A stretch of DNA of 64,000 nucleotides. Origin: a bacterium. GTDB lineage: Bacteria > Patescibacteriota > Microgenomatia > UBA1406 > GWC2-37-13. The translations under genes and the position numbers were made by a program. Of this stretch, positions 1-64,000 are shown piece by piece. Location of the stretch: the NCBI GenBank assembly GCA_029573715.1, contig JAKQDR010000172.1, positions 1 through 64,000 on the forward strand, given 5' to 3'. Each line of letters starts with the position of its first letter. Within the stretch, counting starts at the first letter, position 1. The notes beneath the pieces were generated by a model. The model was given only the letters and a program-made list of their open reading frames with translations, had not been told where the DNA came from and searched no databases.

Positions 1-97
1 TAAGCTGGAGTTCCAAACTAGGCTCGATAAGAGGTCTTAGGTTCGAGCAAAGTACGGTGACCAGCTCAAGTAGACATCGTTCCCATGTGAATGGGGC

Positions 98-1441
98 ATG
101 TTGGTTGTTCTATCTTCAATTTTCAATAGAATCGATAAGCATGATAGAATGATAGTTATGTTAGACGTGGAAGGAGCGACTTCAGATCACCATAGTCATC
201 AAGGAGCAGACGCCACAAAAAACGAGAAGCCTGGCGTCGAGGCAGGAATGCCTGAGATTATCGACAGCATATCCCTTCCGCCAGGCATCACACTGCGTGA
301 TTTGAGGAGATTTGCGCCTATTACAATTCCTCTTATTGTTCATTTCTCATTTCGGGGTCAGGATACCGTGACTTTTCAAATAGGGACGGAATTCTACACA
401 CTGCGTTGTGGTGTCTCCTACGTTCTTGGGAGTGGGGGTGAGGAAAACAAAATGACATATCTTAATCCATTGCATCATGGATCTGCAGCGGATGAATCAA
501 ACATTCCATTTGCCCTCGACGATTATTTAGCAACGCCCGCATCAAGAAGTGCGGGAATAGACGTGCATGTTTCCGCATCGGGACAGGTAATAGATGAATT
601 GATTCAAGAATACCAAGAAACACAAGTTCGTCGGTCCCAGGCAAATGAGGTGCTAAGGGCTTTCGAACCTTACCTATACGAGAATGGCCATCGTTTGACA
701 GAGAGGCGCGACACCATCATTAATGATGTCTTAGTATGTGAATTCCCTGAACTTGCATCTTTGGAGAAAGGGCGTGGATATGTAAATTCTGTGCTCTTCT
801 CTATCACTTGGACTGCGCAGGCACTATATCTTGATTCAATAGATATAGGAGAACACGATGTTACTATAGAATCATGTATAACGGAGTCGGCACGAAGATT
901 CTTTACGTTCCTTAATAATGTAGTTTTGCCACAGCTAAAATTACTGCGTGAAGCTCAGAGCCAGGGAGACACCTTTTCTCTTGTGTTAAATAAGTATAAT
1001 TACGAATATCCCTCACTTTCGGCACAAGAAGGAACAGCTGTAATGGCAGCATTGCTATCAGACGCAGGCACATCTATTTGTATACCAAGTGGGAATTGTC
1101 CTGTTCAAGCAATAGCTGCGCTTGATGGTTTAATGCAGGGCCATGCAGATAATTTTCCCCTGCTATCAGCGTCCGCGAAAGCAAGAAGCGATGCTGGTCA
1201 ATTACGTATTGACCCTGAGACCGGGTTCCTTACCACCACTTACGAAGGTCTCAATCTCTGGGAAGCTGTATATCACGGTGATGGTCCTATCGAACATTGT
1301 ATACAAACCCTACGTGCCTCAGCACATCCCGGCGAATTGATTAGTGGATTTCCCCACGTCGTGTTTAAAGATGTTCTTAAAAAAGAGCCTGACGAATCAA
1401 AACCGAGAGAAATCAAGATAACATGGGATGACCTACGATAG
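98..1441 (+). CDS. Hypothetical protein, 447 aa
   Basis: No family recognised. The reading frame is long and uninterrupted, with balanced globular composition and no signal peptide or clear membrane segment. The first ATG is used here; in-frame ATGs at 149 and 158 are equally possible because no start has a convincing ribosome binding site. It is followed after 11 bases by another unknown gene on the same strand. The sequence upstream (1-97) holds no supportable feature; the window starts in the middle of something. Reality as a gene is fairly sure from length, function is not known. Confidence 0.6.
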   Translation: MLVVLSSIFNRIDKHDRMIVMLDVEGATSDHHSHQGADATKNEKPGVEAGMPEIIDSISLPPGITLRDLRRFAPITIPLIVHFSFRGQDTVTFQIGTEFYTLRCGVSYVLGSGGEENKMTYLNPLHHGSAADESNIPFALDDYLATPASRSAGIDVHVSASGQVIDELIQEYQETQVRRSQANEVLRAFEPYLYENGHRLTERRDTIINDVLVCEFPELASLEKGRGYVNSVLFSITWTAQALYLDSIDIGEHDVTIESCITESARRFFTFLNNVVLPQLKLLREAQSQGDTFSLVLNKYNYEYPSLSAQEGTAVMAALLSDAGTSICIPSGNCPVQAIAALDGLMQGHADNFPLLSASAKARSDAGQLRIDPETGFLTTTYEGLNLWEAVYHGDGPIEHCIQTLRASAHPGELISGFPHVVFKDVLKKEPDESKPREIKITWDDLR

Positions 1442-1452
1442 CCAGTGTATCA

Positions 1453-1995
1453 ATGTATCATATCATTATGAAACTCTACCGCTTCAGCCCAATAGACACT
1501 CAGGAAGAGTTGCTGAAAGCCATTCGCCACATTCACAAAGAAAGCTCTCGGCTGTGTATGCGGTCTTTTGGCCGATATCTTCCCAACGCGGGGAATATGG
1601 GGGTGTTTTGTCATTATGACGATGAATATGCGCACCTTACCAGCATACGCGAGTCACTCACTGAAGCATCAGACAATATAAATCAAAAGTATTTTCGTCT
1701 GTACCAGCCCATCATTATTCCCGCCGACAAAGAAGTACCCGAAACAATCTATTCATATTTGTATATCAGAAAGCCCGACCCCTATCGTCATCATGTTGGG
1801 GATGTTGATTATTATCTTGACCCTGCAGAATATCAGAAAGTTAAAACCAGGGTGATACAAGGAAGTGGCCCACCCGGCACCCGCGTTTTTGAACGCACCG
1901 ATTTGGATATGATTGAGCTGTATGATCCCGATGTTGACGTGTTGGCGTATGTGAGCACCACCAAGATGGTCGAACATGTGCGCGTGAAACAATAA
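1453..1995 (+). CDS. Hypothetical protein, 180 aa
   Basis: Unrecognised protein. The likely natural start is the second methionine (1468, MKLYRFSPID), five codons in. The body mixes charged and aromatic residues, with no membrane segment and no obvious catalytic motif. It sits nine bases ahead of a Nudix gene and a HIT gene on the same strand, so the three are probably co-transcribed. That suggests a link with nucleotide or small-molecule turnover, but this is only context. Confidence 0.6.
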   Translation: MYHIIMKLYRFSPIDTQEELLKAIRHIHKESSRLCMRSFGRYLPNAGNMGVFCHYDDEYAHLTSIRESLTEASDNINQKYFRLYQPIIIPADKEVPETIYSYLYIRKPDPYRHHVGDVDYYLDPAEYQKVKTRVIQGSGPPGTRVFERTDLDMIELYDPDVDVLAYVSTTKMVEHVRVKQ

Positions 1996-2004
1996 CAGAG
2001 ATTT

Positions 2005-2409
2005 ATGCACAAAAAATTCATAGACAAACTTGCATTTATTGACATAAAAGATCGTAAGATGCTGGTCACTCTCAGCAGAGGGAAAGATGTTTGGTATATC
2101 CCGGGTGGAAAACGTGAGGAAAAAGAGACTGACATTCAAGCGCTTAGCCGTGAAATTTATGAGGAGCTTTCCGTCAGCATTCTCCCCCACTCAGCCAAAC
2201 TTTACGGCATATTTGATGCGCCCGCCCACGGAAAGCCGGAAGGAGTGCTTGTCCGCATGACGTGTTACACCGCTTCCTACACAGGAAGTCTTAAGCCCAG
2301 TGCCGAGATACAAGCGCTTGATTATTTCTCATATCGTCAAAAGCATTTATGTTCTGACGTAGACAACTTGATATTTGACCATGTGAAACAGAATGGATTA
2401 ATTGACTAA
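2005..2409 (+). CDS. Nudix hydrolase
   Basis: Nudix proteins hydrolyse nucleoside diphosphates linked to another moiety, with divalent metal bound by the Nudix box. The box is visible at about residues 34-57: GGKREEKE, then seven residues, then REIYEELSV, which fits Gx5Ex7REUxEExGU except that Ser replaces the last Gly. Length (134 aa) is typical of a single-domain member. The gene lies between an unknown gene and a HIT gene, seven bases from the latter. Substrate cannot be read from sequence; housecleaning of modified nucleotides is the usual default. Confidence 0.85.
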   Translation: MHKKFIDKLAFIDIKDRKMLVTLSRGKDVWYIPGGKREEKETDIQALSREIYEELSVSILPHSAKLYGIFDAPAHGKPEGVLVRMTCYTASYTGSLKPSAEIQALDYFSYRQKHLCSDVDNLIFDHVKQNGLID

Positions 2410-2416
2410 CACCTCT

Positions 2417-2893
2417 ATGTATCAGCACGCCCCACCAAACTATATCTGTCCGATTTGTTGTGCCGTGCGTGGTGAGTGGTCAGATAAAACAATGATACGG
2501 AGCGAAGATATTGTGTATCGAGATGAAAACGCAATGGCGCTTATTAATTCTAAATTTATTCTTAATAATCCCGGTCATGTGATAATTGTGCCAACGGCGC
2601 ATTATGAAAATATTTACGAACTACCCGATGAGGTGAGTGCGCACATTGCGCATATTGTCCGCCGCATAAGCCTGGCGCTCAAAGCGGTGCGAAACTGTGA
2701 GGGTGTCACTGTGTTGCAAAATAATGAACCGGCAAGCGAGCAGCACGCATTCCATTATCACATGCACGTTATTCCCCGCTTTCCCGCCGACAATTTATAT
2801 CAGCACATATTCAACACCCGCGTTTCTGAGCCGAGTGAACGGGTTAATTTTGCGCGTGAGTTACGCCACTACTTGCAAATGCATACAAACTGA
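2417..2893 (+). CDS. HIT family nucleotide hydrolase/transferase
   Basis: The active-site triad HYHMHVIP at about residues 113-120 matches the HIT motif HxHxHxx, in which the middle histidine takes the nucleotidyl group. An N-terminal CPICC resembles the zinc-binding pair found in many bacterial HIT proteins. The ATG at 2417 is chosen over an in-frame TTG at 2402 that would overlap the Nudix stop. Length is 158 aa. It is the last gene of the small rightward group and converges on the flippase gene five bases away. It probably acts on dinucleoside polyphosphates or AMP conjugates. Confidence 0.88.
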   Translation: MYQHAPPNYICPICCAVRGEWSDKTMIRSEDIVYRDENAMALINSKFILNNPGHVIIVPTAHYENIYELPDEVSAHIAHIVRRISLALKAVRNCEGVTVLQNNEPASEQHAFHYHMHVIPRFPADNLYQHIFNTRVSEPSERVNFARELRHYLQMHTN

Positions 2894-2898
2894 CAAGA

Positions 2899-4230
2899 TT
2901 ATGCTATCGCTGATGCCTGACTTCCACGAGGCATATTTCGGTAGTACAGCCAAAACACATATCCCTGACCTATGGTGACACCTAAAAGGCCAATGCCTAA
3001 GACGAGTGGCCCTGCAAATGCCTGCAATTGTGGAACGAGTATAAAACACGCAGTGGTGACAAATATAAAATATAAGATGTTTGACACCAGAAGCACCTGT
3101 GGTCGTTTGAAAGTATATAGATGAAAAAGCGCAAATACTTGTCCCACGCTAAAGAGCATATATGCAAGCCCTGAAAGCCGCGTGAGCATCGGTGTCTCGA
3201 CGAACTTTGCAGTAAATACCAGATGAAAGAACCAATCGGGAACAAGAAGCAGCGCTCCGAAACAAATGGTTGGTATCATAAGATACAAAGCGCTTTGCTT
3301 AATAATACGTGCGGCTTGTTCTTGCGTCTTAACGAGTGCATACTTGGGCGATAGAACTTGAGTGATGCTTACTACCGTTGAAATGATGGTCAGCATTACT
3401 TTTTGCGCAAGGCCATAATCAGCCACCTGGGTGCGCAGGCCAAAATATGACATGATGAAAAGATCCATACGCATACCCAGATTGAAAAATTGTGAGGCGA
3501 TAAAATTGGTAAGCGTATACTCGATGCGCAGTTGCTTGCGTGATACCTTTGCATTAGAAATGATTTGCCCCACATCAGTGCGATAAAACCAAGCTGCCAT
3601 GCCGATAAAAATTGCGGGGCCCAAGATGCCAAACACAAATATGATAGAGGTGAGATTCGCCATGTTGAGCGGATACAGCAGAATTACCACGATTGTTTTT
3701 ATTACATTCGAGGCATTGAGCCAAATATTTGCAGTCAGAAATTTTTTCATCGCAAAAAACATATTAAGCAAGGTGTTTTGCCAAATAAAAAATAGAACAG
3801 ATACAGCGGTTATGGCCAATACATGAAAGTCTGATCCGGTTTTAAAAAAGACGCGATCAAGCGTTGGAAATGCGACAATAAGAAGCACAATAACCATCGA
3901 TGCAAGACCGCTTTGATATGAGATGGTAGTTTTAATAAAGCTCAGAAGCTCTTCTCGCCGACCATTTTTGGCGTGCATTCCGGGGATGTTGGAATAAATA
4001 GTAGCAGTCACTCCAAACTCCATGATATTTGCAAGAAGATAGCTGATGTTTAAAAGCACTGTCATTACTCCATATTCAACACGCTCCATAGTGCGTGTCA
4101 GAAGAAGCACGAAAAAGAGCGCAAAGGCGATATTAAGATACGTGCCGATGGTATTTACGATGATTGACCGTCCGGTTTTTGATCCGAAATGGCGGATGAC
4201 TTGTTGAACTCTGTTATTAAGCACATTCAT
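2899..4230 (-). CDS. Polysaccharide/lipid flippase, MATE-like (Wzx type)
   Basis: 443 aa with about twelve hydrophobic segments spread evenly. The N-terminus resembles polysaccharide biosynthesis exporters: a basic cytoplasmic start, a first helix near 25-45, then LLLTRTMERVEYG, the usual loop of this family. Such proteins flip lipid-linked sugars across the cytoplasmic membrane for cell-surface glycan assembly. It follows yebC on the same strand with a 12-base gap, so the two may share a transcript, although there is no functional tie. Substrate is unknown. MurJ or another MOP-superfamily role cannot be ruled out. Confidence 0.75.
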   Translation of the reverse strand: MNVLNNRVQQVIRHFGSKTGRSIIVNTIGTYLNIAFALFFVLLLTRTMERVEYGVMTVLLNISYLLANIMEFGVTATIYSNIPGMHAKNGRREELLSFIKTTISYQSGLASMVIVLLIVAFPTLDRVFFKTGSDFHVLAITAVSVLFFIWQNTLLNMFFAMKKFLTANIWLNASNVIKTIVVILLYPLNMANLTSIIFVFGILGPAIFIGMAAWFYRTDVGQIISNAKVSRKQLRIEYTLTNFIASQFFNLGMRMDLFIMSYFGLRTQVADYGLAQKVMLTIISTVVSITQVLSPKYALVKTQEQAARIIKQSALYLMIPTICFGALLLVPDWFFHLVFTAKFVETPMLTRLSGLAYMLFSVGQVFALFHLYTFKRPQVLLVSNILYFIFVTTACFILVPQLQAFAGPLVLGIGLLGVTIGQGYVFWLYYRNMPRGSQASAIA

Positions 4231-4242
4231 AGGAGTCTTAAG

Positions 4243-4989
4243 TTAAGCGACTTGTTGCGCAACCGCGTTGTGAAATACTTCCTGTACATCATCATGGTCC
4301 TCAAGTGCGGCTATTAGTGTATCAAGTTGTGTGGCAATTGTGTCGGAAATGGGAATAGTGAGCGTGGGTACGTAGACAGGTTGGGGTTGATCGAGTATGG
4401 TGCACTGATTGTTTTTTGCAATATCTCCGGCGTGACCCATTTGCTCAAATGGAAAGAAAAATCGGGCTACCCCCTTTTCATTATCCATATCATGAGCCTG
4501 CAAGGCCTCGGCAATTTTAAGCACACTCTCTTCTTGTGTGTGATTTTCAGCCTCAGGCAAGTGTACTTCCATAGTTGCACAGTGGGTGAAAAGATGGCGG
4601 ACAGACCCCACCCCTCCAAGTTTAGCCCCATATTTGTGCACCAAGCTTTGAATTTCACCATTTGTTCGATTTGGATTATCTGATGTTGCAGTCACTAAAA
4701 GTTGTATTCCCCCGGGCCCGAACAGTTCGTATAAGAGGCTTTTGAGGCTGTCTTTTCCGGCCCCTGCTCCTTTTGCAATGGCCCGCTCAATATTATCTTT
4801 AGGCATGCTCGCCTCTCGCGCTTTTTCAATAGCCACTCTCAATCGGGCGTTAAAGGCAGGATCAGGAGAACCCCCTTCGATAATTACCACACTAATTGCC
4901 TTTGAGAGTTTGCCAAAATTTGACGATTTTTTGGCATCTTGCGCTGTTTTTCTTCCGAGATTATTTTTCCATTTGGAATGACCGGCCAT
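4243..4989 (-). CDS. yebC: YebC/PmpR family protein
   Basis: The start MAGHSKW is the family's invariant N-terminus and sets the start at 4989, discarding 12 upstream in-frame codons. Family features follow: AQDAKKSSNFGKLSKAI, then MPKDNIERAIAKGAG near residues 75-90, and a C-terminal domain with the expected acidic stretch. Length of 248 aa is standard. YebC proteins were long called transcription regulators; more recent work on family members ties them to translation of proline-rich stretches. That would suit a genome encoding Thr/Pro-repeat surface proteins, but the link is inference. A TACAAT box on the minus strand at 5041-5046 could serve as its -10. Confidence 0.92.
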   Translation of the reverse strand: MAGHSKWKNNLGRKTAQDAKKSSNFGKLSKAISVVIIEGGSPDPAFNARLRVAIEKAREASMPKDNIERAIAKGAGAGKDSLKSLLYELFGPGGIQLLVTATSDNPNRTNGEIQSLVHKYGAKLGGVGSVRHLFTHCATMEVHLPEAENHTQEESVLKIAEALQAHDMDNEKGVARFFFPFEQMGHAGDIAKNNQCTILDQPQPVYVPTLTIPISDTIATQLDTLIAALEDHDDVQEVFHNAVAQQVA

Positions 4990-5097
4990 ACGGAACGTAT
5001 TACTAGTAATAAAACACTTTGGCATTCTCTATCCAATTAGATTGTATCAGAAGCTTGTGAGAATAGGCTTCTCTTTTAGCCCTTCATGTAGTACTAT

Positions 5098-6564
5098 ATG
5101 GATACATTTATGTCACGTTTACCCACTCAAAAACTAACCAAGATTGTGGCCACATTAGGCCCTGCATCAGATACTCCAGAGCTTATAGAACGACTCATGC
5201 TTGCCGGAGTCAACATTTTCCGTTTTAACTTTAAGCATGGTGAGATTCAGTGGCATAAAGAACGAGTGAAGCGTGTGCGTGAAGTTGCAAAAAAGCTTGG
5301 TATGCCCGTCGGGCTTATGATGGATTTGCAAGGCCCATCTTTTCGCATCATCTTGGATGAGCCCCAAAAACAGATAAAGTTTGGTGATGTGTTCGTGTTT
5401 GGCTCACCTTCATTCACACTCACCCATCCCCACATCATTCACTCCCTTGTCAAAGGCCAGAAGCTTCTCATGGATGATGGCACGATTACGTTTGAAGTGG
5501 TCGATACCCCCGCCCCTGGTGTCGACACCGTGCACATTCGCTCATTATCAGATGCAACGCTTAAAACGCGCAAATCGCTTAATATTCCAGGTGCTGACTT
5601 TCCTATTGATATTTTGACAGAGCGAGATTATGTGGGGATTGACATCGCGGTTGAAGAACACATGGAAATTGTGGCGTTTTCATTCTCACGTACTGCACAA
5701 GATATTATCGATGTTCGACAAGAGCTTAGATCCAAAGGGTGTGTAGCCCCAATATGCGCCAAACTTGAAACGGTGCAATCCATGGAGAATTTAGAAGGCA
5801 TTGTAAAAGAAACCGATATTGTTATGGTCGCACGGGGTGATCTTGGTGTTGAGGCGCCCATTGAGCACCTACCCATCTATCAGAAACGCATGATTCAGAT
5901 GTGTTTGAAATACGGCAAATCAGTCATCACCGCGACTCAAATGATGGCGAGTATGGAGTTTAACCCATTCCCCACCCGAGCAGAGGTGCTTGATGTGGCC
6001 AATGCAGTGCTTGACAATACAGACGCCATTATGCTCTCGGGTGAGTCGGCAAGTGGAAAATATCCAGTTGAGACGGTAGCGCTTATGGCGAAAATTGCTC
6101 AAAACACAGAGATACATGGAAAGACATTTAGGCATCCAGTGACAAAGCTACATTTGGAGACCAGCTCATCTCGAGTGGCACATGTGGCATACAAATTATA
6201 TGAAGATTGTCTGTGTTCGGGTAAGCCGGTGAGTGCATTTTTAACATTTACCCACTCAGGACGAACTGCGCAACTTATGTCGCATTTCAGACAAGATATT
6301 CCCATTTATGCTTTCACCACTGACCCCCTTGTATATGGGTCTTTGTGTCTTAGCTACGGAGTGGTGCCGCTTTTCCCGAACAATCCTCTTTCAGGGCCAG
6401 TGGGCAGGACCCACATAAAAGACGGCGTATCGCGTCTGAAAGAGTTGGGCTATGTACAAGATGGCGATTATGTCATTGTGGTGCATGGGGATGTGTGGGG
6501 TGCCGCAGGAGGGACTTCAACGGTGCGCATCGTACAGGTGGGAGAGGATAATTCGCCCCTATGA
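5098..6564 (+). CDS. pyk: Pyruvate kinase
   Basis: Catalyses phosphoenolpyruvate plus ADP to pyruvate plus ATP in the cytoplasm, the last step of glycolysis. Seen: KIVATLGPAS near the N-terminus, CAKLETVQSMEN carrying the catalytic Lys, MVARGDLGVEAP for metal and substrate binding, and ITATQMMASM. The C-terminal domain is present, giving 488 aa, normal for the family. The start could also be the ATG at 5110. The stop TGA overlaps the start of lepA (ATGA), so the two genes are translationally coupled. Its product feeds the pyruvate formate-lyase and ADP-forming acetyl-CoA synthetase encoded at 36-43 kb. Confidence 0.96.
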   Translation: MDTFMSRLPTQKLTKIVATLGPASDTPELIERLMLAGVNIFRFNFKHGEIQWHKERVKRVREVAKKLGMPVGLMMDLQGPSFRIILDEPQKQIKFGDVFVFGSPSFTLTHPHIIHSLVKGQKLLMDDGTITFEVVDTPAPGVDTVHIRSLSDATLKTRKSLNIPGADFPIDILTERDYVGIDIAVEEHMEIVAFSFSRTAQDIIDVRQELRSKGCVAPICAKLETVQSMENLEGIVKETDIVMVARGDLGVEAPIEHLPIYQKRMIQMCLKYGKSVITATQMMASMEFNPFPTRAEVLDVANAVLDNTDAIMLSGESASGKYPVETVALMAKIAQNTEIHGKTFRHPVTKLHLETSSSRVAHVAYKLYEDCLCSGKPVSAFLTFTHSGRTAQLMSHFRQDIPIYAFTTDPLVYGSLCLSYGVVPLFPNNPLSGPVGRTHIKDGVSRLKELGYVQDGDYVIVVHGDVWGAAGGTSTVRIVQVGEDNSPL

Positions 6565-8303
6565 GACGTATCCGCAATTTTGCTGTCATCGCCCATGTAG
6601 ATCATGGCAAATCCACCCTTGCCGATCGGCTTCTTGAGCTCACTCGCACCATTGATCCGGCTGCGCACAATCACCAGGTACTTGATAGAAATCCCATTTC
6701 ACGCGAACGAGGTATCACCATCAAACTTGCACCAGTACGCATGCACTACGAGCACGGCGGTGTTGAGTATATTTTGAATCTCATTGATACACCGGGACAC
6801 GTTGATTTCTCATATGAAGTGGATAGGACGCTTGCATGTGTTGAGGGTGTGTTGCTTTTGGTTGACGCGACTCAAGGCATTCAAGCCCAAACCATCGCCA
6901 ACGCATACAAAGCCTTGGAAAAAAATCTCACTATCATACCGGTGGTAAATAAGATCGACTTGCCGAATGCTCAAGAAACACAAACACGCGTGGCACTGCA
7001 AGACTTTCTCGGATGTTCGCCTGATGATATATTTAGCGTGTCAGCAAAAACGGGGCAAGGAGTTACCGAGCTTCTTCATGCGCTGATATCCAAAATACCT
7101 GCCCCTGAGGTTTCTGAAAGTCAGCAAGCACAAAGCTTAATATTTGATTCGTATTATGACACTCATTTAGGTGTTGTCGCATTCGTGCGCGTCATACAAG
7201 CTGAAGTGAAAGCACGCATACCCCTCACTCTTTGTGCAACGAGCGCTCAATTTGAGCCGACTGAGGTAGGTTTTTTTCTTCCTGATTTGACAAAGCAAGA
7301 AAAGCTTCAGTCGGGTGATATTGGATATATCGCAACAAACCTCAAAGATATCCATCAAGTCACCGTCGGAGACACTATTGTGGATGCAAAACAATCTGCA
7401 CACTCACTTCCCGGTTATCGGCGTGTGAAGCCCATGGTGTTTGCAAGCCTTTTCCCTACTGATCCGGCTGATTATACGAATTTTAAGAAAGCGTTAGAAA
7501 AACTCACGCTCAATGATGCGGCACTTGACTATCAATCCATATATAGCCAAGCATTGGGTGCAGGGTTTCGGGTTGGATTTTTAGGGTTGCTTCATGCAGA
7601 TGTGGTGCGTGAGCGGTTAGAGCGTGAATTTAATCTGTCTATCATCCTCACCCCTCCGCAAGTCGATTTTAAACGCATCTCAGATGGTTGGTATGAAGAG
7701 CCCATTGTCAAACTACTTATCATTACGCCTTCCGCCTATGTGGGTGCTGTCATGAAATTGTGCGAAGCTCATCGTGCTACGTTTGTAACTATGGACAATA
7801 AGCATCAAGTTTCCTTAAGCTACACCATGCCACTTGCCGAGATGATATCTGATTTTTTCGATGCACTAAAGTCAGCAACGTCAGGTTATGCATCGCTTGA
7901 TTGGGAGCTTGTTGACTATGCGCCGGTGAAAGCCGATAAGCTCTCGCTTCTTTTAAATAGCCAGCCTGTTGAGGAGTTTTCGGAAATAGTTGTGGCTGAT
8001 AGATCATATGAAAAGGCCCAAAATATTTGTAAGCGAATGCGTGCGCTCATTCCTCGTCAACAATATGAGGTTAAGATTCAAGCGCATTACAAAGGCAAGA
8101 TTATCGCTTCAGAGCGCATTGCTCCATTTCGAAAAGATGTGCTTGTGAAAAGTGGTAAAAATCTAGGCTCTGGTGATGTTGGAAGGCGCAAAATGCTTTT
8201 GGAGCGGCAAAAAGAGGGAAAAAAACGGATGAAAATGGTGGGGAAGGTTGAGATACCCAAAGATGCATTTCAGAAAATGTTTATGGGGAGAGAGGGTAAA
8301 TAG
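6561..8303 (+). CDS. lepA: Elongation factor 4 (LepA) ribosome-associated GTPase
   Basis: All GTPase motifs are present: AHVDHGKST at residues 11-19, RGITIK, DTPGHVDF and NKID. The C-terminal tail shows the LepA-specific signature (GDVGRRKMLLERQKEGKKRM followed by the VEIP segment), which separates it from EF-G, BipA and TetM. Length 580 aa is close to the usual 600. The start overlaps the pyk stop by four bases. LepA acts on the ribosome during elongation or biogenesis. No terminator with a U-tract is visible downstream; the next 411 bases are repeat-rich spacer. Confidence 0.96.
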   Translation: MRRIRNFAVIAHVDHGKSTLADRLLELTRTIDPAAHNHQVLDRNPISRERGITIKLAPVRMHYEHGGVEYILNLIDTPGHVDFSYEVDRTLACVEGVLLLVDATQGIQAQTIANAYKALEKNLTIIPVVNKIDLPNAQETQTRVALQDFLGCSPDDIFSVSAKTGQGVTELLHALISKIPAPEVSESQQAQSLIFDSYYDTHLGVVAFVRVIQAEVKARIPLTLCATSAQFEPTEVGFFLPDLTKQEKLQSGDIGYIATNLKDIHQVTVGDTIVDAKQSAHSLPGYRRVKPMVFASLFPTDPADYTNFKKALEKLTLNDAALDYQSIYSQALGAGFRVGFLGLLHADVVRERLEREFNLSIILTPPQVDFKRISDGWYEEPIVKLLIITPSAYVGAVMKLCEAHRATFVTMDNKHQVSLSYTMPLAEMISDFFDALKSATSGYASLDWELVDYAPVKADKLSLLLNSQPVEEFSEIVVADRSYEKAQNICKRMRALIPRQQYEVKIQAHYKGKIIASERIAPFRKDVLVKSGKNLGSGDVGRRKMLLERQKEGKKRMKMVGKVEIPKDAFQKMFMGREGK

Positions 8304-8355
8304 AAACGTTGCGTGCAAGTCACAGTGGTATAAGGTAAAAGAACAAAGATAAGAG

Positions 8356-8396
8356 AGTTCTCGGCGGAGTTTATCCCCCCTTTGCGGGGCTCGAAC
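8356..8396 (+). repeat. 41-bp dispersed repeat, copy 1
   Basis: Starts AGTTCTCGGCGGAG and ends GGGGCTCGAAC. It matches the copy at 8652-8692 at 40 of 41 positions. The centre (CCCC, TTTG, CGGG) can form a small hairpin, and the ends (GTTCTCG and CTCGAAC) are near-inverted. Confidence 0.9.
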
Positions 8397-8423
8397 AGTA
8401 TCAAGTTACAAGATGAAAGTTAA

Positions 8424-8447
8424 AAGTATAAAGTATAAAGTATAAAG
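8424..8447 (+). repeat. 7-bp tandem repeat (AAGTATA x3)
   Basis: Three exact head-to-tail copies of AAGTATA plus a partial fourth. The unit length equals that of a similar array (GTACAGA) at 63566-63593 near the other end of the window. Confidence 0.9.
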
Positions 8448-8651
8448 ATGAGTCGTTCTCGATTTCACTCGAACTGTATCAAAACAAAGTGCTAATTAGT
8501 AAATACTAAATAATGAAAGCTAAACGCTAAAAGCTATATGCTATATGCTGAGCAATATAACCTTCGAGCAATGCGCATATCGTGCTCCAAGCCGCCCTCA
8601 TGTCATCCTGAGCTTGACGAAGGGTGACGATAAAGTCGAACACTAGCAGAA

Positions 8652-8692
8652 AGTTCTCGGCGGAGTTTATCCCCCCTTCGCGGGGCTCGAAC
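8652..8692 (+). repeat. 41-bp dispersed repeat, copy 2
   Basis: Second copy of the 8356-8396 repeat, same orientation, one substitution (TTCG in place of TTTG in the loop of the internal hairpin). A shorter element with the same ends, GTTCTCG and CTCGAAC, but an unrelated centre lies at 8455-8474. Confidence 0.9.
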
Positions 8693-8714
8693 GATATTTT
8701 TAGAAGATGTGTGC

Positions 8715-9419
8715 TTAAGTTTTTACATTCTGCCCACCCACAAGTTCATTGTGAGAAGTTATGACGAATGTGGTAAGTTTGCGCACATATGTGTCAAGCG
8801 TGTTTGAAGTGATTGATTGCAAACTAATTGATGAGGCAGTTTGTATCTGCTTTTCCATTTCTTGAACAAGTTGCCTTCTTTGTGCTAAGTATTTTGCATC
8901 AGCGAGCGGATGATCTCTTCCCTTATATCGCTTAGCGATATCGTCATAGCGTTCATCTACTGTGACAACACCTTTTGGGCTGATGCGCTCATCTGCATAT
9001 CGAAAAATCTTAATCGTCATATCACTGCTTTCATGTGCATGCATGATCTTTGAAAGGCTCGACATTCCCAGAAGCCTCAAGAGCTCTTCGTTTTGAGTTA
9101 TTTCACGTGCCATTACAACGGTAGCGACACCTTCATCATCTCCATAGAGTGCTTTTACTTCTTGTTGTACTTTACGCCAGTACTCTTTGTGCTCTTGAAT
9201 ATGTGAGTCTGGTGTTTTGTCTAGATCAAACTTCACGATATTTCCCATATCATGAAGCAAACATGCGGCAATGAGAAAGTCTCTTCTGACTTGTGTCGGA
9301 TCCAACAGATGGTCAGACACATATACTGCCATCGCAGTAACCCAATACATATGTGTCTGGAGGTTCGGTGGAACGCGATAACGCTCATAGGCCTCTTGTA
9401 TGGTGTGCACCTGAGCCAT
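8715..9419 (-). CDS. HD-domain phosphohydrolase
   Basis: The histidine-aspartate pair in LLHDMGNIVKFD (about residues 55-66), preceded by a His in the helix QTHMYWVTAMA, fits the HD metal-dependent phosphohydrolase superfamily. The start at 9419 (MAQVHTIQEAYERY) is preferred because it falls four bases after the upstream gene's stop; an ORF start at 9467 would overlap that gene. Length is 234 aa. It is the third gene of a minus-strand set with a membrane protein and a surface protein. HD proteins act on nucleotides or cyclic nucleotides; the substrate cannot be told. Confidence 0.75.
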   Translation of the reverse strand: MAQVHTIQEAYERYRVPPNLQTHMYWVTAMAVYVSDHLLDPTQVRRDFLIAACLLHDMGNIVKFDLDKTPDSHIQEHKEYWRKVQQEVKALYGDDEGVATVVMAREITQNEELLRLLGMSSLSKIMHAHESSDMTIKIFRYADERISPKGVVTVDERYDDIAKRYKGRDHPLADAKYLAQRRQLVQEMEKQIQTASSISLQSITSNTLDTYVRKLTTFVITSHNELVGGQNVKT

Positions 9420-9423
9420 AGGA

Positions 9424-11073
9424 TTAGAGTGCGAGGCCGATGATAATGATGAGAGCCGGTATGGCAAGCAATACCCATGGAATGCTTATGCCAGAGACAG
9501 GAGGCGTGGGTACAGGTGAACCCTCATAGCTTAGAGGTGGTGCTTCGAAAAGACATTGATCATCTGAAACACACACATCACCAGACACACCAAACATTCT
9601 TACACAACTTTGTGCCGCACAAGCATTGTGACAACAAACGGTGCCATCGGGCAATGCCTGCATGTCTTGGCATACACCACCCGCATCTGCAATGCCACAA
9701 ATGCCACAACGCTGATCGCATCTGAACCCTCCTACAAGCGGATACGGAGTAGGTGTTGCAGTGGGGCCAGTTGGTGTTGGTGTATTGGTCACTTCCCATG
9801 GTGCAGGAGTGTATGTCGGCACTCCCGGAGGCAAAGTTGCAGTTGGGGTATATGTAGGCTCGCCAGGGCGAAGAGTCGGAGTATGCGGTGGTTGGCCCGG
9901 CATAAGGGTGGCGGTGAGTGTCGGTGTGCCGAACTGTGGCGTGTTTGTTGCGACTGGTGTATTTGATATACAACAAATGAGGCCTGAAGGGGGCAAATTA
10001 GGTGGATATCCATCTCGACATATGCCGTCTGACCCTCTCCAGCCGCATGGGCCGCAGGTGCTGTCACAGCGAGGTGCAGGAGTCACTGTTGAACCTGGTG
10101 GCGGAGTGTTAGTCGCAGTTGAGCCGGGTGGCACTGTTGCAGTCGATCCCGGTGGTGCGGTGGCAGTTGCGCGTGGAGTATTAGTGGGTGTTCGTGTTGG
10201 CGTGTGAGTGGGAGTATTGGTGGGTGTCCGGGTCGGTGTTCGTGTGGGGGTGTTGGTTGGAGTGTTTGTTGGTGTGCGGGTTGGCGTGTTTGTTGGTGTA
10301 TTGGTGGGAGTATTGGTGGGTGTATATGTTGCGGTTGGTGCACTGGTGGCGGTTGGTATGGGAGTATGAGTTGAAGTTGGCGTATTGGTTGGCGGAACGG
10401 GAGTGTGAGTTGCGGTCGCATTTGGTGGCGGAGTGTTGGTCGCGGTTGAACCAGGAGGTGGCGTGTTAGTAGGCTGATTTGGTGGTTGGGTGTTAGTTGG
10501 TTGCCCAGGTGGTGGTGTTTCTCCGGGTGCGGTGGTGGCGGTTGGTTCACCACCACAGTTTGAATTTGTTGTGTACACAAGTCCTGCGACATTCACAATA
10601 TTGTTTTGTCCAGATTGATCTCTAATCTGCACATCTACCTGTACGCGTCCGCACTGTATGGCAGGGAACGTACCCACACCTTGAATGATTGTTTGCCCAT
10701 TAATTGTCCATGGTCCATCACCACCCAAATCGCCTGATGCTATATAATCGGGTCTGCTTTCATTACATGGATCATTACCTTGATTACCACACGTCTCCCA
10801 TCTGCGGGCTATGGGGTACGTGCCCGCAACACCGCCTGGACACATAGTAGCGCTACCCCCACAATTTAACTCACAGCCAAAAGTCATTGTGCCGTTTGTC
10901 ACGCCAGTGATGGTGCAACTACCACAGGGTGGATCATCTTCTCCGCATTGGCCCCATTCTCCTTCAGCTTGTGGCGTCAAATCACTCACTCTCCCCGTCT
11001 GCAGTGCGCTCATAATGAGCATAATCGAAAGGAAGAGAAAAACGACAGAAATGGCAATGCGGGTATATTTCAT
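9424..11073 (-). CDS. Thr/Pro-rich surface protein with Cys modules and C-terminal anchor
   Basis: 549 aa. An N-terminal hydrophobic segment (about 5-25) is a signal peptide or anchor. A Cys-rich globular part follows. Then comes a long stalk of Pro-Thr repeats (units such as [12 protein letters not shown]) at roughly 190-330, two Cys modules of the form RCDxxCGxCG...CC, and a terminal PPVSG motif followed by one membrane helix ending LIIIIGLAL. The stalk is extended and probably glycosylated. The Cys module and the tail recur in the protein at 20886-22784, so the two form a family. It sits three bases after an unknown membrane protein gene. Attachment by the C-terminal helix with export of the rest is inferred. 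Confidence 0.8.
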
Positions 11074-11076
11074 GGA

Positions 11077-11679
11077 TTAACGAATAAGTGAATTCTGAGT
11101 GAATGAGTCGATAAGTGCTGATATGGGCCGCAATTCACGCTGTTTTGATTTGTCATACTCACTCGCAAGCACTCCCAAATCGCGCAGTACTGCCCCAAAT
11201 GTCGCGACCGGATCTGTAAGATCAATAGACAGCTTGCCCACAACATCCTCATCTGATTCGTAAAATTGTCGAAGTGCAGCCCATTCGACCAGTGATTTGT
11301 TGACAATGTCAATAAGCTGAGAACGCGACAAACTGGGATACTGCGCCTCAGCAGTTGCCAGCATCTTTTCCGTATCAATGCGGATACCATTGATATCTTC
11401 ATATACAAATGAAGGGATGGTTGGAGTTGGGGTGATGCGTGCAAATTCCTGCGCAGTTTGAATAGGGGCTTTGGTTGGCTCCGCCGCTTGATTGAGCACC
11501 GGGCCGGTAATGTCAATAACGAGTCGAATCGCGTAAAATGAAAGCGACATGATAAGCACCAGTATTGAAAACGGAAAGAAAAATCTATCAAAACCGTCCC
11601 GTTCACCACGGGGGAATTGCACCTTTGACTCTCCCTTAAGGATAAATAGACTGAGGTCTAACGGCGTGTAGTTTGACAT
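11077..11679 (-). CDS. Hypothetical single-pass membrane protein
   Basis: 200 aa from the ATG at 11679 (MSNYTPLD); an upstream in-frame ATG at 11709 is less likely. A basic cytoplasmic N-terminus of about 35 residues is followed by one membrane helix (FSILVLIMSLSFYAIRLVI), a Pro/Thr-containing linker (RITPTPTIP), and a mainly helical outer domain of about 120 residues. No family recognised. The three-base gap to the surface protein gene and the following HD gene suggest an operon, so a role in surface assembly is possible. Confidence 0.65.
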   Translation of the reverse strand: MSNYTPLDLSLFILKGESKVQFPRGERDGFDRFFFPFSILVLIMSLSFYAIRLVIDITGPVLNQAAEPTKAPIQTAQEFARITPTPTIPSFVYEDINGIRIDTEKMLATAEAQYPSLSRSQLIDIVNKSLVEWAALRQFYESDEDVVGKLSIDLTDPVATFGAVLRDLGVLASEYDKSKQRELRPISALIDSFTQNSLIR

Positions 11680-11736
11680 AATACAGACCCGTTCATGATA
11701 CCATATCAACAGTCTATCAACATCCGGAATATGAGC

Positions 11737-12612
11737 TCAAACGAAGAGAATGTGTGCCTGGGGAAAGTACTTGAGAAGGTAAGTTTTTTGTCGTTTGGCA
11801 TACTGACGCTCTTTAGCACTCCATTCACACATAAGCTCGTCATGAGTGATTGTCCCCTCAAGAAACCGAAATACCGATTGATAGCCGATAGTCATCAGGC
11901 CTGGATGGGTGGGTATGTAATGTTGAGCAAGAAGCGCCTCACACTCTGCAATTGCACCATCTTCAATTCTTTGTCGCACGCGCCGCTCTATACGCTGGGC
12001 CATTGTCGCCGTGTCTTTATGTAAGAGGATGGTAATGCTTGGTTTATAGCGTGTCGCAATAGTGTTTGTGGAGTAAGGGCGAATGAGTGTGTGCTGATTA
12101 CTGTTTTCATTGACTTTTTCTAAAGCACGTGCGAGCCGACGCGGGTTGTGCCTATCGCTTTCACTCATATTTTCCCACACATGTGGGGCTTGATTTTGCA
12201 CTATCTTCTGCATGTCGGATACAGATGTGGATGAAGAAGCGGCTAATGAGGTGGTTTCTTTGGTCGTTTGCAGTGCAGCTCTGTCCGCATACAGAAGCAT
12301 GCGTGCATAGGGGCCGCTTCCCCCTACCACAATGGCACTAACACCCTGCTCTATTATATTCGCAATAATGTTGTTCGCTTGTGTCGCATAGGCATAAGCA
12401 GAGTAAGGTTCTTTCGGGTCTATCACATTAACCATATGCATAGGTATGTCGTTTGGATTGTCTGTTTTACCGGTGATGATATCGAGTTTACGATACACTT
12501 GTCTGCTGTCGCAATTCACCAGCGCTCCTCCACACTCTCGTGCAAGCGCTGTTGCTCTTGCGGTTTTACCAGTTCCTGTTTGACCAAGAATGAAGTGAAG
12601 TTTCGGGCTCAT
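11737..12612 (-). CDS. miaA: tRNA dimethylallyltransferase
   Basis: MiaA transfers the dimethylallyl group of DMAPP to A37 of tRNAs reading UNN codons. Seen: P-loop GQTGTGKT near the N-terminus, NCDSRQVYRKLDIITGK, the family's VIDPKEPYSAYAYATQA, and VVGGSGPYARMLLYA. The ATG at 12612 (MSPKLHFILG) is chosen over 12651, which would overlap the folD stop. Length is 291 aa, a little short of the usual 300-315. It follows folD by 16 bases. It competes for the same isoprenoid precursor that the GGPP synthase at 56 kb uses. Confidence 0.93.
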   Translation of the reverse strand: MSPKLHFILGQTGTGKTARATALARECGGALVNCDSRQVYRKLDIITGKTDNPNDIPMHMVNVIDPKEPYSAYAYATQANNIIANIIEQGVSAIVVGGSGPYARMLLYADRAALQTTKETTSLAASSSTSVSDMQKIVQNQAPHVWENMSESDRHNPRRLARALEKVNENSNQHTLIRPYSTNTIATRYKPSITILLHKDTATMAQRIERRVRQRIEDGAIAECEALLAQHYIPTHPGLMTIGYQSVFRFLEGTITHDELMCEWSAKERQYAKRQKTYLLKYFPQAHILFV

Positions 12613-12628
12613 AATCAAAAAATGTTGG

Positions 12629-13522
12629 TCAACGAGCTTGACGTGCGGCATGGATTAAGTTGCCATACAAACAGGCAATATCAAGCGGCCCAAGCCCTCC
12701 GGGTGTTTGGGTGTAGAGTGCGGCAACATCGTGAACATCATCTTCATCGTAATCACCCGTGAGTTTTTTGGATTTGACGTCTTGATGCAGTCCGAAGTTA
12801 AGGAGTATTACTCCGGGCTTTATATTTCCTCGATGCAAGATTCGCTTGCCTACTCCGCTTATAATGATATCTGCTTGCTTATACATACCATCGGCGTCTG
12901 CCATTTTCGAATGCGTTTGCACATAGGGGAGTTGGTGAGTTTCAAAATATCGCGCGATAGGTGCCCCCGTGGTCATTCCTCTTCCGGCAATCACGATGTT
13001 TTTGCTATGAAGCCATTGCCAATCAGATGTAGACGGCGTAATGGGAAATGAAGACTGATTAAAAGCTTTGATATTATCCCCACCTTGTGTAAGATGAGTT
13101 CGTGCCCACATAAGCCCAACCATGCATGCTTGAACGAGTGGAAATACATACTGATTTTTGGGGTGATGTCCTTCTATATCTCTTTCAACACCAATCACTT
13201 CATAGAGTTTTTCTCGATTATAGTGTGGAGGTAGTGGGAGTTGGACAATAATTCCCACGGGTGATACGGTGTGGATTTTTTGTTGTAACAATTCTAAAAA
13301 TGTATCAAATGCCGGTGGATCGGGCACATGCCAAAATTCAAAATTAACCCCTATTCGTTCAGCAATCTTCCGCTTCATGCGCACATAGGAATGTTGCGCA
13401 ACATCATCGCCGACAAGCACCGCAAGCAGAGTTGGTACACGATTTGAGTTTTTAAGCTCTAATACTGACTGCGCAAGGGTGTTTTCAATTGATTTTTGTA
13501 TGGCACGACAAGGGATAATCAT
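12629..13522 (-). CDS. folD: Methylenetetrahydrofolate dehydrogenase/cyclohydrolase
   Basis: FolD interconverts 5,10-methylene- and 10-formyl-tetrahydrofolate with NADP. Seen: SYVRMKRKIAERIG with the catalytic Lys, GIIVQLPLP, the nucleotide-binding GRGMTTGAPIA, KQADIIISGVGK, PGVILLNFG, and the closing TPGGLGPLDIACLYGN. The start at 13522 (MIIPCRAIQ) is fixed by a TATAAT box exactly six bases upstream, which fits a leaderless transcript; in-frame sequence up to 13573 is not needed. Length of 297 aa is normal. Cotranscribed with miaA. Confidence 0.93.
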   Translation of the reverse strand: MIIPCRAIQKSIENTLAQSVLELKNSNRVPTLLAVLVGDDVAQHSYVRMKRKIAERIGVNFEFWHVPDPPAFDTFLELLQQKIHTVSPVGIIVQLPLPPHYNREKLYEVIGVERDIEGHHPKNQYVFPLVQACMVGLMWARTHLTQGGDNIKAFNQSSFPITPSTSDWQWLHSKNIVIAGRGMTTGAPIARYFETHQLPYVQTHSKMADADGMYKQADIIISGVGKRILHRGNIKPGVILLNFGLHQDVKSKKLTGDYDEDDVHDVAALYTQTPGGLGPLDIACLYGNLIHAARQAR

Positions 13523-13528
13523 AAAACC

Positions 13529-13534
13529 ATTATA
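13529..13534 (-). promoter_or_regulatory. folD -10 box, leaderless
   Basis: TATAAT on the minus strand, then six bases (GGTTTT), then the folD ATG. A start about seven bases past the -10 would coincide with the ATG. No clear -35 was found. Confidence 0.65.
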
Positions 13535-13581
13535 CCCTGTGCACTGCCTCGAAGGCCTCTGTAATGCGAACACATGGAGAG

Positions 13582-16203
13582 CTATATCAAGGTTGCACCA
13601 ACGACCGCCTCTTCTTTATTTTTGAAGCGCATGAGAATAACCCCTTTTCCGGTGCGGGAGCGTGCGGGTATTTCAGATATTCCTATCCGAACGACCTGAC
13701 CTCCTGATGAGCTAATGACAACACCCTGATCTTCAGGTTGAATGAGTGCAACAAACGCAAGATTGCCAAATTTATCATCGACCGATGCAATCTTTACTCC
13801 CTTGCCTCCCCGATGCTGGCCTTTAAACTCGGTTATTGCGGTCCGTTTGCCGATGCCCCGCTCACCAATAACAAGCAGTGATTTTTTCATATCTGTGGGC
13901 TTGATGACTTCAGCTGAAGCTATCTCGTCAGTGTCTTCAATTTCCATGCCCTTCACCCCCATACCTGCGCGGCCTATGGACCTAACTTCTTTCTCGGGGA
14001 ACATGATCGCCTTACCTCGTGAGGAGGTAAGCATGATATTGGCACTTCCATTAGTGAGCTTGACCCATCGCAGCTCATCGCCTCCATCAAGGCGAATGGC
14101 GATGAGTCCATTAGTGCGGATATTCTTGTATTCTGCAAACTCAGACTTTTTGACGGTGCCATTTTTGGTTATCATGACAATATATTTGTCACCTTCATGT
14201 GTTGAAGCCTCTTGATGTCGCCCTTTGGCAGTTTCGGGAGCAAAGGTAAGAATGGATGTGACTTTTTCATCGGGGCGCAAGGTGATGACATTCACAATAG
14301 CTTTACCTTTACTGGTACGGGTTCCCGCGGGGATATCCCAAACCCGTGTTTGAAATGTTCGTCCGGTATTAGTGAAGTACATCACATAATCATGGGTCTG
14401 AGCTCCACAAATTTGGAGAATGTCGTCGGACTCCTTTGTTTCCATACCATGCACGCCCTGTCCACCCCGATGTTGTGCCTTGAATGTTTCGCCCGCAATT
14501 TGCTTTATGTAGCCATCTTTGGTCATGACAACAAGCACATCTTTGTTTTCAATAAGCATCTCATCTGAAAGTTCGCCCGGGCGCGATTTGATGACCCGTG
14601 TTTTTCGATCGTCTCCAAATACCTTAACCAGCTCAACCAATTCTTTTTTCACAACTGCAAGCACTTTAAATACATCTTGAATAAGCGCCTCCAATCTCTT
14701 GATGATTTCTTGAAGGCTTTTAAGCTCATCCTCGATTTTACTTCGTTCAAGTCCGGTGAGCCGACGCAGCTGCATATCAAGGATTGCCTTTGCTTGAATC
14801 TCTGAAAGTCCAAACTTTTTCATTAATTTTGCTTTCGCATCAGCTTCATCTTTTGATTTTTTAATCGTCTCAACAACTTCGTCTATGTTGTCGAGTGCAA
14901 TAATATACCCTTCTAAAATATGTGCACGTGCTTTTGCTTCCTTGAGCTCATATTCACTGCGTCGAGTGACAACACGCACCCGATGTTTGATGTAATACTC
15001 AAGGATTGGTTGAAGCCCCAGTGTCTGAGGCACATCATCGACAAGCGCAACAATATTTGCGGGAAAAGACGTTTGAAGCTCCGTGTATTTGAAGATGTTG
15101 TTCAACACTTGTTTGGGTGTCGCATCACGTTTGAGCTCAACAACAACACGAATGCCGTCACGATCCGACTCATCGCGCAAATCGGATATGCCGGCGATTT
15201 TTTTATCCACCACAAGCTGAGCAATGCGTTCAACGAGTGTCGCTTTATTCACCTGATAAGGCAGTTGTGTAATGATTATTGCCGATTTTCCGCCCTTAAG
15301 TTCTTCAATGTCAGCCACTCCTCGAACAATAACAGATCCTCTCCCCGTGGTATATATGTCACGTATATCGTTTGCTCCGTATATGATTCCCGCAGTTGGG
15401 AAGTCGGGCCCTTTCACATACTCCAAAAGCTCATCAAGGGTGACGGCAAAGCGTAGAAAGGGCGCCTGCTCTCGTGCAAGGGGCATCGTTAGAGCAGTCG
15501 CATCTTTTGATGCGCTTAGCGCACTTTTCTCTGCTTTCTGCCATGTTTTATATGATTCTTTATCCAGTGATGCTTTATCTATCATGTGTACGATAGCATC
15601 TGATATTTCTCGTAAATTATGGGGGGGAATTTTCGTTGCCATACCAACGGCGATACCTTCTGAGCCCATGAGAAGAAGGTTGGGTAGACGAGCTGGCAAG
15701 TACTCCGGTTCTTGTACGGTTGAATCAAAATTGTCTCGAAAACTTACCGTTTCTTTTTCAATATCGGCGAGCATCTCTTCTGAGATTTTGTGAAGCTTGA
15801 CTTCGGTGTAACGCATGGATGCCGGCGGGTCGCCATCGATAGATCCAAAGTTTCCTTGTCCTTTTACCAGAGGGTAGCGCATCGAAAATTCTTGTGCCAA
15901 TCGAACAAGTGCTTCATACACGGAAGCATCGCCATGAGGATGAAGTTTTCCCAAAACATCTCCAACGACTCGTGCGGATTTGACATACCGACCGCCCGGT
16001 GCCACTCCCATTTTGTGCATCATATACAAAATGCGACGATGCACGGGCTTGAGTCCATCACGAATGTCGGGAAGCGCGCGACTGACAATGACACTCATTG
16101 CGTAGTCTAAATACGCGGTTTTCATCTCTGTCACAATCCCTGTCGCACTTACTCCTTGAGGAAGTGCTGGGGGGTTTTGAATTTCGGTATCTGGTTGATT
16201 CAT
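13582..16203 (-). CDS. gyrA: DNA gyrase subunit A
   Basis: Breakage-rejoining subunit of gyrase. The catalytic tyrosine is Tyr132 in SMRYTEVKL; upstream lie [18 protein letters not shown] and the helix around [12 protein letters not shown]. The C-terminal beta-pinwheel is complete, with a GyrA-box-like QHRGGQG and a second QHRGGKG, so the protein is gyrase and not topoisomerase IV. Length is 873 aa. It lies downstream of ppa and gyrB on the same strand, so the three are likely one transcription unit (gyrB-ppa-gyrA). Confidence 0.96.
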
Positions 16204-16237
16204 AAATAGTGAGTGTCAAATGCACAATGGTATTGCT

Positions 16238-16759
16238 TCATTTTCCGTTTTGCACGCCCTTTTTTATTTCGGCGAGCGCTTTTGCTTTCGGTAAGTATTT
16301 TCCTGTTTTGACCCATTTTCCTTTTTCAAGCATTTTATATGTGTCAAAAAAGTGTTTGATTTTGAGGCGAGTTGGCTCGTCTATGTCTGACACTTCTTTC
16401 ACATGTGCGTAAAATGGATCAACTTTTTCAATGGGTACGGCGATAATTTTCGCGTCGGGGCCGGCTTCATCTTCCATCTCTAAAAGTCCGACAGGGCGGG
16501 CCATGATGCCCGTGCCTGCTGCCATGGTGCTTGATGAAACGATGATTACATCGAGTGGATCTCCATCCTCCCCCAGTGTGCCTGCAATAAATCCGTAATT
16601 AAATGGGAAAACGTTTGCTCCATGTAAGAATCTGTCTGCCATCATAATGCCCGTGTCTTTATCAAGTTCGTACTTGACCCCGCTGTTTTCGGGGATTTCG
16701 ATGATTGCAAGAATGACGTCAGGTGATTTGCTTGACGGTTTGAGTTGGGTAAGATCCAT
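16238..16759 (-). CDS. ppa: Inorganic pyrophosphatase (family I)
   Basis: Hydrolyses pyrophosphate released by biosynthetic reactions. Seen: FPFNYGFIAGT, then the signature GEDGDPLDVII with the metal-binding aspartates, and the later DAKIIAVPIEKVDP. Length of 173 aa is typical of bacterial family I enzymes. It is placed between gyrB (68 bases upstream) and gyrA (34 bases downstream). Co-expression with gyrase is plausible but has no obvious functional reason. Confidence 0.95.
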   Translation of the reverse strand: MDLTQLKPSSKSPDVILAIIEIPENSGVKYELDKDTGIMMADRFLHGANVFPFNYGFIAGTLGEDGDPLDVIIVSSSTMAAGTGIMARPVGLLEMEDEAGPDAKIIAVPIEKVDPFYAHVKEVSDIDEPTRLKIKHFFDTYKMLEKGKWVKTGKYLPKAKALAEIKKGVQNGK

Positions 16760-16827
16760 AAGATAAAATAGCTATCGAACTGGTAATTAATGATGAAATA
16801 TACTTTTTGCTCATTTTCTATTGATGG

Positions 16828-18834
<2,007 letters not shown>

Positions 18835-18852
18835 TTATGAAGCCTATAGTAC

Positions 18853-18881
18853 TTGCAATCTCTCTCTCTCTGTTTTATAAT
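18853..18881 (+). promoter_or_regulatory. Sigma-70-like promoter for the 18915 gene
   Basis: TTGCAA at 18853-18858, 17-bp spacer containing a CT-rich run, TATAAT at 18876-18881. The distance to the ATG at 18915 gives a leader of about 27 bases. This decides strand and start for an otherwise weak small ORF. Confidence 0.75.
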
Positions 18882-18914
18882 CATTTCACTATTGCAATTT
18901 ATTGTTGTGTTCTT

Positions 18915-19211
18915 ATGCAAGGTTCAAACGAGGCGAAAATTATAATACCGAAACCATCTGCTTTTCAATATCAACTTGTTGTCAACCATGCCCAACCGCT
19001 CCTAGGTACGGACGGCCGAGGCGCGGCAGTAGATCTCAAATCACCACGCTCAGGTTCATATGCTGTCGAAGAATGTGATGTCATTTTTCGTGTAGGTTGT
19101 ACGCCGGAACTATGCGGGGCTGAGATCATACGACCCATTATTGGGAGAGTGTTTGGTTCTGCAACTGCACAGAATATAGAACGATGTGCCAATTGTCCTA
19201 AGGAATTCTAA
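18915..19211 (+). CDS. Small hypothetical protein, 98 aa
   Basis: No family recognised. The ORF can be extended upstream to 18828, but the promoter at 18853-18881 lies inside that extension, so the ATG at 18915 (MQGSNEAKII) is taken. Four cysteines lie in the second half, including VGCTPELCG and CANCPKEF at the C-terminus, possibly a metal site. It is a lone rightward gene between leftward gyrB and rplL. An antisense ORF exists but has no promoter. Confidence 0.55.
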   Translation: MQGSNEAKIIIPKPSAFQYQLVVNHAQPLLGTDGRGAAVDLKSPRSGSYAVEECDVIFRVGCTPELCGAEIIRPIIGRVFGSATAQNIERCANCPKEF

Positions 19212-19315
19212 TCCATACTATCTCATCTGCATGTGCAATCATTGCTCATCTCGCCTCATAATCCTTAACGTGAATCAATGGTTGGGTAGGCGCAAAATAA
19301 GTTGGGATACAAAAT

Positions 19316-19343
19316 CCCCGCCCATAGTATCTCCTGAGCGGGG
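19316..19343 (-). terminator. Hairpin terminator after rplL
   Basis: On the minus strand CCCCGC pairs with GCGGGG around a 16-base loop and is followed by ATTTTG. It lies 16 bases past the rplL stop. The stem is short and the U-tract modest. Confidence 0.55.
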
Positions 19344-19358
19344 TTGAAAATTTTCTTC

Positions 19359-19754
19359 TTACTTAAGTTCCACTTTTGCACCGGCGGCCTCAAGCTTTTT
19401 CTTTGCTTCTTCAGCTGCTTCTTTTTTGGCATCAACCAATAGATCTTGCGGAGCAGACTCCACGAGTTTCTTGGCATCCATGAGGCCAAGTTCGGGCTTG
19501 ATTTCACGAACTGCCTTAATTACATTGAGCTTGTTAGCTCCGCCATCAGCGAGCACGACCGTGAAAGAGGTCTTCTCTTCTGCGGGTGCACCTGCTGCTG
19601 CGGCACCTGCTGCGGGTGCGGCGACTGCTGCCATTGCGGTCACGCCAAACTTATCTTCAAGGTATGCCGCAAGATCTGCGACCTCAACCACGGTCAACCC
19701 CTCAATCTCTTGTGCGATTTTTTGGAGCTTTTCATTGAGCTGTACGTCTGCCAT
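19359..19754 (-). CDS. rplL: Ribosomal protein bL12 (L7/L12)
   Basis: Stalk protein of the 50S subunit that recruits translational GTPases. The N-terminal dimerisation helix region ([19 protein letters not shown]) is followed by an Ala/Gly/Pro hinge at about 40-60. The C-terminal domain shows [34 protein letters not shown] and the terminal [14 protein letters not shown]. Length is 131 aa. It lies 33 bases downstream of rplJ, the usual pair. Confidence 0.97.
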
Positions 19755-19787
19755 ATGATTAAAATAATGAATAAATAATATAACGGA

Positions 19788-20312
19788 TTACCCTTTTGTG
19801 CTTCGTGCTTTTAATACATTTACAAAGTAAGTCATGGGAAATTTGATAGCGTGATCCACGCGATATACGGGGCTTTTAAGTGAGCCAACCACCTTACCCA
19901 AAAGCTCGACTTTGCTCGGGAGTTGCGCCAGTCTTTCCAGGCCCAGTTTGTCGTATACGGTTTTTTCAAGCATGCCAAATCGAAATGCGAGAGTGCCATC
20001 TTTTTTAGCAAAATCAAACACAGCCTTAAGTCCCGCAGACCAATCGGGGCCCATGTGCACAATTGCAGCGGATCCTTTCACGGGGAATGCTTTTTCTTTA
20101 AGTTCAGTGAGTTCATTGGTGCCCTCAACCGCCTTCTGAAGAAGGGATGTCTTAACAACGCGAAGACTTGCACCAACTCCCCTTAAGGATTTTCTCAATG
20201 ACTCGAGTGCAATATGGGTGGTTTTCTCAAATGAAACCAAAGCAACGTTAGGATTGTCGCGCAAGGTGGATTTGAGTTGGTCGACTAATGCGACCTTTTT
20301 TATGTTTGGCAT
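19788..20312 (-). CDS. rplJ: Ribosomal protein uL10
   Basis: Base of the ribosomal stalk. The N-terminus (KKVALVDQLKSTLRDNPNVALVSFE), SLRKSLRGVGASLRVVKTSLL and GSAAIVHM are family features, and the C-terminal helix that binds bL12 is present. Length is 174 aa. It stands between rpmE and rplL. The 129-base region upstream contains two hairpins (20363-20378 and 20409-20429); one could be an autoregulatory leader, as known for L10 operons elsewhere, but the classical L10 leader was not recognised. Confidence 0.95.
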   Translation of the reverse strand: MPNIKKVALVDQLKSTLRDNPNVALVSFEKTTHIALESLRKSLRGVGASLRVVKTSLLQKAVEGTNELTELKEKAFPVKGSAAIVHMGPDWSAGLKAVFDFAKKDGTLAFRFGMLEKTVYDKLGLERLAQLPSKVELLGKVVGSLKSPVYRVDHAIKFPMTYFVNVLKARSTKG

Positions 20313-20362
20313 AGTGTTTTACTCGTTCAGGAAACTGATAATAATGATACTCAGTTTTACGA

Positions 20363-20378
20363 TCCGCCCGTGGGCGGA
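20363..20378. repeat. Palindrome TCCGCCCGTGGGCGGA
   Basis: Inverted repeat of the TCCGCC...GGCGGA type upstream of rplJ. The same type of palindrome occurs at 61618-61632 and 61812-61826 with different centres. No U-tract follows on either strand, so it is more likely a dispersed repeat than a terminator. Confidence 0.6.
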
Positions 20379-20408
20379 AACCCGAAGTCTTGGTAAAATT
20401 GACTCAAA

Positions 20409-20429
20409 CATATGGGCGGTGCCCATGTG
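20409..20429 (-). terminator. Hairpin between rpmE and rplJ
   Basis: Nine-base-pair stem (one wobble) around a three-base loop, with CATATGGGC against GCCCATGTG. It starts 13 bases past the rpmE stop. The following TTTGAGTC is not a clean U-tract, so it may be a weak rpmE terminator or part of the rplJ leader. Confidence 0.45.
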
Positions 20430-20441
20430 TTTCAATCAACT

Positions 20442-20747
20442 TTATATATCCGCCAAGAGCTCTCGCAACGATTTAGTTTCCTTCATACCACCTTTCCCTG
20501 CTTTTTTTGCTTTCTTTTCATCTAATTTCACTTTGTGCACTTTCGCTTGCTCCATTTTCTTTTGGAACTTCTCTACTTTGCCCTTGGTATCAATAAATTT
20601 TTGCTCACCCGTATAAAAGGGGTGACATTTTGAGCACACATGTACAGAGATGCTTTTTTTGGTTGACTGCGTCACAAAAGACATCCCACACCCCGTGCAT
20701 TGCACAGGCACATCAGTGAAATAATTGGGATGAATACTACTTTTCAT
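20442..20747 (-). CDS. rpmE: Ribosomal protein bL31, C-terminally extended
   Basis: The N-terminal MKSSIHPNYF, two CxxC pairs (CTGC and CSKC), and HPFYTGEQKFIDTKGKVEKFQKK identify bL31 of the zinc-containing form. The protein is 101 aa against about 66-75 in most bacteria; the extra 30 residues form a Lys-rich tail (KVHKVKLDEKKAKKAGKGG). A promoter with TTGCAT, 16 bases, TATAAT ends nine bases before the ATG. The gene is not linked to rho or prfA in the usual way, although a release factor gene lies 2 kb upstream. Confidence 0.92.
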   Translation of the reverse strand: MKSSIHPNYFTDVPVQCTGCGMSFVTQSTKKSISVHVCSKCHPFYTGEQKFIDTKGKVEKFQKKMEQAKVHKVKLDEKKAKKAGKGGMKETKSLRELLADI

Positions 20748-20756
20748 GACCAGGTA

Positions 20757-20784
20757 ATTATACTCTCAGATTGATATTATGCAA
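20757..20784 (-). promoter_or_regulatory. rpmE promoter
   Basis: Minus strand: TTGCAT at 20779-20784, 16-bp spacer, TATAAT at 20757-20762, then nine bases to the rpmE ATG. The predicted leader is about two to three bases. Confidence 0.65.
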
Positions 20785-20885
20785 GATACACTTATTCTCC
20801 CAACACTCTCGCGACAATCAATGCGTGCATACACTGAACTCAATTCTTCTACATACTCCGCTCACCACACCCAACACCCTTTATC

Positions 20886-22784
20886 TTAGAGGGCGAGTGC
20901 TCCGATAATTAGTGTAACAGGAACCAGCAGAAGCAGAAGCCACTTGGTGTCGCCGGAAATCGGTGGTGTTGGCGTGGGGGCCGTGGTTGATGCGACAGAT
21001 GATGATGTATTAGCACAGAAACTGTCGAAGGTGCATGAGTTTGCCCCAAAACCGGCAATTACGGTGCATGCCCCACTCACACATGCCTGATAACAACACG
21101 CTTGAGTTCCCCCGGTAGGCACACCACTCGTATAACAGGTGCCTTGTGCATCTTTCCACCCACAGATGCCACAGCTTTGATCACATCGTGCTCCAGAAAC
21201 CGCTGAGGGTTGACTTGGTGCGGGGGGATACGTGGGTTGCCCGGGCGCAAGCGTGTTGGTGGGTTCCCCGGGAACTAGTGTGCTGCCAGCCATGATTGTC
21301 GCAATGGGTGTTGGCGTGCGGGTGAGTGTGGGAGTTGCGGTAGGAGTAGGTGTTGCCGTGCGAGTAGGGGTTGGGGTGCGTGTTTGTGTTGGCGTAGCGG
21401 TTGGTGTCCGCGTAGGTGTAGGACTTGCCGTTGGTGTCACAGTTGGTGAAGATGTGGGGCTTGCGGTCGGCACGGTAGTATTGGTGGGGTTTGGCGTTGC
21501 GGTTGATGTTGGTGGCACACCCGTTGCGGTTGCCTGGGGGGTTGGGGTACTTGTGGGAGCAGCCCCTCCCCCAGAGTCAATTCTGGCAAAAAATACTCGC
21601 GTATCACCAGTAACGTATACATAGTCACCGATTACACCCCAGCTTGATCCTTCAAGATGACCACACCCCCATGAACACACCGACATTTGAGCCTCGGGCA
21701 AATCGGGCGGATCATCATTCCAACCTACGGGCGTACCATCCGTGACATCGAGATCTGTTCCCAGCACTTTGGATCCTCTGATGATGAATAATGTATTTCC
21801 AATGACAAAGAAGTCTCCTCTTTGATTTCCATCCCCAGCAGGGATTGTTCCTGAGTTGATCCATGAATCGAGTGATCCATCGTTGTTTACTCGAATTCTC
21901 CATAGTGTGTCACCCCCTGTTCTCTTTGTGTATATGTATCCATACGTTGAAGTAGGGGATGGGAGAAAGAATGCCGATTTACCCGGACCATTGTTTCCAT
22001 CTACCCCAGGTGACCACTCAGGATGAGTTTTTCCAGTGTTGGTAAATCTTGTATTTGAGGGTATGGGTAAACTGTGTCTGAATATTGTTCCGTCATATGT
22101 ATAGCTGACAGGACATCCTCCTCCGGGACAGCTAAATCCTCCCAAATGAAATACAAACTTAGATGTTTCGAAAGGTGCGTATATCGCAGAGTCCCATACC
22201 CAAAATCTACCATCGAATGCTTCAAGCATACTCGATTCCATAAGTTGCACACCGCCCGCAATCGTTCCATCGGGATTGAGTGGATATTTTGCAATGTGTC
22301 CATTTCTGAAATGAAAAGGAGTTCCATCTAGATTAAGCGCCGTAAATCCATGAATGCCTCCATGATCGTCCCATGCCAATGTCCATGATGTGATATTGCC
22401 GTCAGCGTTTGGAGTTCCCACATAAACATTGCGGTCATTATGATCTGTATGAACGTAAAATTTCCCGTTTACCGCAAAAGCTGGATAGGGATGACTTACT
22501 CCACCAAACGGTGAGGTCTGTGACCATGGACCTAATGTGGCGCTTTCTCCTGCGCTTATTTTTTGGAGTGATGTTTCGACTCTGGTTGGTGTCTGACTGC
22601 GTTGGCGTTGTGTTTGATGTATTGACTGTGATGCAATGTATCCAATTGCAAACACAACCCCTAATATTCCGACACCCACCAGCCCACTGATAGCAACTAT
22701 TTTCAGAAGAGGTATTACATCATTAATCTTTTGACTATATGCCCCACTTTTTATTTTGTGGTGAGGTGTTTGAGTGACGTTCAT
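20886..22784 (-). CDS. Surface protein with kelch-like domain, Thr/Pro stalk and C-terminal anchor
   Basis: 632 aa. An N-terminal membrane helix lies near 28-50. A large beta-rich domain (about 70-410) has recurring units of the type [19 protein letters not shown] and [10 protein letters not shown], resembling a kelch or galactose-oxidase-like propeller. A Pro/Thr stalk follows ([14 protein letters not shown] and similar), then one Cys module ([18 protein letters not shown]...CC), and PPISG followed by a terminal helix ending LIIGALAL. The stalk, Cys module and tail match the protein at 9424-11073. With both an N-terminal helix and a C-terminal anchor, either signal cleavage or a double anchor is possible. 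The propeller may bind a surface ligand. Confidence 0.78.
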
Positions 22785-22854
22785 AAAAATGAAGTACACC
22801 ATTATGCCATAGAGAAGATGTTGTATTCAAGAGAGCGTGACTACGTGAAACCAC

Positions 22855-23550
22855 TTACATACCCAAAAAGATCTCCTCCCATTTTCCCTCTTCTACTATC
22901 GCTTCAAGATTGTGCCAGCTTTTCCCAATCCGATGGTCGGTGAGGCGATTTTGAGGGAAGTTGTATGTGCGAATTTTGTCAGATCGCTCACCCGAGAGAG
23001 TATTTGAGGCAATAAGTGAGCTGGTCACTCCTCGTTTTTTCTCTTCTTCCAAAGCGTACAGCTTGCTAATTAAAAGGTCCATGGCGAGCTTGCGATTTGC
23101 TTGTTGTTCTCTCTCACGCGAGCTGGTTGTCACCAGGCCCGTTGGTTTATGGGTGAGTCGCACTGCCGATGCAACTTTATTAACATTTTGTCCGCCGTGT
23201 CCTCCCGCACGATAAAATTGCCATTCCACATCCGCAGGGCTCACCTGAATAGTGCTTTGAATTATCTGGGGAAGCACAACAATGACGCACGTTGAGGTGT
23301 GGACTCTCCCCTTTCGCTCTGTTTTTGGGATACGTTGCACTCTATGTACTCCTGTTTCATTTTTGAAAAGCTCATAGGCATTTGCCCCCTTAACTTTTAT
23401 GACCGTATCATCGACTTGAGATACCTTGAAGTTTTGCTTGTTGGCAAATCGGATATATGATTCAAGCAGTTCACTCATCCAAATTTTTGACTCATCCCCT
23501 CCAACCCCGGGGTACGATTCGATGATGGCGATATCAGGATTTGTATGCAT
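22855..23550 (-). CDS. prfA: RF1-type peptide chain release factor lacking domain 1
   Basis: 231 aa. The catalytic GGQ is present (AGGHGGQNVNK), and the codon-reading element VQRIPKTERKGR has the P-x-T form of RF1, not the SPF of RF2. The protein begins at the equivalent of domain 2 (SYPGVGGDESKIWM); the first 100 or so residues of ordinary RF1 are missing. The ORF can be read upstream to 23757, but that part lies within the MazG gene and is not RF-like, so the start is the ATG at 23550, four bases after the MazG stop. It could be a release factor of reduced form, or an RF-H or rescue-type paralogue with a full RF1 elsewhere. Confidence 0.8.
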   Translation of the reverse strand: MHTNPDIAIIESYPGVGGDESKIWMSELLESYIRFANKQNFKVSQVDDTVIKVKGANAYELFKNETGVHRVQRIPKTERKGRVHTSTCVIVVLPQIIQSTIQVSPADVEWQFYRAGGHGGQNVNKVASAVRLTHKPTGLVTTSSREREQQANRKLAMDLLISKLYALEEEKKRGVTSSLIASNTLSGERSDKIRTYNFPQNRLTDHRIGKSWHNLEAIVEEGKWEEIFLGM

Positions 23551-23554
23551 AGGA

Positions 23555-23920
23555 TTAATGGTTTGAAGGAGTTTGTTTGACGTCGGTGCGCTTTTTGCTA
23601 TCTGTTGCTGAAAAGCCCTGGGGATACCGCTTGGCAAGTTTGTCGATATTCTCTTGCATAATCTCATCAAGCGACAACCCAAGTGTCGTGCACAATGCTG
23701 CACAATACCACAAGACATCTCCAATTTCCTTGCGCAAGAGTGCGCTATCAATACCATGTTGATGGAATATGCCTTTTTTCACCAGTTCACTCACTTCACC
23801 GGCTTCACCCGCAAGGCCCATCGCATTCCACACCGTCATGGCATCTTTTCCACGAAGTGGAAATCCCGGATCAGCAACGAGTGTTCGCGCCGCTTTTTTT
23901 TGATAGTCATGCGCTTGCAT
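23555..23920 (-). CDS. MazG-like nucleotide pyrophosphohydrolase
   Basis: 121 aa. The metal-binding helices read GLAGEAGEVSELVKK and RKEIGDVLWYCAALC, matching the E-x2-E...E-x2-D pattern of the all-alpha NTP pyrophosphatase (MazG) superfamily. It ends with the family's NIDKLAKRYPQGF. Such enzymes remove non-canonical or excess NTPs or dNTPs. It is packed between hisS (3-base gap) and the release factor gene (4-base gap), so the three genes form one operon. Confidence 0.85.
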   Translation of the reverse strand: MQAHDYQKKAARTLVADPGFPLRGKDAMTVWNAMGLAGEAGEVSELVKKGIFHQHGIDSALLRKEIGDVLWYCAALCTTLGLSLDEIMQENIDKLAKRYPQGFSATDSKKRTDVKQTPSNH

Positions 23921-23923
23921 ACA

Positions 23924-25171
23924 TTAAGGGTTTTTAAGCAATTGAATGAGGGTGGGAAGATCAACTGTCTTTTGTTCGCGCGTTGCAAGATCTTTTATGG
24001 TTACCATTTTGCTTTGTTGTTCTTGTTCACCAGCAATTACCACAAAGGGGATTTTATTAGTTGATGCGTATTTGATTTGCGCCTCGATCTTTTTCTTGGT
24101 ATGTGGATACAACTCAACGGCAATGTTATTTTTTTGCAACAATCGATAGATCGACAGATTGTAGAGTGCGCTATCTTCTGAGAAAATGGTTATCAGTGCG
24201 CGTGCAGGTTGGGCAAGGTCGGCGGGAAACTTACCGAGTGCATCAAGCACTTCAAGAATTCTATCAAACCCAAACGCCATGCCGGTCGCTGGGAGTGACA
24301 CCCCCACTAACTCCTCGATGAGCCTATCATATCTCCCTCCCCCACCGAGTGATCCACTTTTGTAGTCAGCGACAATGGGCTCAAATATCATTCCGGTGTA
24401 ATAGTCCAACCCGCGTGCAAGTGCCGGGGTAAACGCAAGTGCCGACTCTGGCACGCCCATACTGTGTGCATAACGAATAATCTGGGCGAGCTTGTCTGTT
24501 GGTTTAGCATCTTGCAGTAGTTTGAAAAGCACATCAGATGTTTCTTGTGAAATACCTTTTTCTCTGAGCTCCTCAACGACTTCACTGCTTGATTTTTTGT
24601 CGAGCTTATCAATGGTTTGTATGACAGAAAAAGTTTTTTCTGGGGGTATCCCTGCGTGATTAATAAGACGAATTAATTGTTCCCTATCGTTGATTTTCAT
24701 AACAACCGGCAGATCAAGTGTGCGCATGACCTCTGAGGTGACTGCCAAAATTTGCGCATCAGCAATCGGTGAATCTGAGCCGATAATGTCGATGTCGCAT
24801 TGGGTGAATTCACGATAGCGCCCCTTTTGTGGTTTCTCCGATCGCCATACCGGCTGAATTTGATAGCGCTTATACGGAAACAACAATTCGTTTTGATACT
24901 GCGCAACGACACGTGCAGTGGGAACCGTTTGATCATAGCGCATTGCGACGCGTCTGCCTCCGCGGTCTTCAAATGAATATATGAGTTTGTTTGCTTCATC
25001 ACCGTATTTTCCAAGCAACAATGATTCGTATTCAAGTGCCGGGGTTTCAAGTGGTCCAAATCCATACGATTCAAATACCTGCCGAAATATCCCGACAAGC
25101 CACATGCGCTTGTGGGCCTGAACGCCATAAAAATCACGAAAACCTTTGAGAGTTTGCAATGTGTGTGACAT
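23924..25171 (-). CDS. hisS: Histidyl-tRNA synthetase
   Basis: Class II synthetase charging tRNA-His. Seen: LKGFRDFYG at the start, motif 2 region (YQIQPVWRSEKPQKGRYREF followed by QCDIDIIG), and the histidine-specific ARGLDYYTGMIFE, with the anticodon-binding domain at the C-terminus (ARALITIFS onward). Length is 415 aa. It leads the hisS-mazG-prfA operon behind an extended -10 promoter. No T-box or leader peptide is seen in the 40-base upstream gap. Confidence 0.96.
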   Translation of the reverse strand: MSHTLQTLKGFRDFYGVQAHKRMWLVGIFRQVFESYGFGPLETPALEYESLLLGKYGDEANKLIYSFEDRGGRRVAMRYDQTVPTARVVAQYQNELLFPYKRYQIQPVWRSEKPQKGRYREFTQCDIDIIGSDSPIADAQILAVTSEVMRTLDLPVVMKINDREQLIRLINHAGIPPEKTFSVIQTIDKLDKKSSSEVVEELREKGISQETSDVLFKLLQDAKPTDKLAQIIRYAHSMGVPESALAFTPALARGLDYYTGMIFEPIVADYKSGSLGGGGRYDRLIEELVGVSLPATGMAFGFDRILEVLDALGKFPADLAQPARALITIFSEDSALYNLSIYRLLQKNNIAVELYPHTKKKIEAQIKYASTNKIPFVVIAGEQEQQSKMVTIKDLATREQKTVDLPTLIQLLKNP

Positions 25172-25191
25172 AAAGAAGTCGCTTGAATATG

Positions 25192-25200
25192 ATTATAGCA
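25192..25200 (-). promoter_or_regulatory. hisS extended -10 promoter
   Basis: Minus strand TGCTATAAT, an extended -10, 20 bases before the hisS ATG, immediately downstream of the cupin gene. The same nine bases precede the Phe leader peptide (35522-35530) and the PH-domain gene (57842-57850). Confidence 0.65.
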
Positions 25201-25211
25201 GGCGCATACAC

Positions 25212-25628
25212 CTATATCCTTTGCAAAGGAAGTGTTCTGACAGATGTTTGATGCGGCACTATTTCCACCTTATCTTCTTTTGGTGAGCTTGGTGTCCGAA
25301 TGATCAAAAGCTCGGTGCCCGGTTTTGCAGAAATCCCCTCTTCAGTCACTCCCGGCAAAAAAATGGCGAACTGTCCTGCACTAACGGTAACCTGTTGGCC
25401 GTCAAATTTCATAACAATCTCTCCTTTTACCACCAGTAAATATGAAGTGCGTTGCGTATGATAGTGAGGGCTGAAGATAAATTCTCTTCCCTCTATGATG
25501 CCGTGGCGAATTTCCAGATCGCCGCTGTATTGAATAGATCCCGGTTCATAAAACGCACCAACAATCCATCCATTGTGAGATGTGTGAAATTGGGCAAAGT
25601 TAGCGATTTTACAGCGCTGAAGCTGCAT
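25212..25628 (-). CDS. Cupin-domain protein
   Basis: 138 aa from the ATG at 25628 (MQLQRCKIANF), which avoids overlap with htrA. A small beta-barrel is suggested by FSPHYHTQRTSYLLVVKGEIVMKFDGQ, the cupin motif 1 with two histidines, and by GQFAIFLPGVTEEGISAKPG, motif 2. Metal binding is likely, but the reaction is not clear; single-domain cupins range from isomerases to regulators. The gene follows htrA closely. Confidence 0.7.
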   Translation of the reverse strand: MQLQRCKIANFAQFHTSHNGWIVGAFYEPGSIQYSGDLEIRHGIIEGREFIFSPHYHTQRTSYLLVVKGEIVMKFDGQQVTVSAGQFAIFLPGVTEEGISAKPGTELLIIRTPSSPKEDKVEIVPHQTSVRTLPLQRI

Positions 25629-25635
25629 GGATATA

Positions 25636-26826
25636 TTATTGATTGGTAAACGTGCCAAGCACTATTGATATATTTTTCTCTTCCCCTTCCCGCCATATGG
25701 TGACCTGAATCCGTTGTCCGACTTGTTTCTCAAGCAGAATGCGCGTGATGCTTTGATCATCTGAACTAACTACTCGGGCCCCATCGATACGCATAATAAC
25801 ATCCTCCTCTTGTATGCCTGCCGTATCAGCCGGAGAATCTGGCACTACACTAATCACGTAAGCGCCTTCTGCAAGGCCATTGGCGATTGCGGCTCTGCGG
25901 TCAATCATCTGATATCGCACTCCCAGATATGGCCGTTCAAAACTTCCTCCTCTTCTTTCAAAATCACTCATTAATGTTTTTACAATTTCAACCGGTATCG
26001 CAAAGCCAATATTTTCTCCCTGACTTGAAACTGCGGTGTTGACTCCAATAACCTGGCCGGTCAAATTAAGAAGCGGCCCCCCAGAATTTCCGGCAGATAT
26101 GGCGGCGTCGGTTTGAATTACATTGTCAAGTCGCTCTACATACCCTTCAAACGGAGATCCGGCGGTAATCCCTCGCCCCAAACCTGATATGATCCCTTTG
26201 GTCACTGAATTGGTGAATTCACCAAGTGGCGTACCAATAGCAATGACCGTTTGGCCCAAGCGCAAATTGTCCGAGTCTCCCAGGGTCAGAGGAGTTAGTT
26301 TCGAATTTGTTTGCACTTTGAGTATGGCAAGATCGTTGAGCGGGTCTCGATATATGTTTTCAACGGTAAGCGTATCTCCACTATTGAGCAGTACTCGATA
26401 GTTCGCATCCTCTTGTGAAACCACGTGTTTATTGGTGATGATCAGCCCATCCTCCGAGACTACAAATCCCGATCCAATATTTTGCTCGACTTCTCGCTCT
26501 CTGCCGGGCACTTGCCTAAATCCGAAAGGATTGGTGGGGTCAAACTCAATAAACCCGCGCTCTCGTGTCGTAAAATTAATGCCGATGGTAACGACGGAAG
26601 GAAGTGATTTCTCGACCACGGTAACGAGCATCTCTTCTTCAGATCCTTTGACAATGACGGGATCTTTATTCTCCTGCTTGGATGCTTTGGGAGCAGGGGT
26701 AATTTTTTGTTGAAATAGCGCTTTGAAATCGGGGAGTTGTATCTGGTTAGATTGATGTGACTGTATTTGATTAATGATTGCGACGCCGATTATCAATATC
26801 GCACCAATGGTAAGAACTTTTTTCAT
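25636..26826 (-). CDS. HtrA/DegP-like serine protease with PDZ domain
   Basis: 396 aa. An N-terminal hydrophobic segment (residues 5-20) anchors or exports it. The trypsin-like triad is complete: His in TNKHVV, Asp in NDLAILK, Ser in AISAGNSGGPL. One C-terminal PDZ domain follows (YLGVRYQMIDRR, DSPADTAGIQEEDVIMRIDG). It degrades or refolds damaged exported proteins. TATAAT at 26835-26840 lies eight bases ahead of the ATG, so the leader is one or two bases. It neighbours a second exported protease. Confidence 0.93.
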   Translation of the reverse strand: MKKVLTIGAILIIGVAIINQIQSHQSNQIQLPDFKALFQQKITPAPKASKQENKDPVIVKGSEEEMLVTVVEKSLPSVVTIGINFTTRERGFIEFDPTNPFGFRQVPGREREVEQNIGSGFVVSEDGLIITNKHVVSQEDANYRVLLNSGDTLTVENIYRDPLNDLAILKVQTNSKLTPLTLGDSDNLRLGQTVIAIGTPLGEFTNSVTKGIISGLGRGITAGSPFEGYVERLDNVIQTDAAISAGNSGGPLLNLTGQVIGVNTAVSSQGENIGFAIPVEIVKTLMSDFERRGGSFERPYLGVRYQMIDRRAAIANGLAEGAYVISVVPDSPADTAGIQEEDVIMRIDGARVVSSDDQSITRILLEKQVGQRIQVTIWREGEEKNISIVLGTFTNQ

Positions 26827-26834
26827 ACGTGAAA

Positions 26835-26840
26835 ATTATA
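26835..26840 (-). promoter_or_regulatory. htrA -10 box
   Basis: TATAAT on the minus strand, eight bases before the htrA ATG. Nearly leaderless. Confidence 0.55.
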
Positions 26841-26864
26841 TACCCCTAAAAAATATTTTGGGTA

Positions 26865-28205
26865 TTATTTTGTGAGAAGTTCGATCGCCTTTTGCAGTTG
26901 CAAATCTGTTTCATCTGCCAGAACAGTATTTTCGGAGTCAATCTCTGGATTTTCAACGGTGATGTCTGGTTCTATGCCTGTGCCATTAATCCATTCGCCG
27001 TTGGGCAAAAGCCACTTTGCCACCGTGACATGCATGCCCGAGCCATCGCTCAGGTCAAATGTTCCTTGCACCGAACCTTTGCCAAACGATTTCTCGCCAA
27101 CAAGCTGTGCACGCTTATGATCGCGAAGTGCCCCAGCCATAATCTCAGATGCCGAAGCAGACCCTTTGTCTATAAGCATGACGACGGGGATTTTTTCAAG
27201 TCGCGGACTACGAGTCACAGTGTATTCAATAGTATCTTCAATGCCCACTTGTTTCACGATGAGCTTGCCGCGTGCGAGGAAATCACCCGTCATGTATACG
27301 CATGCATCAAGAAGCCCCCCGGGGTTGTTTCTCACATCGATGACCAGTCCCTGTATTTCTCCTCGTTCATATTTGCGCTGCCACTCAGGCACCAACGCAT
27401 CCCATTCTTCTTTGACGCGTGTGCCAAACTGTCCCAGTTTGACATGTGCGATCCCTTTTGTATATTCGTTTTCAATTGACTCGACAGTGATTTCTGCCCG
27501 CTTAATCGTGATATCAAGCTCCTTGGTATTGCGTTCGATGGTGAGAGTGACATTGGTGCCTGAAGTGCCTCTAATTTTACTTACCACCTCAACCAGCGAT
27601 TTCCCCTCTGTTTCCACACCATCTACTGCAGTGATAATGTCTCCTGCGCGTATTCCTGCGCGAATGGCGGGTGAGTTTTTAATGGGTGCAATCACAACGA
27701 TACGACCATCTTTGGTGCCAAGTTGCGCTCCTATTCCTTCAAATTTTCCACCGAGTGAGTCTTTCGACTGTCTGTTTTCAGTAGGAGTGAGGAAAAATGT
27801 GTAGGGGTCTTCAGCCGATTCAATAAGCCCCTTTACTGCACTATAAAACATTTTATTTGTGTCGAGTCGGGCTCTGTCCACAAACCGTTTTTCAAATATT
27901 TCCCATGCCTCCCAGAAAATTTTAAAATCAACATCACGATTATTTCCGTTGAGAGTCTCTATCTGAGCCGTTGAGGGCTTTGTTCCTTTAAATACATTCT
28001 CAATGTTGTTTTGAATGATTGTGCCTATGTTTTGGTCTTGAAGTCCGCGCAATGCCTGATATTCGCCTAGTCGATAGCCGGCGATTAAAAGAAATGCGCA
28101 TAAAGCACCATATACAACATACGACAAAAAAGCCTGGCGCTTAGGCAGGTTTGTGGGAGGCTTTGAATCTTCAGCGGTAGAATATGATGGTGTTTCCAGT
28201 GGCAT
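26865..28205 (-). CDS. C-terminal processing peptidase (S41)
   Basis: 446 aa. An N-terminal membrane anchor (LSYVVYGALCAFLLIAGYRL) is followed by a PDZ domain (PAIRAGIRAGDIITAVDG) and the S41 catalytic domain: VIDVRNNPGGLLDACV, the serine in DKGSASASEIMAGAL, and the lysine in GEKSFGKGSVQ. The start at 28205 still overlaps the upstream gene's 3' end by 35 bases. These proteases cleave near the C-terminus of exported or damaged proteins. Its proximity to htrA suggests a joint envelope quality-control role. Confidence 0.93.
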   Translation of the reverse strand: MPLETPSYSTAEDSKPPTNLPKRQAFLSYVVYGALCAFLLIAGYRLGEYQALRGLQDQNIGTIIQNNIENVFKGTKPSTAQIETLNGNNRDVDFKIFWEAWEIFEKRFVDRARLDTNKMFYSAVKGLIESAEDPYTFFLTPTENRQSKDSLGGKFEGIGAQLGTKDGRIVVIAPIKNSPAIRAGIRAGDIITAVDGVETEGKSLVEVVSKIRGTSGTNVTLTIERNTKELDITIKRAEITVESIENEYTKGIAHVKLGQFGTRVKEEWDALVPEWQRKYERGEIQGLVIDVRNNPGGLLDACVYMTGDFLARGKLIVKQVGIEDTIEYTVTRSPRLEKIPVVMLIDKGSASASEIMAGALRDHKRAQLVGEKSFGKGSVQGTFDLSDGSGMHVTVAKWLLPNGEWINGTGIEPDITVENPEIDSENTVLADETDLQLQKAIELLTK

Positions 28206-28917
28206 TAGCGTACACAGCCTTTGGGCTAAAGTCAATAATTGTCTGCATGTCATTTACATTTTTTAGGCTAAGCTGTTCTTCCGATGATGTCTCGGGGGTG
28301 TCATCGATGACTACAAAATATGCGGCGCCCAGTGTTTGTAGTTTGGACATGGTGTAATCGGAAAGTTCTGTTGCTATTACCACCTTGCCCTGTACATCAG
28401 AAAGTGAAAGTTGCATTGCTCCTTTTGCATCGGTAAGCACTACTTCTCCTCCAAAGGATTTGTGTGGCGCATTCTGTGTTTCGATCTCCAGCGTTTTTTG
28501 TACTTTGATGATCAGGTGAGTTGGCTCAATTGCTTCAACTGTTCCTGCGATAAGGCTGTGCAATGCAAGATCTTTCGCCTCATTTTGTGTTTGTTCTATT
28601 ACGATTTCACCGCTATGGTGATTAACACCCGTAAGCACCCCATCTGCCTCAGCGATATATTTTTTTGCAGTGAGCACCCCATCTTTGATTGCCAATACGT
28701 CTCCTTTGTACACCGTGTCACCAATAGTTTTTTTAAGATGTTTGAAGATTTTTGCAGGATTGAATTTGAGTATTTGAGCCACCGGTATGGTTTGAGATGT
28801 GACTGGCTTTTTTGAAATATGCCCAATAACATCTCCCACGTGCACCATCGCACCTACTTGGATGGTAGGATGTGCTCCTTCTGGAAGAGGAAAAGTGAGG
28901 TGGGCCATAGCAATCAT
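28171..28917 (-). CDS. Hypothetical protein with repeated barrel-like segments
   Basis: 248 aa. The first half holds repeated hairpin-like stretches resembling biotinyl/lipoyl-type barrels (IQVGAMVHVGDVIGHI, IGDTVYKGDVLAIKDG, SLIAGTVEAIEPTHLII), but no biotinylation Lys motif. The second half has a Rossmann-like segment (DVQGKVVIATELSDYTMSKLQTLGA). No known function recognised. The start may be 28917 or 28908. A TATAAT lies at 28936-28941. The 3' end overlaps the S41 protease gene, so the two are coupled. Confidence 0.6.
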   Translation of the reverse strand: MIAMAHLTFPLPEGAHPTIQVGAMVHVGDVIGHISKKPVTSQTIPVAQILKFNPAKIFKHLKKTIGDTVYKGDVLAIKDGVLTAKKYIAEADGVLTGVNHHSGEIVIEQTQNEAKDLALHSLIAGTVEAIEPTHLIIKVQKTLEIETQNAPHKSFGGEVVLTDAKGAMQLSLSDVQGKVVIATELSDYTMSKLQTLGAAYFVVIDDTPETSSEEQLSLKNVNDMQTIIDFSPKAVYANATGNTIIFYR

Positions 28918-29016
28918 TCAATGTATATCACATTCATTATACACAACAATGCGTTTGGATGTTCTGTCCAAAAACCAATGAGCAGGCAGGTGTTTCGACT
29001 ATGGATAGTCTTGACC

Positions 29017-29226
29017 TTATTCTGATTTTTGATATGAGGTGAAGGGTATGAGCGCGAGGTATCGAGCGTATTTCACTGCCTTCGAGAGCTTGCGTTGATT
29101 TTTTGCGGTGAGGCCCGAGCGCTCTCTCGATTGAATGCGCATACGCGAGCTAATAAATCGCAAAAGCGTTTCGGGATCTTTATAGTCGGGGATATTTCCG
29201 GCTGTATCAAAATAGTCTTTCATCAT
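29017..29226 (-). CDS. rpsR: Ribosomal protein bS18
   Basis: 69 aa. The core KDPETLLRFISSRMRIQSRERSGLTAKNQ is split by the expected basic residues, and KAVKYARYLALIPFT is the family C-terminus. It follows ssb in the conserved rpsF-ssb-rpsR order. Confidence 0.95.
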   Translation of the reverse strand: MMKDYFDTAGNIPDYKDPETLLRFISSRMRIQSRERSGLTAKNQRKLSKAVKYARYLALIPFTSYQKSE

Positions 29227-29274
29227 ATATCAAAATAATTATATAAATACTATTATTCAACCTCATCCAATTGC

Positions 29275-29730
29275 TTAAAAAGGTATATCATCAGGATTGA
29301 CTGTTTCATTTGCCGAACCCTGTTGTGGCTCGGGTTGTGGTGCTCCTGCATCTTGATTGGATTCATCAGAAGCGGGGGCACCCTCAACGCGCTTCCCATC
29401 ATTAAAGAGAATGAAATCATCCATGACAATTTCAGTAATGCTGCGCTCCACACCATCTTTTCCGGTGAAGCGACGAGTGGTGAGCCTTCCTTCCAAATAC
29501 ACCTTCCTGCCCTTTACCAAAAGCTTGCCAACCAGCTCAGCGAGCTTGGACCAGGCAACAATATTGTGATATTGTACATCTTCTTTGGTGTGGCCATCTG
29601 CGGTAGTCCATGCACGATTAGTGGCGATGGCAAAGGTGGCAACGGCGGTGCCTCCGGTTGTGTATTTAATGACGGGATCACGGGTTAGATTGCCCAAAAG
29701 CATGACTTTATTGATTGATCTGCTAGACAT
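29275..29730 (-). CDS. ssb: Single-stranded DNA-binding protein
   Basis: 151 aa. The OB fold is clear: INKVMLLGNLTRDP, ATFAIATNRAW, EDVQYHNIVAWSKLAE, GRKVYLEGRLTTR. The acidic C-terminal tip (NPDDIPF) that recruits replication and repair partners is intact, after a Gln/Pro/Gly-rich linker. It is translated from the rpsF operon. Confidence 0.96.
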   Translation of the reverse strand: MSSRSINKVMLLGNLTRDPVIKYTTGGTAVATFAIATNRAWTTADGHTKEDVQYHNIVAWSKLAELVGKLLVKGRKVYLEGRLTTRRFTGKDGVERSITEIVMDDFILFNDGKRVEGAPASDESNQDAGAPQPEPQQGSANETVNPDDIPF

Positions 29731-29767
29731 ACGTTGAAGTGAATATTAGATAACAATTCGCATTGTA

Positions 29768-30034
29768 TCATTCCTCTTGCTTAATAAGCAAAAAACGAAT
29801 GAGCAACTCGCTGAAATTGAGCTTCTTTTTTATCTCGGCGATATTGGTGGGGATGGTTTCGATAGTGCCGGTGTAATAAAACGCTTTGGAGTGTTTGTTG
29901 ATTGGATAGGCCAGCTCTCGCTCTCCCCATTCTTTTGTTTGTTTGTAGGTTGCGCCTGTCGAGCCAATGAGCGTCACTACTTCTTTTGCATGTTTTTCTG
30001 CTTCAACCAAAAAGGTGATTTCGTATGTGTGCAT
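29768..30034 (-). CDS. rpsF: Ribosomal protein bS6
   Basis: 88 aa from the ATG at 30034 (MHTYEITFLV); in-frame sequence upstream to 30127 is not S6-like and contains the promoter. Family features: WGERELAYPINKHSKAFYY and the closing FSELLIRFLLIK. It is the first gene of rpsF-ssb-rpsR. Its promoter overlaps, back to back, that of the glycosyltransferase gene. Confidence 0.94.
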   Translation of the reverse strand: MHTYEITFLVEAEKHAKEVVTLIGSTGATYKQTKEWGERELAYPINKHSKAFYYTGTIETIPTNIAEIKKKLNFSELLIRFLLIKQEE

Positions 30035-30040
30035 AGATAT

Positions 30041-30094
30041 TTGCAATTCAAAATTGTGTCTGCATATAATACCCTTCAGATGGCGCTTTTTCAA
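30041..30094. promoter_or_regulatory. Divergent overlapping promoters for rpsF and the GT-C gene
   Basis: Plus strand: TTGCAA (30041-30046), 18 bp, TATAAT (30065-30070). Minus strand: TTGAAA (30089-30094), 17 bp, TATTAT (30066-30071). The two -10 boxes use the same base pairs, because the sequence TATAATA is nearly self-complementary in -10 terms. The two promoters should exclude each other at any instant. Confidence 0.7.
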
Positions 30095-30118
30095 TAGGCA
30101 TTGCGCCCTTTGGTTTGT

Positions 30119-32143
30119 ATGTCTCAAAAACTTCTATCAATCATCATTGTCGTGCTGGTCGGGCTTCTTCTGTATACACGATTTGTAAACCTAGACTGGG
30201 GGTTGCCCTACCCTATGCATCCCGATGAGCGCAACATGGCTGATGCGCTCATGCGCCTTGATTGTAAAGACCCGGAAGCCTTTTTTGTCGGATATTTTAC
30301 TGACGGCCCCTCAAATGCTCTTAGGTTGCTTCTTGAGGGCAGACACAGCGTTTCCCCATCAAAAGTAAGTTGTTTAAATCCCGAGTTTTTTGCATATGGA
30401 CAGTTGAGCCTCTACCTCGGGTTTGGGTTGGCGCATGGGTTTCATGGTTTGCGTGTGCTTTTAGGTGAGGCGCTTGCGGGGAGCTCGCTGACCTTTTGGG
30501 ATGCAGTGATGGGCCTTCGCATCATATCGGCAGTGGCATCTTGTTTCACTCTGGTTGTTGTGATGCGCATTCTATCTGTATTACATCCCTCATTTAAACG
30601 TTTTGAATTTCGCATTGTGGCGTTTCTAAGCTTGGTTTTTTCCCCGGTGCTTATTCAGTCGGCGCATTTTGGTACGACTGAATCACTGCTTATGTTGTGG
30701 TATGCACTGCTTGTCCATCGGGCGCTTATCGCTCTTGCGCGTCCGCACATCCTTCGATCTGATGTTCTTATCATGGGATCTATCGTGGGGTTGGCAGTTG
30801 CGACCAAAACCTCATCTCTACTCTTTTTACTGATACCGGGAGTCGTGATCTTTGTGAAAGTGTTGGCAGGAGCATGGGCTGAAATACAAAGTATGTGTTC
30901 AGTCTCAAAAAACACTCAATCAGACGCTCTGCTTGCTTCAACCACACCATCTTCTTCATTAGGCACGGGGCACACAGAGGGAGAAGTCAAAAAGCAGTCC
31001 ACACACACAATACTAGCCTATGGTTGGGTTTTTGCCGTGGCACGCACATGGCTTCAAATGGTGGTAGTACTTGTTGCATATGCAGTGTATTTGGTGCTTG
31101 TTTCAGGGGTTATTGCGTATGTGTATTCTCCGCATAATCTCATTTCTTTGCAAGAGCTTCTCAGCAGTATGCAATATGAAGGCGATGTAGCGTTGGGCCG
31201 ATATGTCGCATTTTATACCCGTCAATTTTTATATGAGCTTCCTTTGCTGTTTCATGGAGAACACGTGTTTGCGTATGCCTTAGGCCCGGTTGTATCTCTT
31301 TTGGCACTTTCGGGGTTTATCATGCTTCCTTATCGTCAGGGGTCTAATGTAATACGACTTTCAATACTGTTGCTTTTTGCTTTTACCATGGGGTGGTATG
31401 CCAAATGGACTCGTTTTCTTGCGCCAACCTATCCGCTTCTTATCGCTATGGCATTGCTTGCGCTGGCACATGCGTATGAACAAATAAATACTCATGCCGC
31501 AAATAAACCAATCCCCCCCATCAAAATGAAGGTACTGGGGGTGCTTTTTGCGGTTTCCATGATTCTCCCCGGTATGGCGTTTTTAACGGTATACACAAGC
31601 CGTGATGTTCGCTTTGTAGCATCAGATTGGGTGTATCAAAATGTCAAACCCGGATCTATTGTCCTTTCAGAAACTGCCAATGTTATTGATGTCCCGGTGC
31701 CTGATGTGGCAGGCAAAAAACGCGCACCCGACGCATTTTCCATTCAATATATTTCATTTAATTTTTACGATGTAGACTCTAATCCGGCTCTTCAGACGCA
31801 GCTTCAAAAACACATTGCAGATGCAGACTATATTTTCGTGCCTTCACGCCGTGTATATTACAATCATACGTGTGTGGGGCTTGATGGCATGCACACCAAT
31901 ACGCGTCATAGCGAGCGCAAATGCGAATTATTGAATGAGTCATATCCGGTGCTCACCAAATACTACGAAGATTTATTCTCCGGAAAATTGGGCTTTGAGA
32001 AAGTTGCCGAGTTTACCTCCTACCCACGTATAGAACTATTGGGGCAGACGATAGTTTCATTTCCAAATGAAGAAGCTGAGGAAACCTTCACGGTGTTTGA
32101 CCATCCGGTGATGCGGATATACAAGCGGGCTGAAAAGCCATAA
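30119..32143 (+). CDS. GT-C membrane glycosyltransferase (PMT/ArnT-like, GT39-type)
   Basis: 674 aa from the ATG at 30119 (MSQKLLSII). About ten to twelve membrane helices fill residues 5-480, and a soluble domain of about 170 residues closes the protein. The first outer loop carries MHPDERN, the acidic catalytic motif typical of GT-C enzymes that use polyprenyl-phosphate sugars. The product probably transfers a sugar to a surface protein or lipid on the outer face; the Thr/Pro-rich stalk proteins in this window are natural candidate acceptors, but this is inference. Confidence 0.8.
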   Translation: MSQKLLSIIIVVLVGLLLYTRFVNLDWGLPYPMHPDERNMADALMRLDCKDPEAFFVGYFTDGPSNALRLLLEGRHSVSPSKVSCLNPEFFAYGQLSLYLGFGLAHGFHGLRVLLGEALAGSSLTFWDAVMGLRIISAVASCFTLVVVMRILSVLHPSFKRFEFRIVAFLSLVFSPVLIQSAHFGTTESLLMLWYALLVHRALIALARPHILRSDVLIMGSIVGLAVATKTSSLLFLLIPGVVIFVKVLAGAWAEIQSMCSVSKNTQSDALLASTTPSSSLGTGHTEGEVKKQSTHTILAYGWVFAVARTWLQMVVVLVAYAVYLVLVSGVIAYVYSPHNLISLQELLSSMQYEGDVALGRYVAFYTRQFLYELPLLFHGEHVFAYALGPVVSLLALSGFIMLPYRQGSNVIRLSILLLFAFTMGWYAKWTRFLAPTYPLLIAMALLALAHAYEQINTHAANKPIPPIKMKVLGVLFAVSMILPGMAFLTVYTSRDVRFVASDWVYQNVKPGSIVLSETANVIDVPVPDVAGKKRAPDAFSIQYISFNFYDVDSNPALQTQLQKHIADADYIFVPSRRVYYNHTCVGLDGMHTNTRHSERKCELLNESYPVLTKYYEDLFSGKLGFEKVAEFTSYPRIELLGQTIVSFPNEEAEETFTVFDHPVMRIYKRAEKP

Positions 32144-32199
32144 GCAGTATAAGAAGCAGTACAAGTGCTAAAAGCTAAATTCTGATTGTGATACGGTGA

Positions 32200-32574
32200 C
32201 TATCTATCTGACGCAAGGTATACATTTATGGTTACAGACTCAGCACAGGGTAGTTGTTCATTCAATTTTTTAATATCACTTTCTGCTACACGAGCTAAGG
32301 GGTGTAAGGATATTCTTGCTATCACAGAGGCCTGCTCGCCCGGGTTAAGCTTACTGCCTCCCAATGGCATCTTCGAACAGCCTCCTATGAAATGAAATCT
32401 ATTATCTTTCCCCGTAGACGCCGTACATTGTCTACAGGCAGGGAGATATTGTGTGGAAGCGGTGCAGGGTTTGCCTTGAGCCATGGATAGTCTGCCGGAA
32501 ACTGTTATTGTTCCCCCAACGACATCCCCAGTCGTAATTTGATTAGGAGTGTATTGCGCCTCAACCTGTGCCAT
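32200..32574 (-). CDS. Small hypothetical protein, 124 aa
   Basis: No family recognised. The ATG at 32574 (MAQVEAQYT) is preferred because a TACAAT box precedes it by a few bases. Six cysteines, mostly in the middle (KPCTASTQYLPACRQCTAS), suggest a metal site or disulfides. No signal peptide. It is isolated between two rightward genes. Confidence 0.5.
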   Translation of the reverse strand: MAQVEAQYTPNQITTGDVVGGTITVSGRLSMAQGKPCTASTQYLPACRQCTASTGKDNRFHFIGGCSKMPLGGSKLNPGEQASVIARISLHPLARVAESDIKKLNEQLPCAESVTINVYLASDR

Positions 32575-32675
32575 GGGGCATTGTATCAGATAAATACCAT
32601 ACATTTGCCTTCTAAAATATATCTTGCTATAGTTATTGAGTCAGGCATTCTGCCATTAACAGTTGAATCTATCAT

Positions 32676-33413
32676 ATGAAAATTATGTATGCGTTGGTTG
32701 TCCCCGTTGTTACGTTAGTCACACTGCTTCTGGTGCAGGTGTCGGGCTTAAGTGTGCCGATGCGCATCACCATGACCACAGGTGCAAGTACTGATTTTTC
32801 TGTTGTGGGTGAAGGCAAGGTAGAAGTGGTGCCCGACACAGGATATGTTGAGGTGGGGATTACTGCCAATAAGCTTGCAACTGCTGAGGAAGCACAATCA
32901 AAAATTGCTGCGACGAATGATCAAATCGTTGAAAAAATGAAAAGCTTCGACATTGAAGCGGCTGACATTAAAACCACCAACTATTCCATAAATCCAAATT
33001 ACGATTGGTCAGAGGCTGGTGGTGGGGCGATAAACGGATACAATGGCACCGCGACACTCGCCATTAAAGTCCGCGAACCAGATATGCTTGCTGCTGTTGT
33101 GGAGTCTGCGATTGCTGCTGGCGCAACCGATGTCTACAACACCCGATTTGATGTTGAAGATCCGGCTCAATATCGTGAACAAGCCAGAACTCAAGCGATA
33201 GACAATGCAAAAGAACAAGCCCAAAAGCTTGCGTCTCAACTTGGAATAAGGCTTGGAAGAATTACCAATGTGGTAGAGTCCACGCAAAGCGGTGACAACC
33301 CCATTGCGTTCCGGACTGAGATGGGGTTTGGCGGAGGCGGAGCAGTTGCCGATATGCAAAAAGGATCTCAAGTCATTACATCCACCGTCACTCTTTATTT
33401 TGAAAAAAAGTAG
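32676..33413 (+). CDS. SIMPL-domain (DUF541) exported protein
   Basis: 245 aa. An N-terminal hydrophobic helix (residues 4-22) acts as signal or anchor. The rest fits the SIMPL domain: FSVVGEGKVEVVPDTGYVEVGI, DIKTTNYSINPNYDW, the central ARTQAIDNAKEQAQKLASQLG helix, and a final STVTLYFEKK strand. Members are periplasmic or surface proteins of uncertain function. The gene stands alone and converges on the chorismate mutase gene. Confidence 0.88.
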   Translation: MKIMYALVVPVVTLVTLLLVQVSGLSVPMRITMTTGASTDFSVVGEGKVEVVPDTGYVEVGITANKLATAEEAQSKIAATNDQIVEKMKSFDIEAADIKTTNYSINPNYDWSEAGGGAINGYNGTATLAIKVREPDMLAAVVESAIAAGATDVYNTRFDVEDPAQYREQARTQAIDNAKEQAQKLASQLGIRLGRITNVVESTQSGDNPIAFRTEMGFGGGGAVADMQKGSQVITSTVTLYFEKK

Positions 33414-33431
33414 TTCGAGGTTGTGTGGCTT

Positions 33432-33710
33432 TTAGGGCGTATCTTTTGATATTCTCGCCCTGACTTCTTTGGAGAGCGCAAAGATAGATGTGTATATTTT
33501 TGGTATCCATTTTTTAAGCAGTGGTTCATTGCACTGCGCAAGTAGGCGCTGCATGACAGCTTCTTCACGCGCCTCATCAGTAAGCGGAGCTTGAGTTTGA
33601 TTTTTAATGCGTGCAGCTTCCTGCGCAAGCATCACGCGCTCCTGAAGAAGTTTAATAATGTGGTCATCCACATGGTCAATGCGGGTTCTGATTCCGTTAA
33701 GATCTCTCAT
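33432..33710 (-). CDS. Chorismate mutase, AroQ type
   Basis: 92 aa, all helical. LNGIRTRIDHVDDHIIKLLQERVMLAQ supplies the N-terminal Arg and Asp of the family, IKNQTQAPLTDEAREEAV the central Lys and helix 2. It converts chorismate to prephenate. It is the third gene of the Phe operon, 25 bases after prephenate dehydratase, so the two steps to phenylpyruvate are encoded next to each other but as separate proteins and not as the enterobacterial P-protein fusion. Confidence 0.92.
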   Translation of the reverse strand: MRDLNGIRTRIDHVDDHIIKLLQERVMLAQEAARIKNQTQAPLTDEAREEAVMQRLLAQCNEPLLKKWIPKIYTSIFALSKEVRARISKDTP

Positions 33711-33735
33711 ATGTATAACAAATGATATATGATAA

Positions 33736-34299
33736 CTACAATTGTTTTACCATATAGACAAAGCGCGTATAGTTTTGAAGCGTGTCCTCGATATTTTCGG
33801 CGACTACTTGAAGATCATACCACTGGCAAGCCTCCTTGCTTGCGATGGCTGCAATTGACACATCTTCAGCCGTTGCAATCATGTGTGCTGCGGTTGCAGT
33901 ATCATCACATTCTATCTGTCGTATCCACGGATAGCGCTTCAGAAAATGCTCACATTGCGCCAGTGCCTTAGGATGAGAATACACAGTGTGTATTTCTCTG
34001 ATTCTCTGTGTTTCACCTAAATTGCTTGGTTTTGCAAGGAGAAAATGCTCAACCTTAAGACGCTGCTCTCCCATAATGCGGACCGCTGAAGAACTAAGCA
34101 AATCAAGAGTTTCTTGGATGGGGCCTGCAAGGGTGTTTTTAATAGGCACCACACCAATATCCGCAATTCCCTCCTGCACCTCTTTGAAAATTTGTGCAAA
34201 TGTTGCACATCCCCTATAGGTATGATGTGCGCCATAGGCGCCATATGCGGCAATATAGCTAAATGACCAGGGTTTGCCTAAATATGCGATGATGCTCAT
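33736..34299 (-). CDS. pheA: Prephenate dehydratase without ACT domain
   Basis: 187 aa. Seen: IAYLGKPWSFSYIAA, GIADIGVVPIKNTLAG, VYSHPKALAQCEHFL, DDTATAAHM, and NIEDTLQNYTRFVYM with the Thr-Arg-Phe of the active site. It converts prephenate to phenylpyruvate. The usual C-terminal ACT domain that binds Phe for feedback inhibition is absent: the protein ends just after the TRF motif. The family's IENS reads IKNT here. Second gene of the operon under the Phe attenuator. Confidence 0.93.
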   Translation of the reverse strand: MSIIAYLGKPWSFSYIAAYGAYGAHHTYRGCATFAQIFKEVQEGIADIGVVPIKNTLAGPIQETLDLLSSSAVRIMGEQRLKVEHFLLAKPSNLGETQRIREIHTVYSHPKALAQCEHFLKRYPWIRQIECDDTATAAHMIATAEDVSIAAIASKEACQWYDLQVVAENIEDTLQNYTRFVYMVKQL

Positions 34300-34353
34300 A
34301 TGTGTATTACATTGTTAGTGCGGGCCTCTTCCATTTTAATGTCATATGCTTAA

Positions 34354-35397
34354 TTACTCATAACCTTTAACTTCACGTAGCTTTTGTGGTCCATTTACAA
34401 CTGAGTGTGGATCCGCATCCGGTTGAACGAGTGGTCGCTCCCTCCCCACCGCCTCACATATTTTTGCCACTTCATCAACGGAAATGTGTTGCTGGGTGTC
34501 TGTCTCAGATGGCCCTGCCTCAATAAGCGCGCCATCATACGCATATCCGCTATCATCCGGCATGCGCATGAGCATCGCTTCTATTGTGGCATCGACAATT
34601 CTGTCACGTCTTTTGGGCCCCAAGCTATGCGAAGGGTCAAAGTATATGCGTGCCTGAGGATATCGCCGTTTGAGGCGGACTGCCGCGGCATGAAGTGGTG
34701 CATTACGATTTTTCCCCTTCCCCTCAACTTCTACACCACGCTGTATGAATACGTGTTTTTCAATTGGGAGGGCGGTCCAACTTTCAAGGTGTGCCCAAGT
34801 CTCCTCCATTGATGAGGTACGCGCATTTTGTGTGTCTTGAGCAGTGGCAAGCGGGCAATCCCCCAGCCATTTAGGGTTTTTAATACCCACCAACCAGCGC
34901 GGGTGCTTTGCTGCATATGCCCCCATGGTCATGTAGTGATGTCCAAGCGCATTCACCGATGGACCCCATATCATCACCGGTGCATGGCCAAGCATGCGTG
35001 AAAGTGGGGGGAGTTGTACATGAGGGTCACAAATTTCAGTTGTAATAGCGAGGCCGGTGCGCTCATAGATGGTGCCTGCCATAATCACACTGGGCGGAAT
35101 TTCGAGATGATTTGCAAATCCGCCCATAATTAGTGTTCTGGCATTTCGTTCATACGTATCCCAATCGATACCCATCCCATTACCGCTTGGATCACGCCTG
35201 CTTCGAGATTTAAGCCCTACATCGCGTGTCGCACATACACCATTCACCATCTCTCCATCTGGGTTACGCACCCTGATACGCGCAATGTCATATATTGCCT
35301 GCATACCCGCATCGCTTATCGAGCAGGGGCCCGCTATGATGGTGCACGGTGCATTTTGTATTTCTGTAAGCATATAGTGAAATGAATTTTTAACCAT
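34354..35397 (-). CDS. 3-deoxy-7-phosphoheptulonate (DAHP) synthase, divergent
   Basis: 347 aa. It has the DAHP/KDO8P synthase barrel landmarks: TIIAGPCSI, TTEICDP, WGPSVNALGHHYM, VGIKNPKWLGD, HVFIQRGVE, IYFDPSHSLGPKR and DGALIEAGPSETDTQQH. The family call is secure; DAHP rather than KDO8P synthase is chosen from context, since it heads an operon with chorismate mutase and prephenate dehydratase and is preceded by a Phe-codon attenuator. The sequence is clearly divergent from AroG and from type Ib enzymes. The ATG at 35397 lies two bases past the attenuator U-tract; Met9 is an alternative start. Confidence 0.85.
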   Translation of the reverse strand: MVKNSFHYMLTEIQNAPCTIIAGPCSISDAGMQAIYDIARIRVRNPDGEMVNGVCATRDVGLKSRSRRDPSGNGMGIDWDTYERNARTLIMGGFANHLEIPPSVIMAGTIYERTGLAITTEICDPHVQLPPLSRMLGHAPVMIWGPSVNALGHHYMTMGAYAAKHPRWLVGIKNPKWLGDCPLATAQDTQNARTSSMEETWAHLESWTALPIEKHVFIQRGVEVEGKGKNRNAPLHAAAVRLKRRYPQARIYFDPSHSLGPKRRDRIVDATIEAMLMRMPDDSGYAYDGALIEAGPSETDTQQHISVDEVAKICEAVGRERPLVQPDADPHSVVNGPQKLREVKGYE

Positions 35398-35399
35398 AC

Positions 35400-35424
35400 A
35401 AAAAACCCCGCCTTGCGGCGGGGT
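35400..35424 (-). terminator. Phe attenuator terminator hairpin
   Basis: Minus strand: ACCCCGCC, loop GCAA (GNRA), GGCGGGGT, then TTTTTT. This eight-base-pair perfect stem with U-tract ends two bases before the DAHP synthase ATG. As a terminator inside a 5' leader it makes sense only if conditional. Its 5' arm and loop (35411-35426) also pair with 35459-35474, the antiterminator. Confidence 0.95.
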
Positions 35425-35480
35425 GTGTATTGCTTTTGTTATGACGTTATGCCATAAGACACCTCACCGCAAGGTCGCGG
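35411..35480 (-). promoter_or_regulatory. Phe attenuator antiterminator and pause hairpin
   Basis: Segment 2 (35459-35474, CCTTGCGGTGAGGTGT) lies inside the leader ORF. It pairs with segment 3 (35411-35426, ACACCCCGCCGCAAGG) over 16 positions: 14 Watson-Crick, one G-U, one mismatch. Segment 3 overlaps the 5' arm of the terminator, so the two folds exclude each other. An early hairpin, CCGC with GCGG (35467-35480), competes with segment 2 from the other side. This is the classical 1:2, 2:3, 3:4 layout. Confidence 0.9.
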
Positions 35481-35515
35481 GTAAAGAAAAAAGTAAAGAA
35501 CTTTTGAGATGTCAT
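35447..35515 (-). CDS. pheL: Phe leader peptide, 22 aa
   Basis: A 22-codon ORF from ATG 35515 to TAA 35449-35447. Residues 6-11 are FFTFFF, so five of six consecutive codons are Phe (TTC TTT ACT TTT TTC TTT). Downstream codons run through antiterminator segment 2, and the stop lies just before the terminator. With low Phe-tRNA the ribosome stalls on the Phe codons, segment 2 pairs with segment 3, and the operon is read; with ample Phe-tRNA the ribosome reaches the stop, covers segment 2, and the terminator forms. Same logic as enterobacterial pheL, but the peptide is unrelated in sequence outside the Phe run. Confidence 0.92.
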   Translation of the reverse strand: MTSQKFFTFFFTRDLAVRCLMA

Positions 35516-35521
35516 AGGGGG

Positions 35522-35530
35522 ATTATAGCA
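35522..35530 (-). promoter_or_regulatory. pheL extended -10 promoter, leaderless
   Basis: Minus strand TGCTATAAT, then CCCCCT, then the leader-peptide ATG at 35515. With a start about seven bases past the -10, the first transcribed base would be the A of the ATG. No strong -35; the extended -10 would compensate. Confidence 0.8.
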
Positions 35531-35549
35531 GATTATTTTTTATGCAACT

Positions 35550-35999
35550 TTAGATTGGGATTTCAAGAAATAAACTGAGAATAATGAGCCCTGATATTAT
35601 GATGCCAGAAATTATTGCATACAGAGTGTTTTGTATTGTCAATAATCTCTGTTGTCTGACTTTAAAAATAATGAAAAGGCTTATCGGCATAAGTAGTAAT
35701 TGTGAAAAAAGGCCTGGCGAATAATTACGCTGCATTATCGTGCTTACTATATGAAATATTCCGTTTGTAAAGATAAGTGCTTGCATTCCAGTAGAAAGGA
35801 ACACGCCCCAGGCTCTTTTTTTATATGTGCCGATTAAAATGAGAGAATATGGTATCAGAAGGGCGATATGAGAAATAATATACCAATTATTTGACGTAGT
35901 GCCAAAATATTCAGTGGCCCATTTGGGAAACCCAATAATATATTCCTCTGCAAAGTGCATCAAAACTGCGAGCTGTAAAATCGAGATTATTTTATGCAT
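35550..35999 (-). CDS. HXXEE-domain membrane protein
   Basis: 149 aa, about four membrane helices. The defining motif is in the first helix (LMHFAEEYIIGFPKW, H-x2-E-E), and NGIFHIVSTI followed by YSPGLFSQLLLMP fits the family's second conserved block. HXXEE proteins have no established function; the conserved residues suggest a metal site within the membrane. Its start overlaps the stop of the acetyl-CoA synthetase gene by eight bases, and its end is 20 bases before the pheL promoter. Confidence 0.75.
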   Translation of the reverse strand: MHKIISILQLAVLMHFAEEYIIGFPKWATEYFGTTSNNWYIISHIALLIPYSLILIGTYKKRAWGVFLSTGMQALIFTNGIFHIVSTIMQRNYSPGLFSQLLLMPISLFIIFKVRQQRLLTIQNTLYAIISGIIISGLIILSLFLEIPI

Positions 36000-38106
36000 T
36001 GTTGGCTATGATGATCCTCCCATCAAGCACTCGCACTCCCTGCTCTTTCGGCAGTACCAGTATGGGGTTTATATCAAGCTCTTGAATTTCGGGGAAATCA
36101 GTGACAAGCTGTGAGATGCGCAGTAAACACTCGGTGAGTGCCGCGCGATCAAGCGGGTCCATCCCGCGTACTCCCTCAAGCAGTTTAGATGCTTTTACCT
36201 CCCGGAGCATCTCATCAACATCCTGCGCTGTGAGCGGTGCCAATCGGAATGCCACATCTTTCAGCACTTCAACAAAAACCCCACCAAGCCCTACCATCAC
36301 CATATGGCCAAGTGCCGGATCTTTATTTACCCCAATCACGAATTCAAATCCGTCTTTAGGCGCCATCTCCATCGCGAGCACTCCATCAAGGTGTGCATGG
36401 GGCGCTTTTTGTGAAACCACCTGAAGCATCGCTTCATATGATGCGGGGATATCGTGGGGTGCAACATGTAGTTTTACACCTCCTACATCTGTTTTGTGGA
36501 CAATATCTTTTGAAATGATCTTAAGCGCCACTGGATAGTTCACACTTTCGGCAAGCGCGTGTGCTTCCGCAACTGTGTGTATGTGCGTGCTTTTAAGCAG
36601 GGGGAGCCCATACGCGTCAAGCACGGCAAGTGCTTCCGCCTCCGGCAAAAAGGTTCTTCCTTCCGCTTTCGCACGTTGTAATATACCCTCTACCTCGCTC
36701 TTTCTTACGTTGTTGAGCGTTGGAGTGTGTAGATCGGTTGCACGTGTTTGGTTGTAAAATTGGTAAAGCGCCGCCATCGCATGAGCCGCAGATTCGGGAA
36801 AAAGCATATTTGCCACGTTGTGCCGTTGGAGTATTGCATCGCCCTCATAAATGCTTTTTGCTCCCATGAAAGATGCTATCAGTGGTTTGCCACCTTTTGC
36901 CCGGGCATTGCTCACCGTAATTGCAATTTGTGCAACGTCTGTCATGGATTGAGGGGTGAGAATGGTGATGATGCCATCAACATCCGGGTCTGCAATGATT
37001 GCATTAAGGGCTGTTTCGTATCGGTCAGATTGAGCATCGCCCAACACATCCACCGGGTTTTTCATATTTGCGGCTGGGGGCAGACTAGATGCAAGGATAC
37101 GTTGTGTATCTTGATTGAAAACAGCAAGTGTCAAATCATTTGAAGCAACCTCGTCAGCGACAAGCACCCCGGGCCCTCCGGCATTGGTCACAATGGCGAT
37201 GCGATTGCCTTTTAGTTCTCCATTATGCGCAAACGCCGCCGCATATACAAAAAGCTCTTCAACGGTGCTCACTCGTATAACTCCCGCCTGTTTAAAAAGC
37301 GCGTCATAGGCGGTGTCGTTTCCTGCAAGTGCGCCGGTGTGTGAGGCAGATGCAGATGCTCCGGCGGCGGTTCGCCCTGCTTTGAGTGCGATGATGGGCT
37401 TTCTGTTGGCACCTGACGTGAGGGTGCGTACTTGTGAAATAAATCTGTCCGCACCATTGAGGCTTTCAATATAAAGCAGTATCACCTTTGTTTGCTCATC
37501 GTGGGCAAGATACTCCAAAAACTCAACTTCATCAATGCACGCCTTGTTTCCCACACTGGCAAATTTTGAGAATCCAATACCGTACTCTTCGGCATAATCC
37601 AAAACTGATGCGCACAGCGCTCCGCTTTGAGATACAAATGCGACATTGCCGGTGCGTGCAGGCACCTTGGCAAATGAAATATTGAGATTGCTATGCGGAT
37701 TGATGATACCCAAACAGTTTGGCCCGATGAGCGTGATGCCATACTCTTTGGCAACGGTTTGAAGCTCGCTTTCAAGCACTGCGCCTTCCGGCCCGGCCTC
37801 TTTAAATCCTGCAGATATCACCACCACCGCGTGGGTGCCTGCTTGCCCCACTTCCCGAAGCGCCTGAGGAACCTTAGGTGCAGGTATGATAATTACTGCC
37901 AAATCAACGGGTTTTCCAATTTCAGCCATCGAAGTGTAGGTGGTCATGCCAAGAATGGGCTCCCCTTTTGGATTAATGGGATAGATATGGCCTTTGTATC
38001 CTTGAGTGTGCAAATTGCGGATAACATCATTGCTTACTGAGCCCGGACGTGTTGATGCGCCAATGATAGCGATTGATGAGGGGTTAAAAAGAGTGTTAAA
38101 GTGCAT
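35992..38106 (-). CDS. ADP-forming acetate-CoA ligase, fused alpha-beta
   Basis: 704 aa. Domains in order: CoA-binding (IAIIGASTRPGSVSNDV), succinyl-CoA-synthetase-like part with the phosphorylated His in SASHTGALAGND, then the ATP-grasp beta part with ISKDIVHKTDVGGVKL, the second His, and MVGLGGVFVEVLKDV. It converts acetyl-CoA, ADP and phosphate to acetate, CoA and ATP. The ATG at 38106 is used; the upstream TTG is not needed. Together with PflA and PflB nearby it forms a substrate-level ATP module. The alpha-beta fusion in one chain is as in many archaea and CPR genomes. Confidence 0.93.
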   Translation of the reverse strand: MHFNTLFNPSSIAIIGASTRPGSVSNDVIRNLHTQGYKGHIYPINPKGEPILGMTTYTSMAEIGKPVDLAVIIIPAPKVPQALREVGQAGTHAVVVISAGFKEAGPEGAVLESELQTVAKEYGITLIGPNCLGIINPHSNLNISFAKVPARTGNVAFVSQSGALCASVLDYAEEYGIGFSKFASVGNKACIDEVEFLEYLAHDEQTKVILLYIESLNGADRFISQVRTLTSGANRKPIIALKAGRTAAGASASASHTGALAGNDTAYDALFKQAGVIRVSTVEELFVYAAAFAHNGELKGNRIAIVTNAGGPGVLVADEVASNDLTLAVFNQDTQRILASSLPPAANMKNPVDVLGDAQSDRYETALNAIIADPDVDGIITILTPQSMTDVAQIAITVSNARAKGGKPLIASFMGAKSIYEGDAILQRHNVANMLFPESAAHAMAALYQFYNQTRATDLHTPTLNNVRKSEVEGILQRAKAEGRTFLPEAEALAVLDAYGLPLLKSTHIHTVAEAHALAESVNYPVALKIISKDIVHKTDVGGVKLHVAPHDIPASYEAMLQVVSQKAPHAHLDGVLAMEMAPKDGFEFVIGVNKDPALGHMVMVGLGGVFVEVLKDVAFRLAPLTAQDVDEMLREVKASKLLEGVRGMDPLDRAALTECLLRISQLVTDFPEIQELDINPILVLPKEQGVRVLDGRIIIANNA

Positions 38107-38202
38107 AAAAAAATTCAAGATCTAATCAAAATATGATAATTTAGTAATGAGTTGCATTCTGTACCATATATTCCTTGCGTACATTGCGATCAACTTTTAT
38201 GT

Positions 38203-38931
38203 TTATCGTATGTACACATGGGGCAGATGATTTTGCAGGAGCATTTTAGCATGAGCTACTTGTTCTTTGGTGGGAGGTTTTACCCCCTCAAGTTTATAGG
38301 GTATGCCGAGCTTTTTATACTTATACGCGCCGAGTGTGTGATACGGTAGTATCTCAGCGCGCTCCACATGTTTAAAGTTTTTAAAGTATGCACTCCACGC
38401 ATTCAGATGCTCATCGCTATCTGTGTATCCGGGCACCAGCACATGCCGAAGCCACATGGTGATGCCTTTCTTTTCGCAATAATCTGCAAAGGCAAGCACA
38501 TTGCGATTTGATTTGCCGGTGAGTTCTCGGTGTTTGGCATCGTCCAGGTGTTTTACATCAAGTATCACGAGGTTTGTGTGTGCTAATAGGTGCTCAATAT
38601 GTGCATCAATTACAAGTGCGCCATTGGTATCAAGTGCTGTGTGTATGCCACGTGCCTGAAGTGTCTCAAATAACACTCCCAGGGCCTCTGCCTGAAGAAT
38701 GGGCTCCCCACCCGATGCAGTCACTCCCCCTTTCTCTCCAAAATACACCCGCTCCTTCTCTACTTTTTCAACAATCTCATCAACGGTCATCATGGTGCCC
38801 CCGGTCATCGCCTGAGTGTCGGGATTGTGGCAATACAAACAGCGAAGTTTGCATCCTTGCAAAAAAAGCACAAATCGCACCCCGGGCCCCTCATGAGTGC
38901 CGAACGTTTCTATGGAGTGAACGCGAAGCAT
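38203..38931 (-). CDS. pflA: Pyruvate formate-lyase activating enzyme (radical SAM)
   Basis: 242 aa from the ATG at 38931 (MLRVHSIETFGTHEGPGVRF); the ORF start at 38940 is TTG. The [4Fe-4S] motif is CKLRCLYCHNPD (CxxxCxxC), and GEPILQAEAL and DTNGALVID are typical of the family. It abstracts hydrogen from Gly of PflB to make the glycyl radical. Normally adjacent to pflB; here two unknown genes separate them by almost 2 kb. Confidence 0.94.
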   Translation of the reverse strand: MLRVHSIETFGTHEGPGVRFVLFLQGCKLRCLYCHNPDTQAMTGGTMMTVDEIVEKVEKERVYFGEKGGVTASGGEPILQAEALGVLFETLQARGIHTALDTNGALVIDAHIEHLLAHTNLVILDVKHLDDAKHRELTGKSNRNVLAFADYCEKKGITMWLRHVLVPGYTDSDEHLNAWSAYFKNFKHVERAEILPYHTLGAYKYKKLGIPYKLEGVKPPTKEQVAHAKMLLQNHLPHVYIR

Positions 38932-38996
38932 ATGAAGCAATGAAGCATATTAATATATATGGGCATTATATCGTGAAATGAAAGAATGTGAAGTTA

Positions 38997-39473
38997 TCAC
39001 TGCCAATCACTTCTGAGTTGTTTTGGCGTAGTTTTACGCTGTAATTCCGGCACATCTTTCCCCACACATGCACTGTGCACCCACCCCATATCGTCAGTTC
39101 CGAGACTTTGCAGTTCTTGTTGTGTAGGCGGTACTAATTGCCTTGTTTGTGTTGTAATATCTATCGCCACAAGCCCTACATTTTGCTCCATATACACAAT
39201 CCGAGTGATGGGATTTTTGCGGTGGGAGTTTAATACTTGTATTAGTGCAGGGTCAGATTTGTCGATGCTCGCCCAGCTCCCGTCTGCCAAAAATGCTAAT
39301 ACTCGATGGGGAGTTGGGACGCTTTCACCATGTATTGATGCAACCACATACTGACTGGTGAGCAAATATACTTCTAGCTCCGGGATCTTGTCAGGATTGA
39401 CGGTGCGTATTCGTTGATAGAAGCCCAATCTAGTAGAATCGATCGCTTCTGGTGTAGTGAGTTTTGGTTCCAT
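38997..39473 (-). CDS. Hypothetical protein, 158 aa
   Basis: No family recognised; soluble. The ATG at 39473 (MEPKLTTPEAID) is chosen because TATAAT ends exactly six bases before it; an upstream in-frame start at 39506 would include the promoter. It lies between pflA and pflB with the next gene, also unknown. Possible small beta-rich fold (VLAFLADGSWASID, RIVYMEQNVGLVAIDI). Confidence 0.65.
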   Translation of the reverse strand: MEPKLTTPEAIDSTRLGFYQRIRTVNPDKIPELEVYLLTSQYVVASIHGESVPTPHRVLAFLADGSWASIDKSDPALIQVLNSHRKNPITRIVYMEQNVGLVAIDITTQTRQLVPPTQQELQSLGTDDMGWVHSACVGKDVPELQRKTTPKQLRSDWQ

Positions 39474-39479
39474 AGATGG

Positions 39480-39485
39480 ATTATA
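39480..39485 (-). promoter_or_regulatory. -10 box of the 39473 gene, leaderless
   Basis: TATAAT, then CCATCT, then ATG, the same six-base spacing as at folD, crtI, cysS and pheL. Confidence 0.7.
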
Positions 39486-39588
39486 TATGAGGGCGTTCTT
39501 GCGCAATGCACGGCTTATCCTTTGTTGAGCCAGAGTGAAAACACATAGAAATTCATATACGATCTCAAGTTATTTCCAGAATGCGACC

Positions 39589-40818
39589 TTACCGTTGATA
39601 AATAGTAGTGGGATCAGACGGAATGATCATAGATTTTGCATTTTCCCAAAGACCCATAAACTCTTCACTGGTGAACCAGTCATAAAAGGGCATGATATCA
39701 GGTTTACTATATGGTCTCTTCAACGTATCATCGTATCCGAAATTGGGTTCGCGATGCACTCTTAAACGGGCCAAAAAATCAACTTCAGCCATTGGTCTTG
39801 ACAGCCCTCCGCGTGCTGTAATTAATGTAAGATTCAGTCTGCTGGGGCTTTTGAAATGAACCATCCAGTCTCCTGCGTTCATTGCATGATTAATTGGGAA
39901 ACGATTGCCAGAAAGCAGATAGATGAGCATTTCTCCGATTGCAATCTGTCTCCACTGCGCCTTGGTGTCTTGATAATCTCGATTACTTTGTAAACGTCGA
40001 TGCGCCTCCTCCAATCCACCACTATTTGAGTAGCCATAATTACAGAAAGTTCGTCCGATACGCCAGGCTCTTCTTGATTGATCACTGTGCACCTGCAATT
40101 GGCCAGGGGTGACTGGTTTTGCAATAGATGGATAAGAGAATACCTGTAAAGGATCTGGTCCTTTCGATTGGTCCTTCACGTCCTGCCCATCTATATGCAT
40201 CTCTCCCAGTGGAATAAACGGCATTGTAAATACTGGATAGGTGTGGTCTCGCCAAGGTACATGCACCCTTGTTATCGGATGGATAACGTTATATTGTTCA
40301 CGATGAGGGGGTTTTAAACGATTATCAAACGCGTGTGCAAGAGCTCTGAGATTATCGAAATCGTGATGTATATATCTTCCACCTTCCGTATCTCTAGGAT
40401 ATCTTGCAATACAAGTAACAAAATGTGCGGGTGCTTGACCAGGAACCACAACCCGAGTGACAGGTATAAAAGCATATGTGCCGAATTGATGTTCAACTGT
40501 ATTAAGTGTTGTGTCTGGAGGTAATTCGCTTAAGCCTGTGCCAAGAAGCGCGTGTACAGTTGGCAATAACAACTCAGGTGTGGTGACCACCGAAGAACCA
40601 AATTCATCTAACACGTCGTCGTCGATACAGTACCCCCCATGTTTAACAGGATGAGATTCATTATCTCTTTTCGGACGCCTCATCCATAGCGCTGAGGATC
40701 TTAGGCCAGGAACAGAATATTCTCTGATTGTTCGTGCTCCATGGAAGAGGAAATTCGGACCTGCAAGACCTGCGGTTTCTGTGTAGGTTGCTGTATTACT
40801 CACCTTTTCTCTTGCCAT
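39589..40818 (-). CDS. Hypothetical protein, 409 aa
   Basis: No family recognised. Soluble, rich in His, Arg and Pro, without signal peptide. Several His-containing stretches (GGRYIHHDFDNLRALAHAF, HPITRVHVPWRDH) could bind metal, but the pattern matches no family I know. It has its own leaderless promoter (TATAAT at 40824-40829) right behind pflB. Together with the 39473 gene it separates pflB from pflA. Confidence 0.65.
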   Translation of the reverse strand: MAREKVSNTATYTETAGLAGPNFLFHGARTIREYSVPGLRSSALWMRRPKRDNESHPVKHGGYCIDDDVLDEFGSSVVTTPELLLPTVHALLGTGLSELPPDTTLNTVEHQFGTYAFIPVTRVVVPGQAPAHFVTCIARYPRDTEGGRYIHHDFDNLRALAHAFDNRLKPPHREQYNVIHPITRVHVPWRDHTYPVFTMPFIPLGEMHIDGQDVKDQSKGPDPLQVFSYPSIAKPVTPGQLQVHSDQSRRAWRIGRTFCNYGYSNSGGLEEAHRRLQSNRDYQDTKAQWRQIAIGEMLIYLLSGNRFPINHAMNAGDWMVHFKSPSRLNLTLITARGGLSRPMAEVDFLARLRVHREPNFGYDDTLKRPYSKPDIMPFYDWFTSEEFMGLWENAKSMIIPSDPTTIYQR

Positions 40819-40823
40819 GCCCT

Positions 40824-40829
40824 ATTATA
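40824..40829 (-). promoter_or_regulatory. -10 box of the 40818 gene, leaderless
   Basis: TATAAT, five bases (AGGGC), then ATG. It lies between the pflB stop and this start. Confidence 0.65.
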
Positions 40830-40844
40830 CTATAGGCTTCCTTG

Positions 40845-43079
40845 TTACATACTCTCAAAAAACGTGCGGTTGAGCACTTCTTGCTGTTGTTCACGGCTCA
40901 AGTTCGCGAAATGCACCGCATAGCCCGACACGCGTATGGTGAGCTGGGGGTATTCTTCTGGGTGTTGCATGGCCTTTTCTAAAAGCTCTTTGTTAAACAC
41001 ATTGACATTAAGATGATGTGCCCGTTTGGCAAAATAGCCCGAAAGAAGCGACACCAAATTATCTACCTGCTCTCCCCCATCTGCTCCGAGTGCACGAGGA
41101 ACAATAGAGAACGTATTCGAGATACCATCCCGTGCCTGCGCATAATCAAGTTTTGCAACAGAGTTGAGTGATGCAATGGCGCCCGATGTATCGCGCCCAT
41201 GCATGGGGTTTGCTCCCGGTGCAAATGGTGCAAATGCAGGGCGTCCGTCCGGGGTTGCGCCGGTGTGCTTGCCGTACACAACGTTTGAGGTGATAGTCAA
41301 CACAGAAAGTGTTGCCTGCGCATTGCGATATATTTTGTGTTTGTGTAATTCTGCATTAAAAAATGACACCACTTCTTTGGCAATTGCATCCACTCGATCA
41401 TCATCATTGCCGTACTTGGGGTAATCTCCCTCAACCTCATATGCCGTTGCGATGCCTCGCTCATCTCGCACTGGTCTAACGCGTGCGTATTTGATGGCAG
41501 AGAGTGAATCGGCGACAATGGAAAGCCCCGCGATGCCAAACGCCATAACCCGCTCCAAATGCGTATCAAGAAGCGCCATTTGTGCGCGCTCATAATAGTA
41601 TTTGTCATGCATGTAATGAATGACATTCATGGTGTTCACGTAATGATATGCAAGGTATGCAAGTGCCTCTTTGAATTTGGGATAAATGGCATCGTAGTCT
41701 AGATATTCACCTTTTAGCTCCGGCACATTTGCCATAACCTGAACGCCTTCCACCTCATCACGCCCTCCGTTTATGACCATAAGGAGCGCCTTAACAATGT
41801 TGCATCGGGCACCAAAAAACTGCATGTGCTTACCGGTTTTAAGAAGCGATACACAACAGCTGATGCCATAATCATCATATCCGCAGGCTTCCCGCATCAC
41901 ATCATCGTTTTCATACTGGATGGACGAAGTGTCGATGGAAACTTTGGCAGCGAATTTTTTAAACGCCATGGGCAAATGTTTAGACCAAAGCACGGTGAGG
42001 TTTGGTTCAGGTGAGGGGCCCAGATTGTACAGCGTTTGCAAGAATCGGTATGCAGTCTTGGTGACTTTATGTCGACCATCACACCATGCTCCGCCTATCG
42101 CCTCGGTAAGCCAAGTGGGATCACCTGCAAACAGTGCATTGTACTCACTCATGCGCAGATGCCGAATGAGTCGAAGTTTAAGCACAAACTGATCAACAAG
42201 TTCTTGGGCTTCCTCTTCGGTGAGCTTTCCTTCTTTCATATCTTTTTCAATATACACATCAAAGAAGCTTGAGACGTTGCCCAAACTCATGGCAGCACCA
42301 TCATGTTCTTTAAGCGCCGCAAGATAGGCAAAGTATGTCCATTGCACGGCTTCGCGTGCGTTTTGCGCGGGACGGCTTATATCAAAGCCATACTCTTGTG
42401 CCATCTTTTTCATCATGCTCAGTGCTTTTATTTGCTCACTCACTTCTTCTCGCACTCGTATGGTGTCATCGGTCATATCTCCGGTGATGTTGTCTTTGTC
42501 TTGTTCTTTTTGTGCGATAAGCGCATCAATGCCATAAAGCGCCACGCGGCGGTAATCGCCGATAATGCGTCCTCGTGCATAGTTGTCCGGAAGCCCGGTG
42601 AGAATGCCCAACGATCGAAGCATCCGCATCTCTTTGGTGTATGCATCAAACACTCCATCATTGTGTGTTTTGCGATATTTGGTGCACATGTCAACAATGG
42701 CAGGGTCCAATGTGTAGCCGTACTCTTTGCACGCTTTTTCAACAATGCGCACCCCACCAAACGGTTTGACTCCCCGCTTTAAGGGCGCGTCGGTTTGGAG
42801 GCCGACAACAACTTCATCTTGTTTTTGGATATAGCCGGCTTTGTGGCTGTTGATTTGAGAGATGGTGTGAGTGTCAACATCAAGCACCCCGCCTTTTTTC
42901 TTTTCTTCCTGCATGAGCTTGGTAACGACAGCTTGAAGGGCTTTGGTTTTGGGGCTGGGGCCGACAAGAAACGACGCATCACCATCATATGAGGATATGT
43001 GTGTATGGATGAAGTCGCGCACGTCAATTGAATGATGCGCTTTTGTGGTTGATTGAGATTTGTTTGATGATGATTTCAT
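40845..43079 (-). CDS. pflB: Pyruvate formate-lyase
   Basis: 744 aa. It splits pyruvate and CoA into acetyl-CoA and formate under anoxic conditions. The adjacent catalytic cysteines are in [10 protein letters not shown], and the glycyl radical site is [13 protein letters not shown] with Gly at about residue 719, near the C-terminus as required. The ATG at 43079 ([10 protein letters not shown]) follows an extended -10 like TGCTATCAT by eight bases. The enzyme is oxygen-labile, so its presence argues for an anaerobic or microaerobic life. Confidence 0.96.
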
Positions 43080-43118
43080 AGGTATTAATGATAGCATAAT
43101 CGACTACCAAGCCAAAAT

Positions 43119-43142
43119 GCGTCCGCCCTTTCGGGCAGACGC
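43119..43142 (-). terminator. Hairpin after the SPFH gene
   Basis: Minus strand: ten-base-pair stem with one mismatch, GCGTCTGCCC and GGGCGGACGC, GAAA loop, followed by ATTTTGG. It separates the NfeD-SPFH unit from pflB. Confidence 0.6.
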
Positions 43143-43161
43143 TTATGTTCAAATGTTTGTG

Positions 43162-44046
43162 TTATGCCTCGTGCTTTTTCTTGTGCACCGGTAACACCTG
43201 TGCCTCTGATTCGTTCAGATTCAAAAGGTTAATCATGTCTGATCCGGATGGGATGACGTACTTGGTGTTATTAACGAGCACCCGCTCAAGCACCTCAAGT
43301 CGACGCAATGCTTCGGGTCGTTCCAAAAAGTATTTTTGAGCACTTTCGGCAACCATGCGAAGTGCCTCTGCCTCTCCATTTGCTCGAAGCACCTGCGCCT
43401 GCTTTTCACCTTCGGCCTCAAGAATTTTTGATTGCCTGCTTCCTTCGGCTTTCAAAATATCAGCCTGTTTAAATCCTTCGGCCTCAAGGATGGTTGCGCG
43501 CTTCTCGCGCTCTGCTTTCATTTGTTTGCTCATTGCATCATTAATGTCCTCCGGTGGGTCGATGCGCTGGAGCTCAACGCGCGTAACCTTCACACCCCAC
43601 GAGTTTGTCGCTTCATCAAGCACCGTGCGCAGGGCGGTGTTTAAGGTGTCGCGTGCGACAAGTGTTTCATCAAGCGTCTTATCTCCAATGAGGTTACGGA
43701 GTGTGGTTTGTGCCAGCGTGGTAACAGCTCGGACAAAATCACGAATTTCAAATTCAGTTTTGACCGGGTCGATAATTTTGGTGTAAATGACTGCATCAAC
43801 AATAACCACCACGTTGTCTTTGGTGATGACTTTTTGCGGCTCAACATTAATGACTGATTCGCGCATATCCACATAAATGACTTCATCAATATATGGGATC
43901 ACCACGTTAATGCCTGAATCAAGCATGCTGTTGTATTTGCCGAGCCGTACGACCAATCCTTTTTGGTATGGTTTGACAATACGTATGCCTTTTGCAACAG
44001 TCAAAAAAACAACGACCAAAATTATAAGCGAGAAAATATTTATCAT
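43162..44046 (-). CDS. SPFH/Band 7 (stomatin-like) membrane protein
   Basis: 294 aa. One N-terminal membrane segment (FSLIILVVVFLTVAKGI), then the SPFH core: PYQKGLVVRLGKYNSMLDSGI, DMRESVINVEPQKVITKDNV, and VTRVELQRIDPPEDINDAM. A long coiled coil with repeated units KAEGSRQSKILEAEGEKQAQ follows. Such proteins oligomerise on the membrane and organise microdomains or control proteases. Four bases separate it from the nfeD gene upstream, the conserved stomatin-NfeD pair. Confidence 0.93.
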   Translation of the reverse strand: MINIFSLIILVVVFLTVAKGIRIVKPYQKGLVVRLGKYNSMLDSGINVVIPYIDEVIYVDMRESVINVEPQKVITKDNVVVIVDAVIYTKIIDPVKTEFEIRDFVRAVTTLAQTTLRNLIGDKTLDETLVARDTLNTALRTVLDEATNSWGVKVTRVELQRIDPPEDINDAMSKQMKAEREKRATILEAEGFKQADILKAEGSRQSKILEAEGEKQAQVLRANGEAEALRMVAESAQKYFLERPEALRRLEVLERVLVNNTKYVIPSGSDMINLLNLNESEAQVLPVHKKKHEA

Positions 44047-44050
44047 ACGA

Positions 44051-44482
44051 TCAATGAATATGAACTAGTAATGTAACTCCTTCAACCTTTTTTACCACAA
44101 CTGTGGTGCCTTGAGCGATTTCTCCATCGGCCATAGCGCGCCACACCTCACCATCAACAGTCACCTGCCCGGCGGTATGTAAACCTATGGCAGAGGTCAC
44201 AACGCCCTTTTTGCCGATGAGCTGGTCAACGTTAAGTTTGTGAGTGCTGCTTGCCAAGCTTCGTTGAATTTTGACTCGCAAGAAAGCAAAGTATACGAGT
44301 GCTGCAATTGCAGTTGCACCCATGCCCACATACATATTGCCCGTAAGCCAAGCAAAAAGCCCACCAATGAGCAGGCTTCCTCCAATTACCACCAAATCAA
44401 ACCCTGCGCTCACCCCCAAAAAAAGCTCGGTGACGATAAACCCAATTCCGGCTAGGAAAAATATGATATGAGGCTGAATCAT
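44051..44482 (-). CDS. NfeD-like membrane protein
   Basis: 143 aa. Two to three N-terminal helices (HIIFFLAGIGFIVTELFLGVS, GGLFAWLTGNMYVG), then a C-terminal OB fold: LIGKKGVVTSAIGLHTAGQV and VDGEVWRAMADGEIAQGTTVVVKKVEGVTLLV, split as typical for the short NfeD form. Works with the neighbouring SPFH protein. TACAAT lies nine bases before the ATG. Confidence 0.88.
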   Translation of the reverse strand: MIQPHIIFFLAGIGFIVTELFLGVSAGFDLVVIGGSLLIGGLFAWLTGNMYVGMGATAIAALVYFAFLRVKIQRSLASSTHKLNVDQLIGKKGVVTSAIGLHTAGQVTVDGEVWRAMADGEIAQGTTVVVKKVEGVTLLVHIH

Positions 44483-44537
44483 GATGGGGATATTGTAACA
44501 GGTAGTTATTTATATATCGATGATTTCGAAATACTCC

Positions 44538-44567
44538 TAGTTTGAAATGCTTAATCATTTCAAACTA
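44538..44567. promoter_or_regulatory. Perfect 12-bp inverted repeat, candidate operator
   Basis: TAGTTTGAAATG, six bases, CATTTCAAACTA. Every position of the arms matches. It is AT-rich, has no U-tract, and lies 33-62 bases before the start of the 44600 gene, whose TATGAT -10 is at 44587-44592. It suits a dimeric repressor or activator site better than a terminator. Confidence 0.6.
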
Positions 44568-44599
44568 TAAGCCATTAAAAGTTTGATATGATATGAATA

Positions 44600-44929
44600 A
44601 TGTCGGCTCAATCCCCCGAGAAACCTAGTGCGTCTTCAGGTTACATGGCCATTTGTCCGCAATGCTTTAGGGAAGGTGGGCCCAATCCACTTGGATGCAT
44701 ACGGGATCAAGATTATCCAAATCCCAGACAAACACGTGAAGCATTAGCTGCTCAAGGCCCCATATGGGCCAGTCATGCAGCAAGTCTTCCAGGTCATACG
44801 GTCGTTGTATTCGAATATGATGGAGGTAATAAGCGACCGCTTTATACGTATGAAAGTCCGGTAGATGATGGACAGCTCCCCTTTTTCACAATCACCTTCC
44901 CTCCCCCTCGCGCCTCTCGGGTGATGTAA
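44600..44929 (+). CDS. Small Cys-containing hypothetical protein, 109 aa
   Basis: No family recognised. CPQCFREGGPNPLGC near residues 19-33 could bind zinc; the rest is Pro-rich. It starts seven bases after a TATGAT box, and a 12-bp palindrome lies just upstream, so it seems individually regulated. Alone between nfeD (divergent) and an HNH gene. Confidence 0.55.
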   Translation: MSAQSPEKPSASSGYMAICPQCFREGGPNPLGCIRDQDYPNPRQTREALAAQGPIWASHAASLPGHTVVVFEYDGGNKRPLYTYESPVDDGQLPFFTITFPPPRASRVM

Positions 44930-45056
44930 ATGTCGAAATATGCCAATACTGATACCGTATGGCAAATGCGGCTTTATACGGATAAGTTGCATATACCTAT
45001 CCTACTGGTAGAATCTCTTGCGAGAATAACATTAACAGTTGTCATACATCAGAGCT

Positions 45057-45428
45057 ATGCGTAAAGAACTATCTCATGACGCGTTAGATTTGGTATGGAA
45101 GGCAACAAAAGTTGGCGTGTTTGCAGGACTTGTTGTGTATGGATCGCTCTGGACACGTTCATTTTCGCCCCGTGTTCGAGATCAAGTTATTAATGATCAA
45201 AACGGACAATGTGCAGACTGTGGAATTAAGCCGGAGGATCTGCAGGTACATCATATTGTCCCCTATTCAAAAGGGGGCAAACAGACTCGAGAAAACGCTG
45301 TAGGAATGTGTCCGAGATGTCACAATATTTGGGATAAGCGCGCTCATTTTGAAGGAATAATTTATCCAGGTATCCCAATGGGTAAAGCGTCAAATCAGCA
45401 GCGATTCAGAAGAGGTAAGCGCAAGTAA
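45057..45428 (+). CDS. HNH endonuclease-like protein with N-terminal hydrophobic segment
   Basis: 123 aa from the ATG at 45057. A possible membrane helix (VGVFAGLVVYGSLW) is followed by a zinc-bearing HNH domain: CADCGIKPEDLQVHHIVPYSKGG, then NAVGMCPRCHNIWDKR. The HH pair, Asn and final His of the HNH motif are in place, so nuclease activity is likely. A membrane-tethered HNH could act on incoming DNA, or the hydrophobic stretch could simply be a core helix. Basic C-terminal tail (FRRGKRK). Confidence 0.78.
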   Translation: MRKELSHDALDLVWKATKVGVFAGLVVYGSLWTRSFSPRVRDQVINDQNGQCADCGIKPEDLQVHHIVPYSKGGKQTRENAVGMCPRCHNIWDKRAHFEGIIYPGIPMGKASNQQRFRRGKRK

Positions 45429-45819
45429 CAGTTAGCTTCTTTAATTCCGGCCTCTTATTTGCGTGCGAATTTGTACAGCAGTAAGACTGCTTGCTGTAGT
45501 CCGCTGCGTTACTGGGCAAAAATGTGGTCTTTGCCAATTATGGTTTTGCATGAGAGCATTAGGCTCATGACAGCGCCCTGTCTGTTGTGCTTGATCAAAC
45601 AGCCGAGCGGGACATCTATAACATACATTGGCCTGGCCGGGAATTCTGTTTTCGATAGGATAAAAATATTACGCTTGAAATTCTTTACGTATCCAAATCT
45701 CTTCAAAGTTTAGTATATCAAAGATACCAACGAACTATGTGCAAAAACTACACCTGATATCCTTACAAGCCCTTGATTACACAAAGCCCTATAGTATAAT
45801 CCCATAAGCCCCATCCATT
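45429..45819. other. 391-base spacer without a confident gene
   Basis: Two weak TTG-initiated ORFs oppose each other here: plus 45459-45713 and minus 45509-45706. The minus one (65 aa) reads more like protein and has a TATACT box five bases before its TTG, but neither matches a family. The end of the spacer carries the promoter for the next gene: TTGATT at 45773-45778, 16 bp, TATAAT at 45795-45800. Confidence 0.5.
45773..45800 (+). promoter_or_regulatory. Promoter of the Cys-cluster gene
   Basis: TTGATT, 16-bp spacer, TATAAT; the ATG at 45820 is 19 bases past the -10, giving a leader of about 12 bases. Confidence 0.6.
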
Positions 45820-46221
45820 ATGTCACCGTGTGAATCTTGCCCCGGTCTCTGTTGTCAATGTATAACTATTTGGCTTTCAGATGCTGAGGCTCAATATATG
45901 AATGAGCATTATGCCAATCTGCGCCCCACAGACGGTGCTCCTTCGGCACTCCAATCGTTTTCACCTTTAATAGCGATTGTCCGTGTTGTGGGGGGGGTGT
46001 TTCAAAGAGGTGCTTCTCAAAGTTGCGCAGATGTACCGCCGCGCGAATATGTTTACCGCTCATATTTTATGGAGCGTTGCCCATTTTTGACACAACAGGT
46101 CACGCCACAAGAACTAGTAATTGGAAGATGCAGCATCTATCATAGTGAAAAGCGACCAAAAGCATGTGGATCATTTCGCGCAGGCGGGAGAGCGTGTAGA
46201 GATAGGATGTCAAGATATTAA
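45820..46221 (+). CDS. YkgJ-like Fe/Zn-chelating Cys-cluster protein
   Basis: 133 aa. It starts CESCPGLCCQC, the CxxCxxxCC type cluster of the zinc/iron-chelating domain family, and later has ERCPFL, GRCSIYHSEKRPKACGSFRAG, the usual second half in which Cys, the RP and the final C-x2-F recur. Function of the family is not established; metal sequestration or delivery is assumed. It precedes the tandem attenuators by 42 bases and has its own promoter. Confidence 0.75.
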   Translation: MSPCESCPGLCCQCITIWLSDAEAQYMNEHYANLRPTDGAPSALQSFSPLIAIVRVVGGVFQRGASQSCADVPPREYVYRSYFMERCPFLTQQVTPQELVIGRCSIYHSEKRPKACGSFRAGGRACRDRMSRY

Positions 46222-46227
46222 TTGCAA

Positions 46228-46256
46228 TTGCATTATTGCAAATCTTCATTTACAAT
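46228..46256 (+). promoter_or_regulatory. Promoter of the branched-chain attenuator region
   Basis: TTGCAT (46228-46233), exactly 17 bp, TACAAT (46251-46256), then seven bases to the ATG of leader peptide 1. The predicted transcription start coincides with the leader ATG or the base before it. Confidence 0.75.
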
Positions 46257-46263
46257 CACCCTA

Positions 46264-46314
46264 ATGTCACGGTTATCTGCTTACATTTTTGTTGCCCTTC
46301 TTATTACCCCATAA
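46264..46314 (+). CDS. Branched-chain leader peptide 1, 16 aa
   Basis: ORF of 16 codons plus TAA. Residues 9-15 read FVALLIT, with GTT, CTT, CTT and ATT for Val, Leu, Leu, Ile. The ORF overlaps the 5' arm of a pause hairpin (CCTTCT at 46296-46301 with AGAAGG at 46321-46326), and its stop is directly before antiterminator segment 2. It has no ribosome binding site and is predicted leaderless. Real role depends on the paired structures, which fit attenuation. Confidence 0.75.
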   Translation: MSRLSAYIFVALLITP

Positions 46315-46315
46315 A

Positions 46316-46377
46316 GCGGGAGAAGGTTTACAGTAATTTAAGCAAACCAAGCCCGCCAAGAGATGGCGGGTATTTTT
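46316..46377 (+). terminator. Attenuator 1: antiterminator and terminator
   Basis: Terminator: CCCGCC (46352-46357), seven-base loop, GGCGGG (46365-46370), then TATTTTT. Antiterminator: GCGGG (46316-46320) pairs with CCCGC (46352-46356), and GGTTT (46325-46329) pairs with AAACC (46344-46348), ten pairs around a small internal loop. The antiterminator removes the terminator's 5' arm. Segment 2 is in turn trapped by the early hairpin with leader codons Leu-Leu. Confidence 0.8.
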
Positions 46378-46385
46378 GTATATCC

Positions 46386-46454
46386 ATGAATAAGAGTCAA
46401 TTTTGCAAAACTAACGTCATTATCCTTCTTGCCGCTTTTCGCGGAGGGGGTTAG
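46386..46454 (+). CDS. Branched-chain leader peptide 2, 22 aa
   Basis: ORF of 22 codons plus TAG. Residues 11-15 are VIILL (GTC ATT ATC CTT CTT), flanked by Asn and Ala-Ala. The codons CGC GGA GGG at its end are antiterminator segment 2. It lies after the first terminator, so it is made only when attenuator 1 reads through, unless it has a promoter of its own that I do not see. The frame is also part of a longer TTG-initiated ORF from 46236, which is not taken as real because it spans the terminator. Confidence 0.75.
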   Translation: MNKSQFCKTNVIILLAAFRGGG

Positions 46455-46504
46455 ATGGGTTAACATCCAAGCAAACCACAGCCCTCCGCGAGGAGGGCTT
46501 TTTT
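46411..46504 (+). terminator. Attenuator 2: pause hairpin, antiterminator and terminator
   Basis: Terminator: GCCCTCC (46481-46487), GCGA loop, GGAGGGC (46492-46498), then TTTTTT. Antiterminator: CGCGGAGGG (46440-46448) is a perfect nine-base complement of CCCTCCGCG (46482-46490). Pause hairpin: CTAAC (46411-46415) with GTTAG (46450-46454) and CCGC (46432-46435) with GCGG (46441-46444), enclosing the Val-Ile-Ile-Leu-Leu codons. All three alternatives can be drawn, as in classical amino-acid attenuators. Confidence 0.88.
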
Positions 46505-46523
46505 ATTAGTTTCAAATTAACAC

Positions 46524-48119
46524 ATGTTAGAGCAAAAAACTGGTGCTCAGGAAGATAATAGAAATCATTCAGAATTTTGTGTAGGCGTGCCTATGGATCC
46601 TGTGTTAGCCGTTCCCAAGATGGATGTCGTAGGGGCCAATGCAACACGCTATGAAGCTAGGACATATGCAAATGGGGGTGTGATAGTGGTGAGTCAGCAG
46701 AACCCGGCTGAAGCTGGCGTGAATGCTATTTTACGAAGAGGAGCAGATGTTGTAGAACTTGGCCCCTATGCGGATGACCATTTTGATTTGGTTGCCAAAA
46801 TATATGAAGCTCATGACCATGTAACAGTTAATGGAAGGAGGCAATCTGTTCGAAGACGTGGCCCAATATGTTCGGTTGGAGCCATGGCTCGTGCGAAAGG
46901 AATCACTCGAATGATTACGCATGAGGCAGATCCTCGCTTGAGAGACGTTGCAATAGAGATGGGCCTGGAGCTTCGAGAGAATCCTGATCTATGTAGAAAA
47001 TTGGGAACAAAAACTGGATTGAATGCTGCCATAACAGCATATCGAGAAGTCCATCCTGAAACCTCATTGATACCATTTGGGGCCAACATTAATGACATTG
47101 ATGCAGCAATTGCAGAGGTTGAAAGATTAGAAGCCGTCGGCAAAGGCACATACTTAAAATTAGATACGGTACGAGGTGGTATCGTCGCAGCTGGCGGTGA
47201 GGGCCACATTGCCTTACCATTGGGCACAAACAAAAATGAAGCGCGCGATAAAATTCTTGCAATGACAGGAGGTGATGCGCAGTTTATGGGAGTGGCACAA
47301 ATGCATTTAAGTAATTATCGGGTTCTATCTTTGTCATCGGGCCAAGACAAAACGGGAAAATTTGTTGCCTATGAGGCGCATGAGCAAACGGTAGATGGCA
47401 ATACAGCAGATGGGGCTTTACCCATAACAGACCCATGGATGCGGACTGAATTTCAACGATTCTGGAACGATGTAAGAAATTTCTATAATTACTTTGGAGT
47501 GACAGGAGATCAAAATCTGAATGCCATGGTGTTGACCCCCGAAGATTATGCAATCGCCTGTAGATTGTATGGTGAAAAGCACGTGGCACGTATGGTATTA
47601 GTTGATTTTAATTACCGCGCTGTTTCCGGGACAAAAAATGCCATGGCCCGCCTGCAAGAAGATACGGGAATGCGAATGGATTTTGGAATGGATTTCAGGT
47701 CGCGTGGCATAAAAGTTGGAGCTGGTTTTGCTGCAAATCCACATCTTATGTTTGCAGTTGGACGAGATTATGGCTTGTATCCAGGAAGAGGGGGTAATTA
47801 CACAGTAGTCAATATGGGCACATTTACCCCTCATGCAGTAGCAGAGGATCCGTATCTAAAGACACAAGTGATAGCAAATCGCGATAATGCAGCGGCAAGT
47901 ATTGATCTATATGAAGAAGCCTTGATGGAAAGAGATGCACAGATATTTGCTCGCGATTTGCATATGCCATATGTCGCGCCCATCCATGTTCCTCATTTGC
48001 CTGAGGTACAATATCGTAGAATGGTCCGCAGCGGCATGGAACGCGTTTTAAATTTACCTAGAATACATGATAACCAAACAGGTCAAGCTATATGCGGGAA
48101 TATATGGACAAAACGTTAA
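46524..48119 (+). CDS. Putative ATP-grasp-like ligase, 531 aa
   Basis: Tentative. The layout resembles ATP-grasp ligases with a pre-ATP-grasp domain: an N-terminal alpha/beta part (about 55-150), then NPDLCRKLGTKTGLN, where ATP-grasp proteins have the N-x-x-L-x-x-K segment. GKGTYLKLDTVRGGIVAAGG follows like the lysine and glycine loop, and LVDFNYRAVSGTKNAMARL resembles the metal-binding E/D-x-N-x-R-x-SG strand. First gene behind the two attenuators; its 3' end overlaps the hydrolase gene by 53 bases. If right, it would join a carboxylate to an amine, possibly with a branched-chain amino acid or relative as substrate. Confidence 0.45.
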   Translation: MLEQKTGAQEDNRNHSEFCVGVPMDPVLAVPKMDVVGANATRYEARTYANGGVIVVSQQNPAEAGVNAILRRGADVVELGPYADDHFDLVAKIYEAHDHVTVNGRRQSVRRRGPICSVGAMARAKGITRMITHEADPRLRDVAIEMGLELRENPDLCRKLGTKTGLNAAITAYREVHPETSLIPFGANINDIDAAIAEVERLEAVGKGTYLKLDTVRGGIVAAGGEGHIALPLGTNKNEARDKILAMTGGDAQFMGVAQMHLSNYRVLSLSSGQDKTGKFVAYEAHEQTVDGNTADGALPITDPWMRTEFQRFWNDVRNFYNYFGVTGDQNLNAMVLTPEDYAIACRLYGEKHVARMVLVDFNYRAVSGTKNAMARLQEDTGMRMDFGMDFRSRGIKVGAGFAANPHLMFAVGRDYGLYPGRGGNYTVVNMGTFTPHAVAEDPYLKTQVIANRDNAAASIDLYEEALMERDAQIFARDLHMPYVAPIHVPHLPEVQYRRMVRSGMERVLNLPRIHDNQTGQAICGNIWTKR

Positions 48120-49005
48120 CATACCTCTATATGAGTTTGGCACAGGAGAACGTACGGTGTATGTGCAGGGAGGAATACATGGGGGTGAAGTAACATATTT
48201 TATATTTCATAAGTTAGCACGGTATTTATCAGAAATAGAGTCAAAGCTCAAGGGCAAAGTAACCCTCGCCCCTATTGTGAATCCCGTTGCATGGGGTCAG
48301 CGGATGTACTATTACACTGCAGGAAAATTTGATCTATACAAAGGAAAGGATTGGAACAGAAGTTTTCCCGGTTCTGACACTTCTCTTTCAGCGCGCATGA
48401 GTAAAACTTTGTTCAGTATTGCATCTCAATATCGTGTGGTAATTGATCTGCACACAGCAAGACAAAGCAAACCATACACGATTCACATGAACGAACAATC
48501 TACAGAGCTCATTCGCACATTGGGTCTCTCATATAATTATCATATTGATACTTGCTTGCCGCAAAGTGCTATGTTTATCGGGACTCTCAACGAAGCTTGC
48601 GCAAAAAAAGGGATATTAGAGGCCACTATGGAATGCGGTAGTCATGATTCGTATGAAGAATCAGCTATAGAGCCGGTGTACGCATCGATAAAACGCGTGT
48701 TTGATACGTTTGGTCTAAAAAAAGCTAGTGCATCAGTGACTCAAATACAGTACGGATTTAAAACTGTAAAAACATTACACTCTCCCCTGTCTTGCTTTGC
48801 TCAATATGTTGTCCCGCCTCAAACACATGTAAAGAAAGGGCAGACTATCGCCATGCTTTATCCTTCTAATTCTGTTCAAGATGAAGTACCATTTAAAGCG
48901 CCGATAGATTGTGTTGTTTTTGAGCTTCCCAAAACACATATTCTGTGGGAAGGAGATGAGCTTTTTAAAATCGTATCTTTGAATGACTTGTATCCGATAG
49001 CATAA
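48067..49005 (+). CDS. Succinylglutamate desuccinylase/aspartoacylase-like zinc hydrolase
   Basis: 312 aa. The zinc site fits the AstE/AspA branch of M14 peptidases: GGIHGGEVTYF (H-x2-E), WNRSFPGSD, VVIDLHTARQS with the third ligand His, and EATMECGS. A C-terminal beta domain with HVKKGQTIAMLYPS follows, as in AstE-like proteins. It removes acyl groups from N-acyl amino acids or cuts small peptides. It overlaps the ligase-like gene by 53 bases, which argues for a joint pathway: one makes an amide bond, the other breaks one. Confidence 0.82.
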   Translation: MITKQVKLYAGIYGQNVNIPLYEFGTGERTVYVQGGIHGGEVTYFIFHKLARYLSEIESKLKGKVTLAPIVNPVAWGQRMYYYTAGKFDLYKGKDWNRSFPGSDTSLSARMSKTLFSIASQYRVVIDLHTARQSKPYTIHMNEQSTELIRTLGLSYNYHIDTCLPQSAMFIGTLNEACAKKGILEATMECGSHDSYEESAIEPVYASIKRVFDTFGLKKASASVTQIQYGFKTVKTLHSPLSCFAQYVVPPQTHVKKGQTIAMLYPSNSVQDEVPFKAPIDCVVFELPKTHILWEGDELFKIVSLNDLYPIA

Positions 49006-49030
49006 AACGTGATAGGCATTTTTTTTCAGT

Positions 49031-49969
49031 ATGAATAGTTTCACCCTTACCCACTTCCCCCACACTTGGTTTCGCAAGCGCATAACTCCGCTTGAGGATG
49101 CGCACCTCCCCGTGACATCAAAAGCCTTGCAATATGGGCTTGGATTTTTTGGTGGAGTGAGGGGGTATGTCGGTGAAAGTAGCAGCGCCATACACTTATT
49201 CAGGTTGAAAGATCACGTTGCACGATTTTTGCAATCAGCGCGCATTTTGGGGGTGAGTGTTGGTTATACCCCAGAAGAGTTGCAAGATATATTCGTACAG
49301 CTCACCCGCAAAAACGCACCAACCGTAGACACATACTATCGCCCTTATGCATTCGCAGACAGCACTGACATTTCCCCCCACTACTTGGGTAATGCGGAAT
49401 ATACATTCGCACTCTACATGCTTCCCTTAGGTGACTATATCTCAACAACGGAAGGGAATGCGGTGTGCGTAAGCTCATGGCACCGCGTACGGGATAACGC
49501 CATACCGGCGCGCGGGAAACTTTCTGGGGCGTACACAAACTCTGCGCTCGCCAAGCAAGAAGCGGTGGCAAACGGTTTTACTGATGCGATACTCCTTACA
49601 GAAGACGGCCATGTTGCCGAGGGTACGGCGATGAATCTGTGCATGGTGCGTGCAGGCACGCTTATCACACCTCCGGTACAGGATGATGTTTTGGAGGGGA
49701 TAACGCGCGATACGGTGCTCACTCTTGCCCGTGATTGTGGCATACCAACGGTAGAGCGCAGTATTGACAGGACAGAGTTGTATGTCGCAGATGAACTATT
49801 CTTTTGTGGCACAGGGGCTCAGGTTGCATGGATAAGCCATGTCGACAGAAGACGCATCGGGGCTGGTGTTATGGGCCCGGCAACCAAGCACATAAGAGAG
49901 ATGTTTTTTGAAGTGGTTCGCGGTAAGCAAAAAAAGTATGCCCATTGGCTCACAACAGTGCAAATATAA
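49031..49969 (+). CDS. ilvE: Class IV aminotransferase, branched-chain type
   Basis: 312 aa. Fold-type IV PLP enzyme: ALQYGLGFFGGVRGY near the start, YYRPYAFADS, GKLSGAYTNSALAKQEAVANGFTD with the PLP lysine preceding SGAY, EDGHVAEGTAMNLCMV, DVLEGITRDTVL and ADELFFCGTGAQV. The motif set fits branched-chain aminotransferases best; D-amino-acid transaminase or aminodeoxychorismate lyase are alternatives. The upstream attenuators with Val, Ile and Leu codons support the branched-chain call. Confidence 0.85.
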   Translation: MNSFTLTHFPHTWFRKRITPLEDAHLPVTSKALQYGLGFFGGVRGYVGESSSAIHLFRLKDHVARFLQSARILGVSVGYTPEELQDIFVQLTRKNAPTVDTYYRPYAFADSTDISPHYLGNAEYTFALYMLPLGDYISTTEGNAVCVSSWHRVRDNAIPARGKLSGAYTNSALAKQEAVANGFTDAILLTEDGHVAEGTAMNLCMVRAGTLITPPVQDDVLEGITRDTVLTLARDCGIPTVERSIDRTELYVADELFFCGTGAQVAWISHVDRRRIGAGVMGPATKHIREMFFEVVRGKQKKYAHWLTTVQI

Positions 49970-49982
49970 TTGGTGATTAAGT

Positions 49983-50417
49983 ATGACAGATGATGTTTAC
50001 ATTAGTCTTGGCGACCAAAAAGCAGTGCGTGATGCACATCGTGTCCGAAGGGTAGTATTTCAAACAGAGCAAGGCATTTCATCAACAGATGATTTTGATG
50101 GCAAGGATATGGAAGCGATTCAGGTGATATATGTGTATTTAGGTAAACCCGTTGGCACCTTGCGACTGAGAGAAATCAAACCAAACACTTGGAAGTTAGA
50201 GCGCATGGCGGTTGTGCCTGCTTCGCGGGGCAAAGGCATCGCCTCAACCATGATGCAAAAAGCAATTACACATATAAAAAGTCTGAAGGCGCATGAAGTG
50301 GTGCTTGATGCACAACAACAAGCGGTAGGGCTTTATGCAAAGCATGGGTTTTGTGTGGAAGGTGATGTGTTTGAAGAAGTGGGTATTCCGCATGTTACAA
50401 TGAAACTCTTGTTATAA
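49983..50417 (+). CDS. GNAT N-acetyltransferase (ElaA-like)
   Basis: 144 aa. The acetyl-CoA loop is AVVPASRGKGIASTMMQKA, with KPVGTLRLRE before it and LYAKHGFCVEGDVFEEVGIPHVTM after it, the last typical of the ElaA subgroup. The N-terminal ELxxxxxLRxxVF equivalent reads AHRVRRVVFQTEQG. Acceptor unknown. It follows the aminotransferase by 13 bases, probably in the same transcript. Confidence 0.88.
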   Translation: MTDDVYISLGDQKAVRDAHRVRRVVFQTEQGISSTDDFDGKDMEAIQVIYVYLGKPVGTLRLREIKPNTWKLERMAVVPASRGKGIASTMMQKAITHIKSLKAHEVVLDAQQQAVGLYAKHGFCVEGDVFEEVGIPHVTMKLLL

Positions 50418-50428
50418 CTTTTATATTT

Positions 50429-50905
50429 ATGGATCAATCACTTACCACCTGTCCAAAATGCGGGTCTGAATTAAAACCAATTGAAACAACTCCGTCCGGC
50501 AAAAAATTACAACGGTGCTCACAAGGCAACTGGAATCCTGACACTCGCCAAACCGAAGGATGCACATTTGTTAAATGGATTAATGATCCACCGAAAGAAC
50601 TTGATGAGAAGTGCCCCAAATGTGGTGCCAACCTTGTCTTACAAACGACTCGCTTTGGTAAAAAGATGAAAAAGTGTTCGGCCGGTGGATGGGACAAAGC
50701 AACACGCCAAGCGACAGGGTGCGACTATGTAGATTGGATGGACAGTAAACAGATGCTTGATGAAGATTGTCCCGAGTGCGGAGAAAAACTGGTGCTTCAG
50801 ACTGTATCTTCAGGTAAGAAGATTAAGAAATGTTCCACAGCCGGATGGGATAAGGAAAATAAAGTGGCGACCGGATGTACGTACACTCAGTGGATGAAAG
50901 GCTAA
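50429..50905 (+). CDS. Triple zinc-ribbon protein
   Basis: 158 aa made of three tandem units of about 48 residues. Each unit has CPKCG or CPECG, a stretch with GKK followed by a Lys/Arg-Cys-Ser, then a Trp, a Gly-Cys and a final Trp, so four Cys per unit. This resembles the C-terminal zinc ribbons of bacterial topoisomerase I, but no topoisomerase domain is attached. DNA or RNA binding is likely. It ends the rightward block. Confidence 0.75.
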   Translation: MDQSLTTCPKCGSELKPIETTPSGKKLQRCSQGNWNPDTRQTEGCTFVKWINDPPKELDEKCPKCGANLVLQTTRFGKKMKKCSAGGWDKATRQATGCDYVDWMDSKQMLDEDCPECGEKLVLQTVSSGKKIKKCSTAGWDKENKVATGCTYTQWMKG

Positions 50906-50921
50906 CGCTCTATTTGACTTG

Positions 50922-51467
50922 CTAAATAAAGCGAGGCACTTGAGCCCGGTATTCTCTGTAGTCTGCTCCAAAATGCTTGACGAGCATTTTTTCTTCTTGT
51001 TGAATATGCTTCAACAAATACACATAGAGTATCAACACAAAGAACACGAATACACTCTTTAATGCTATCGCCATGCCAAAACACATCAAAATGATGCCCA
51101 GATAAATAGGGTTGCGACTAAAGGAGAAAGGGCCTTCGATCACCAGTTTGTTTTGTATTATTTCATCATGTTGGCCCGGCACTCCCCAACTTTCTTTCAT
51201 GGTGAGTTTTGCCCACACGGCGAATATCACACCGACCGTTAAGAATGTGAGGCCTAAGGATCGAATAGGTATGTCAAAGGGAAGCGCAAGCGGGAAAAAC
51301 AGCCCCGAGAGAATGTGAAGCAGGTTGAGCGCAACTTGCAGTGCTCGTGTGGCAGGAAATCCCAACATACACAGCCGTTTAGTAGGTGTGGTGATTATCC
51401 AAACAGTGCCAACCACAAGGTATCCAAGTGCGATATACACTAAACTAAAGGTGAGTGTGTCTATCAT
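50922..51467 (-). CDS. Isoprenylcysteine methyltransferase-like (ICMT/PEMT) membrane protein
   Basis: 181 aa with about five membrane helices. The C-terminal signature EGPFSFSRNPIYLGIIL, then EEKMLVKHFGADYREYRAQVPRF, is the SAM-binding region of the ICMT/PEMT-type membrane methyltransferases. In bacteria these often methylate lipids or small isoprenoids. The target is unknown here, though isoprenoid synthesis genes lie 5 kb away. Confidence 0.82.
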   Translation of the reverse strand: MIDTLTFSLVYIALGYLVVGTVWIITTPTKRLCMLGFPATRALQVALNLLHILSGLFFPLALPFDIPIRSLGLTFLTVGVIFAVWAKLTMKESWGVPGQHDEIIQNKLVIEGPFSFSRNPIYLGIILMCFGMAIALKSVFVFFVLILYVYLLKHIQQEEKMLVKHFGADYREYRAQVPRFI

Positions 51468-51487
51468 AATGACCTATTATACAGGTT

Positions 51488-52879
51488 TTACTTTTTGTGC
51501 AAGGTGTACGCTCCGACTTTACCATCTTTTACGTCATATCCCGCTTCATTAATCTGGAAACGTAGCGCATCGGCGGTCGCAAAGTCACCTTGTTTCTTTG
51601 CTTGTGCGCGTTTTTTGGCAAGACTAACCACTGTCTCAGGTACGTTTTCCACATCATCTTTGGATAAGGCAAGTCCAAAGACATCATTTGCTGTATCCAA
51701 AACATCTCGTTTAGTCTGCACATCAAGAGCAGGGTCTTTAACCGCGCTCCATACGGTTGCGAGCGCCTTTGCGGTGTTAAAATCTTGAGCAAGCGTATCT
51801 TTTACTTCTTGAGCCAGGGGGTGAAAGGAGTCATGCTGATTAATGCGAGCAGGCAGAGCGGCATGTGCATCTTGCAATTTTTCAAGGGCTTTTTGAGATG
51901 CCTCAAGTGCGTTCCAGGTGAAATTCAGTTCACTGCGATAATGGCTTTGCAGAAATAGTAGTCGCAGTGCATGAGGATGAAAGCCTTTGCTCACAATATC
52001 GTTGAGTGTGATGAAATTCTCAAGAGACTTACTCATCTTTTGTCCTTCAATTTGGACAAAGTTATAATGCACCCAATACTTAACAAAGGGCTTTTTACCC
52101 GTTGCCCCTTCAGATTGAGCTATCTCATTGGGATGATGCACCGATATATGGTCGATTCCTCCCGTGTGTATGTCTAATTGTGGCCCGAGGTGGTGCATGC
52201 TCATCGCCGAGCATTCAATGTGCCAGCCGGGAAACCCATCTCCCCATGGGCTTTGCCAATGCATAGTGTGATCTTGAAATCTACCAACCCGCCGAAACCA
52301 GAGAGCGAAATCATGAGGATTTTTTTTATGAGCATCGGTTTGCACTTCTGCCCGCACCGCTTGTCGTTTCTCGTTGAGCTTTTGCCCGGCGAGCTTCCCA
52401 TATCCTTCAAATTTGCTTGTATCAAAGTAAATCGCTTCATCGGTGGCATATGTGTATCCTCGCTTTTCAAGTGTTTGAATGAGCGCTATCATCTGAGAGA
52501 TGTGCTCTGTTGCCTTACATACCATATGGGGGGGTGATATCCCCATGCTGCGTATCGCCTCATTAAAATAGTCGGTGTAATAATTCGCCACTTCCCACAC
52601 CGTTTTACCCGTTTTGCGGGCACCTTTTTCTAGTTTGTCCTCACCTTCATCCGCGTCGCTCACTAAATGCCCGACATCAGTTATGTTCATTACATGTTTC
52701 ACTTCGTATCCCATCAGTGTCAGTGTTCGGCGCACGACATCATCCCATGTGTATTTCCAAAGATGTCCGATGTGCGTGTAGTCATACACCGTAGGCCCAC
52801 AACAATACATATTCACGGTAGGCGGATTCATGGGTTGAAACTCTTCAACAGCTCGAGAGAGGGTGTTATATATGCGCAT
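51488..52879 (-). CDS. cysS: Cysteinyl-tRNA synthetase
   Basis: 463 aa, class I. Cys-specific zinc site and HIGH motif in MYCCGPTVYDYTHIGHLWKY, GWHIECSAMSM, HHPNEIAQSEG, and KMSKSLENFITL for the second signature. The anticodon-binding C-terminus is complete. The start is fixed by TATAAT six bases upstream (leaderless). Confidence 0.96.
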   Translation of the reverse strand: MRIYNTLSRAVEEFQPMNPPTVNMYCCGPTVYDYTHIGHLWKYTWDDVVRRTLTLMGYEVKHVMNITDVGHLVSDADEGEDKLEKGARKTGKTVWEVANYYTDYFNEAIRSMGISPPHMVCKATEHISQMIALIQTLEKRGYTYATDEAIYFDTSKFEGYGKLAGQKLNEKRQAVRAEVQTDAHKKNPHDFALWFRRVGRFQDHTMHWQSPWGDGFPGWHIECSAMSMHHLGPQLDIHTGGIDHISVHHPNEIAQSEGATGKKPFVKYWVHYNFVQIEGQKMSKSLENFITLNDIVSKGFHPHALRLLFLQSHYRSELNFTWNALEASQKALEKLQDAHAALPARINQHDSFHPLAQEVKDTLAQDFNTAKALATVWSAVKDPALDVQTKRDVLDTANDVFGLALSKDDVENVPETVVSLAKKRAQAKKQGDFATADALRFQINEAGYDVKDGKVGAYTLHKK

Positions 52880-52885
52880 GAGTGC

Positions 52886-52891
52886 ATTATA
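52886..52891 (-). promoter_or_regulatory. cysS -10 box, leaderless
   Basis: Minus strand TATAAT, GCACTC, ATG. A GTGACA at 52908-52913 with a 16-bp spacer can act as -35. Confidence 0.7.
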
Positions 52892-52958
52892 CGCAAATAG
52901 TTGCGATTGTCACCGCATTTATGAGTAATATCTGTACAATATACGAGCATTAGATCGT

Positions 52959-53999
52959 ATGAAATCCTCCCCTTCAAAGCATAAGCGCCGCGACATGCAC
53001 ATTGATGTGTTGCGTGCTATGGCAATACTTTGGATGATTGTGATGCACATAAATCCCTCTTTTCCTCAGTATGCATGGGCGAATTTCATTTGGAACATTG
53101 GCCAATGGGTGGTGCCGGCGTTTATCCTGTGCTCCATTGCAGTTGATAAAGAGAACGTGCAATCGTTTAAAGGATATGTTTCCTACCTTATCAAACGTTT
53201 GAAGCGTTTGCTTGTCCCCTACTATCTTTGGCTTATATCATATCTGTTACTTGCGGTTGTTTTAGGAGGTAAGGTTTTGACATTTCCCTATGTGTGGAAA
53301 AATATATTGCTTGTCGGTGGGTCTAACTACAATTGGCTTATATTTTTGTTTGTCATCGTTACTGTCGCGGTTCCTGTTTTGCGCTTCATCGCACATAAAT
53401 CTGAAGTGTGGAGCGTGCTCTTTTACTTTGTAGCGGCAAGTGTGAGTGTCATTTTTGTTCAAAATAGATCATACTTTAATGCCAACTATAGGTGGTGGAT
53501 GATTATTCCTTGGTGGGGCATCACTCTTGCGGTGATATTGCTTTTACAGTGGTGGAAAAAAAAGCGATACACCAATATTGCTGCACTCTTTATCACGAGC
53601 TTGAGTGTGTATTGGTATTGGTATTTGCACTTCCTTCGAAATGGTGCAAGCACGCACACCTTCCCCCATAAGTATCCTCCCGATATTTACTTTTTTAATT
53701 TTGGCATCTGGTCGGTCATAGTTGCATTTGTGCTGACATACTTTTTAGCCAGTCGACTTAATCCATCAGGATATATCAGTCGATTTCTCACCTTTACGAG
53801 CAAATTTTCATACACTATATTCTTTGTTCACATTTTAGTGTTATATGTCGTGGGGCTGCAATTTAATGGGAAAAATACCAGTTACTTAGCGTACTCTGCT
53901 CTTATTTTCATACCCACATATGCGATTACGTGGATAATGCCCCGAGCAAAAGTGCTAGTTGCCTCAACTGCTCAGCAGATAATTACTCGTCTAAGCTAA
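52959..53999 (+). CDS. Acyltransferase family 3 membrane protein
   Basis: 346 aa, about ten helices. RRDMHIDVLRAMAILWMIVMH at the N-terminus contains the R-x10-H pattern of acyltransferase-3 proteins (OafA-like), and SYTIFFVHILVLYVV is the usual last block. They O-acylate surface sugars or lipids. A TACAAT at 52934-52939 gives a leader of about 12 bases. It is divergent from cysS. Confidence 0.88.
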   Translation: MKSSPSKHKRRDMHIDVLRAMAILWMIVMHINPSFPQYAWANFIWNIGQWVVPAFILCSIAVDKENVQSFKGYVSYLIKRLKRLLVPYYLWLISYLLLAVVLGGKVLTFPYVWKNILLVGGSNYNWLIFLFVIVTVAVPVLRFIAHKSEVWSVLFYFVAASVSVIFVQNRSYFNANYRWWMIIPWWGITLAVILLLQWWKKKRYTNIAALFITSLSVYWYWYLHFLRNGASTHTFPHKYPPDIYFFNFGIWSVIVAFVLTYFLASRLNPSGYISRFLTFTSKFSYTIFFVHILVLYVVGLQFNGKNTSYLAYSALIFIPTYAITWIMPRAKVLVASTAQQIITRLS

Positions 54000-54013
54000 A
54001 TAGGTGCTCAAGC

Positions 54014-56092
54014 TTATGCCGACTCATTAGTCAGAAGATCTGCAATTCTGCGAAGGAGTGCTCCCGTCACAATCTCAAATGACCCTCGTTGGCCTGAGGC
54101 GATGCCGAGCTCGCATTCAAGCACGCGTGATTGAGGGTTGGCAGGATCTTTGAGGACGCGATATGACAAAAGCATGCCGGGAACAGCAGGCATATTTTCC
54201 GATCGGGGGCCGATGCGTTCACCCCTTCGTTCCAGCCCATACACCGCTGTTGCCATGCGCGCATAGATTTTGGTTTGAAGCGGTGCTTGAGTTTCATTAA
54301 AACAGGTTTGCTGAAGATCGCGCCATACATCTTGCCATGTTGATTCGGGTAAGATTTCACCTTTGTACAAAATGTTACGAGTAGTAAAAAAATCTTGTAA
54401 TGAGCGTGCATCGGTGACAACTTTTAAGTGAATCTGACTCATGAGATCATTTTGGAGCTTTGGTGCGTTGACAAAGTGAGTAAGAAGCTCAAGAATAAGT
54501 TTGAGCTTCTGTATTGCCTTAGTTCTTTCTATTTCGTTTTCTAGGGGCTTTGTCCAAGATTCTTGCGCTTTTGCGGTTGGTTTCAGTTGTGCGAGTGCGC
54601 GTGCTAATGCACTTTTTTTTTCTTCGGTTACTTCAGAGTATTGTGTCAGATGTCTGTTGAGTATGGGGAGAACGTTATCTTGAGTTAACCTTTGTTGGGT
54701 TGCTAATGCATATACTTCTTGATATGCCTGTTGATATGATGTTAGAAACTTCTGAATGGGCACAAATAGCTCACCCATAATTCGAGCGCCAAATGCCGCG
54801 TCATCTTCTCCTTCAAGCAGAGTGTCGGGTATTTTGATTTGCATGGATTTTCCGTGTTCAGCGGCTATGGTGGTTGCGGATGCGATGTGCTCTGCTCGAA
54901 TAATGCTTGCACCAAGTTCATCTGGGACACTTGCCCGCAATATCTTGGCAAGCACGGGAAGCGTATGAGTTGCTAAGTAGTCGCTTAATGTATCAAGTGA
55001 TTTTACGAACAAACTCAGTTCTTCCTGAGCCAACGCCGCAAGAGGTTTATTTTGGATTGGGATGGTGCGTTGGCCCTCAGGAAATATCTTTGTAACAGCG
55101 GTCATTAATCGCTCATATGTGTCATATTCCTCACTCGTCAAATCGGCGCTTCGAGATTTACCAATAAGCAGTGCGAATCGATCCATCGGCACAAATCGCG
55201 TGAAATCATGACGGGGCTTAAGAGTTGCGGGCCCTCGCCCACTATCGAATTTCTTTTGTTCATCATTTGGGCTGTGTCCAATGTTGCAGTAGCCTCGCTG
55301 GTATTGCGGGTCCAGCTTCAGTGTGTCAAAAATATATTGACGTACATCAAAAAATCCGGGAGGGATAGGAATGCTTCCGGGGTTTTCGTTCATAAATGTA
55401 ATGATTGCATCGGTAATCGGCCCCAACAAAACATCGTTATACACCTCTGCAATCACCGTTTTGTTTCGCAAAGTTAATTCAACAACGCGCAGGTTTGCTT
55501 GTTGTGTTGCCTTATCCAAATTATCCTTATCTATATCAGACAGTTCAGAAAGAGCCTGTGTGGGTTCGGTAAAGAATGCAAGCGCATCTACTGCCTTGTA
55601 TCTTTCGACAACATCTGTTTGAGTTGTGTCTTCCACAAAACACCAGGTGACAAAATGAAGAGGGAGTTGTATGGGTGCTTTATCACGTGAAGGCTGAATA
55701 TGAGCGGGCAATCCGTTTGCAGTTGCACCCGGTGTTTCAGAGCCTACGCCGTGTGTTTGTCGGAATCGCTTAATGACTTCCTGGGCATCTGCGCGCAAAT
55801 AGGTGTGAGGATCAAGTGCCATACTGCAACCCACGACGTATTGATATCTATCATTTATGGGAATGCTTTCAAGCACTCCCAATGCTCTCATCTCATCGAC
55901 GATTAAGGCATAGTTTGGTCTTTCTTGTTGCGCGGCGAGCGTTTCAACCAATCGAAGTCCAAGATCAGCCGCTTTGGGAGCAGTAACAATAGGCATGCCG
56001 AATTCTTGAGTAGCTTCGCTCAACCGCGCCGTCAGTTGTGTTGTGTGATCAAATATATTTGGATGATTTGGGATTTCTTCTGATGCTGACAT
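54014..56092 (-). CDS. Large hypothetical protein, 692 aa
   Basis: No family recognised. Soluble, mostly helical by composition, no signal peptide or membrane segment, no nucleotide-binding loop. A central stretch (about 180-290) has charged helices; the last 60 residues (MLLSYRVLKDPANPQSRV...) look beta-rich. TATAAT at 56110-56115 gives a leader of about 10 bases. It faces the acyltransferase gene tail to tail and is divergent from the GGPP synthase gene. Confidence 0.65.
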   Translation of the reverse strand: MSASEEIPNHPNIFDHTTQLTARLSEATQEFGMPIVTAPKAADLGLRLVETLAAQQERPNYALIVDEMRALGVLESIPINDRYQYVVGCSMALDPHTYLRADAQEVIKRFRQTHGVGSETPGATANGLPAHIQPSRDKAPIQLPLHFVTWCFVEDTTQTDVVERYKAVDALAFFTEPTQALSELSDIDKDNLDKATQQANLRVVELTLRNKTVIAEVYNDVLLGPITDAIITFMNENPGSIPIPPGFFDVRQYIFDTLKLDPQYQRGYCNIGHSPNDEQKKFDSGRGPATLKPRHDFTRFVPMDRFALLIGKSRSADLTSEEYDTYERLMTAVTKIFPEGQRTIPIQNKPLAALAQEELSLFVKSLDTLSDYLATHTLPVLAKILRASVPDELGASIIRAEHIASATTIAAEHGKSMQIKIPDTLLEGEDDAAFGARIMGELFVPIQKFLTSYQQAYQEVYALATQQRLTQDNVLPILNRHLTQYSEVTEEKKSALARALAQLKPTAKAQESWTKPLENEIERTKAIQKLKLILELLTHFVNAPKLQNDLMSQIHLKVVTDARSLQDFFTTRNILYKGEILPESTWQDVWRDLQQTCFNETQAPLQTKIYARMATAVYGLERRGERIGPRSENMPAVPGMLLSYRVLKDPANPQSRVLECELGIASGQRGSFEIVTGALLRRIADLLTNESA

Positions 56093-56137
56093 ATATGAGA
56101 ATATAAGGGATTATACAGAGAGATGATGTTTGTTCGC

Positions 56138-56167
56138 TTAACAATTTTGCATGAGCGTTGATACAAT
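56138..56167 (+). promoter_or_regulatory. GGPP synthase promoter, leaderless
   Basis: TTAACA (56138-56143), 18 bp, TACAAT (56162-56167), six bases (ATCCCT), ATG at 56174. Confidence 0.75.
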
Positions 56168-56173
56168 ATCCCT

Positions 56174-57253
56174 ATGAACCTACTTGCTCGTAACGCTAAA
56201 ACAACTCTCGAACACTACATTACTCTCATAGATCCAAGACTAGATGACTATTGGCGCAAGGAATTGTCGCTGGGGTTTGGATTTAATGAAAAACAGCGGA
56301 CACTCGTTGTAAAAATTATTGATCACGCTCAGGAGCACAACTTGCGCCCCGCCAAGCGACTTCGCGCATCGTTTGTTCACTATGGATATCTGCTCAATCA
56401 TCGTGAAATTGATGAGCGCATATGGAATGCGGCCATGGCGGTGGAACTTGTGCACACCGCGCTTTTGATGCACGATGATTTTATGGATCAAGACGCCACC
56501 CGTCGTGGCAAGCCCACAACCCATGAATATTTTGCAAAGGGCGACACCCACTATGGCCATGCAATGGCAGTAAGTGTGGGTGATGCGGTGCTTTGTGCTG
56601 GATTTCAGTTACTTATGGAAAGCGGGTTTGATGCAGTTCCGCTCAAAAGTGCCATGAGCAAGATGTTGCGTGGTATAGCAAATACGGCGCACGGGCAGGC
56701 ATACGATGTGAGCTTGGAAAAGCTGAGAAACGAGTGGACAGAAGATGATGTGATGACCGTGCACAAGGCCAAGACATCTATTTATACGTATGAAAATCCA
56801 CTATATATTGGAGCATATTTGGGAGAAGCTGCCCCTCACGTATTTCCGCTATTACATGCATACGCCATGGATGGAGGTGTCGCGTTTCAGTTGCAAGATG
56901 ACATATTAGGTGTATATGGTGATCCCGAACGAACAGGAAAATCTGCAAACTCAGACCTACTGCAAGGAAAGGCAACTCTTTTGGTTATGAAAGTATTTCA
57001 TGAGGGTACCGCCGCCCAAATACAGGCTGTTGAGAGCGTATGGGGAAAACGCAGAGCATCAGCGGCCGATATCCAAGATGCAAAGCAGGCGATCATTGAC
57101 TCCGGCTCTTTGGAATATTCAAACACCATCTCACGCACGTATGCTGCACAGGCAGCGCAGTATGCACGTAAGCTTCGAGCCCTCGATTTAAATACCGAGG
57201 CTATCGACTACATTGAGGGTGTGGCAGAATACATGGTGCATAGAGAGCTGTGA
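56174..57253 (+). CDS. Geranylgeranyl (polyprenyl) diphosphate synthase
   Basis: 359 aa. First Asp-rich motif HDDFMDQDATRRG (Asp101, Asp102, Asp105), second QLQDDILGVYGD, then TGKSANSDLLQGKATLLV; RPAKRLRASFVHYG has the basic residues binding IPP. Chain length cannot be set with certainty, but phytoene synthase and desaturase genes next door favour C20. The start is fixed by the leaderless promoter. Uses the same DMAPP pool as MiaA. Confidence 0.92.
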   Translation: MNLLARNAKTTLEHYITLIDPRLDDYWRKELSLGFGFNEKQRTLVVKIIDHAQEHNLRPAKRLRASFVHYGYLLNHREIDERIWNAAMAVELVHTALLMHDDFMDQDATRRGKPTTHEYFAKGDTHYGHAMAVSVGDAVLCAGFQLLMESGFDAVPLKSAMSKMLRGIANTAHGQAYDVSLEKLRNEWTEDDVMTVHKAKTSIYTYENPLYIGAYLGEAAPHVFPLLHAYAMDGGVAFQLQDDILGVYGDPERTGKSANSDLLQGKATLLVMKVFHEGTAAQIQAVESVWGKRRASAADIQDAKQAIIDSGSLEYSNTISRTYAAQAAQYARKLRALDLNTEAIDYIEGVAEYMVHREL

Positions 57254-57329
57254 AGCCCAACTATCAAGTGGTATCTTTCATCTGAAGTGCTTCGCCTAGC
57301 TATAGGGATTAGGAACAGCACAAACTCCT

Positions 57330-57812
57330 CTATCCAATCTTCACCTTATATCTATTTCCAAACTCAGTAAGAAATGCTTTTGCGTCGTTGTAGTTGTATC
57401 CCCAGCTGATTGTTATTACACCCGATTCTTGAATGAAACTCACCACTCCTATACCAAGCAATCTGAAAAAGAACGATTGAGAAAGATTGGTGCTTTCGAT
57501 TTGGGACACAGGAAGACTGACATCTCCTTGTTTCAAAAGGTTTTTAAAATGAACATCAACACTATTTTCTTTCAATTCGATAGTTGCGTGTGAGGCATAT
57601 GTCAGGCTGTCTGCAACGATATAAGCAAGGTAAAGGAATGATGGTAGCAATACAATTAGCCAGCCAACTATTGCTGAAACCTTATCGAATACCCCTGCAA
57701 GTCCAAGTACAAAAAAGGCAATAATAAACAACCCGAAGAACTTTATTACGAAACTTATCTGCAGTACATTTGCTAAGACAATCGCAACCTTATTGCTAAT
57801 AGTTATCTTCAT
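57330..57812 (-). CDS. PH-like (bPH2-type) membrane protein
   Basis: 160 aa. Two or three N-terminal helices (FVIKFFGLFIIAFFVLGLAG, IVGWLIVLLPSFLYLAYIV), then a soluble part with VDVHFKNLLKQGDVSLPVSQIES and SFFFRLLGIGVVSFIQESG, the typical order of bacterial PH domains of the YdbS type. Function unknown. Its promoter is TGCTATAAT at 57842-57850. Located between the GGPP synthase and phytoene synthase genes. Confidence 0.7.
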   Translation of the reverse strand: MKITISNKVAIVLANVLQISFVIKFFGLFIIAFFVLGLAGVFDKVSAIVGWLIVLLPSFLYLAYIVADSLTYASHATIELKENSVDVHFKNLLKQGDVSLPVSQIESTNLSQSFFFRLLGIGVVSFIQESGVITISWGYNYNDAKAFLTEFGNRYKVKIG

Positions 57813-57853
57813 TGAAGGGTTTGAAATAATAATTAGCTTGAATTATAGCAGAG

Positions 57854-58714
57854 TTAAGAGAATTTTGTGCTACTATAGGTTAATCTGCTGAACCAAACAG
57901 ACAAGACTGTAAACAGTATCTTAAATAGTGACGGTCTCACTTTTCTCTCAAATATTATCAAAGGATTGTGTGAGATTTGTTTTATGACACTTTCATATAA
58001 ATCCATAGATAGCATAATAGGGAGCAGATATTGTTTGGGAAAGTATTTCAAACCCGCTCGAGATTCGCGCAAAATACGCTGTGCACGATCAAGCTGGATA
58101 TGCATGAGCTTAGTGAATTCATACCTGTGGGTCAAAGCATATTGCTTGGTCAATGGTTCTGTGAGGTTGCACATTGCAAGTTCATCCTGAGGAATATAGC
58201 ACTTTCCTGCCTTAGTGTCTTCATCAATATCCCGTGCAATGTTCACCAGCTGCATAGCCTCTCCAAGTTTGCGTGCGTAGGCGTAGGAATCGGGATGAAG
58301 CTCCATGATTTGAGTCATATACAAACCCACCACTTCCGCGACCCCATATATGAAGCGGGATAACTTGGCATATGTAGCATATGATTTGTTGGCCAAATCA
58401 ATATCTTGAGATGCGAAATAATCCCAGATTAACCCCCCATCAAGGTTCCGGCGCTTGACGAGCTTGCCAAATGCCTGCACTATGCTGTCATTCACATCTA
58501 CGCCCGCCAGCGCTTGTTTAGTTTGCGCTTTCATTTTTTCATAGCGGGCCATATCTACTTGTGGAGCATCCACCATATCATCACTTGTTCTTAAGAATGC
58601 ATAGAGTATGTGAATATCATTTCGGACAGCTTTTGGGTATAGAAGCGATGCAAAATAAAATGTTTTACTTGCATTGCGAGTGATGCGTGCGAAATCAGGA
58701 GGGATTGCTTTCAT
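57854..58714 (-). CDS. crtB: Phytoene (or squalene-type) synthase
   Basis: 286 aa from the ATG at 58714 (MKAIPPDFARITRNASKTF), overlapping crtI by 20 bases. Both Asp-rich motifs are clear: RTSDDMVDAP and NIARDIDEDTKAGKCYIP, with YGVAEVVGLYM between. It condenses two GGPP molecules into phytoene. Pairing with a CrtI homologue points to carotenoids over squalene. The 20-base overlap indicates translational coupling. Confidence 0.92.
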   Translation of the reverse strand: MKAIPPDFARITRNASKTFYFASLLYPKAVRNDIHILYAFLRTSDDMVDAPQVDMARYEKMKAQTKQALAGVDVNDSIVQAFGKLVKRRNLDGGLIWDYFASQDIDLANKSYATYAKLSRFIYGVAEVVGLYMTQIMELHPDSYAYARKLGEAMQLVNIARDIDEDTKAGKCYIPQDELAMCNLTEPLTKQYALTHRYEFTKLMHIQLDRAQRILRESRAGLKYFPKQYLLPIMLSMDLYESVIKQISHNPLIIFERKVRPSLFKILFTVLSVWFSRLTYSSTKFS

Positions 58715-60185
58715 GTTTTTTGATGAGGTTGTGCACGATTTGGGCCGATATGATGCCGATGGGTAATCCGATGCCGGGATTGGTGTACTGGCCGGCATAA
58801 TACAAATTTTTAACTTTCGAACTCATATTTCGTGGGCGAAATATGGCCGTTTGTAAAAGAGTGTGCGCAATGCCAAATGCCGAACCTTCGTAAGCGTAAT
58901 AATCACGGATAAAGTCGCGGTGGGAATACAGACGTTTGACGACAATGTGATTTCTGATATCTTGCTTGATGATGCGCTCAATGTGTTCAAGTACTTTGTC
59001 TGCGAATGCTTCGCGCACCTCATCGCTGTCATCAAGCCCCGGTGCGACGGGCACAAGCACAGTGAGTATATCGGTGCCATCTGGCGCTATGGTGGTATCT
59101 GTTTTGGTGGGTCGACACATGTAGTAGGAAGGGTCTTTAGACCATTCCTTCGTTTTGTACACGCGTTCAAACTCCTTTTCCCATTCATCTCCTAAATAGA
59201 GGCTATGATGTTCGACATCATTGGTGAGTTTTGTATCAAGCCCAATATAGATAAGAAGCGCAGATGGCGACAGTGTCTTTTGTTTCCAATATTCGGCAGG
59301 ATACGTTTGATACGCTTTTTCAAGCAGTTTTGTTTCCACATGCGCATAGTCGGCGGCACAGACGACCACATTACCGTCAATGGGACCTCTGTTGGTCATA
59401 ACTCGTGTCGCTCTCCCCTTCACTACCTCAATTTTTTGTACTTCATGCTCTACTTTTACAACTACCCCATGATCTTTACAGAGCTTTTCAAAAGCCTCAA
59501 CAAGTTTATACATCCCCCCCATGGGATACCATATGCCAAGGTCAAAATCTGCATGAGCCATGAGCGAATAAAATGCGGGTGTATTAAACGGTGAGCCTCC
59601 CAAAAATACCGTCATAAATTCCATCAGTTTTTGCAGGTGCCTATCTTTAAACGATGAGGCGACTTTTTGATGATACGACTTCAAAAGCCCAATATGGGGC
59701 ATACGAGCAAGCGTCTGAGGTTTTGCGAGTTCCCACGGGATGAGCCCATCGTAGTCAATGCGTACCAAGTCTTTCATCGCAAACGCATAGAGATCACGGC
59801 TTGATGCAAGAAAGTCTTGCAATTTCTTACCCCCCTCGTGCTCGTTTTGGTTAAAGATTTCTATGGTGCGATTGAGATCATCGGTTATGGTGATTGTTTC
59901 ACCGTTGCTGTAGAAGATTTTGTAGTGTGTCTTAAGTTTGTGCAAGTCCATGTAATCTGATGGCTTTTTCCGAAACAGAGCGAAGAAGCGGTCAAATTCA
60001 TCAGGCATCATGTACCATGAGGGCCCCATGTCAAAGGTGTATCCTTTTTCTTCAAACACCATGGCTCTGCCCCCAACACGCTTGTTTTTCTCAAGCAGTG
60101 TAACGGAGTGGCCATCTTGAGCACAAAGCGCTGCAGTAGCAAGACCTGCTATACCTCCCCCGATAACCACTATGTGTTTTGACAT
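58695..60185 (-). CDS. crtI: Phytoene desaturase
   Basis: 496 aa. FAD-binding N-terminus VVIGGGIAGLATAALCAQDG and VGGRAMVFEEKGYTFDMGPSWY, and C-terminal LYYAGQYTNPGIGLPIGIISA, both signatures of bacterial CrtI. It introduces double bases into phytoene, towards lycopene or neurosporene. The start is supported by a leaderless promoter six bases upstream. No cyclase or further modification gene is seen in the window. Confidence 0.93.
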   Translation of the reverse strand: MSKHIVVIGGGIAGLATAALCAQDGHSVTLLEKNKRVGGRAMVFEEKGYTFDMGPSWYMMPDEFDRFFALFRKKPSDYMDLHKLKTHYKIFYSNGETITITDDLNRTIEIFNQNEHEGGKKLQDFLASSRDLYAFAMKDLVRIDYDGLIPWELAKPQTLARMPHIGLLKSYHQKVASSFKDRHLQKLMEFMTVFLGGSPFNTPAFYSLMAHADFDLGIWYPMGGMYKLVEAFEKLCKDHGVVVKVEHEVQKIEVVKGRATRVMTNRGPIDGNVVVCAADYAHVETKLLEKAYQTYPAEYWKQKTLSPSALLIYIGLDTKLTNDVEHHSLYLGDEWEKEFERVYKTKEWSKDPSYYMCRPTKTDTTIAPDGTDILTVLVPVAPGLDDSDEVREAFADKVLEHIERIIKQDIRNHIVVKRLYSHRDFIRDYYAYEGSAFGIAHTLLQTAIFRPRNMSSKVKNLYYAGQYTNPGIGLPIGIISAQIVHNLIKKHESNPS

Positions 60186-60191
60186 ATGCCA

Positions 60192-60202
60192 ATTATATTA
60201 TA
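60192..60202 (-). promoter_or_regulatory. crtI -10 boxes, leaderless
   Basis: Two overlapping TATAAT boxes (60192-60197 and 60197-60202); the nearer one ends six bases (TGGCAT) before the ATG. Confidence 0.65.
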
Positions 60203-60764
60203 TCGGACTTCTTTGCTTTTTCTTATTGAACCATGCGTAAAACTCCCGGGCGCTTAGCACTTGCTCATGACAGAAAGCCTCGTAAATATCAACACTGGAA
60301 AACGCCTTATGATAATCCGGATCTTTGGCTAGTGCGGTTTTTAGCGACAGAAAAGATTGTGCATCAATGGATTTGTATTTTTCTATCCAACGGTCTCTTA
60401 AGGAAAGCTCATGTGCGGTTTCATGTGGGTTCATGATCCAGATATCGATTTTCCATTGATGAATATACAGGCCAATCCATACTCCCTTGGGTCTATCTTT
60501 CTTATTCTTGTTTCGGTTATCAAGAGTTTTGATGGTTGCATGCTCAATTGAACGGATTGAGCTAAGTACATCGTCTGCCAACTTCAAATCATCACCAGGA
60601 ATCTCAAGCACCAAATCCAAATCCCTCCATACCATAAGGTTATATGCGTAGCTTCCTACCATGTGTACGGTGCCAAACTCGAAGAGACGATCAATAAGTT
60701 TCATATCCGAAAGTATCTTGTCTGCTTCATCGTGGAGAATTTGTGCTTGTTGGAGATAGTCCAT
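60198..60764 (-). CDS. Nucleotidyltransferase-fold protein
   Basis: 188 aa. GSYAYNLMVWRDLDLVLEIP has the GS...DxD signature of the Pol-beta nucleotidyltransferase fold, and KIDIWIM gives the third acidic residue. The rest, with a helical C-terminus, is not assigned to a known subgroup (aminoglycoside, MNT toxin or GrpB-like). It is 10 bases from the next gene upstream, in a row of minus-strand genes. Confidence 0.7.
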   Translation of the reverse strand: MDYLQQAQILHDEADKILSDMKLIDRLFEFGTVHMVGSYAYNLMVWRDLDLVLEIPGDDLKLADDVLSSIRSIEHATIKTLDNRNKNKKDRPKGVWIGLYIHQWKIDIWIMNPHETAHELSLRDRWIEKYKSIDAQSFLSLKTALAKDPDYHKAFSSVDIYEAFCHEQVLSAREFYAWFNKKKQRSPI

Positions 60765-60773
60765 ATGAAATGT

Positions 60774-61094
60774 CTAGTGTTGAAGTGTGAGCACATTAAT
60801 CTCCGGGCTTTCATACGAATGGTGCTTGTTAATCGCAGAGATGACATCGGGCACATTTTCATGTGGACAGATCATCTCGATGCGAAATTGTGGTTCTTCG
60901 CTCAGCGCCCCTACAGTTCCGGTGGTGGGATGCGCGCCGGGAAGTGGTTTCCAGTAGCCTGTGCCTTCTGTCACAAATGCACAGTGCGAATAGTTGCCAA
61001 TAATGCCCGCCCCAGCTTGTGCCATAACATCAATAAGTGTTTTGACGTCTTTCTGTGGTGCAAATACGATGATTTTGGTGAGCAACTTATCCAC
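60774..61094 (-). CDS. PII/CutA-like NIF3-insert domain protein
   Basis: 106 aa. KIIVFAPQKDVKTLIDVMAQAGAGIIGNYSHCAFVTEG, GYWKPLPGAHPTTGTVG and HHSYESPEINVLTLQ match the domain inserted in YqfO-type NIF3 proteins, here standing alone. The fold is related to PII and CutA; metal or ligand binding is possible. Its 5' end overlaps the Nudix gene's 3' end by eight bases. Confidence 0.78.
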   Translation of the reverse strand: MDKLLTKIIVFAPQKDVKTLIDVMAQAGAGIIGNYSHCAFVTEGTGYWKPLPGAHPTTGTVGALSEEPQFRIEMICPHENVPDVISAINKHHSYESPEINVLTLQH

Positions 61095-61533
61095 GTTTCA
61101 AAAAGAAATTTTTATATCGTTGTAGTGCGGATATGATGCCAGGATGCAAGGGATGGGGAAAATTTCTCATCTTATACCAACCAATTTCCTCGATTTTGTG
61201 TGGTTCATTATTGCGAACTTCACTTGGTCGAACGAGTACGAAATATGGCACAATAATCCAATGACTTGTTTCTTTTCCTTCATTTCTGATTAAACTAAAC
61301 GGAGGCAACCCCTCTTGAATGACTCCTTGGCATCCATACTCCTCCGAAACCTCTTTGAGAACGTTCTCTTCCAAAGAGAGCCCCTTCTCGAGCTTGCCTC
61401 CTCCTGTATCCCATTTTCCCACTTCATCTCGACAGTTGACACTTCTTTTATGAAAGAGGAATAATCCATTTCCATCATTGCAGTAAAACGGAGTGGAAAT
61501 ACCGATATAGTCAATACCAGGTCTCATATCCAT
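61087..61533 (-). CDS. Nudix hydrolase
   Basis: 148 aa from the ATG at 61533, set by a TATGAT box at 61543-61548. The Nudix box is degenerate but readable: GGGKLEKGLSLEENVLKEV, then SEEYGC (Lys for Arg, Leu for the first Glu). The protein resembles Nudix enzymes with a shared FLFHKRS...WDTGGGKLE layout. The open frame runs on upstream through the tRNA remnant to 61722, which must not be included. Confidence 0.8.
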   Translation of the reverse strand: MDMRPGIDYIGISTPFYCNDGNGLFLFHKRSVNCRDEVGKWDTGGGKLEKGLSLEENVLKEVSEEYGCQGVIQEGLPPFSLIRNEGKETSHWIIVPYFVLVRPSEVRNNEPHKIEEIGWYKMRNFPHPLHPGIISALQRYKNFFLKRG

Positions 61534-61569
61534 ATCCTGGGTATCATACACTAAATAATTATATGTATA

Positions 61570-61644
61570 CCTCCGCGATAGCGTCGGGATGGCGAGACTT
61601 GTCATGCCAAAGGCAGATCCGCCTCTGGCGGAAACTCGCGACCT
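61570..61644 (-). pseudogene. Broken 3' copy of tRNA-Pro with inserted palindrome
   Basis: 61570-61601 equals 61676-61707 base for base (32 bp: the 3' end of the tRNA gene plus 14 bp of flank). After a 31-base insertion (61602-61632), the match resumes for 12 bases (61633-61644, AACTCGCGACCT) and then stops. So the T-arm has been interrupted exactly within its loop by an element carrying TCCGCCTCTGGCGGA. The 5' half of the tRNA is absent. Confidence 0.8.
61607..61633 (+). repeat. Dispersed palindromic repeat, copy 1
   Basis: 27 bp with CAAAGGCAGATCCGCC and GGCGGAA. Matches 61801-61827 at 24 of 27 positions. This copy interrupts the tRNA-Pro remnant. Confidence 0.8.
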
Positions 61645-61689
61645 TCCATTGATATGAATACTCAATAGGTCTCCGCCTCCGCGATAGCG

Positions 61690-61762
61690 TCGGGATGGCG
61701 AGACTTGAACTCGCGACCTCACGGTCCCGAACCGTGTGTTCTACCATCTGAACTACATCCCG
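61690..61762 (-). tRNA. tRNA-Pro (CGG)
   Basis: 73 nt on the minus strand. Acceptor CGGGATG pairs with CATCCCG (7 bp), D-arm GTTC/GAAC, anticodon stem CACGG/CCGTG with loop TTCGGGA (anticodon CGG, 61727-61729), T-stem GCGAG/CTCGC with TTCAAGT, discriminator A. The 3' CCA is not encoded. Reads CCG codons. Confidence 0.95.
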
Positions 61763-61800
61763 ACGCTACGGCGGACAAGGCGAACCGTGAAAGCTTTCAG

Positions 61801-61827
61801 TCAAAGGCTGATCCGCCCCTGGCGGAA
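61801..61827 (+). repeat. Dispersed palindromic repeat, copy 2
   Basis: CAAAGGCTGATCCGCC followed by CCTGGCGGAA; on the other side of the tRNA gene from copy 1, same orientation. The core TCCGCC...GGCGGA also occurs before rplJ. Confidence 0.8.
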
Positions 61828-61858
61828 TCTGCATTCTTTCAGTCCCATTGTATCAAAC

Positions 61859-62836
61859 TTAATTCTCCCTGCCCTTGATATAACAAGAACCTTTGGTTGT
61901 TCCGACTTTTTGCACATGCCCACTATTCACAAGCTGGGCAATGTCATAGCGTAAAGTCCGTATCGGCACCCCGAGAAACCGTCTATGAATACCATCCATG
62001 GTTATGTAGGGATGATCCTTGATGATGTTTACTATCTCCTCCCGCCGAGGTGATAGGTAATGACCAGTGCTGATTTGTTTATGAGTAAGCTCCGCATGCA
62101 AAGCAGTGAGTTCGTTGGTAAGCGCCTCAAGCATAAAGAGTAAATACCCACCAATGTCTTTTGTACCAATATCAATATATCGATAATACAAATCTCGATG
62201 GGACTCCAAGTAATGATCGAAAGGAATGATAAACGGAAATGTCTGCCCCTGTGCATTCAAAGTCAAAGTCACCAGGAGCCTTCCCACTCTTCCATTTCCG
62301 TCGATAAAAGGATGTATTTTTTCAAAAACCAGATGTGCAATGAGTGCGGTTAAAATAGGAAACTCAGCGGGTTCATTACAATACGCAAGCAGAGTATCTA
62401 AGTCTTTACGCATTGTTATGGGCGGAGGAGGAAGATATCGTACTCCTCCAAACTGATCGAAGATGGCATTTTGTTGGGTGCGCAGATTTCCCGCATCAGC
62501 ACTTAGGCCGTTTAATACTTTAGCATGTAATTCACGTATGGTTTTCGGTGTTATTGGTGAGCGTATAGGAATATGTTTGATATATTCAATCGCATCAATG
62601 AGGTTGAACACTTCTTGTTTTGCCTGTTCGTTTTTTGAGTTTTCAAATGAGGATTCTGAAAGTTTATTGCCTTCAATTCTTGCAGAATAGAGAGAACTTT
62701 TTAATACAGCTTGGCTCTCCACTTTTCGTAAATATGACAATGGCACATCAACAGCCAATACCATTTTGCGGGCAGTTTCATAGGAAGCGAGTGATTGTAT
62801 AAGGGTATAGTTAATCGTGGGTGTTGGGATCTTCAT
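61859..62836 (-). CDS. Fic-domain AMP/NMP-transferase with N-terminal inhibitory motif
   Basis: 325 aa from the ATG at 62836. The catalytic motif is HPFIDGNGRVGR; SARIEGN near residue 51-57 fits the inhibitory helix motif [S/T]xxxE[G/N], placed N-terminally as in class II Fic proteins. The C-terminus has a winged-helix-like segment (RREEIVNIIKDHPYITMDGIHRRFLGV, split here by family variation). It modifies a target protein by nucleotidylation. The start is fixed by a consensus leaderless promoter. No antitoxin gene beside it, consistent with the built-in inhibitor. Confidence 0.93.
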   Translation of the reverse strand: MKIPTPTINYTLIQSLASYETARKMVLAVDVPLSYLRKVESQAVLKSSLYSARIEGNKLSESSFENSKNEQAKQEVFNLIDAIEYIKHIPIRSPITPKTIRELHAKVLNGLSADAGNLRTQQNAIFDQFGGVRYLPPPPITMRKDLDTLLAYCNEPAEFPILTALIAHLVFEKIHPFIDGNGRVGRLLVTLTLNAQGQTFPFIIPFDHYLESHRDLYYRYIDIGTKDIGGYLLFMLEALTNELTALHAELTHKQISTGHYLSPRREEIVNIIKDHPYITMDGIHRRFLGVPIRTLRYDIAQLVNSGHVQKVGTTKGSCYIKGREN

Positions 62837-62842
62837 GAGCCC

Positions 62843-62871
62843 ATTGTAAAATAGTGTCAAATAATTGTCAA
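62843..62871 (-). promoter_or_regulatory. fic promoter with consensus -35 and tandem TTGACA
   Basis: Minus strand: TTGACA (62866-62871), exactly 17 bp, TACAAT (62843-62848), six bases, ATG. A second TTGACA lies at 62855-62860, 11 bases downstream of the first, forming direct repeats one helical turn apart. Confidence 0.8.
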
Positions 62872-63001
62872 ATTATTGCCGAATAATGATAAATTAAGAA
62901 TATTACGGTCACTGAGGGATTTAGTAACCGATAATGGAGTCACCCTTGTACGCATTCAACTATTCGATGACATGTGCATCGGCGTATAGATATGGTAAAC
63001 A

Positions 63002-63556
63002 TTACTTCGCTCCTCCCGCCTTGGTTTCGGGGTGCTGCTCTGTGGTTGCTTTTCTGCGCGGTTGTCCGAGCTTTTGTTTTTGCTTTCCTTGCCCGCCGCT
63101 TTGATTTTGCTCTTCTTGTTGTTTTTTTTGTTGTTCTTCTTTTTTCTTTCGCTCTTGCTCTTCCTCTTGCTTCTTTTTGTCTTGCTCTTGCTTCTTTTTC
63201 TGCTCTAAAAACTGCACATATTCATCCTGATATTTTTTGAAAAATTGCTTGAGTTGCAGTGACACCGATTTGTCTTTAGATCCGGCCTTTTGCATATCAA
63301 GCGGCGTATGATTTTTGCCCTCTTTTGCTTCCTTATTTTCAACCATAGGCTCACGGGGAAGCCCGTAGAGTTCTCGCGTCCATGCATTTGGGTCCCCGAT
63401 GCTGATTGCCGCTTTAACAGAGCTTCCTACACTGCTGTGTGGGCCACTGCTACCTTGCGCTTGTTTGGCGAGGGGGTTGTTTTGAGGGTCTTGGCCGGCC
63501 CCCTGCTCAAGCATCCGCTCAAAAGAGTCTTCTGGGAGTTTTTGGTGATGGCTCAT
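63002..63556 (-). CDS. Hypothetical charged coiled-coil protein
   Basis: 184 aa. Residues about 110-150 are a Lys/Gln/Glu run (KKKQEQDKKKQEEEQERKKK), predicted to be a long helix or coiled coil; the flanks are Gly/Gln/Ser-rich and disordered. A short conserved-looking part (DPNAWTRELYGLPREPMVENK) lies at 55-75. No family recognised. Divergent strand use and low complexity make the frame less certain, but the length without stops and the ATG support it. Confidence 0.6.
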   Translation of the reverse strand: MSHHQKLPEDSFERMLEQGAGQDPQNNPLAKQAQGSSGPHSSVGSSVKAAISIGDPNAWTRELYGLPREPMVENKEAKEGKNHTPLDMQKAGSKDKSVSLQLKQFFKKYQDEYVQFLEQKKKQEQDKKKQEEEQERKKKEEQQKKQQEEQNQSGGQGKQKQKLGQPRRKATTEQHPETKAGGAK

Positions 63557-63565
63557 AGGTTAATA

Positions 63566-63593
63566 GTACAGAGTACAGAGTACAAAGTACAGA
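63566..63593 (+). repeat. 7-bp tandem repeat (GTACAGA x4)
   Basis: Four units: GTACAGA, GTACAGA, GTACAAA, GTACAGA. It lies at the 3' side of the S23-type gene. Similar words in inverted orientation flank the other side of that gene (63976-64000). Confidence 0.85.
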
Positions 63594-63614
63594 GAAATAA
63601 ACACATCCAGTCAT

Positions 63615-63968
63615 CTAAACTTGTCGCAGTTTAGCAATCATTGACGACGTCATTTTCTTAGTTTCTATTATTAATGACAATATTTCCTCATATGTTCTTT
63701 TGTCAATATAAGTTAGCTCGAAAGCCATGCAGTTCATAGAACGCACCTCGGCTAATGATCCTTTTGCAATTATTAGATATCGAATAAATTGCTTGTTGTT
63801 ATGCTGTTCAAAACCTTCTGCGATATTATTCATGACAGAAATCGAAGCGCGTTGCATTTGATCTTTGAAACCAAAATCACGAACGTTAGTAAGTTTCTTG
63901 TAGACAAGAAGTGATAGGGTTTTTGCTTTTTGCCAGATTACGAGTTCCTCAAATACTGATATCGTCAT
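63615..63968 (-). CDS. Four-helix-bundle (S23/IVS-type) protein
   Basis: 117 aa. FEELVIWQKAKTLSLLVYK, FGFKDQMQRASISVMNNIAEGFEQ and FIRYLIIAKGSLAEVRS are the hallmarks of the four-helix-bundle family first seen in 23S rRNA intervening sequences. Outside rRNA such genes are common in CPR and Bacteroidota, function unknown. It is bordered by short GTACAGA-like repeats, as if carried in a small repeat-bounded cassette. Confidence 0.92.
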   Translation of the reverse strand: MTISVFEELVIWQKAKTLSLLVYKKLTNVRDFGFKDQMQRASISVMNNIAEGFEQHNNKQFIRYLIIAKGSLAEVRSMNCMAFELTYIDKRTYEEILSLIIETKKMTSSMIAKLRQV

Positions 63969-64000
63969 ATGAGCATTGTACTCTGAACTTTGTATTCTCT

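Follow-up and report, generated by a model that had tools for sequence, protein, structure and literature searches.

A 2010 survey gave Proteobacteria and Actinobacteria as the only groups in which leader-peptide systems had been demonstrated, and itself added the Firmicutes (PMC2965389). Among the described systems, the ilvBNC leader (ilvL) of Corynebacterium glutamicum is a near-leaderless leader peptide with attenuation: transcription starts one nucleotide from the start codon and no ribosome-binding site is present, and attenuation of the operon is experimentally supported (Morbach et al. 2000, as cited in PMC11857589). It differs from the element described here in serving branched-chain amino acids, in the operon that it controls, in its actinobacterial host and in a much longer leader region (292 bp). 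The phenylalanine leader of Proteobacteria (pheL; Rfam Phe_leader, RF01859) resembles our element in its Phe-rich leader peptide, its competing hairpins and its terminator before a phenylalanine-pathway gene, whereas the leader described here lacks a Shine-Dalgarno (SD) site, starts at the predicted transcription start and has an operon of DAHP synthase (DAHPS), prephenate dehydratase (PDT) and chorismate mutase (CM) behind it. T-box leaders (RF00230) are alike in that tRNA charging is sensed to control amino-acid operons, but unlike in that they bind the tRNA directly and have no leader ORF.

The element lies in a window (the whole stretch of DNA analyzed) of 64,000 nucleotides from a CPR genome, and is very probably a classical ribosome-mediated attenuator of the phenylalanine operon, read by a ribosome with a leaderless start. 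CPR bacteria are ultrasmall, uncultured or host-dependent, and little is known about their gene regulation; if our reading is true, they sense aminoacyl-tRNA through translating ribosomes. The initial annotation knew of no described amino-acid attenuator in this radiation, and the open-access full text of papers on CPR or Patescibacteria indeed yielded no relevant report of attenuators or leader peptides. While the kind of mechanism is known, its wide and conserved occurrence in the CPR and its conserved leaderless form appear to be new, and the finding is best reported, with good support, as a widespread aromatic attenuator of the CPR of which the window carries a Phe-only example.

Anatomy of the leader and its operon

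All features of the locus lie on the minus strand (Table 1), where the promoter, the 22-codon ORF with its FFTFFF run and the 16-position antiterminator of the initial annotation were recovered base for base. Five of the six codons at leader positions 6-11 encode Phe, clustering the pathway amino acid, and region 2 pairs with region 3 through 14 Watson-Crick pairs, one wobble and one A·C mismatch. The terminator arms read ACCCCGCC-GCAA-GGCGGGGT and are followed by the T-run, GT and the DAHPS ATG at 35397; the eight base pairs, GNRA loop and six U had thus been seen correctly, with the small correction that GT intervenes between the T-run and the DAHPS ATG and that the first T of the T-run is used in the eighth stem pair.

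Table 1. Coordinates of the leader element and of the genes behind it, as positions in the window.
Feature	Position	Strand	Remarks
Extended -10 promoter element TGCTATAAT	35522..35530	-	Ends 6 nt 5' of the leader ATG
Discriminator CCCCCT	35521-35516	-	Between TGCTATAAT and the leader ATG
Leader peptide ORF MTSQKFFTFFFTRDLAVRCLMA	35447..35515	-	22 codons; predicted leaderless
Phe control codons FFTFFF	35483..35500	-	Codons 6-11
Region 1	35505..35513	-	Forms a competing helix with the 3' part of region 2
Region 2 CCTTGCGGTGAGGTGT	35459..35474	-	Antiterminator 5' strand, within the leader ORF
Small linker hairpin	35439..35457	-	Predicted, around the leader stop codon; likewise in congener L024
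Region 3 ACACCCCGCCGCAAGG	35411..35426	-	Antiterminator 3' strand; overlaps the terminator 5' arm and loop
Intrinsic terminator	35400..35424	-	8-bp stem, GCAA loop, six-T run 35405-35400
DAHP synthase	34354..35397	-	First enzyme of the putatively controlled operon; 40-44% identity to family homologues
Prephenate dehydratase	33736..34299	-	PF00800, E 8e-57
Chorismate mutase type II	33432..33710	-	PF01817, E 1e-19

The genes downstream of the leader (DAHPS-PDT-CM) are structural genes of the same pathway, and the gene that follows the operon is convergent. The DAHP synthase has a weak match to DAHP_synth_1 (PF00793), below the cut-off, and keeps many invariant motifs. Its true start may be the ninth codon, an ATG at 35373 (window 35397-35373), because the homologous proteins start close to residue 13 of the ORF as listed. 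No gene for prephenate dehydrogenase (TyrA) was found in the window operon, and no match to PF02153 in its genome, which is incomplete (1.79 Mb, 92% complete). This genome had been called CPR-like from its sequence and does belong to the CPR, as its GyrA, encoded on this contig, shares 80-84% identity with that of a congener (G001, same genus); contamination of the contig was rejected on the same grounds.

Homologous leaders and their predicted start

A DAHPS alignment, run once against 84,980 species genomes, yielded 58 loci, and leaders were sought in the upstream regions and then in the upstream part of each operon; a scan of the ∼450 nt upstream of DAHPS missed leaders placed before the first gene of the operon, including that of the congener. 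We collected 36 leaders; 34 belong to CPR-type loci, and the records of the other two are labelled Elusimicrobia and delta-proteobacterium. In approximately 30 of the 39 CPR-type loci, at least one leader precedes either DAHPS itself or the gene that opens its operon, a count that includes two loci labelled merely 'bacterium' (L036 and L072), and the leader-bearing groups comprise Roizman-, Woese-, Levy-, Dojka-, Jackson- and Peregrinibacteria, among others. All 36 have a Phe/Tyr(/Trp) run with a terminator hairpin behind it, and nearly all matches of a looser scan lay upstream of the DAHPS operon, on the same strand. The leader of the congener (MTTQKYYYFYFTCRKAEWVAMA, locus L024) equals that of the window in ORF length, run position and predicted folds. 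The search of related genomes for conserved Phe runs, proposed along with the initial annotation, thus found Phe(/Tyr) runs in homologous operons, and the attenuator is widespread across the CPR and not the curiosity of one genome.

Good promoter-like sequences precede 34 of the 36 leaders. The -10 element ends 5-12 nt before the start codon in 31 of the 36 (mostly 6-9 nt), versus 11% of shuffles, and an SD-like motif is found in none of them. With the usual distance between -10 and +1, a spacing of 6 nt sets +1 at the A of the ATG. As the promoter-to-start distance is conserved, +1 is predicted to coincide with the leader start codon or to fall slightly upstream of it, which agrees with the initial placement of the leader ORF at the expected transcription start; for the window itself, TATAAT plus 6 nt and the lack of an SD motif predict a leaderless transcript. 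Ordinary genes, both in this genome and in a relative (G045), are likewise enriched for spacings of 4-11 nt, with the larger spacings of those genes as the reference (a reversed-sequence control gave too few ORFs), and SD-like motifs are rare upstream of genes in the two genomes (20 against 161 genes and 14 against 212 genes, respectively). Leaderless starts therefore look lineage-wide rather than an oddity of the attenuator. If the reading holds, the conserved start geometry opens two questions to direct test: whether transcription is coupled to translation in the CPR, and whether translation starts there on leaderless messages.

The most probable alternative keeps the attenuator but lets transcription begin at a promoter farther upstream, so that the leader ORF would follow a conventional 5' UTR and not be leaderless. 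The poor -35 of the window copy (3 of 6 consensus positions) would suit such a transcript, as would one leader (L066b) that follows another attenuator and lacks its own promoter. We nevertheless consider it unlikely, given the strong -10 elements close to the start of 31 leaders, the lack of SD motifs in all 36, and the enrichment of similar spacings at ordinary genes of this genome and its relative.

Pairing, ribosome position and competing explanations

MAFFT alignments misplace the GC-rich segments of these leaders, and instead of RNAalifold or pair counts on such alignments we used a swapped-partner test, in which each region 2 was duplexed with its own region 3 and with that of every other leader. 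The mean duplex energy was -19.8 kcal/mol with the own partner versus -14.2 kcal/mol with swapped ones (z = -11.2, with none of 20,000 permutations as good), and the CPR leaders alone gave z = -10.9. Regions 1 and 2 showed a weaker signal than regions 2 and 3 in the same comparison (1 of 20,000). Between the window and the congener leader (L024), approximately four antiterminator pairs have changed on both sides with the pairing kept, as read by inspection of the structures and with a one-base slide of the partner strand allowed. The covariation suggested at the outset for segments 35411-35426 and 35459-35474 is thus borne out as complementarity that each leader keeps within its own sequence, and the comparative evidence, at the level of sequence, strongly supports classical ribosome-mediated attenuation. 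Of the three outcomes that the initial annotation had named as refuting it, none was observed, the transcription start being judged by its predicted position.

The effect of a ribosome on the leader was modelled by masking its footprint, which reached 13 nt to the 5' side and 15 nt to the 3' side of the first nucleotide in the P-site codon, and folding the RNA as far as the terminator loop. In the window, the probability that the 5' arm of the terminator is sequestered was 0.87 with the ribosome stalled on any Phe codon, 0.18 with the ribosome at the stop codon (a result partly built in, as region 2 lies inside the ORF) and 0.68 without a ribosome. The corresponding means for 32 leaders were 0.81, 0.27 and 0.70, and sequestration in this footprint model was higher in the stalled than in the stop state in all 32, as attenuation demands. 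The antiterminator and the terminator are mutually exclusive, and region 2 is overlapped by the modelled ribosome at the stop codon. The ribosome-free model mostly keeps the antiterminator, though the complementarity of regions 1 and 2 is sequence-specific.

We propose a scheme in which the anatomy, its conservation, the sequence-specific complementarity and the footprint geometry come from computation, and in which start site, termination and response to tRNA are all predicted. Transcription would begin on the A of the leader ATG or no more than one base away from it, and a ribosome would load without an SD site and trail the RNA polymerase. When charged tRNA-Phe is scarce, this ribosome would stall on the FFTFFF codons and leave region 2 (nt 42-57 of the leader) free to capture the emerging region 3, which would block the terminator and allow DAHP synthase, prephenate dehydratase and chorismate mutase to be transcribed. 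When Phe is plentiful, the ribosome would reach the stop codon and cover the 3' half of region 2, upon which the terminator would form and transcription would end.

The codon content of the leaders bears on what is sensed. Every leader except that of the window mixes Phe and Tyr codons, sometimes with Trp, and the window leader alone is without Tyr. TyrA is often encoded in the operons of relatives, including that of the congener, in which it goes along with a YYYFYF leader run. One genome (G032) has no detectable TyrA and yet keeps two Tyr codons in its leader, so that the match between codons and pathway is a tendency and not a rule. The relatives appear to sense both Phe and Tyr, while the window leader has Phe codons alone, and the Phe/Tyr make-up of a leader may be taken as a readable sign of the aromatic branch that its operon serves.

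It is very improbable that the leader responds to a general slowdown of translation, or that it mainly feeds the next gene by reinitiation, instead of sensing Phe-tRNA. Leader ORFs close to genes can work by reinitiation (PMC4833913), but here the leader stop codon lies approximately 50 nt from the DAHPS ATG with the terminator in between, the control codons are aromatic, and the operons belong to the aromatic pathway in nearly all collected cases.

Several tests set the element apart from chance. The leader folds with a z-score of -4.67 and is more stable than all 200 of its shuffles; in a search for Phe-rich short ORFs followed by a terminator, the window element was the sole match in its 199.5-kb contig, and the contig yielded no match in 20 shuffles that preserved its dinucleotides. 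Of 5000 shuffled versions of region 2, 3 paired with region 3 as well as the real one does. These results, together with the leader's own promoter and the conservation across the CPR of Phe/Tyr runs, of complementarity between regions 2 and 3 and of position, leave hardly any room for a plain intrinsic terminator that would serve the upstream HXXEE-family gene and follow a short ORF by chance, without regulation, even though this gene is co-directional and ends at 35550. Least probable of all, to the point of being negligible, is control of the operon by a metabolite riboswitch or a T-box: a weak T-box-like element does precede trpE in a relative (L091), but at the window locus no Rfam family reached its cut-off, the best weak match being Phe_leader (29 bits and E 0.0039, versus a cut-off of 55 bits), and RF00230 was absent among the covariance-model matches with E up to 10.

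Leaders before trpE and variation among the aromatic operons

Beyond ribosome-mediated attenuation of the window operon, it is an even call whether leaderless or near-leaderless leader-peptide attenuation is how the CPR in general exert amino-acid control, possibly as an ancestral trait. Such a mode would span aromatic operons in many CPR subgroups and trp operons in Microgenomates, and would imply close coupling of transcription and translation on SD-less messages in reduced cells. At four trpE loci of Microgenomates relatives (L082, L085, L088 and L089), trpE is directly preceded by a short ORF that contains Trp codons and by a terminator; these leaders differ from the window leader in carrying Trp instead of Phe/Tyr codons and in a leaderless start that is less clear. 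These candidate trp attenuators are located at 438-559 on the reverse strand of L082, at L085:1308-1430 and on the reverse strand of L088 and L089, with ORFs such as MNIQQMEIAIWQSWQTLKEDLL and MINQIQLIHQLSLNSWRAICWRVDLWPN. A TrpR-like gene seemingly lies upstream of several of them, as read by eye. A search for histidine leaders upstream of hisD gave nothing convincing.

Other trpE loci carry T-box-like elements: the one at L091:1102-1386 scored 32 bits to RF00230, short of the cut-off of 93, and those upstream of trpE in L083 and L087 are T-box-like by the GGTGGCACC motif alone.

The aromatic operons themselves vary between the attenuator and DAHPS. A PfkB-family kinase gene occupies this position in many CPR operons; it was confirmed by Pfam in L042:2573-3517 and L038:2428-3393, and similar ORFs are found at the same position in L030, L035, L036, L044, L047, L051, L059, L063, L071, L072 and L079. 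In L027 the place of the kinase is taken by a transaldolase/FSA gene. A multi-hairpin element lies between the attenuator and DAHPS in L010:628-745, L067:3377-3500 and L066:3238-3345; it was considered as a second regulator and rejected, as its core recurs elsewhere in the L010 genome, and it is probably a dispersed repeat.

Some loci differ in the number or the placement of their leaders. Tandem aromatic leader-terminator elements precede DAHPS in L066 (3122-3236 and 3357-3474), and two such elements are found before different genes in L056 (606-721 and 3362-3479). In L070 (3342-3420) and L073 (labelled Rickettsiales), a short ORF ending in FYFYFYI lies before DAHPS with no clear terminator seen, possibly a different attenuation design. 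Finally, a Dojkabacteria locus (L077:4491-4610) carries a leader with the run NYFFFYFF and a terminator downstream of DAHPS, where it precedes a 450-aa gene without a Pfam match.
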